DNA of 23,940 bases, from IMG/VR virus record IMGVR_UViG_3300008459_004928, positions 1 to 23,940 of that record. One strand, 5' to 3'. This document shows positions 1 to 23,940 of the stretch, one piece after another. The stretch's first letter is position 1. Every line of letters begins with the position of its first letter. The translations under genes were made by a program, and so were the position numbers. This stretch comes from a virus. Under the pieces are notes generated by a model that saw only the letters and a program-made list of their open reading frames with translations, was not told the origin of the DNA and made no database searches.

Positions 1-162
1 GAGGGTCGTTGGACTGTTTCTGCCGCTGTGGACCTTGGTGTACCCGCTCCTGTCATTACTACTGCCCTTTTTGAAAGATTTAATTCACGCAATCTGGGCA
101 CTTTCGCAGCCAAGATTCTAAATGGTATGCGTTATATGTTCGGTGGACATCATGTTAGGTAA
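1..162 (+). CDS. gnd: 6-phosphogluconate dehydrogenase, C-terminal end (partial)
   Basis: The frame is open from the first base and ends at TAA 160-162, giving the last 53 residues of a protein that starts outside the window. It contains EGRWT, then [11 protein letters not shown] and ALFERFNSR, and ends GGHHVR. This is the typical C-terminal part of decarboxylating 6-phosphogluconate dehydrogenase, which oxidises 6-phosphogluconate to ribulose-5-phosphate and makes NADPH in the oxidative pentose phosphate pathway. Cyanophages commonly carry gnd as an auxiliary metabolic gene; the NADPH and pentose feed nucleotide synthesis during infection. The stretch resembles the shorter form of the enzyme, but the N-terminus is not visible, so cofactor preference cannot be judged. 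Confidence 0.9.
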
Positions 163-271
163 AGCACTTATTTTTATTGCTATTCCTTTTGTACTGACTA
201 CACTCTACTTCGGAACACGAGGGGGATATTATGACACAGATGATTACCATGGGAATGGAACATCACACTAA
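152..271 (+). CDS. 39-residue membrane or exported peptide
   Basis: A short gene starts inside the end of gnd, sharing 11 nt in another frame, with GGTGG a few bases upstream as a weak ribosome site. The peptide begins [13 protein letters not shown] and has one hydrophobic segment (about residues 4-20). A polar tail rich in Gly, Tyr and Asp follows ([16 protein letters not shown]). I know of no function. The start embedded in the preceding stop region suggests translational coupling to gnd. The next gene overlaps it by 41 nt, so one of the two could be spurious. Confidence 0.5.
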
Positions 272-413
272 TTTTTTATTTAAATTAGTAGAAGTTTTGG
301 CAGCAAGTCCAATTTGGTTGGGGTTGTGTGGAGCAGGATTGACTATTGCACCAATTATGGGTATAATGCTCATACACAAACAACAAAATTCTGATGAGAA
401 AAATCACAATTGA
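231..413 (+). CDS. 60-residue small membrane protein, unknown
   Basis: The ATG at 231 follows a strong purine-rich ribosome site (GAGGGGG at 219-225). The protein has a polar, His-containing start, then a hydrophobic stretch (about residues 21-48, ASPIWLGLCGAGLTIAPIMG) and a short charged tail. One transmembrane helix, or a tight pair, is plausible. It overlaps the preceding small gene by 41 nt and the following Phd-like gene by 20 nt. Not recognised; the good ribosome site is the main support. Confidence 0.5.
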   Translation: MTQMITMGMEHHTNFLFKLVEVLAASPIWLGLCGAGLTIAPIMGIMLIHKQQNSDEKNHN

Positions 414-564
414 GAATTTTCAAAAAGATTTTGATAATTATATTCAAAAAGTTGAAAATGGTGAATCTTTTCTCATTGAAGATATAACAGGAAAAACTAT
501 TGTTGTTATGCCATGTGATGAGGAAGTGATACGTATACATACAGAGCATAATGATGCATGTTAG
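394..564 (+). CDS. Phd/YefM-like antitoxin, orphan
   Basis: A 56-residue protein. Residues 2-40 follow the Phd/YefM (prevent-host-death) plan: ITIENFQKDFDNYIQKV as the first beta strand and helix, ENGESFLIED in the position of the family's ENGEPVxITR turn, and GKTIVVMP in the position of GKPVAVLVP. Members bind DNA as dimers and neutralise a Doc- or RelE-type toxin through a C-terminal tail. Here the tail is only about 16 residues (CDEEVIRIHTEHNDAC) and neither neighbour looks like a toxin. It could act on a host toxin or as a small repressor. The start overlaps the previous gene and lacks a clear ribosome site, suggesting coupled translation. The family call rests on pattern alone. Confidence 0.6.
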   Translation: MRKITIENFQKDFDNYIQKVENGESFLIEDITGKTIVVMPCDEEVIRIHTEHNDAC

Positions 565-628
565 TATATTAAATATAGTCACGGATGGACTATAACAGTA
601 CTGGTCGGAGTTGCCTCAAAAACAAATT

Positions 629-856
629 ATGTCTAAATCAAGTATCTTACGATACATTGGAAATTTCCTTTTACTGCTTGGATATCAAGTTATGTTATGG
701 GGAAATTTTAAATATGGATTGATGATAAAGTTTATTGGTGGACTACTTGGTATTCCATTTGCCATTAAACTAAAACTCTGGGATGTACTATTTTTATGTG
801 CATTTTTTGGTATTACTGAGATATCAAAATTAACTCAAATTTTCCTAGTTTCGTAA
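629..856 (+). CDS. Small integral membrane protein, unknown
   Basis: A 75-residue protein beginning MSKSSILRYIGNF. Two to three hydrophobic stretches follow (about residues 6-24, 29-47 and 51-65) with few charges. The frame can be extended upstream to a TTG at 611, but the only GGAG (607-610) touches that TTG, so I prefer ATG 629. It lies alone between the Phd-like gene and a small soluble protein gene. Not recognised; the composition fits a small multi-pass membrane protein of the kind common near cyanophage auxiliary genes. Confidence 0.6.
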   Translation: MSKSSILRYIGNFLLLLGYQVMLWGNFKYGLMIKFIGGLLGIPFAIKLKLWDVLFLCAFFGITEISKLTQIFLVS

Positions 857-921
857 AACTAGGTGGTGGAGCCGAGAAGAATCGAAAAGATGACAAGACA
901 CAACACACAGGAGTAAAAAAA

Positions 922-1125
922 ATGACACCTTATGAATTGAGATTTGAGATTTTTAAGCAAGCATATAATATGCTTAACGACCAGTTTAGTATAGAGTATG
1001 ATATTGCTCGTTGCTGGAATGAAAATTCCAAGAACACTGTGAAGATGGATTACCCTGATTTTCCAACTTTAAATAATGTTCTACGTCAGTCAGAAATCAT
1101 TAACGATTTTGTAAGTTCTAAATAA
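922..1125 (+). CDS. 67-residue soluble protein, unknown
   Basis: ATG 922 follows a good ribosome site (AGGAG at 910-914). The protein starts MTPYELRFEIFKQAYNML and is predicted to be mostly helical and mildly acidic, with conserved-looking aromatic and Tyr/Asp residues (YPDFPTLNNV). No signal peptide, membrane segment or motif is recognised. It resembles the short cytoplasmic proteins of unknown role that recur in cyanomyoviruses. After its TAA the same frame stays open for 39 more codons into the terminator (see the structured stretch downstream). Confidence 0.7.
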   Translation: MTPYELRFEIFKQAYNMLNDQFSIEYDIARCWNENSKNTVKMDYPDFPTLNNVLRQSEIINDFVSSK

Positions 1126-1214
1126 GGTTTCTTGCCATTCCTTAAAAAGGCAAGTGGTGCGGATGGGGTAAATCCCGCCTGGTTCTTACTTCCAGAAAAA
1201 AGTAAAAATTTGAA
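1126..1214 (+). other. Structured intergenic RNA, possible 3'-UTR or small RNA
   Basis: Three stem-loops follow one another: CTTGCC/GGCAAG (1131-1154), GCGGAT/ATCCCGC with one bulge (1159-1178) and CTGG/CCAG (1179-1195). A rho-independent terminator comes just after. The region is more GC-rich than its surroundings. The frame of the preceding gene also stays open through it after the TAA, encoding 39 residues that include KASGADGVNPAW. It may be a stable 3' end, a small RNA or a remnant of an older longer gene. No tRNA fold could be drawn. Confidence 0.35.
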
Positions 1215-1243
1215 AAGAGGGGTTTACAAGACCCCTCTTTTTT
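1215..1243 (+). terminator. Rho-independent terminator before the glycan operon
   Basis: A 9-bp perfect stem, AAGAGGGGT (1215-1223) with ACCCCTCTT (1231-1239), has a 7-nt loop and runs into a T tract to 1243. It ends transcription of the small-gene group before the sugar operon. Confidence 0.88.
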
Positions 1244-1251
1244 AGTATGAT
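1223..1251 (+). promoter_or_regulatory. Sigma70-like promoter for the glycan operon, overlapping the terminator
   Basis: TTTACA at 1223-1228 and TATGAT at 1246-1251 are separated by 17 bp. The -35 lies in the loop region of the terminator hairpin. The predicted start near 1258 leaves a leader of about 28 nt before the epimerase ATG at 1287. Confidence 0.6.
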
Positions 1252-1286
1252 ATATACTAAAGAATTATTATTTTCTTGATTAAAGT

Positions 1287-2339
1287 ATGAGTCAATACAT
1301 TAGAAAGGCACTTGTTCTTGGTGCTGGTGGGTTCATTGGAAGTCACATGGTTAAAAAGTTGCGTTCTGAGGGATACTGGGTTCGTGGTGTGGACCTTAAG
1401 TACCCAGAGTTCTCCGCATCAGAAGCAAACGAATTTGTTCAAGGAGATCTTCGAGATGTAGATTTTGTCCGTCGTGTTCTTGAATATAAAGGTGATAGAG
1501 GAAACTTCTATAACTCTGTTCCTTATCGTTATATTCACGCATTCGATGAAATCTATCAATTTGCTGCTGATATGGGTGGAGCAGGATTTGTTTTCACTGG
1601 TGAGAACGATGCAGACATCATGCACAATTCTGTTAGTATCAATTTGAATGTTCTTGAAGAGCAACATAAATTTAATGAAAGACTCGGCAAAAATAGTACT
1701 AAAATTTTCTATTCTGGTTCTGCTTGCATGTATCCTGAGCATAACCAACTTGATCCCGATAATCCTGATTGTAGGGAGTCTTCTGCTTATCCTGCCAACC
1801 CAGACTCTGAATATGGTTGGGAAAAACTTTTTAGTGAACGTCTATATTTGGCTTACAATCGCAACCACGGCATCCCTGTACGTATTGCTAGATACCATAA
1901 CATTTTTGGACCAGAAGGTACATGGGAAGGGGGAAGAGAAAAAGCTCCTGCTGCGATTTGTAGAAAGGTGGCTTATCTTCCGTCTGAGGGAGGTACTATC
2001 GAAGTATGGGGAGACGGAAAGCAAACAAGATCTTTCCTCTATATTGATGAATGTATCGAGGCAACAAGAAGACTGATGGATTCCAATTTTATTGGACCAG
2101 TTAATATTGGATCTGAAGAAATGGTTACCATCAACCAACTTGTAGAGACTGCTGCTAAAGTATCAGGAAAGACTGTAGAAAAGAATCATATTGATGGTCC
2201 TCTTGGAGTTCGTGGTCGCAACTCAAATAATGATTTGATTCGTGAAAAACTTGGTTGGGATTACTCTCAATCTCTTGAAGAAGGAATTCGTAAGACATAC
2301 GAATGGATTAGTGGACAAATTGCTAAAAAAAGTTCATGA
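1287..2339 (+). CDS. GDP-mannose 3,5-epimerase (GME-like, extended SDR)
   Basis: A 350-residue NAD-dependent sugar epimerase. The Rossmann motif GAGGFIG is at residues 12-18 and the catalytic YGWEK at 176-180 (Tyr176, Lys180). The region SGSACMYPE places a Cys at 147, where plant GDP-mannose 3,5-epimerase has its acid/base Cys (SSACIYPE). ADMGGAGF (94-101), YHNIFGPEGTW and GREKAPAA also match that subfamily closely. The enzyme converts GDP-D-mannose to GDP-L-galactose (and GDP-L-gulose). It is the first gene of a tightly overlapping operon, and its stop shares ATGA with the next gene. The product would be a natural donor for the GT10 and GT11 enzymes downstream. General GME assignment is fairly sure; the actual product is inferred. 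Confidence 0.85.
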   Translation: MSQYIRKALVLGAGGFIGSHMVKKLRSEGYWVRGVDLKYPEFSASEANEFVQGDLRDVDFVRRVLEYKGDRGNFYNSVPYRYIHAFDEIYQFAADMGGAGFVFTGENDADIMHNSVSINLNVLEEQHKFNERLGKNSTKIFYSGSACMYPEHNQLDPDNPDCRESSAYPANPDSEYGWEKLFSERLYLAYNRNHGIPVRIARYHNIFGPEGTWEGGREKAPAAICRKVAYLPSEGGTIEVWGDGKQTRSFLYIDECIEATRRLMDSNFIGPVNIGSEEMVTINQLVETAAKVSGKTVEKNHIDGPLGVRGRNSNNDLIREKLGWDYSQSLEEGIRKTYEWISGQIAKKSS

Positions 2340-3028
2340 GTTGGAGAACATCATTACTAGATGTTGCAATTAATGATTGCAACACTTTCGATAAAGAAGA
2401 ATTAAAAAACTGTTCTGTATATCAGTTTGGTGTATTCAATGGTGGTTCTATGAAAGAAATTGCTTCCATTTTAAATAAACATAAAATAGAAGTAAATTCT
2501 TTTCATGGATTCGATGTTTTCACTGGAATGCCAAAGGAAACTGCAGAACCTATTTTTCAAGATTCTTGGAATCCAGATATTTTTCCAGATGAATTTAATG
2601 TGCTGAAGTACATGAATCTGGAAACACCAGAAGATTGTGCCAAGCATATTCAACAGGAAGTTCAGAATATTTTTGTTGGAAGAGAAAATCCTACCTCAGT
2701 CTCAGTAGTTGCTGGACTTGTTGAAGAAACTCTTCCTAAACAAAAAGATTTAAAACCAGCATTTTATGTGGATTTTGATTTGGATATTTACTCTCCAACA
2801 AAATTTGCTTTTAATTATTTGATGGAGAACAATCTAATTGTTCCTGGAACTTTAATTGGTTATGATGATTGGGGTGGAACTCCTGGATTTGAAGAATTTA
2901 AAGATGGAGAATCAAGAGCACATAAAGAGATTCTAGACGAGTGGGGAATCTCTATGACTAAATTATATCAAAACGGATATTCTTATCCTCATGTACAAAC
3001 TCTTTGGGTGGTAGATAGTTTAGAATGA
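2336..3028 (+). CDS. TylF/macrocin-like SAM-dependent methyltransferase
   Basis: A 230-residue protein starting in an ATGA overlap with the epimerase gene. Residues 30-39 (QFGVFNGGSM) resemble the glycine-rich SAM loop, HGFDVFTGMP (58-66) the acidic strand-2 region, and FYVDFDLDIYSPTK with DDWGG the metal and active-site region of TylF-type O-methyltransferases. These enzymes methylate sugar hydroxyls in surface glycans and antibiotics. In this operon it probably methylates a sugar, either nucleotide-linked or on the finished chain. No signal peptide, so cytoplasmic. The family placement is by motif order only; a general class I methyltransferase of unknown substrate is the safe reading. Confidence 0.65.
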   Translation: MSWRTSLLDVAINDCNTFDKEELKNCSVYQFGVFNGGSMKEIASILNKHKIEVNSFHGFDVFTGMPKETAEPIFQDSWNPDIFPDEFNVLKYMNLETPEDCAKHIQQEVQNIFVGRENPTSVSVVAGLVEETLPKQKDLKPAFYVDFDLDIYSPTKFAFNYLMENNLIVPGTLIGYDDWGGTPGFEEFKDGESRAHKEILDEWGISMTKLYQNGYSYPHVQTLWVVDSLE

Positions 3029-3879
3029 AAATTACAATTTTAGGATCTAGTGGGCAAATTGGTGCATATCTTTCGGAGTATCTTCGTGAGAAGGGGCACG
3101 TAGTTATTGACTTTGATAAGGTTGAAACACCTAATCATGACATGACTGTAATCCCAAATCAATATCTTGAGAATGCAATTGAGGCAGCAGACTTTGTTTT
3201 CTTCCTTGCATTTGATGTTGGTGGTTCTCGTTACCTTAAAAAGTATCAACATACATTCCAATTTATTGATAACAATGCCCGTCTGATGGCAAATGCATTT
3301 GGACTTCTCAAAAAGTATAATAAGAGATTTATATTTGCTTCTTCGCAGATGAGTAATATGAGTTATTCTCCATATGGTGTTCTTAAGAACGTTGGAGAAC
3401 TTTATACTAAATCTTTAAATGGACTTATTGTTAAGTTTTGGAATGTTTATGGAATTGAAAGAGACCATGAAAAGGCACACGTAATCACTGATTTTATTCG
3501 TAAAGGATTTGAGACTGGTGTGATTGATATGCTTACTGATGGAGAAGAAGAAAGGGAGTTTCTTTATGCCGAAGACTGCTGCGAAGCACTTGAAACGATT
3601 ATGGATAATTTCCATGATTTTACGTCGGAAGATAATCTCCACATCACGAGTTTCCGCCCGACAAAAATTATTGATGTTGCTGGGATAATTAATGGACAAT
3701 TTAATATAATTGGAAAGGAGGTCAAGGTACAACCCTCAGACCAGAAAGATAGTGTTCAGATGGATAAAAAGAATAAACCAGATACCTATTTGACAAAGTG
3801 GTGGATGCCTAAGACAACTATTGAACAAGGCATTGCTAAAGTATTCGAGGCAATGAAGAATGAACAAGTTCAAAATTAA
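3025..3879 (+). CDS. NAD-dependent epimerase/dehydratase (extended SDR)
   Basis: A 284-residue protein with the NAD-binding motif GSSGQIG at residues 7-13 and the catalytic YGVLK at 117-121 (Tyr117, Lys121), preceded by a Ser pair in FASSQMS. EEEREFLYAEDCCEAL matches the usual substrate-domain segment of sugar epimerases (REFLYVDD). It is clearly distinct from the GME gene two positions upstream and shorter than most GalE proteins (about 330 residues). It could be an epimerase, a 4-reductase (GDP-fucose synthase type) or a dehydratase; the sequence does not decide. It overlaps both neighbours (4 nt upstream, 20 nt downstream), fitting a single coupled operon. Confidence 0.75.
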   Translation: MKITILGSSGQIGAYLSEYLREKGHVVIDFDKVETPNHDMTVIPNQYLENAIEAADFVFFLAFDVGGSRYLKKYQHTFQFIDNNARLMANAFGLLKKYNKRFIFASSQMSNMSYSPYGVLKNVGELYTKSLNGLIVKFWNVYGIERDHEKAHVITDFIRKGFETGVIDMLTDGEEEREFLYAEDCCEALETIMDNFHDFTSEDNLHITSFRPTKIIDVAGIINGQFNIIGKEVKVQPSDQKDSVQMDKKNKPDTYLTKWWMPKTTIEQGIAKVFEAMKNEQVQN

Positions 3880-4660
3880 TCTTTATTGTAACGATTCTCT
3901 TCTTCCTTCTACATCTGATAAAAATACTTCTAAGTATACTGAATGGGTTTATGATGGTTCTGGAGAAGTAAATTTCTATGTTAACCAACGTTCTCTCGAA
4001 GCATTCTCTTCAATTCAAACTAAACCAACTTATATTTGGTTGCTAGAATCAAAGCAAATCATTAAACCAATATATGATTGGGTAATTAAAAATTACGAAT
4101 TTGCAGTATCTAGAGTAGATGGTATTTTTAGTTGCGATAAAGAACTTTGCGATAAGTATCCAAAAATTATCTATTCATTATCTAATGCTGCTCCTTGGGT
4201 AGAGGATAGAAAGATTTTTGAAAAAACTAAACTTGTTTCAATGATTTCATCTAACAAGTCTATGGTTCCTGGGCATCGCAAAAGACTTGAGTTTGTGAAT
4301 AAATTCAAAGACCAAGTTGATTTGTATGGGAGGGGATTTAGGGATATTTCATGTAAGGAAGATGGACTTAGAGATTACATGTTTTCTATTGCTGTAGAAA
4401 ATGCTGTTTATGATACATACTTTACAGAGAAATTAACGGACTGTTTTGCAACAGGAACAATCCCAGTTTTTTATGGATGTAAAGGAGTTGTGGAGTACTT
4501 CAACGAGGATGGTATTATATTTCTAGATGATAACTTTGATGTTTCTACATTGACAGAAGAACTTTATCATTCTAGAATAGATGCGATTAAAGATAATTTT
4601 GAACGTTCTTTAACTCTTCCAATTGCGGAAGATTTTATCTATACTAATTATTTTAAATGA
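3860..4660 (+). CDS. Glycosyltransferase family 10 (alpha-1,3-fucosyltransferase type)
   Basis: A 266-residue protein. The C-terminal half carries the GT10 donor-binding plan: LVSMISSNK (125-133), GHRKRLEFV (138-146), VDLYGRGF (153-160), then DYMFSIAVENA and YFTEKLTDCFATGTIPVFYG (187-206). GT10 enzymes transfer L-fucose from GDP-fucose with inversion. GDP-L-galactose differs from GDP-fucose only by a 6-hydroxyl, so the epimerase at the head of the operon may supply the donor. The start overlaps the preceding gene by 20 nt, with GAGG at 3847-3850 as ribosome site. No membrane anchor is seen, so it is probably cytoplasmic. Family call is confident, donor is inferred. Confidence 0.85.
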   Translation: MNKFKINLYCNDSLLPSTSDKNTSKYTEWVYDGSGEVNFYVNQRSLEAFSSIQTKPTYIWLLESKQIIKPIYDWVIKNYEFAVSRVDGIFSCDKELCDKYPKIIYSLSNAAPWVEDRKIFEKTKLVSMISSNKSMVPGHRKRLEFVNKFKDQVDLYGRGFRDISCKEDGLRDYMFSIAVENAVYDTYFTEKLTDCFATGTIPVFYGCKGVVEYFNEDGIIFLDDNFDVSTLTEELYHSRIDAIKDNFERSLTLPIAEDFIYTNYFK

Positions 4661-5307
4661 GTCAATACAAATATTTTTCAGAGAATAATATTAAAGTCGA
4701 TGGAGTAATTCATGTGGGTGCTCATCGAGGTGAAGAAATTTTTGATTATGAAAAACTTGATGCAAAACAAATCATCTGGATTGAACCAAATCCAGATGTA
4801 TTTGATGAACTTCAAATTGCTTTAGAAAGGGCAGATAGTTTTATAGAATCTCATGGATTTTGCGTTGCTGCTAGTGATGTTGATTCTAAAGATATTGATT
4901 TTCATGTTTGTTATGGACCAGATGCTGCTTTTATGAAGGGCAATAAAGGTTGTTCTTCTTTGCTAAAACCAAAAGGAAGATTTGAATCTTGGCATAAAAA
5001 GACAATCAAAGTCGATACAGTTAAACTTGATACCTTATTGACTGAAAATGAATTCAATTTCAGTGATTTTCAACTTCTTGACATGGATACTCAAGGGGCA
5101 GAACTAATGGTTCTCAAAGGTGCTTCTAAAGTATTGGAAAATGTTTTGTATATCACAACAGAAGCAACATGGAATAATCCAGATTATGTTGATAATGTTA
5201 TGTTTGATGAATTGAAAGAGTATTTGAATTCATTTGGATTTGAACCAGTAGAAACTTTTGAGCATACCTCCGACTGGGGTGATGTTTTATTTGTAAAGAA
5301 AAAATAG
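4657..5307 (+). CDS. FkbM-family methyltransferase
   Basis: A 216-residue protein starting in an ATGA overlap. It has the FkbM/Methyltransf_21 layout: VDGVIHVGAHRGEE (14-27) as SAM loop, IIWIEPNPDVFDEL (39-52) with the acidic residue at the end of strand 2, a CSSLLKP segment, VKVDTVKLDTLL-like linker and LLDMDTQGAELMVLKG. FkbM enzymes O-methylate sugars or polyketides. In phages and marine bacteria they often sit in surface-glycan clusters, and methyl caps can end a chain or block recognition. A ribosome site GGAG for the next gene lies 7 nt after its stop. Confidence 0.85.
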   Translation: MSQYKYFSENNIKVDGVIHVGAHRGEEIFDYEKLDAKQIIWIEPNPDVFDELQIALERADSFIESHGFCVAASDVDSKDIDFHVCYGPDAAFMKGNKGCSSLLKPKGRFESWHKKTIKVDTVKLDTLLTENEFNFSDFQLLDMDTQGAELMVLKGASKVLENVLYITTEATWNNPDYVDNVMFDELKEYLNSFGFEPVETFEHTSDWGDVLFVKKK

Positions 5308-5314
5308 GAGAAAC

Positions 5315-6208
5315 ATGGCAATTTCATTTAATGGACTTGGTAATGCTGGAAGACTTGGAAATCAAATGTTCCAATATGCTGCTATCAGAGGCATTGCTGC
5401 ACACAAAGGATACCAATGGATGGTTCCTCCTGCTGATGCCGATAGGTGTGATAATTATGGTCTTTTTGATGCTTTTAATCTAATTAACTGTCAAGAAAAA
5501 AATCAAGGAGAGCAACCAAAGCAAACAATTTCCTGGAGAGAATTTCATTTTAATGAAAATCTTTTTAATCAATGTCCCGATAATATTGATTTAGATGGGT
5601 ATTTCCAATCTGAAAAGTATTTTAAGCATATTGAACATGAAATCCGTCAGGATTTTACATTTAAAGATGAATGGTTAGATCCTTGTAAGGAGTATATTGA
5701 AAGTATTGGAAATAAAAAACTTGTATTTTTACATGTCCGAAGAGGAAATCCAAATCTTCAGGGAATAAGAGGTGAACGTTGGTCATACCAAATGCTTCAG
5801 CAATATCATCCTCTTTGTAAATTTGAATACTATGAAGAAGCACTTAAAGAATTTGATAGTAGTTATCAAGTATTAGTATTTTCTGATGTTATTGAATGGT
5901 GCAAACGTCAAGAATTTTTCAAAGGTGATAGGTTCCTTTTCTCTGACAATTCTCTTGAATTATTCCCTGATGGTGCATCGGTTCCATACATTGATCTTTG
6001 TTTGATGTCACTTTGTAGTGATGCAATCATTGCTAACTCATCTCTATCTTGGTGGGGTGCATATCTTATTAATAATCCAAATAAAAAAGTTGTTGCACCA
6101 ACCCCTTGGTTTGGTCCTGCATACAAGGATTATATTATGACTGATTTGATTCCAGAAGGTTGGATTGAAAAATTTAATGACCCTAAAGAAATCGAAGCAG
6201 AGGTTTGA
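5315..6208 (+). CDS. Glycosyltransferase family 11 (alpha-1,2-fucosyltransferase type), copy 1
   Basis: A 297-residue protein preceded by AGGAG. GT11 motifs are all present: GRLGNQMFQYA (12-22), the donor-binding HVRRG at 140-144, SDVIEW and the C-terminal NSSLSWWGA (241-249). GT11 enzymes add L-fucose in alpha-1,2 linkage using GDP-fucose. It is closely related to the gene at 7015, with long identical runs at both DNA and protein level, so the two arose by duplication with one glycosyltransferase gene between them. GDP-L-galactose from the upstream epimerase is a possible donor. Length is normal for the family and nothing catalytic appears lost. Confidence 0.9.
   Translation: MAISFNGLGNAGRLGNQMFQYAAIRGIAAHKGYQWMVPPADADRCDNYGLFDAFNLINCQEKNQGEQPKQTISWREFHFNENLFNQCPDNIDLDGYFQSEKYFKHIEHEIRQDFTFKDEWLDPCKEYIESIGNKKLVFLHVRRGNPNLQGIRGERWSYQMLQQYHPLCKFEYYEEALKEFDSSYQVLVFSDVIEWCKRQEFFKGDRFLFSDNSLELFPDGASVPYIDLCLMSLCSDAIIANSSLSWWGAYLINNPNKKVVAPTPWFGPAYKDYIMTDLIPEGWIEKFNDPKEIEAEV
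6029..6060 (+). repeat. 32-nt direct repeat, unit 1 (GT11 copies)
   Basis: This stretch, encoding IANSSLSWWGA in GT11 copy 1, is identical base for base to 7729-7760 in copy 2, exactly 1700 nt away. Further near-identical runs occur at the gene starts (5325-5344 and 7022-7041). Confidence 0.9.
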
Positions 6209-6209
6209 T

Positions 6210-7028
6210 ATGAAATTAGATTTTTTAATGCCATGTCGTATTGAAAGTGAGGATAGATTAAAAAATATAATCACTACAGTTTCTTTTCTCCTCCACAACT
6301 TTCCAGAGTCTAATGTTATAGTTAAAGAGGTTGATTCTCGTTCAAATTTTAAATTTAGAGCAATCCCAGAGATTAAAAAGTATGTAGATATTTCTAATCT
6401 TATTCATATCTACGAAGAAAGTAATGAAGCAGCATTCCACAAAACAAGAATTCTGAATGATTTACTATTAGAATCTAAATCTGAAATTGTATTTAATCAT
6501 GACGTAGATATGATTCTTCCAATACAATCATATCATTTAGCATATTCTGCTTTGATTGAAGACCAATGTGATGTAGTTTATCCATTTGGGTGTGGAATTT
6601 ATCAACGAGCAGTTGATTATCCAATGGAAACATATGAATCTTTTTTGAATTCTAAGTTTGATTATAGTATTCTAGATTCAAATTCGAGACTTGCCTCTGC
6701 AACTATTGGATGGGGGCAAATGATTAAACGACAAGTTGAGATAAACGTTGGAATGTGGAATGAAAACTTTATTTCATGGGGAGCAGAAGACTGCGAATTT
6801 CACTATAGATTAAATGTTCTAAACTATAGAGTGGGAAGAGTAAATGATATAGTATATCATCTTGAGCATGGAAGGACATTTAATTCTCATTACAATAATC
6901 CAAAGTTTATGGACAATCATAATCTATGGCAGTGGTTCAGAAATCAAGATAGAGATACTGTAGTAAAGTACTATGAAAATCAACAATACTTAATTAGTAG
7001 AGGGGAGAAACTAAATGCTGGCATTTAA
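6210..7028 (+). CDS. GT-A fold glycosyltransferase (GT2/GT7C-like)
   Basis: A 272-residue protein. I start at ATG 6210, one base after the preceding stop and with AGAGG just upstream, rather than 45 nt earlier. FNHDVDMILP (96-104) gives a DxD metal/nucleotide site (Asp98, Asp100). WGAEDCEFHYRL (190-201) resembles the WGxEDxD/E segment in the C-terminal half of beta-1,4-galactosyltransferases and related GT2 enzymes. HLEHGRTF supplies a His near the end, as in that group. Sugar and linkage cannot be read from sequence. It sits between the two GT11 copies and overlaps the second by 14 nt. Confidence 0.75.
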   Translation: MKLDFLMPCRIESEDRLKNIITTVSFLLHNFPESNVIVKEVDSRSNFKFRAIPEIKKYVDISNLIHIYEESNEAAFHKTRILNDLLLESKSEIVFNHDVDMILPIQSYHLAYSALIEDQCDVVYPFGCGIYQRAVDYPMETYESFLNSKFDYSILDSNSRLASATIGWGQMIKRQVEINVGMWNENFISWGAEDCEFHYRLNVLNYRVGRVNDIVYHLEHGRTFNSHYNNPKFMDNHNLWQWFRNQDRDTVVKYYENQQYLISRGEKLNAGI

Positions 7029-7872
7029 TGGACTTGGTAATAATGGTAGACTTGGGAATCAAATGTTCCAATATGCGGCACTAAAAGGTATAGCAAGACG
7101 TAGGGGATATGATTTCTGTATTCCTCCCTTTGGTGCAAAAAGAATTGATAATTATAGTTTACATGTTTGCTTTAAATTATCGAGTGTTAGTAGTGGAAAT
7201 TTAAAATTTTTAGATAATGGTCATGCACCAGTTGTGGTAGAAAAGGATTATCACTATGATTCAATTCTTCATGATTTGTGTCCAGATGATGTAAGTTTGT
7301 TTGGATTCTTTCAGTCCGAAAAATGGTTTAAAGACATTGAATCTGAAATCCGTGAAGATTTTACTTTTGAGGAGGGTATTTTTAATCCCTGTAAAGAATT
7401 TATTTCTGAGTTTGAAAAGACTCCAATATTTTTACATGTAAGGAGAGGTGACCCAAATCTTGTTGATGCTCGTGGATTTAAGTGGGCATATGTAAATCTT
7501 GCAGATACTCATCCAGTACAACCAATTGAATATTATGAGGAGGCACTCAAAGAATTTGATGAAAACCAACCAGTAATTGTATTTTCCGATTCTCCTGAGT
7601 GGGTTAAAGAGCAGAAAATTTTTGAACCAGATAGATTCTTTATATCTGAACCACAAGAAAAATATCCTGATGGGTCTTATACTCCATATGTTGATTTGTG
7701 TTTGATGTCCCTTTGTTCTGGTGGTATTATTGCTAACTCATCTCTATCTTGGTGGGGTGCTTGGTTACAAAATCGCAAAGGAAAGATTGTTGCACCACAA
7801 ATGTGGTTTGGTCCTTCTTATGCTGATAAAGATACTAAAGATTTGTATTGTGAGGAATGGAAAGTAATTTAA
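7015..7872 (+). CDS. Glycosyltransferase family 11 (alpha-1,2-fucosyltransferase type), copy 2
   Basis: A 285-residue paralogue of the gene at 5315, with the same motif set: GRLGNQMFQYA, FLHVRRG, SDSPEWVKEQ and NSSLSWWGA. The shared segments include a 32-nt identical DNA run near the 3' end and a 20-nt run near the start. It begins 14 nt before the preceding stop with AGGGGAG upstream. Differences cluster in the acceptor-facing middle (about residues 50-80 and 148-165), so the two copies probably act on different acceptors or positions in the same glycan. Confidence 0.9.
   Translation: MLAFNGLGNNGRLGNQMFQYAALKGIARRRGYDFCIPPFGAKRIDNYSLHVCFKLSSVSSGNLKFLDNGHAPVVVEKDYHYDSILHDLCPDDVSLFGFFQSEKWFKDIESEIREDFTFEEGIFNPCKEFISEFEKTPIFLHVRRGDPNLVDARGFKWAYVNLADTHPVQPIEYYEEALKEFDENQPVIVFSDSPEWVKEQKIFEPDRFFISEPQEKYPDGSYTPYVDLCLMSLCSGGIIANSSLSWWGAWLQNRKGKIVAPQMWFGPSYADKDTKDLYCEEWKVI
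7729..7760 (+). repeat. 32-nt direct repeat, unit 2 (GT11 copies)
   Basis: Second unit of the 32-nt identity described at 6029-6060, in the same codon phase. The pair could recombine and delete the glycosyltransferase gene between them. Confidence 0.9.
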
Positions 7873-8660
7873 TGGAAAAAAATAAATCTTCCTATAAACT
7901 AAAGAATATTGGTCCAATTTATTATCTCAATCTTGATGGGCAACCAGAAAGAAACGAATATATGGAAGACCAACTTAAATACTGGGAAATTGAAAACTAT
8001 ACTCGTATTTCTGCATATGATGGCAGAGAGGATGATTTGAGTGGAATTATTTCTGGAAGATATCCTCAGTTGATGACTTCTGGTGAGATTGGATGCACAA
8101 CTTCTCATCTTAAAGCAATTAAGCATTGGTATGAGACATCAGATTCTCCATATGCAGTAATCATGGAAGATGATGTTGACCTCCAGATTGTTCAGAATTG
8201 GGATTTTACTTGGAGTCAATTTTATTCTCTTATCCCATATGATTGGGATGTGATTCAATTATCAATTATTTGCACAGGACCTTTGCATGTTCAATTACAT
8301 AAGAGGTTTGTTAATGATTTTTCTACTGCATGTTATATGATATCTCGTCATCATGCAGAAAAAATCATTAAGCATCATATTAGAGGAGATAAGTATAAAC
8401 TTGATAATGGCGTAAAGCCTAGGGCAGTAGCAGATGACTTGATTTATAACTCAGGAAATACATTTTCAATACCAATTTTCCTGTATAGAATTGCTCTGGG
8501 GTCTTCTATTCATCCTGATCATATTGATATTTTCCATCGTTCTAGTCACGATGGTCTTTTAAATTTTTGGCAGCAGAATGGTGCTGGGTTGAAAATTGAA
8601 GAATTGATGAATTACGATCCTTATCTTGGAAGGATAACTGAGAACAAACAGGAGTCTTGA
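7872..8660 (+). CDS. Glycosyltransferase family 25 (LPS-type)
   Basis: A 262-residue protein. The start at 7872 (TAATG with the preceding stop, GGAAAG upstream) is preferred over ATG 7857. IYYLNLDGQPERNEYM near the N-terminus, ISAYDGRE, SGEIGCTTSHLKAIKHW and the acidic MEDDVDLQ are the ordered hallmarks of GT25, which includes LPS beta-1,4-galactosyltransferases and procollagen glycosyltransferases. The MEDD motif binds metal and nucleotide sugar. It is the last gene of the sugar operon, and its TGA overlaps the -35 box of the porin promoter. Acceptor unknown; an LPS or capsule chain of the host is the likely target. Confidence 0.88.
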   Translation: MEKNKSSYKLKNIGPIYYLNLDGQPERNEYMEDQLKYWEIENYTRISAYDGREDDLSGIISGRYPQLMTSGEIGCTTSHLKAIKHWYETSDSPYAVIMEDDVDLQIVQNWDFTWSQFYSLIPYDWDVIQLSIICTGPLHVQLHKRFVNDFSTACYMISRHHAEKIIKHHIRGDKYKLDNGVKPRAVADDLIYNSGNTFSIPIFLYRIALGSSIHPDHIDIFHRSSHDGLLNFWQQNGAGLKIEELMNYDPYLGRITENKQES

Positions 8661-8686
8661 CAAAACTTTAAAATCCATAATATGAT
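8657..8686 (+). promoter_or_regulatory. Sigma70 promoter of the porin gene
   Basis: TTGACA (8657-8662) and TATGAT (8681-8686) are spaced 18 bp. The -35 box overlaps the stop codon of the GT25 gene. The predicted start near 8693 falls in the 5' arm of the terminator hairpin that follows. Confidence 0.78.
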
Positions 8687-8690
8687 ACAC

Positions 8691-8718
8691 AAACCTTAAA
8701 CAACTTAAGGTTTTTTTT
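8691..8718 (+). terminator. Terminator of the glycan operon / 5' hairpin of porin mRNA
   Basis: AAACCTTAA (8691-8699) pairs with TTAAGGTTT (8705-8713) around a 5-nt loop, followed by a T run to 8718. It lies after the porin -10 box. It can stop read-through from the sugar operon, while transcripts starting at about 8693 would carry a shortened version at their 5' end. Confidence 0.75.
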
Positions 8719-8745
8719 ATATTCTATAGAAGAAAAATAAAACTT

Positions 8746-10212
8746 ATGAAAATCAAACAACTGATGCTTGCACCTGTTGCTCTTGGTATGGTTGCTCCTG
8801 TTGCTGCGAATGCTGCAGACCTTAATATGGCAGCAGTCAATCAATATTCCACTGAGCAAGTCTCAAGCATTAATCAACTTTCTGATGTGCAACCCACCGA
8901 TTGGGCATATCAGGCACTCAGCAATCTTGTAGAGCGTTATGGTTGCGTTGCTGGTTATGCAAACGGCACCTTCGGTGGTAGTCGTGCAATGACCCGTTAT
9001 GAAGCAGCAGCACTTCTGAATGCTTGCCTGGATCGTGTAACTGAAAACACCGATGAACTAAAGCGTCTTGCTGATGAGTTCCGTAATGAACTAACTGTTA
9101 TTCAAGGTAGCGTTGCTAAATTGGAAGCACAAGTTGGTGAACTTGAAGCAACTCAGTTCTCCACTACCACTAAACTTCGTGGTGAAGCAAACTTTGTTCT
9201 TGGTGGTGTTGATGACTACCGCACTAAAGGTGGTGATACAACTCGTACTGCGTTCAACTATGATCTGCGTCTGAACCTAGATACTTCATTTACTGGTAAG
9301 GACCTGCTCCGTACTCGTCTGCGTTCTTCTAACTTTAGTAGTGATCCTTTCGGTTCCAGCTCTTCTTTGTTCAAACTGGATAAGGCAGACAACACTTCCA
9401 GCGAAGTTGGTAACAATGTAGTTATTGACCGTCTGTATTACTCATTCCCTGCTTTCAATAATAAAGCAACTCTGACTGCTGGTGCTGCAGTTCGTAATAC
9501 CGAAATTGCTTGGATGCCTTCTGCTTACAAGTCTGGTATTCTTGATTTCTTTGCTGTTGCTGGTACTCCTGGTGTCTATAACAAGGCAACTGGTGCTGGT
9601 TTTGGTGCTCAGTATGGTAAGAAAGGTCTTATTGCTGGTGTAAATTATGTTGCACAAGCAGGTCAAGATAGCACCCGTGGTGAGTTTGATGAGACTGGTG
9701 CTCTGAATACTCTTGCACAAATCGGTTATCGTGGTACTAACTACGGTGCTGCATTCGGTTATCGTTATGGTACTGAAGGCACTCGTGTTCGCACCTACAA
9801 CGGTCTGAATGGTGCTTCTGGTACTCTGGTTCCTGGTCAAACCTCCAACGGATATGCTCTGAACGCATATTGGGAGCCTGAGAAGTCGGGTATTATCCCC
9901 GCTATCTCTGCTGGTTATGGTTGGAACACCGTGAGTGGAACTGCTAGCGATGCTACTGATAGTCAGTCCTGGTTCGCTGGTCTTCAGTGGGAAGATGTGT
10001 TTGTTGGTGGTAATTCCGCTGGTGTTGCTATCGGTCAGGCACCTACTGGTGAGAACCTTGAGAAAGCAACGATGCTTGAAATCTTCTACAAGTATCAAGT
10101 GTCTGATAACATCAGCATCACTCCTGCTATCATCTACGGTAGCGACAATCAGCGCCTTGCTGACAACTCTTCCAATTGGGGAGGAATTTTACAAACTACC
10201 TTTAAGTTCTGA
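8746..10212 (+). CDS. Cyanobacterial-type outer-membrane porin (SLH + OprB-like barrel)
   Basis: A 488-residue protein built like the SomA/SomB porins of cyanobacteria. It has a signal peptide (1-24, ending AANA), an SLH domain at about 45-95 (LSDVQPTDWAYQAL, GCVAGYANGTF, MTRYEAAALLNACLDR) and a coiled coil at about 96-137 with heptad spacing. A long beta-rich part follows from about 140 to the end. The last residue is Phe (TTFKF), the usual signal for assembly by the BAM complex. In the host the SLH domain anchors to the cell wall and the barrel passes ions and small solutes. The gene has its own strong promoter and UUCG-type terminator, and its codon use is less AT-rich than the sugar operon, pointing to acquisition from a cyanobacterium. 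Known host function is firm; why a phage carries it is inference. Confidence 0.92.
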   Translation: MKIKQLMLAPVALGMVAPVAANAADLNMAAVNQYSTEQVSSINQLSDVQPTDWAYQALSNLVERYGCVAGYANGTFGGSRAMTRYEAAALLNACLDRVTENTDELKRLADEFRNELTVIQGSVAKLEAQVGELEATQFSTTTKLRGEANFVLGGVDDYRTKGGDTTRTAFNYDLRLNLDTSFTGKDLLRTRLRSSNFSSDPFGSSSSLFKLDKADNTSSEVGNNVVIDRLYYSFPAFNNKATLTAGAAVRNTEIAWMPSAYKSGILDFFAVAGTPGVYNKATGAGFGAQYGKKGLIAGVNYVAQAGQDSTRGEFDETGALNTLAQIGYRGTNYGAAFGYRYGTEGTRVRTYNGLNGASGTLVPGQTSNGYALNAYWEPEKSGIIPAISAGYGWNTVSGTASDATDSQSWFAGLQWEDVFVGGNSAGVAIGQAPTGENLEKATMLEIFYKYQVSDNISITPAIIYGSDNQRLADNSSNWGGILQTTFKF

Positions 10213-10235
10213 TAATCCACTCATAAGTTGATTTA

Positions 10236-10265
10236 GACCATCCTTCGGGGTGGTCTTTTTTTTTT
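10236..10265 (+). terminator. Strong rho-independent terminator after the porin
   Basis: GACCATCC (10236-10243) pairs with GGGTGGTC (10248-10255), one G-U pair, around a TTCG tetraloop and followed by ten T residues. This is a textbook strong terminator. Confidence 0.95.
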
Positions 10266-10284
10266 GACTTCCTGACAAAGACCC

Positions 10285-10313
10285 TTGACATCTCTTAAGG
10301 TTTCCTATATAAT
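10285..10313 (+). promoter_or_regulatory. Consensus sigma70 promoter of the hli-petF operon
   Basis: TTGACA (10285-10290) and TATAAT (10308-10313) are both perfect and spaced 17 bp. The predicted start near 10320 lies about 22 nt before the hli ATG. The downstream genes overlap or abut up to the terminator at 12074, so this promoter probably drives them all early in infection using the host polymerase. Confidence 0.92.
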
Positions 10314-10341
10314 TGTGTAACAATTCGTAATAAAACGAAAA

Positions 10342-10551
10342 ATGACTGTAACCAAAAATGAGTTCGGGCAAATGAATATGTTTGCCAAAGAACCATCAAT
10401 GTATATGACCAAGGAAGACCTTGAGCGTTATGGTATCGAACCTTATGCCGAGAAGGCGGAGAAAATGAATGGACGCTGGGCTATGGTCGGTTTTGTTGCT
10501 GGGTTCATTTCTTATGCTATCACTGGCAACTTCTTCTTCGGCATCTTCTGA
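10342..10551 (+). CDS. hli: High-light-inducible protein (Hli/Hlip)
   Basis: A 69-residue protein. The C-terminal half (about 36-69) has the single chlorophyll-binding helix of the Hlip family: AEKMNGRWAMVGFVAG, with the ExxNGRxAM motif, then FISYAITGNFFFGIF. Hlips sit in the thylakoid membrane, bind chlorophyll and carotenoid, dissipate excess light energy and help photosystem II repair. The N-terminal 35 residues are polar and typical of phage versions. It leads an operon from a consensus promoter and is followed within 13 nt by a tiny membrane peptide gene and ferredoxin. Confidence 0.95.
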   Translation: MTVTKNEFGQMNMFAKEPSMYMTKEDLERYGIEPYAEKAEKMNGRWAMVGFVAGFISYAITGNFFFGIF

Positions 10552-10564
10552 CAATTGATTGACA

Positions 10565-10651
10565 ATGACTTCAATTATCTTTACAATGACTTCAGTTGCC
10601 TTCTTCGTCCTGTTGGCAGCATCCGTAGAAAAACTTTGTGAGACTTACTAA
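10565..10651 (+). CDS. 28-residue membrane peptide between hli and petF
   Basis: A short frame [20 protein letters not shown] plus VEKLCETY ends in TAATG, sharing one base with the ferredoxin start. One hydrophobic helix (about 2-20) and a short charged tail give the size and shape of single-helix photosystem or cytochrome subunits, though I do not recognise a specific one. Exact coupling to petF and the lack of any gap favour a real gene. Confidence 0.55.
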
Positions 10652-10944
10652 TGACCGTTTTTAATGTCACTCTCCAATCCCCTGATGGCACTGAGACTAC
10701 TATTCAGTGTCCCGATGATCAATATATTCTTGAAGCAGCAGAAGAATCGGGGGTAGATCTCCCCTCATCGTGTAAAGCAGGTGCTTGTAGTGCTTGTGCT
10801 GGAAAACTTATCTCTGGCACTGTTGATAATGAAGAACAATCGTTTCTTGATGATGACCAGATTGCCGATGGTTGGGTGCTCACCTGTGTAGCATATCCTA
10901 CAAGTGATTGCGTAATTCTTACTGAACAGGAAGAAAACCTGTGA
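10651..10944 (+). CDS. petF: Plant-type [2Fe-2S] ferredoxin
   Basis: A 97-residue soluble ferredoxin. The cluster ligands are Cys41, Cys46, Cys49 and Cys79, in [12 protein letters not shown] and TCVAYP, the exact spacing of photosynthetic ferredoxins. Length is normal. In cyanobacteria ferredoxin accepts electrons from photosystem I and delivers them to NADP reductase, nitrogen and sulfur assimilation, thioredoxin reductase and bilin reductases. In this operon it sits with Hlips and a peroxiredoxin, suggesting support of reductant supply under infection. The start is coupled to the upstream 28-residue peptide. Confidence 0.96.
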
Positions 10945-11216
10945 GTGCTGGAATGCTTGGGCAACTTGGAATTGCCCTCCAAGAACTTGGATGGGATGCT
11001 AATGATGAACTCTCTGTAGAAATTGGTGGAGTAGCAGTGACAGGAACTGCTACTCACCCAGATGCAAATCCAAAATGGGCAAAACCATTCGGAACAGTAT
11101 CCTACCAAAACGATGCTTTCATCGTAATCAAAAGCAAGTCAAGGAACCCAGTTGTTCCTTCGCAATCAAATCCTGAACTCAAACAACATCACTCTTATCA
11201 AGGAGAAAACAAATGA
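10941..11216 (+). CDS. 91-residue soluble protein, unknown
   Basis: The start is a GTG overlapping the ferredoxin stop (GTGA), with AGGAAG about 8 nt upstream; an ATG lies 12 nt further in. The protein begins [19 protein letters not shown] beta-rich middle follows ([34 protein letters not shown]) and the tail is polar. No Cys cluster, signal peptide or membrane segment. Not recognised. Position between petF and hli, with coupled translation on both sides, suggests a role tied to the photosynthetic genes. Confidence 0.65.
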
Positions 11217-11332
11217 ACAAAATTTTTACTGAAAAAGCAGAACGTATTAATGGTTGGTTTGCAATGATTGGTTTTGTTGCAGCAGCAGGTTCTTATCTCA
11301 CTACTGGGCAAATTATTCCTGGTATATTCTGA
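11213..11332 (+). CDS. hli: Short high-light-inducible protein (second hli)
   Basis: A 39-residue Hlip consisting of almost only the pigment-binding helix: EKAERINGWFAMIGFVAAAG followed by SYLTTGQIIPGIF. The ExxNGxxAM core is kept, with Trp in place of the usual Arg after NG. An AAGGAG ribosome site (11200-11205) precedes the ATG, which overlaps the previous stop (ATGA). It differs from the 69-residue hli in lacking the N-terminal extension. Small Hlips form dimers in the thylakoid to bind chlorophyll. Confidence 0.88.
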   Translation: MNKIFTEKAERINGWFAMIGFVAAAGSYLTTGQIIPGIF

Positions 11333-11475
11333 TGAAATGTAAAGTGCAGTTGTATGTTGCTGGTAAAGTCTTTTATGAGATTGTAGAAGCAAGAGATTAT
11401 AAAGACGCAAGAGAGACTGCACTTGCAAGAAATCCTAAAGCAAAAGTTGTTGGTGTTAATGCCGTTTTTAATTAA
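11332..11475 (+). CDS. 47-residue conserved-looking soluble protein
   Basis: Starts in a TGATG overlap with the short hli stop. The sequence begins MKCKVQLYVAGKVFYEIVEA and continues with an ARDYKDARETALARNP helix and AKVVGVNAVF, giving a beta-alpha-beta plan. It resembles a small protein often seen beside cyanophage hli genes, but I know no function. A longer frame from 11254 exists but would run through the hli gene; the coupled start is preferred. Confidence 0.65.
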   Translation: MKCKVQLYVAGKVFYEIVEARDYKDARETALARNPKAKVVGVNAVFN

Positions 11476-11513
11476 TAATTATGTTTAACTTTTTTAAAAA
11501 GAAGGAGAAAAAT

Positions 11514-12053
11514 ATGGAAGTTCCTATGCGTAAAGAAAAATATATTATTCCTACAGTAGAATTTGCATTCCGTGAGAATGGTGAGTTTGTAAATAGAACA
11601 ACTGCTGAACTTTTTGATGGTAAGCGTGTTATTCTATTCTCTCTCCCTGGTGCATTTACTCCTACTTGCTCTGCTTATCAACTCCCTGGATTTGAAGAGA
11701 AGTACGATGATTTTATTTCTCTTGGTATTGATGCTATCTATTGTATTTCTGTTAATGATGGTTTCGTGATGAATGCTTGGGCAAAAGACCAAAATATTCA
11801 AAAGGTAAAACTTATTCCTGACGGTAATGCATATTTCACACGGTCTATGGGATATCTTGTCACTAAGTCCAACCTTGGTTTCGGTGATCGGTCTTGGCGT
11901 TATGCTGCAATTGTGGATAACGGAGTCATCGAGAAACTATTCGTTGAGGATGGTATGCGTGACAATGCAGACACAGACCCATATGAAAAGAGCACCCCAG
12001 AAAACGTTTTTGAGTATGTGAAATCTACTGTTAGACAAGTAGCAACAGTTTGA
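11514..12053 (+). CDS. Peroxiredoxin (Prx5 / AhpC-TSA type)
   Basis: A 179-residue thiol peroxidase. The ATG at 11514 follows AAGGAG at ideal spacing; an upstream in-frame ATG (11481) lacks a ribosome site and would add 11 residues. The peroxidatic Cys52 lies in LPGAFTPTCSAYQLPGF, and FGDRSWRYAAIVDNGVIEKLFVE matches the C-terminal part of Prx5/redoxin proteins. Prx5 reduces H2O2 and alkyl hydroperoxides using glutaredoxin or thioredoxin. It is the last gene of the hli-petF operon, before a strong terminator, and would protect against oxygen radicals from photosynthesis during infection. Confidence 0.9.
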   Translation: MEVPMRKEKYIIPTVEFAFRENGEFVNRTTAELFDGKRVILFSLPGAFTPTCSAYQLPGFEEKYDDFISLGIDAIYCISVNDGFVMNAWAKDQNIQKVKLIPDGNAYFTRSMGYLVTKSNLGFGDRSWRYAAIVDNGVIEKLFVEDGMRDNADTDPYEKSTPENVFEYVKSTVRQVATV

Positions 12054-12073
12054 AACAATAAGAAGTAATACTT

Positions 12074-12108
12074 ATCTCTGCCTCTAAATAAGAGGCAGAG
12101 ATTTTTTT
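12074..12108 (+). terminator. Rho-independent terminator after the peroxiredoxin
   Basis: A perfect 12-bp stem (12074-12085 with 12091-12102), AAATA loop and T run to 12108. It closes the hli-petF-prx operon. Confidence 0.95.
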
Positions 12109-12113
12109 ATGTT

Positions 12114-12275
12114 ATGTCTAAGGGACAAATTACGAAAGACTTAATTAAATATGAAGTCTTAAAGATAAAAGCTGAGTTGGATAAAGAGCATACTGGATGG
12201 GAATCTGACCCTAAAGGGATGGCACATAGGTATCTGAATAAAATTTTAGATAAACTGGAAGAGTACAGGTATTAA
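12114..12275 (+). CDS. 53-residue charged helical protein, unknown
   Basis: Directly after the terminator, a frame beginning MSKGQITKDLIKYEVLKIKA encodes a Lys/Glu-rich protein likely to form two helices around GWESDPKGMAHRYLNK. No ribosome site is obvious. The pattern (start with Ser-Lys-Gly-Gln, alternating charge, Trp in the turn) looks like conserved small cyanophage proteins, but I cannot name it. The stretch from 12276 to 12359 after it holds only a late promoter motif. Confidence 0.55.
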   Translation: MSKGQITKDLIKYEVLKIKAELDKEHTGWESDPKGMAHRYLNKILDKLEEYRY

Positions 12276-12326
12276 ATTCAATATAGTTAGTTGAAAAAGA
12301 TATAACTTGCCATTATACCCAAAAAT

Positions 12327-12334
12327 CATAAATA
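12327..12334 (+). promoter_or_regulatory. T4-like late promoter motif before the C39 gene
   Basis: CATAAATA matches the NATAAATA late promoter octamer of T4-like phages. It lies 26 nt before the ATG at 12360 in a short AT-rich gap. Confidence 0.55.
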
Positions 12335-12359
12335 TCTTCAGTGTCAAAAATAGATATCT

Positions 12360-13031
12360 ATGACCTTAGATCTTCATAACTTTTTTAAGTTTTATGATGA
12401 TAAGAACCCCAACCACGTTGCTGCGGTTCAGTGGCTAGAGGATAATCTCCCAGAGAAGTTCCTGGATGATTCACAATCCGATTGGGTGGGTCTGTTTAGA
12501 ACTGCTCCACCTACACCAGCAGTATTGCCTGTTCCTTATTTCAATCAGGTAGATAACTACAGAGACGCACATAGAACTTGCAACTCTTCTTCCTGTGCAA
12601 TGTGCCTTGCTTATTTGAAGCCAGGTTCAATTAAAGGTGATGATGAGTATGTCAAGAAAGTATTTGCGATTGGTGATACGACTGACCATTCTGTTCAGAC
12701 GAAGGTTCTGGCAGGTTATGGAGTTAAGTCACACTTTAGTTACAATCTTTCTTTTGCTGATATTGATAAAAGTCTTGACGCTGGGAAGCCCGTTGTTATT
12801 GGCATACTCCATAGGGGTTCTCTTTCTTCACCTACTGGTGGGCACATGTGTGTTGTAATCGGTAAGACCCCAGACGGTAAGGGTTATTATGTAAATGACC
12901 CATATGGGTCATTGAATGATAACTATAGTGGTCCAGTCACAAATGGTAAGAAGACCATTTACACCAAAGCAGTTCTTAAGCATCGTTGGAACCCAGGTGG
13001 CAACGATGGTTGGGGTCGTATTTTTGATTGA
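12360..13031 (+). CDS. C39-like cysteine peptidase with an N-terminal phage module
   Basis: A 223-residue protein. Residues 3-31 (LDLHNFFKFYDD, HVAAVQWLEDNLP) form a module repeated almost unchanged at the start of the next gene. A Pro/Thr-rich linker (49-58) leads to a papain-like Peptidase_C39_2 domain. Gln63 is in the oxyanion position, Cys74 in the segment CNSSSCAMCLAYL, His162 in GGHMCVVIG and Asp180 in VNDPYGS. Such domains cleave peptides, including cell-wall cross-bridges and Gly-Gly leaders. There is no signal peptide. Together with the lysozyme next door it suggests a wall-degrading set, either in the virion or acting at lysis; the shared module may attach both to a common partner. 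Confidence 0.8.
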   Translation: MTLDLHNFFKFYDDKNPNHVAAVQWLEDNLPEKFLDDSQSDWVGLFRTAPPTPAVLPVPYFNQVDNYRDAHRTCNSSSCAMCLAYLKPGSIKGDDEYVKKVFAIGDTTDHSVQTKVLAGYGVKSHFSYNLSFADIDKSLDAGKPVVIGILHRGSLSSPTGGHMCVVIGKTPDGKGYYVNDPYGSLNDNYSGPVTNGKKTIYTKAVLKHRWNPGGNDGWGRIFD

Positions 13032-13045
13032 TAGGAGAACAACCA

Positions 13046-13267
13046 ATGGCAAGAGTAGACTTACACAACTTTTTTAAGTTTTACGACGATAGAAATCCAA
13101 GTCATGTAAAAGCAGTTCAGTGGTTGGAAGATAATCTTCCAAACGATGTACTTGAAGATGATGCAGATTGGGCAGAAATTTATAGAGCAAAATCTGGTGG
13201 TGGAGCATCTCCTGCAGCACCTGCTGGTGATGTTTGCCCACATTGTGGAAAATCTTTGGGAAAGTAG
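13046..13267 (+). CDS. Short module protein; zero-frame product before a -1 frameshift
   Basis: ATG 13046 has AGGAG 7 nt upstream. The 73-residue product starts MARVDLHNFFKFYDDRNP and contains HVKAVQWLEDNLP, so residues 4-33 match residues 3-32 of the C39 protein at most positions. A GGGASPAAPAG linker follows, then a single CPHCGKSLGK knuckle and a TAG. The last two codons (GGA AAG) form the slippery heptamer G-GGA-AAG. Ribosomes that do not shift make this short protein; those that slip back one base continue into the lysozyme frame. Alternatively it is an independent small gene, but the low-complexity linker runs on in the -1 frame. Confidence 0.75.
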   Translation: MARVDLHNFFKFYDDRNPSHVKAVQWLEDNLPNDVLEDDADWAEIYRAKSGGGASPAAPAGDVCPHCGKSLGK

Positions 13268-13300
13268 GAGGGGCAGCTCCCTCTACTTCTGGTGCTGCCC
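13258..13300 (+). promoter_or_regulatory. Programmed -1 frameshift signal (slippery heptamer plus stem-loop)
   Basis: GGGAAAG at 13258-13264 is in the X-XXY-YYZ phase (G GGA AAG) with the zero-frame stop TAG following at once. This is the heptamer used by phage lambda for gpG/gpGT. After a 6-nt spacer, GGGCAGC (13271-13277) can pair perfectly with GCTGCCC (13294-13300) around a 16-nt loop. An alternative short hairpin GAGGG/CCCTC is also possible. Heptamer, phase, spacer and structure all meet the usual needs of -1 frameshifting in bacteria. Confidence 0.75.
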
Positions 13301-13779
13301 AAACTAGTAGTGATGATGTCCCTATGATGGGCATTAAGTTAATTAAGGAATTTGAAGGATGTCATTTAAATGCATATCCTGACCCCCTCACTGGTGGACT
13401 TCCAATTACAATTGGTTGGGGTTCAACAAGAGATAAGAATGGGCAACCATTCCAAATGGGTGATAGCATCACCCAACAGGAAGCAGATGAATTGCTGATT
13501 AGTCAGTGCAAAAATCAATTCCTTCCTGCACTTCGCAAAATCCCACATTGGAATGAAATGTCAGATGGAAAAAGAGGGGCTCTTCTCAGCTTTGCTTATA
13601 ATCTCGGTGCTGGTTTCTACGGTGGCGATAACTTTAATACTATTACTAAACGCCTGAAGAATAAAGAGTGGGATTTAGTTCCCGATGCTCTTTATCTTTA
13701 CCGTAATCCTGGTTCAAATGTAGAAGCAGGACTTGCTCGTAGAAGAAAAGCAGAAGGGGATGCTTGGAAAAAAGGATAA
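13264..13779 (+). CDS. GH24 lysozyme domain, expressed by -1 frameshift from 13046
   Basis: This frame is open from 13234 and has no good start: the first ATG (13324) lacks a ribosome site. Read through the slippery site, it extends the upstream 73 residues by 171 to a 244-residue fusion. A Gly/Ala/Ser/Thr linker (VGGAAPSTSGAAQTSS) leads into a T4/lambda-type lysozyme: LIKEFEGCHLNAYPDP, then TIGWGS, with Glu, Asp and Thr spaced like the E-D-T catalytic triad of T4 lysozyme. GALLSFAYNLGAG and GLARRRKAEGDAW match the family's C-terminal lobe. It cleaves the MurNAc-GlcNAc bond of peptidoglycan. No signal peptide, so release would need a holin or virion delivery. Confidence 0.9.
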   Translation, partial: VGGAAPSTSGAAQTSSDDVPMMGIKLIKEFEGCHLNAYPDPLTGGLPITIGWGSTRDKNGQPFQMGDSITQQEADELLISQCKNQFLPALRKIPHWNEMSDGKRGALLSFAYNLGAGFYGGDNFNTITKRLKNKEWDLVPDALYLYRNPGSNVEAGLARRRKAEGDAWKKG

Positions 13780-13782
13780 ATA
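13775..13782 (+). promoter_or_regulatory. T4-like late promoter motif before the large secreted protein
   Basis: GATAAATA matches the late octamer and overlaps the lysozyme stop codon (TAA 13777-13779). It lies 98 nt before the ATG at 13880. Confidence 0.6.
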
Positions 13783-13859
13783 GTTTCAACCATTGAGTTG
13801 AAACAACTCGACCACACACCACGGTGAGTTGCGTTTAGTAGTTCTTGGAGATAACTGCT
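13783..13859 (+). other. Structured 5' leader with three stem-loops
   Basis: Three stems follow each other: GTTTCAA/TTGAAAC (13783-13804), CAACTC/GAGTTG (13804-13831) and AGTAGTT/AACTGCT (13837-13859). The third carries a GGAG in its loop (13847-13850). No other ribosome site is seen before the ATG at 13880, so this leader may control translation of the large secreted protein. Confidence 0.45.
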
Positions 13860-13879
13860 AAACCAACCACCGTATTTTT

Positions 13880-16117
13880 ATGTCTAACTACACGCAAAGG
13901 GCGCTGGCTGCAGCGTCTGCGCTTCTTATTGGAGTGCCGACCACAGCATTCGCAGATACAATTTCTGGTACAGATTTTGAAACTGGAAATACTTCAGGAT
14001 GGAATACTGGAACTCAAACAGGAACCTTAGACAGCACAATCACAGGACAGGGAACGGGTGTTAGTGTTGTCGATAATCCAGTTATCTTCAATGCCCCTTC
14101 TCATGGTGCAGTGGGAAGTCCAACATTACAAGATGGTTCTCCTAACCCATACCACGCACCTGCCGTAACCCCAACCACTTGGGAGTTTGCTCCTTATGGA
14201 GATGCTGGTGCTGCACTACAACCAAATGGTCAGCAAACATTTAATCAAGCAACAGAAGCACTTGGATTAACATCAGCAGAAAATCAAGCAATAAAAGATC
14301 TTCTTACTCAGCAGCAACAACAATCTGGTTTGGGAAATCCAAATCCAACTGATGCTGCTTGGATTACTAAATCAGTCACATTAGAGACTGGAACAGTTTA
14401 TACAATGTCTTGGAACTACATTGGAACTGACTATGTTCCTTTCAATGATGGTTCTATTACTTCACTTGTTTATCAAGGAACAGGTTCTTCTCCAACAGTA
14501 ACCGTTAATAATCAACTTCAAAATTATGCACTGCTTGGATTTACTAATCCTGGAACTGGTGATTATTCAACAGGAACTTATGGTTCTACTGGATGGCAGT
14601 ATTCAACTTATCAAGTAGGTGCTGATGGTGATTATCTTTTAGGATTTGCAGTATTCAACCTTGGAGATACCGCATTATCACCAGTTCTTTTAGTTGATAG
14701 TCAGCCTGGAACTACAACAGCAAATGGTCAATCATTTACTCCTGTTGCTCCAAACAACCCAGATGCTCCATCTGTTGATGAGGTAGCACCAACTCCTGAA
14801 CCAACTCCTGAACCCACACCAGAACCAGAACCTACACCAGAACCAGAACCCACACCAGAACCCACACCAGAGCCAACTCCTGAACCAGAACCAGAACCAA
14901 CTCCAGAACCCACACCAGAGCCAACTCCTGAACCAGAACCAGAACCAACTCCTGAACCTACACCAGAACCAGAACCCACACCAGAGCCAACTCCTGAACC
15001 TACACCAGAACCAGAACCCACACCAGAGCCAACTCCTGAACCAGAACCAGAACCAACTCCTGAACCTACACCAGAACCAGAACCAACTCCTGAACCAGAA
15101 CCACCAACATTATTAAACTCTGTGACTGTTCCTGCACCAGGACTTCCAGTTGTTTCTACTACCGAGATAACTCACAAGTCATCTGAGAAGGACGGAGTTC
15201 AAAAGATTAGAAGAGAGTTTGCAACTACAACTCAAACTCCACTATTAAGACAAGATACTTATAGTGATGGAACCGTTGTAAGTTCATTACTTCTTTCTGT
15301 TGATACTGAAAATACTCACGATGTTCTTTCTGGACGTACTGACCAGTATGATGTTTTAGATAAGATTGGTGGTGGATTACAAAATCTATTCATTCACGAA
15401 CCAACTGAACCGACTACTGATAAGGTAAGAGTATTCAGTAACAACTATTATGCCTGGTCTTCTGGTGAGAATGGATATTCTGGTAAGACTTTAATTATTG
15501 GTGGTGGATTAGAGATTGATATTAAACCAACCTGGACGATTGGTGGTCAGTATAATAATATGAATATTGATTTGGGTGGTGTTGATAGCACTTCTAAACT
15601 TCTTAAAAATCATTATGGAATATTCAATATGTTCCGTGGAAATACATTCTCACTCTTAACAAATGCTGGATATTCTCAGAACAAATATAATGTATCCAGA
15701 AATGTTCAGGGTGTCTTCAATAATGAAAGTTCAGCACAAGGTAAAGAATGGTTTGTAAATAACAGATTATTCTGGCACCTGAATAAAAATGTAACTCCAT
15801 TTGTTGGATATACTGTTGGTAATTATCAGAGAGATGGATTTATTGAAAGTGGTTCAGTTCAATCCAGAAGAACTGTTGATGATGTAAATAAAACTTCACA
15901 TTCTGGTGAGGTGGGTCTAAATATTTCACACCGTTTTGGTGGAAAGAAAAAGGACTTATTTGGAATAACCGTTGGTGGTTCTTATGAGACTAGTGGAATG
16001 ATTGAGGCATCTGCTTCTGTTGATTATAAAGAGATGGTGGTTATTGAAGGAATTCATCAAATCAATGATGGCGTTTCTAACACTGCAGTTTCTGCAAAAC
16101 TTAAATTTAAGTTCTGA
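13880..16117 (+). CDS. Large secreted protein with Pro-Glu-Thr stalk and beta-barrel-like C-terminus
   Basis: A 745-residue protein. A signal peptide (1-25, ending TAFA) is followed by a Thr/Gly/Asn-rich passenger of about 275 residues ([17 protein letters not shown] at its start, like carbohydrate-binding or anchor-type extracellular domains). Next comes a 105-residue tract (304-408) of only Pro, Thr and Glu, which would form a stiff extended stalk. The last part (about 470-745) has alternating aromatic/polar strands such as [15 protein letters not shown] and TPFVGYTVG. It ends KLKFKF, a terminal Phe signature of BAM-assembled barrels. The layout is that of a type V autotransporter or outer-membrane adhesin. 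It has a late promoter motif and a structured leader. No enzyme motif seen; role unknown. Confidence 0.75.
14789..15103 (+). repeat. Coding tandem repeat, Pro-Thr-Pro-Glu tract
   Basis: About 315 nt of degenerate CCAACTCCTGAA / CCAGAACCA units encode 105 residues made of PTPEP and PEPEP. Third positions vary (CCT, CCC, CCA; ACA, ACT), so the peptide pattern is older than the exact DNA repeats. It can change length by slippage. Confidence 0.9.
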
Positions 16118-16156
16118 TTTACCTAAATATGAGGTAGAACATCATCACAAGGACTG

Positions 16157-16561
16157 ATGGGTAAACAAAAAGAAAATCGTATGAGTACATTGATTCGTAT
16201 TGCTATCTTGAGTTGGTCCGCTGCTCTTCTTACTGCTAGTTATGCTGGTGCTCTATCTAAGATGGACCCCACATTTATTGCAACAGTCTTCACTGCATCT
16301 GCTGCCACTTTTGGCATCAATACAATGAAAAAAGGTGGTGATGATGAAGATGAAAAGAAACCAGAAGTAAAGAGAGAGGAGTATGTAGTTGCTCCTCCTT
16401 CTCCAGAACCAGTTTGGTCTGAACCTGCAGAACAACCATTAGTTGCAAGAGCACAACCAGAAGAAACAGAATCATCATTAGAGTCTCGTGTTGAAGCACT
16501 GGAATCTAAAGTTGATGGTGAAGATGAAGGTTTTGTTCCACCAAGAAGAGGAGACCTCTGA
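16157..16561 (+). CDS. Membrane protein with acidic tail, possible holin
   Basis: ATG 16157 follows AAGGA. The 134-residue protein has a basic N-terminus, then two hydrophobic segments (about 11-33, IRIAILSWSAALLTASYAGA, and 36-55, DPTFIATVFTASAATFGIN). An acidic, Pro/Glu-rich region follows, with a short coiled coil (SSLESRVEALESKVDGE). Two helices close together near a lysozyme gene fit a class II holin, but the long acidic tail is not typical, and holins cannot be called on topology alone. It is the first of a chain of overlapping small genes that runs to 19000. Confidence 0.6.
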   Translation: MGKQKENRMSTLIRIAILSWSAALLTASYAGALSKMDPTFIATVFTASAATFGINTMKKGGDDEDEKKPEVKREEYVVAPPSPEPVWSEPAEQPLVARAQPEETESSLESRVEALESKVDGEDEGFVPPRRGDL

Positions 16562-16668
16562 TGGCAAAGTCTGCTAACAAAGGTAAGAACGGTTCTGGAA
16601 AGCAACCAAAGCAAAATCAAGGAAATACTTCTGCTAAAAAAGCAAAGAATGGTGGCAAGAAAAAATGA
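16561..16668 (+). CDS. 35-residue highly basic peptide
   Basis: Starts in a TGATG overlap with the previous gene. Its 35 residues are almost only Lys, Gly, Asn, Gln, Ser and Ala (MAKSANKGKNGSGKQP at the start, GGKKK at the end), with 12 Lys and no acidic residue. It is disordered and would bind nucleic acid or an acidic partner; the acidic tail of the gene just upstream is one candidate. The stop overlaps the next start (ATGA). Function unknown. Confidence 0.55.
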   Translation: MAKSANKGKNGSGKQPKQNQGNTSAKKAKNGGKKK

Positions 16669-16844
16669 TTGAATTTGTGACTTTGGTTGTTGTGGGGCAT
16701 ATGCTAATTGGTCCAGATTTATGTCAAATTGATTTTCTAGGTGACAATAAAATTTACACATTTACATACCAATGCCAAGAGAATGGAACACTCCTAAACG
16801 AGAGTGTTGGAATGCTCCCATCCATCAGATACTCAAAGCTATAG
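16665..16844 (+). CDS. 59-residue small protein with hydrophobic N-terminus
   Basis: Begins at ATG 16665 in an ATGA overlap with the basic peptide gene. The first 20 residues (MIEFVTLVVVGHMLIGPDLC) look like a signal peptide or single membrane anchor ending at a Cys. A short beta-rich part follows with a second Cys (FTYQCQENG). The last 73 nt are also used, in another frame, by the next gene. It could be a small exported protein; the hydrophobic N-terminus fits either export or anchoring. Confidence 0.5.
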   Translation: MIEFVTLVVVGHMLIGPDLCQIDFLGDNKIYTFTYQCQENGTLLNESVGMLPSIRYSKL

Positions 16845-16972
16845 ATAATCACACCCGTCTTCACATGCAGACGGGTGATTTTTGGCATGAAGAACAGGCC
16901 CAGATATTGAGAAAATATGTAAAAGATTTGAAAGTCTGGATACATAAAGAAGAAGGATGGTGGGATGAATGA
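16772..16972 (+). CDS. 66-residue His/Trp-rich soluble protein
   Basis: The frame begins inside the previous gene (73-nt overlap). It encodes MPREWNTPKRECWNAPIHQI and then a helical part with KAIDNHTRLHMQTGDFWHEE and LRKYVKDLKVWIHKEEG. I believe similar proteins recur in cyanomyoviruses, without known function. The stop overlaps the next start (ATGA). The regular amphipathic helices and rich aromatic content support a real folded protein. Confidence 0.65.
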   Translation: MPREWNTPKRECWNAPIHQILKAIDNHTRLHMQTGDFWHEEQAQILRKYVKDLKVWIHKEEGWWDE

Positions 16973-17715
16973 AAAAAATCCTAGCAACGATCGGTTTATC
17001 ATTAACTCTAACAATTCCAGCAATTGCTAGTTCTTTAGCACCAACACAACCAACAGTAAAACCATACAGTGCTGCTGCAATGGGTTGTATGATACTTCTA
17101 GAATGTACTGAGGGTGTAGAAAAACTCACAGTAGATTCTGAGTTATTAAAAGAACCAGACTTTGATCCATTTAGAGAAGAACTAAAAAGAATTATTACTG
17201 CTCTTGATGCAGTGAATGTTCCTGTCTATGTTGCACCAGAAAGATACTTTACTCCAAGAACAGTAGGATTATATAAACCAAACTACAATCGTTTCTTTGT
17301 AAACGAACAACTCCTTAAAGACCCCAGAGAGTTTCTGGGAACGATGAGACATGAGGGATGGCATGTTGTTCAAGATTGCATGGGTGGTGGATTGCAAACT
17401 TCATTTATGGCTCAAGTACATCAGGATTCTGAAATTCCTGCTTGGATAATGAAGAATACTAGACTGACTTATGAATCAATGATGCAAAGTCGTGCAGTTC
17501 CTTGGGAGGCAGATGCTAACTGGGCAGAGGAGCAATCTAATGTAACTGCAGAAAAGTTAGAGATGTGTTCCAAAGGTCCTTTGTGGGATCAAATTCGTCC
17601 TACACCAATGACCATGGATTGGTTGATTGGATGTGGGTGGATGAAACCACAAGAAGGTAAGTATCCTTATTACCCAAATAAAAAAGTAGAGTATTGCACT
17701 GAAGGTAAGTATTAA
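16969..17715 (+). CDS. Secreted HExxH-type putative zinc metallopeptidase
   Basis: A 248-residue protein with a clear signal peptide (1-20, MKKILATIGLSLTLTIPAIA). The segment FLGTMRHEGWHVVQDCMGGG contains the zinc motif HEGWH (His128, Glu129, His132). WEADANWAEE (179-188) can supply the third ligand, Glu180, as in gluzincin-like peptidases. Five or more Cys residues suggest disulfides in the periplasm. It starts in an ATGA overlap and ends in TAATG with the next gene. Substrate unknown; a periplasmic or surface protein is most likely. The call depends on the HExxH motif and its helix context. Confidence 0.68.
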   Translation: MKKILATIGLSLTLTIPAIASSLAPTQPTVKPYSAAAMGCMILLECTEGVEKLTVDSELLKEPDFDPFREELKRIITALDAVNVPVYVAPERYFTPRTVGLYKPNYNRFFVNEQLLKDPREFLGTMRHEGWHVVQDCMGGGLQTSFMAQVHQDSEIPAWIMKNTRLTYESMMQSRAVPWEADANWAEEQSNVTAEKLEMCSKGPLWDQIRPTPMTMDWLIGCGWMKPQEGKYPYYPNKKVEYCTEGKY

Positions 17716-17864
17716 TGGAATTACCTTGGGGAGTTATTTCAATATTGGGTTGTGGTCTCATCTTTACTTTATATGTGATTTACTACATATTACGATTAGC
17801 ACACGAGGAAATGGAAAATGAAGAACCTAGCAATCATTCTATCAACAACAAGTCTTCTCATTAG
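17715..17864 (+). CDS. 49-residue single-pass membrane protein
   Basis: The ATG overlaps the preceding stop by one base (TAATG). One long hydrophobic segment (about 4-28, PWGVISILGCGLIFTLYVIY) is followed by a charged and polar tail (RLAHEEMENEEPSNHS). The last 47 nt overlap the next gene in another frame. Topology is like an inner-membrane subunit of a small two-gene pair. No known family recognised. Confidence 0.55.
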   Translation: MELPWGVISILGCGLIFTLYVIYYILRLAHEEMENEEPSNHSINNKSSH

Positions 17865-18030
17865 TGGGGCACTTTGTTATGGTGCTTATGTGACTTATAA
17901 GAAAGCAGAAGCAATTCTCAACAACCCAGAAGAATTTGTTGGTAAAGTTGTGGAGAATCAAGTTAATAGAGCATTTGAAAAATTACCTATTCCCAAACTA
18001 AATACTGAGAAGTTTAAATTACCATTCTAA
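17818..18030 (+). CDS. 70-residue membrane-anchored protein
   Basis: ATG 17818 follows an AGGA site (17804-17807) and overlaps the preceding gene. The N-terminal 30 residues (MKNLAIILSTTSLLISGALC) are a signal anchor or signal peptide. The rest is a charged helix (KKAEAILNNPEEFVGKVV) and a Pro-rich end (KLPIPKLNTEKFKLPF). There is no good lipobox at the Cys. The stop overlaps the nuclease start (TAATG). Its place beside an overlapping one-helix gene resembles spanin pairs, but the features are not diagnostic. Confidence 0.65.
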   Translation: MKNLAIILSTTSLLISGALCYGAYVTYKKAEAILNNPEEFVGKVVENQVNRAFEKLPIPKLNTEKFKLPF

Positions 18031-18443
18031 TGTCCGATAAAGATCCATACATTTATAGAATTAAGTCAGTTCATAAGGTTGTAGATGGTGATACTATTGA
18101 TGCTGATATTGACCTTGGTTTTGATATCTCCCTTACTAAGCGAATTCGTCTTGCTGGTATCGATACCCCAGAGAGCAGAACAACTGATGTTAAGGAAAAA
18201 GCACTTGGTCTTGAAGTTAAAGAATGGCTTAAAAAAAGACTAGAGTTTGCTAAAGATATTATAATTAAGACAGAGTTACCAGATAGCACAGAGAAGTATG
18301 GTCGTATTATCGGTCATCTGTATATCAATGGAGAAGAAGTATCTATCAATAATCAAATGATTTCTGACGGATATGCTTGGGAATATGATGGTGGCACAAA
18401 GAAGAAGGATTTTGATGCCTTGTTAGCAAAAAGGAAAAAGTGA
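18030..18443 (+). CDS. Thermonuclease (staphylococcal nuclease fold)
   Basis: A 137-residue SNase-domain protein. VVDGDTIDAD (17-26) holds the calcium ligand Asp21, IRLAGIDTPESR has Arg40, Asp45, Thr46 and Glu48, and KYGRIIGHLY has Arg92. These match Asp21, Arg35, Asp40, Thr41, Glu43 and Arg87 of staphylococcal nuclease. It cuts DNA and RNA to 3'-nucleotides. No signal peptide is present, so it should act inside the host cell, perhaps in host DNA or RNA breakdown for nucleotide recycling. Coupled start (TAATG) and stop (GTGA) keep it in the small-gene operon. Confidence 0.92.
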   Translation: MSDKDPYIYRIKSVHKVVDGDTIDADIDLGFDISLTKRIRLAGIDTPESRTTDVKEKALGLEVKEWLKKRLEFAKDIIIKTELPDSTEKYGRIIGHLYINGEEVSINNQMISDGYAWEYDGGTKKKDFDALLAKRKK

Positions 18444-18640
18444 TTTACTTTAATATTGTTAGACTATTCCTGATTATCTGGAGTGCTCTTATGATTTCTG
18501 CTATTGATTCTGTTGGTATTAGAGAAGGTGGTCAGATTGAATTGGAGCATACAAGTAGAGATGCTTATACTAAAGTTCTCATACTTGCTGTGGGTTCTTT
18601 TCTTGGTGATGCTGCATTCAAATTAAAGCAAAAGAAATGA
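18440..18640 (+). CDS. 66-residue two-helix membrane protein
   Basis: Starts with GTG in a GTGA overlap with the nuclease stop. Hydrophobic segments at about 2-22 (IYFNIVRLFLIIWSALMISA) and 45-60 (VLILAVGSFLGDAAF) flank a polar loop, and the protein ends in a Lys-rich tail. Two helices with short termini would also fit a holin or antiholin. The stop overlaps the next start (ATGA). Not recognised. Confidence 0.58.
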   Translation: MIYFNIVRLFLIIWSALMISAIDSVGIREGGQIELEHTSRDAYTKVLILAVGSFLGDAAFKLKQKK

Positions 18641-18870
18641 AACTTTTTATCTTAGATTTATTAATAGTCTTAAGATTGCTGACTAATGATGGTATGATGC
18701 TTGAGAATAGAAGACCTATTCCTAAGAGACAACCACCAGAAGTTTTTCGTTTTGTTAGGAGACCCGCACGAAGAGGTCGTAAAAAATCGTTACCATATGA
18801 TACAGATTTATTAAATAGTAAAGATTTAATTACGGTCTTTACTAATGACCCAGGCACTATCAAAGATTGA
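18637..18870 (+). CDS. 77-residue basic protein, unknown
   Basis: Starts in an ATGA overlap. A hydrophobic N-terminus (MKLFILDLLIVLRLL) leads into a strongly basic middle (ENRRPIPKRQPPEVFRFVRR, PARRGRKK) and a polar end. It may be a membrane-tethered basic protein. The last 26 nt overlap the next small gene. Function unknown. Confidence 0.5.
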   Translation: MKLFILDLLIVLRLLTNDGMMLENRRPIPKRQPPEVFRFVRRPARRGRKKSLPYDTDLLNSKDLITVFTNDPGTIKD

Positions 18871-19000
18871 ATCGGAACAAGAAATTAAACAAAAAAAAGT
18901 CGAGAAAGATAACATCTTCCTCGACATACTTTATAATCTTGTAGTTCAACTTCCTGTGATTGCAGTTACTTGGGTTATTTCTAAATTTGATTGGGATTAG
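18845..19000 (+). CDS. 51-residue tail-anchored membrane protein
   Basis: Encodes a charged helix (SKIESEQEIKQKKVEKD) followed by a C-terminal hydrophobic segment (LDILYNLVVQLPVIAVTWVI) and a short end. It is the last gene of the plus-strand small-gene chain. Its TAG shares the four bases TTAG with the TAA of the convergent minus-strand gene, so the two transcripts meet without a spacer. No terminator is seen. Function unknown. Confidence 0.5.
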   Translation: MTQALSKIESEQEIKQKKVEKDNIFLDILYNLVVQLPVIAVTWVISKFDWD

Positions 19001-19881
19001 AACGATAAACGTGCAGATAATTTCTTAGCAATTTTTTTAGCAGGGGCAAAGAGGGATTTAAATCTTTCTTTGCCTTCTTTTGTAAATTTGTCTTTTATCA
19101 CATCATCAATAATAATTTTATTATCAAGTTCATAAAGAGCATTGATTTCAACTTGGTCACGAATGTATTGTTCTACATTAGTTACTTGCTCTACTAGTCT
19201 TGTTCCATCAGCAGAGTATTCAAATACATCAACGTGACCACCCTCAGCCATTACATAATGAAGAACAGGTTTAACTTGTTTAATTTTAATTTTAAACTTA
19301 TTCTTTGTTGCTTCTTTAATCATTGGTTCCGCAGCATTTTTTAATGCATTCAGAACTGTTGTTGATGCTATCGTAGCAGCAGTTGTGACTACTGCGACAG
19401 CACCAGCCGTAGCAACAAGAGAAGGGTCAGGTAGATTAATATCGACTCCATAAGCAGTAAAAGTAGGTTGGGGTTTATCTGCTGGAACTTCTGCTACTGG
19501 AGTAGGAACAGGAGTTTGAGTAGGGGGAGTTTGAACAACCTGAGGCAGTTGAGGAGGGGGGGTAGCATCTGGTAACCCCCTTGTTTTTTCCTGTTGTTCT
19601 TGTGCTTGTTTTTGACGTTCTGCATTTACAGCAGCATCAAACTCTGCTTGAGTTGGAACATTAATAACTGGATACTTGATCGCAGTATTTGGAACATCAA
19701 CAACAGGAACTTCCAATCCACGAACAACAGGTTGCTCAACACCACGAACATTTGGTCTATCTATAGTTGAAATTACAGATGGACCAGAGATTCGATTGAT
19801 GTTTGCATTTGGAACACTAATCGGATTATTTCCGATTATAGGTCTTAGATTTGGATTATCAATTAGTTGTATTGGTTCCAT
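18997..19881 (-). CDS. 294-residue protein with a membrane segment and Pro-rich middle
   Basis: I start at the ATG on the minus strand at 19881, because GAGG lies 8 nt upstream of it; an ATG at 19890 and a TTG at 19896 are alternatives. The N-terminal part is rich in Asn, Pro, Val and Ile (LIDNPNLRPIIGNNP, then VVRGLEVPVVDVPN). A Gln/Glu-rich helix and a Pro/Thr/Gln stretch follow, then a hydrophobic segment at about 155-180 (LVATAGAVAVVTTAATI). The C-terminal half is basic, charged and well structured. It ends ARLSF. It is the last gene of the minus-strand group. Not recognised; a cell-envelope or structural role is possible. Confidence 0.72.
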   Translation of the reverse strand: MEPIQLIDNPNLRPIIGNNPISVPNANINRISGPSVISTIDRPNVRGVEQPVVRGLEVPVVDVPNTAIKYPVINVPTQAEFDAAVNAERQKQAQEQQEKTRGLPDATPPPQLPQVVQTPPTQTPVPTPVAEVPADKPQPTFTAYGVDINLPDPSLVATAGAVAVVTTAATIASTTVLNALKNAAEPMIKEATKNKFKIKIKQVKPVLHYVMAEGGHVDVFEYSADGTRLVEQVTNVEQYIRDQVEINALYELDNKIIIDDVIKDKFTKEGKERFKSLFAPAKKIAKKLSARLSF

Positions 19882-20443
19882 TGACCACATCCTCAACTCT
19901 TGGGTATTTCACAACAACATCGGCACAAACTTTGAAGTAAGGACTATCTGGATGGAACATGACTCCATTCTTATATGCTTCACCGCATTTTAATAATCTA
20001 ACAAGTTCAAAATCTAAACGTGCTTTGTCTGTTTCTGCTTGTTGTCTAGCAATTTCAGTCTCTGCTCTCTTTTTACATAAATTCATTAGATGACTATCTA
20101 ATGGGATGTTGAGACCTGCAGAAATACCCCAGTTCCCATTACGTGATGCAAAGGTTTCTGGGTCATCACTATTATTTTGACTCGTTGTTCCAAATGGGGA
20201 TATTGAAAAAGTTGCCCCCTGACAACTCACTCCACCACCATAAGTATTAAGTGCAAAAGGACCCTGAAGAACTTGAACTGCTTGGTTAGTTACGTTTCCT
20301 GTAGCACTTGCACTTGGTCCAGCAATGTTTGTATTACTAGGTGCAGGAGCACTTTGGGCAAATGCAGTCCCTGTTGAAATTATTGCGTAAAGACAGAGAT
20401 TGATGTAGTGGTTGATTGGGTTTCTGTGGTGCGATCTATCCAT
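19859..20443 (-). CDS. 194-residue exported protein with Cys residues
   Basis: The start at 20443 overlaps the preceding gene by 64 nt in another frame; no later ATG is in place for the signal peptide. Residues 1-30 form an export signal with an unusual polar, His-rich start (MDRSHHRNPINHYINLCLYA) and ending TAFAQS. The mature part is Ser/Asn/Gly-rich (AVQVLQGPFALNTYGGGVSC, QGATFSISPF). It then becomes a long charged helix (KKRAETEIARQQAETDKA) and a Cys-bearing end (LKCGEAYKNGVMFHPDSPYF). Not recognised. It overlaps the next gene by 23 nt. Confidence 0.7.
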   Translation of the reverse strand: MDRSHHRNPINHYINLCLYAIISTGTAFAQSAPAPSNTNIAGPSASATGNVTNQAVQVLQGPFALNTYGGGVSCQGATFSISPFGTTSQNNSDDPETFASRNGNWGISAGLNIPLDSHLMNLCKKRAETEIARQQAETDKARLDFELVRLLKCGEAYKNGVMFHPDSPYFKVCADVVVKYPRVEDVVNGTNTTN

Positions 20444-20745
20444 GTTTCTTTTGCCACTCCAGGTCCGAGATAGGTTTCGCTGAACTGGAATGGAGCACCT
20501 TGAGTCATTATGGAATACCCACTATCTTTTTGTGGGGAACCAGGAATGTTGATGTTCGTACCAGTTACAGTATATGATTCACCAGTTGTATATTCAACTT
20601 GACGAATTGTTTCGATTACTTTTGTTACTGATTCTGTGGTTGCATTGATTGTGCCTCTAGTGAAATTTGGCACAACACTATTAGCGTAAACGGGAGTACA
20701 GGTGACTCCCGCTGCTAAAAGTAAAGCGGGAGTTAAATGTCTCAT
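20380..20745 (-). CDS. 121-residue exported protein, paralogue of its neighbour
   Basis: Starts in an ATGA overlap with the gene at 20742. Signal peptide at 1-21 (MRHLTPALLLAAGVTCTPVY, cut near ANS). The mature part contains SYTVTGTNINIPG, GYSIMTQGAPFQFSET and ends TTSISVFTQ. This matches the order SYSASGTNI, TYDINTPGQAFSFSET and SIELSVF in the upstream gene, so the two are tandem duplicates that have diverged. Beta-rich, Thr/Ser-rich, no Cys in the mature part. A 9-bp hairpin lies in the signal-peptide codons (20705-20733). Confidence 0.72.
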   Translation of the reverse strand: MRHLTPALLLAAGVTCTPVYANSVVPNFTRGTINATTESVTKVIETIRQVEYTTGESYTVTGTNINIPGSPQKDSGYSIMTQGAPFQFSETYLGPGVAKETWIDRTTETQSTTTSISVFTQ

Positions 20746-21203
20746 TTGAATACACTCAGTTCAATAGATCTTTGAGCAGTAGCACTTGTTCCAGCACCAC
20801 CAGCAGTAACAGTAGGAACACCAGTTGGGGAGAGAGTACCTGCAAGGGTTCCTTTCTCGCCACCAACTTGAGTTACACTATCTCCATAGAGATTTGGTGT
20901 TCCAATCACACCATTCGTAACTGTTTGAGTTGTAACGGGAGTATCAGCAGCATTGATAGTTTCGGAGAAACTAAATGCTTGACCTGGAGTATTGATGTCA
21001 TAGGTTCCAGCACCACCAACACCACCAAAGGATGTTGCTTGGATATTGGTTCCTGATGCGGAGTAGGATGCTCCTATTCTGGTCGATTGAACAGCAGCAC
21101 CATCAACTTTTAGTTGAACGGAATCGGTGATTTTTGAGGTGATTTCAGCAGCACTGACGGGAATAGTGAAGAATAACGAAAAGGCAAATAATAGTCTTTT
21201 CAT
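20742..21203 (-). CDS. 153-residue exported protein, first gene of the minus-strand group
   Basis: I start at the minus-strand ATG at 21203 (MKRLLFAFSLFFTIPVSAAE), giving a proper signal peptide of about 18 residues; the longer frame from 21260 has no support. The mature protein is rich in Thr, Gly, Ser and Val, with SYSASGTNIQATSFGGVGG and AFSFSETINAAD, and ends SIELSVFK. No Cys and few charges, like fibre or surface-layer proteins. A late promoter octamer lies 27 nt upstream. It overlaps its paralogue by ATGA. Family unknown. Confidence 0.75.
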   Translation of the reverse strand: MKRLLFAFSLFFTIPVSAAEITSKITDSVQLKVDGAAVQSTRIGASYSASGTNIQATSFGGVGGAGTYDINTPGQAFSFSETINAADTPVTTQTVTNGVIGTPNLYGDSVTQVGGEKGTLAGTLSPTGVPTVTAGGAGTSATAQRSIELSVFK

Positions 21204-21229
21204 TTTCTTATGGTGATTTACACTATAAT

Positions 21230-21237
21230 TATTTATG
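21230..21237 (-). promoter_or_regulatory. Late promoter motif for the minus-strand exported genes
   Basis: On the minus strand this reads CATAAATA, matching the T4-like late octamer, 27 nt before the ATG at 21203. It suggests that the four exported proteins are made late. Confidence 0.6.
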
Positions 21238-21267
21238 GAATCCAATTTCAGATCTGGCACATACCCC

Positions 21268-21301
21268 TTGACTTTCCTCTAGTCCACTGGTATGATAAAT
21301 A
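21268..21301 (+). promoter_or_regulatory. Overlapping sigma70 and late promoters for psbA
   Basis: TTGACT (21268-21273) and TATGAT (21291-21296) are spaced 17 bp, a good sigma70 promoter. The late octamer GATAAATA (21294-21301) overlaps the -10 box. One site could therefore serve both the host polymerase early and the phage late machinery later. Confidence 0.7.
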
Positions 21302-21466
21302 GGTAAACAAATGTTACGAATCTCTCATAATTCGTTACATTGTTAAACACCCGTTAACCGAGACCTATGGGTGTATAAGAACGTCTCTCATACCCAGTCT
21401 GAGGGTGACTGGGGAATAGTAACTCCACCATTTCCCTGATGGTCTTACTACTCTTTTTTTAAAAAA
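21302..21466 (+). other. Structured psbA 5' leader
   Basis: About 165 nt without a gene. Stems seen: GTTACGAAT/ATTCGTTAC with one mismatch (21313-21338), GAGAC/GTCTC (21360-21387) and a perfect CCCAGTC/GACTGGG (21393-21413). A T run then an A run precede the ATG at 21467. An 11-codon frame MLRISHNSLHC (21311-21346) lies near the 5' end. No clear Shine-Dalgarno is present, so the leader may set stability or translation of psbA mRNA. Confidence 0.5.
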
Positions 21467-22549
21467 ATGACTGCTACAATTTCACGTCAAAAATCACAAT
21501 CGAATACTTGGGAACAGTTCTGCAACTGGGTAACATCAACCGACAACCGCATCTATGTTGGGTGGTTCGGTGTTCTGATGATTCCAACTCTGCTTGCTGC
21601 TACGACTTGCTTCATCATCGCATTCATCGGTGCTCCCCCTGTAGACATTGATGGTATCCGTGAACCCGTTGCTGGTTCACTCATGTACGGAAACAACATC
21701 ATCTCTGGTGCTGTGATTCCTTCGTCCAATGCTATTGGACTGCACTTTTATCCTATCTGGGAAGCTGCTTCCCTAGATGAGTGGCTCTACAACGGTGGAC
21801 CTTTCCAACTGGTAGTCTTCCACTTCCTCATCGGCATCTATGCTTACATGGGTCGTGAATGGGAACTTTCTTACCGTCTGGGTATGCGTCCTTGGATCTG
21901 TGTTGCTTACTCTGCACCTGTTGCTGCTGCTTCTGCAGTGTTCCTTGTATATCCTTTTGGTCAAGGTTCTTTCTCTGATGCGATGCCTCTGGGTATCTCT
22001 GGTACTTTCAACTACATGCTTGTCTTCCAGGCAGAACACAACATTCTGATGCACCCCTTCCACATGCTTGGAGTTGCTGGTGTGTTCGGTGGTTCTCTGT
22101 TCAGTGCAATGCACGGTTCTCTGGTTACTTCTTCACTGGTTCGTGAAACCACTGAGTCTGAGTCCCAGAACTATGGTTACAAGTTCGGTCAAGAAGAAGA
22201 GACCTACAACATCGTTGCTGCACATGGTTATTTCGGTCGTCTGATCTTCCAGTATGCTTCGTTCAACAACTCTCGTTCGCTACACTTTTTCCTTGCTGCT
22301 TGGCCTGTTGTCGGTATCTGGTTTACTGCCTTGGGCGTTAGCACAATGGCATTCAACCTCAACGGTTTCAACTTCAACCAGTCCATCATCGACTCACAAG
22401 GTCGTGTGCTCAACACCTGGGCAGATGTGCTGAACCGTGCTGGTCTTGGAATGGAAGTTATGCATGAAAGAAACGCCCATAATTTTCCATTGGATTTGGC
22501 TGCTGCAAGCAACACTCCTGTTGCTCTGACTGCTCCAACCATCGGTTGA
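21467..22549 (+). CDS. psbA: Photosystem II D1 protein
   Basis: A complete 360-residue D1. All recognisable segments are present: five transmembrane helices, [26 protein letters not shown], the helix D region [43 protein letters not shown] with the QB/iron His and the C-terminal [13 protein letters not shown] processing site followed by a 16-residue tail. Residue 131 is Glu, at the place of D1 position 130 where high-light forms have Glu and low-light forms Gln. D1 holds the special-pair chlorophylls, the Mn cluster and QB, and turns over fast in light; phage psbA keeps photosynthesis going while host synthesis is shut off. No intron or homing endonuclease is seen. Dual promoters precede it. 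Confidence 0.99.
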
Positions 22550-22573
22550 TAAAAACTGAATAACTGATATAAT
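22546..22573 (+). promoter_or_regulatory. Possible sigma70 promoter at the psbA stop
   Basis: TTGATA (22546-22551), overlapping the psbA stop, and TATAAT (22568-22573) are spaced 16 bp. The predicted start falls inside the terminator stem just downstream, the same arrangement as before the porin gene. Confidence 0.5.
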
Positions 22574-22574
22574 T

Positions 22575-22600
22575 AAGAGGGTATAACAACCCTCTTTTTT
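22575..22600 (+). terminator. Rho-independent terminator after psbA
   Basis: AGAGGGT (22576-22582) pairs with ACCCTCT (22589-22595), extended by one A-T pair, around a 6-nt loop and followed by a T run to 22600. Confidence 0.9.
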
Positions 22601-22615
22601 ATTTGTATTAAAGAT

Positions 22616-22819
22616 ATGTTTAATTTTAAAGTAGGTGATATTTGTAGGATTAATAACCCAATTCAAAGAAGACACGGAAGAGAATTTGAAATTTTAGGTT
22701 TTATGTATGATAAAGATGATGAATATTTTCCTCCAATTGCAATGAAAGTTAGATACTTGGATACTAACCGTAAAGGAACATATGACTGTTCCTTCGATTC
22801 TCTTGAGGTGATTAGTTAA
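22616..22819 (+). CDS. 67-residue protein, SH3/KOW-like
   Basis: Encodes MFNFKVGDICRINNPIQRRH, then GREFEILGFMYDKDDEYFPP and VRYLDTNRKGTYDCSFDSLEVI. The order, a VGD turn, a xGREFEI strand and a closing xxSLEVI strand, resembles small five-strand barrels such as KOW or SH3-like domains. It may bind nucleic acid or protein. Not assigned to a named family. The ribosome site is weak. Confidence 0.65.
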   Translation: MFNFKVGDICRINNPIQRRHGREFEILGFMYDKDDEYFPPIAMKVRYLDTNRKGTYDCSFDSLEVIS

Positions 22820-22820
22820 A

Positions 22821-22943
22821 ATGTCTCATAATACTCAACACGAACCTATGCCTACCTGGATTATCTGGGCTGGTGTAGGTATGATGGTATTTACAGTTCT
22901 TGTATTTGTCTTATTCACTCTCGGTCAAATTTATTGGGGATAA
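22821..22943 (+). CDS. 40-residue single-helix membrane protein
   Basis: Starts two bases after the previous stop. MSHNTQHEPMPTWIIWAGVG continues into a helix of about 20 hydrophobic residues (MMVFTVLVFVLFTLG) and a short aromatic end. This is the size and form of low-molecular-weight photosystem II or cytochrome b6f subunits, and it lies between psbA and psbD, but I do not recognise a specific subunit. It may also be a phage regulator of a membrane protease. Confidence 0.55.
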   Translation: MSHNTQHEPMPTWIIWAGVGMMVFTVLVFVLFTLGQIYWG

Positions 22944-22975
22944 GATATAACTAGTAATGGTTTATACTAAAAACC

Positions 22976-23536
22976 ATGAAGAAAGTAGCAATCTTCGGAT
23001 CAGCAAGAACAAGTCCTGATTCTGGACTTTACAAAGCAGTAGAAAAACTTGGTAAAAATATTGCAGCAGAAGGATGGATAGTGGTCACTGGGGGTGGTCC
23101 AGGAACCATGGAGGCAGCAAACAAAGGAGCAATGAGTGCATGTACTGAAAACTCTCTTTGTTCTGTTGCAGAGGCAATTCATCTTCCATTTGAAGAAGGT
23201 GTCAATCCCTATGTCCAAGAATATGAAAAGCATCAAACATTTTATTCAAGGTTGAAAACCTTTGCCGATTGTGATGCTTTTATTGTAACTCCTGGTGGCA
23301 TTGGAACTCTTCTTGAGATGGCAATGATTTATCAACTAGTTCAAGTTAATCATATTGATAAAAAACCAATTATATGTGTAGGAAGAATGTGGAGAACATT
23401 TAAACATTGGATTGAAGATGAAATGTTAGATAATGGATTTCTCAATAATGACGAGATGAAAATGATTCATTATGTTGATAGATTTTCTGAAGCAACTCAT
23501 TTGCTTTTAGGACTAATGAGTAAAAGTGCTCATTGA
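22976..23536 (+). CDS. LOG-family Rossmann protein (TIGR00730 type)
   Basis: A 186-residue protein with VTGGGPGTMEAANKGA (37-52) and PGGIGTLLEM (106-115), the two signatures of the LOG / lysine-decarboxylase-like family. SRLKTF (91-96) stands in the place of the family's conserved Arg helix. Characterised members hydrolyse nucleoside 5'-monophosphates to base and ribose-5-phosphate, including cytokinin activation in plants and bacteria. No ribosome site is seen, and the first two bases of the start codon lie in a 7-bp hairpin (22957-22977). In a phage it may act in nucleotide salvage or host signalling; substrate unknown. Confidence 0.85.
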   Translation: MKKVAIFGSARTSPDSGLYKAVEKLGKNIAAEGWIVVTGGGPGTMEAANKGAMSACTENSLCSVAEAIHLPFEEGVNPYVQEYEKHQTFYSRLKTFADCDAFIVTPGGIGTLLEMAMIYQLVQVNHIDKKPIICVGRMWRTFKHWIEDEMLDNGFLNNDEMKMIHYVDRFSEATHLLLGLMSKSAH

Positions 23537-23559
23537 TTTTCTTTGTAAAGAAGTGTAAA

Positions 23560-23566
23560 CTAAATA
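23560..23566 (+). promoter_or_regulatory. Late-promoter-like motif
   Basis: CTAAATA, followed by GG, lies 11 nt before the next ATG. It has the same downstream bases as the psbA late octamer (AAATAGG), but the first part differs from NATAAATA, so the call is weak. Confidence 0.35.
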
Positions 23567-23576
23567 GGTCAATATT

Positions 23577-23825
23577 ATGAGAGAACTCATGATTGGTAAT
23601 CTGGAACCAGAAGAAAATGTTCTTCCTGAATTTTTTAAGGTAACTTCTGAAGACCCTTATATTAGGCATGATTATAGATTACATTATCAAAATGGAGATA
23701 AAAAAGTTTTTGATAATTACTCCGATTGTTTACAAGTTTGGTATACAACTGATAAAAACCTTTTATCTCATATAGAAGTTCTTGATACACAAAAGAAAAA
23801 AGAAAAAAGCAAAAAAGGATTTTAA
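23577..23825 (+). CDS. 82-residue soluble protein, unknown
   Basis: Begins MRELMIGNLEPEENVLPEFF, followed by a beta-rich centre (YRLHYQNGDKKVFDNYSDCL, VWYTTDKNLLSHIEVL) and a Lys-rich tail. It is charged, soluble and without signal peptide. The strand pattern with paired aromatic residues suggests a small antiparallel sheet. It directly precedes psbD with a 4-nt gap and is probably co-transcribed. Not recognised. Confidence 0.65.
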   Translation: MRELMIGNLEPEENVLPEFFKVTSEDPYIRHDYRLHYQNGDKKVFDNYSDCLQVWYTTDKNLLSHIEVLDTQKKKEKSKKGF

Positions 23826-23829
23826 ATAA

Positions 23830-23940
23830 ATGGTTTCATCTACACTTTCACAACCAATTTCACAAAGGGGATGGTTCGATGTACTCGACGACTGGCTTAA
23901 GAGAGACCGTTTCGTTTTTGTTGGCTGGTCTGGACTTCTT
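23830..23940 (+). CDS. psbD: Photosystem II D2 protein, N-terminal end (partial)
   Basis: The first 37 residues up to the window end: [20 protein letters not shown], then [17 protein letters not shown]. The segment [25 protein letters not shown] is the conserved stromal end and first helix start of D2. D2 pairs with D1 in the photosystem II reaction centre. The rest lies outside the window. Cyanophages often carry psbD near psbA; here four small genes separate them. Confidence 0.97.

Follow-up and report, generated by a model that had tools for sequence, protein, structure and literature searches.

The endolysin junction of the window, by which we mean the whole 23,940-nucleotide stretch of viral DNA analysed here, very probably carries a programmed −1 frameshift cassette, one of two designs in T4-like cyanophages that appear to have been built independently. 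The first, cassette 1, occurs in the window and uses the heptamer GGGAAAG. The second, cassette 2, uses A_AAA_AAG and was identified in phage S-PM2 and its relatives. Programmed −1 frameshifting as such is familiar, and the tail chaperones are its best-known case in tailed phages. What we regard as new is that apparent frameshift joints recur among lysis enzymes and do so in two independent designs. No paper on frameshifting in cyanophage endolysins was found in the free-licence literature, outside which most subscription papers lie.

The junction in the window

The features of the locus are collected in Table 1. The frame that opens at ATG 13046 has 73 codons, the last of which, with the stop, read TTG GGA AAG TAG. 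The initial annotation had described a 73-residue module ending in a slippery heptamer in exact phase, followed 6 nt later by a perfect 7-bp stem and, in the −1 frame, by a Gly/Ala/Ser linker and a GH24 lysozyme; each of these elements was borne out by the letters of the window. The match of the lysozyme to PF00959 scored 79.6 bits, against a gathering cut-off of 22.3. Counting both strands, the window contains a single GGGAAAG. The predicted frameshift product would run from ...CGKSLGK into VGGAAPSTSGAAQ.... Profile and structure comparison of the N-module gave no Pfam domain above cut-off and no convincing solved relative. The in-frame fusion was modelled with AlphaFold, but with a poor result (pLDDT 40), and the model was left out of the argument.

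Table 1. Positions of the junction elements and flanking features in the window
Feature	Position	Strand	Observation
Upstream gene: N-module fused in frame to C39-like peptidase, 223 aa	12360–13031	+	PF13529 1.4e-14; PHROG 3617/10051
Zero-frame ORF: N-module and CPHC knuckle, 73 aa, ending GGA AAG TAG	13046–13267	+	Homologous N-module in relatives
CPHC knuckle (half of a zinc ribbon)	13235–13246	+	Invariant in 26/26 distinct junctions (alignment)
Slippery heptamer G_GGA_AAG, in frameshift phase	13258–13264	+	Invariant in 37/37 contigs
Zero-frame stop TAG, adjoining the heptamer	13265–13267	+	TAA or TAG in every relative
6-nt spacer TAGGAG between heptamer and 5′ arm	13265–13270	+	Letters confirmed
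Putative stimulatory hairpin, 6 nt past the heptamer	13271–13300	+	Arms GGGCAGC 13271–13277 and GCTGCCC 13294–13300
−1 frame, open: Gly/Ala/Ser/Pro linker and GH24 lysozyme	13264–13779	+	PF00959 3e-22
In-frame ATG ATG bordering the GH24 domain, a possible internal start	13324–13329	+	Absent in L097, L116

The N-module–C39 gene upstream is of the type whose end holds the slippery site in cassette 2. The neighbours of the junction, peroxiredoxin and C39 peptidase genes, count against a tail chaperone G/GT pair, and that identity was ruled out, the products being an endolysin N-module and a GH24 lysozyme. Immediately after the endolysin, 13880–16117 encodes a secreted, autotransporter-like protein of 745 aa that contains a long PEPTPE repeat; DSL-LC03 has an annotated autotransporter at the matching place. 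A cluster of secreted-looking small proteins is encoded on the opposite, minus strand (18997–21260), between the lysis region and psbA (21467–22549). DSL-LC02 has a gene for a small secreted-looking protein (L003 2216–2557) inserted between the C39 and lysozyme genes, which in the window lie side by side.

Conservation of the heptamer and its hairpin

Searches with each half, the N-module and the lysozyme, gathered 160 IMG/VR loci. The two halves lay in one frame at 73 distinct junctions and were shifted at 25; the phase of the shift was −1 in all 25 and +1 in none. A DNA pattern scan placed cassette 1 on 37 IMG/VR contigs from 30 metagenomes, representing 26 distinct junctions, a kind of count whose members are phylogenetically non-independent. 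Cassette 1 was seen in metagenomes only, with no isolate found carrying it. Conservation of GGGAAAG with the stop after it had been proposed as a check on related phages, and heptamer, immediate stop and −1 phase were kept in 37 of 37 independently assembled contigs. Across the 26 distinct junctions, GGA, AAG and the immediate TAA or TAG did not vary at all, and the Leu codon before GGA always ended in G. In the same set, synonymous changes did occur slightly further upstream, in codons for Cys, Pro, His, Gly and Lys. A relaxed scan of 2.9 million contigs, admitting any synonymous form of CPHCGK[SP]LG, returned the same 37 contigs and two further proteins (L487, L488), and nothing else; these two fit the knuckle pattern and were rejected as unrelated zinc-ribbon proteins. 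Among the related junctions in these 2.9 million contigs, no synonymous variant of the heptamer codons was found. The N-module/GH24 junctions were also checked for other phases or other heptamers, and none was seen. Despite differing linker lengths, the −1 frame was open into the lysozyme in every cassette 1 junction (26/26 distinct).

These data bear on the possibility of a sequencing or assembly error, or of an indel that recently inactivated an ordinary in-frame fusion. Fusions of N-module and GH24 in one frame are common in close relatives and occur also in DSL-LC02 and DSL-LC03, which would speak for such an origin. One phase and one heptamer are, however, common to contigs from 30 metagenomes, and these independent assemblies refute an assembly error; cassette 2 of S-PM2 is, moreover, present in two deposited genomes. 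The initial annotation had named one-frame relatives with a single-base difference as grounds for giving up the frameshift. In-frame relatives do exist, but they differ by a whole linker of quite another sequence and not by one base, and restoration by a single base was rejected on this account. An error or recent indel is thus close to impossible as an explanation.

Taken alone, the hairpin of the window was no better than shuffled sequence (z = −1.2), so that comparison had to decide. Full 7-bp pairing from +6 was present in all 22 distinct downstream sequences, whose linkers vary in sequence and length, and in a few cassette 1 sequences the predicted helix was longer by 1–2 pairs towards the heptamer. 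Two main stem sequences, GGGCAGC/GCTGCCC and GCGGCAG/CTGCCGC, share one position. Under synonymous recoding of the −1 frame, a stem of at least 7 bp at +6 was expected in 6.6 of 23 sequences with the linker's own codon usage, and in 3.2 of 23 with that of the window; it was observed in 23 of 23. Covariation within the stem subclasses was modest, with two pairs changed on both sides in the GGGCAGC/GCTGCCC subclass, and G-U toggles and no other pair changes in the GCGGCAG subclass. By two structure-pair counts it was weak or absent. As a counter-point, the Gly/Ala codons of the linker are self-complementary by nature, and the stems vary little within a subclass. It is the comparative evidence, rather than the window hairpin alone, that lifts the predicted signal above chance. 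An upstream Shine-Dalgarno-like stimulator was rejected, there being no conserved purine run 5′ of the heptamer.

A second cassette and the origin of the lysozyme

Cassette 2 was uncovered by a search with the S-PM2 lysozyme, followed by reading of the upstream junctions. In S-PM2 and many metagenomic relatives, the N-module–C39 gene ends in GCA AAA AAG TAR or a close variant, and the lysozyme lies in the −1 frame past A_AAA_AAG. A pattern scan that demanded a stop codon brought the set to at least 88 distinct cassette 2 junctions, with TAA or TAG adjoining the heptamer in 83 of those listed; the set from the S-PM2 lysozyme search made no such demand and had the same pattern. Rare variants were AAG TCT TAA (L295) and AAG TGA (L312). 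A helix of at least 9 bp at +3 to +9 was found in 75 of the 83 listed junctions, against 5.8 expected from synonymous recoding, and that of S-PM2 has 11 bp. By sequence, the helices fall into several unrelated families, two of which were aligned and show compensatory changes.

In S-PM2 (AJ630128; L005 1481–1984), the C39 peptidase gene p153 is followed, in the −1 frame, by an entire GH24 domain. The junction was found in two deposited records, in which the lysin is annotated as a 219-nt C-terminal fragment; the frameshift joint would be the reason for this 73-codon-scale annotation (S-PM2p154). A GH19-like domain (PF00182) stands in place of GH24 on the −1 frame in L393, L409 and L442, the match in L393 falling just under the gathering score. 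A very similar cassette linker in L458 is joined to GH24. The comparison indicates a conserved joint behind which the catalytic domain has been exchanged.

The initial annotation held that the lysozyme has no start of its own. This part failed in the window, where in-frame ATGs lie at 13324 and 13327; it stood for L097, which has no ATG, GTG or TTG before the catalytic Glu, and for L116, which has no ATG there. Two separate genes might therefore be proposed, with the lysozyme starting from either ATG, perhaps by coupling with termination at TAG 13265; the heptamer would then be coincidental. In most cassette 1 phages ATG ATG stands in frame ahead of GH24 and would permit a stand-alone lysozyme too, and in S-SRM01 an ATG overlaps the C39 stop, with no stem, so that coupling may occur in the wider family. 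In-frame fusions, however, carry the same ATG without needing it as a start. Among the GH24 cases listed for cassette 2, no ATG occurs between heptamer and catalytic Glu in 79 of 81, and no ATG, GTG or TTG in 47 of 81, so in the latter internal initiation at a usual start codon cannot make the enzyme. An internal start as a general route was rejected for L097 and cassette 2. Separate genes would also leave unexplained the invariant GGGAAAG, the fixed 6-nt spacing and a linker kept open in −1 through several lengths, and we consider them very unlikely.

RNA polymerase stutter could in turn create a mixed mRNA pool, and so both products, without ribosomal frameshifting. Polymerase slippage operates in T. 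thermophilus dnaX where E. coli has ribosomal frameshifting (PMC5009743), and stuttering on the AAAAAA run of cassette 2 is conceivable. GGGAAAG, however, contains no long homopolymer run, and the hairpins found at +5 to +8 in both cassettes, which are unrelated, agree with a ribosomal signal, while stuttering would have no need of them. Stutter seems exceedingly unlikely here, and ribosomal frameshifting is the reading we prefer.

The modules themselves occur in several architectures. In the window, the N-module, C39 peptidase and GH24 modules form separate genes with cassette 1; S-PM2 has N-C39 with cassette 2, and S-SRM01 has N-C39 with an overlapping ATG for GH24. In-frame fusions take the form N-GH24 in DSL-LC02 and DSL-LC03 and N-C39-GH24 in ACG-2014f, L291 and L293, and the order is GH24-N-C39 in S-CREM1. 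In the lysozyme tree, cassette 1 and in-frame forms were interleaved, with at least seven changes forced by well-supported branches. The joint has thus often been gained, lost or swapped, probably through recombination. The presence of in-frame fusions in the same lineages implies that some phages can do without the short product. A similar knuckle, CPKCGKG or CSKCGKG, occurs in the linker of several in-frame fusions (L117–L121, L124, L132), and the knuckle is thus not tied to the frameshift. In S-CRM01 gp113 (L009, about 1805–1850), the last 37 aa of GH24 lie in another frame, after KEKDG; the change may reflect an indel, a sequencing error or another recoding site.

Proposed products and comparison with known systems

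Tandem slippage is the established model for tRNA re-pairing at slippery heptamers. Judged by its criteria, both cassettes have X_XXY_YYZ in zero-frame phase, and a near zero-frame stop with a conserved domain open in −1 was found in 26 of 26 distinct junctions of cassette 1. Nucleotide conservation exceeded the need of the protein in the heptamer codons of cassette 1, and RNA structure about 5–9 nt downstream was present in 22 of 22 sequences for cassette 1 (at +6) and 75 of the 83 listed for cassette 2. From this signal anatomy, its conservation and the association with a −1 lysozyme, we infer frameshifting in vivo at the cassettes. In the window, the majority of ribosomes would terminate at TAG 13265, releasing the 73-aa N-module with its CPHC knuckle. 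A minority would slip on G_GGA_AAG before the hairpin and reread one base, yielding an N-module–knuckle–GH24 lysozyme fusion of about 243 aa. With the ribosome held up by the hairpin, the tRNAs on GGA-AAG or AAA-AAG would move back by one base and pair anew. In cassette 2, A_AAA_AAG with a longer hairpin stands where the N-module–C39 gene ends, and slippage there would add GH24 or GH19.

The purpose is likely a mixture of a short subunit (N-module–knuckle or N-C39) and a muramidase-bearing fusion. The short product would most likely be useful as extra subunits alongside the fusion, non-catalytic in cassette 1 and peptidase-only in cassette 2. As a speculation, zinc might be bound between two chains through the CPHC half-site. 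The use of two heptamers and several unrelated hairpins for one task suggests that selection for two products, or for a set ratio, must be strong. It may even be that −1 frameshifting is a standard, exchangeable endolysin joint, evolved at least twice beside in-frame fusions, whose fixed mix gives a heteromeric lysis enzyme; this broader view is tentative, and we lean slightly towards doubting it. Many cyanophage endolysins are probably cut short or split by gene-calling software. Since natural relatives occur both with the shift and without it, the role of endolysin stoichiometry in lysis can be tested by direct comparison.

The tail assembly chaperones gpG/gpGT of phage lambda also use the heptamer G_GGA_AAG. 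Their short major product and long −1 fusion are reported at about 30:1 (PMC5009743). Cassette 1 resembles this system in its heptamer and in the pairing of a short product with a long −1 fusion, but the lambda proteins are unrelated and serve tail assembly, whereas here the product is a lysis enzyme and a conserved hairpin stands 6 nt downstream. Cassette 2 has the same A_AAA_AAG and downstream hairpin as E. coli dnaX. The dnaX shift, however, leads to an early stop and a shorter product, while that of cassette 2 would add a catalytic domain. Given the lambda ratio and the strong tendency to shift described for A_AAA_AAG in E. coli (PMC5009743), short and long products may be made in different proportions by the two cassettes.

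As to lysins, the PRFect paper counts these among the genes known to contain a frameshift and cites a lactococcal phage lysin with overlapping genes (PMC10885494), a case from another phage group and host. LysP7951, Lys170 and LysIME-EF1 each give two polypeptides per endolysin gene, which can form heteromers, and heteromeric endolysins with extra non-catalytic subunits arise by internal starts (PMC9430671); frameshifting is not mentioned in that paper. The likeness is that one gene gives a full enzyme and a shorter product. There, however, the internal start is in frame and the short product is C-terminal, whereas in the cassettes the short product would be N-terminal, from termination, and the long one would arise by frameshift. 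Every distinct shifted junction of cassette 1, moreover, has its halves in different frames, which sets this cassette apart from the internal-start type.
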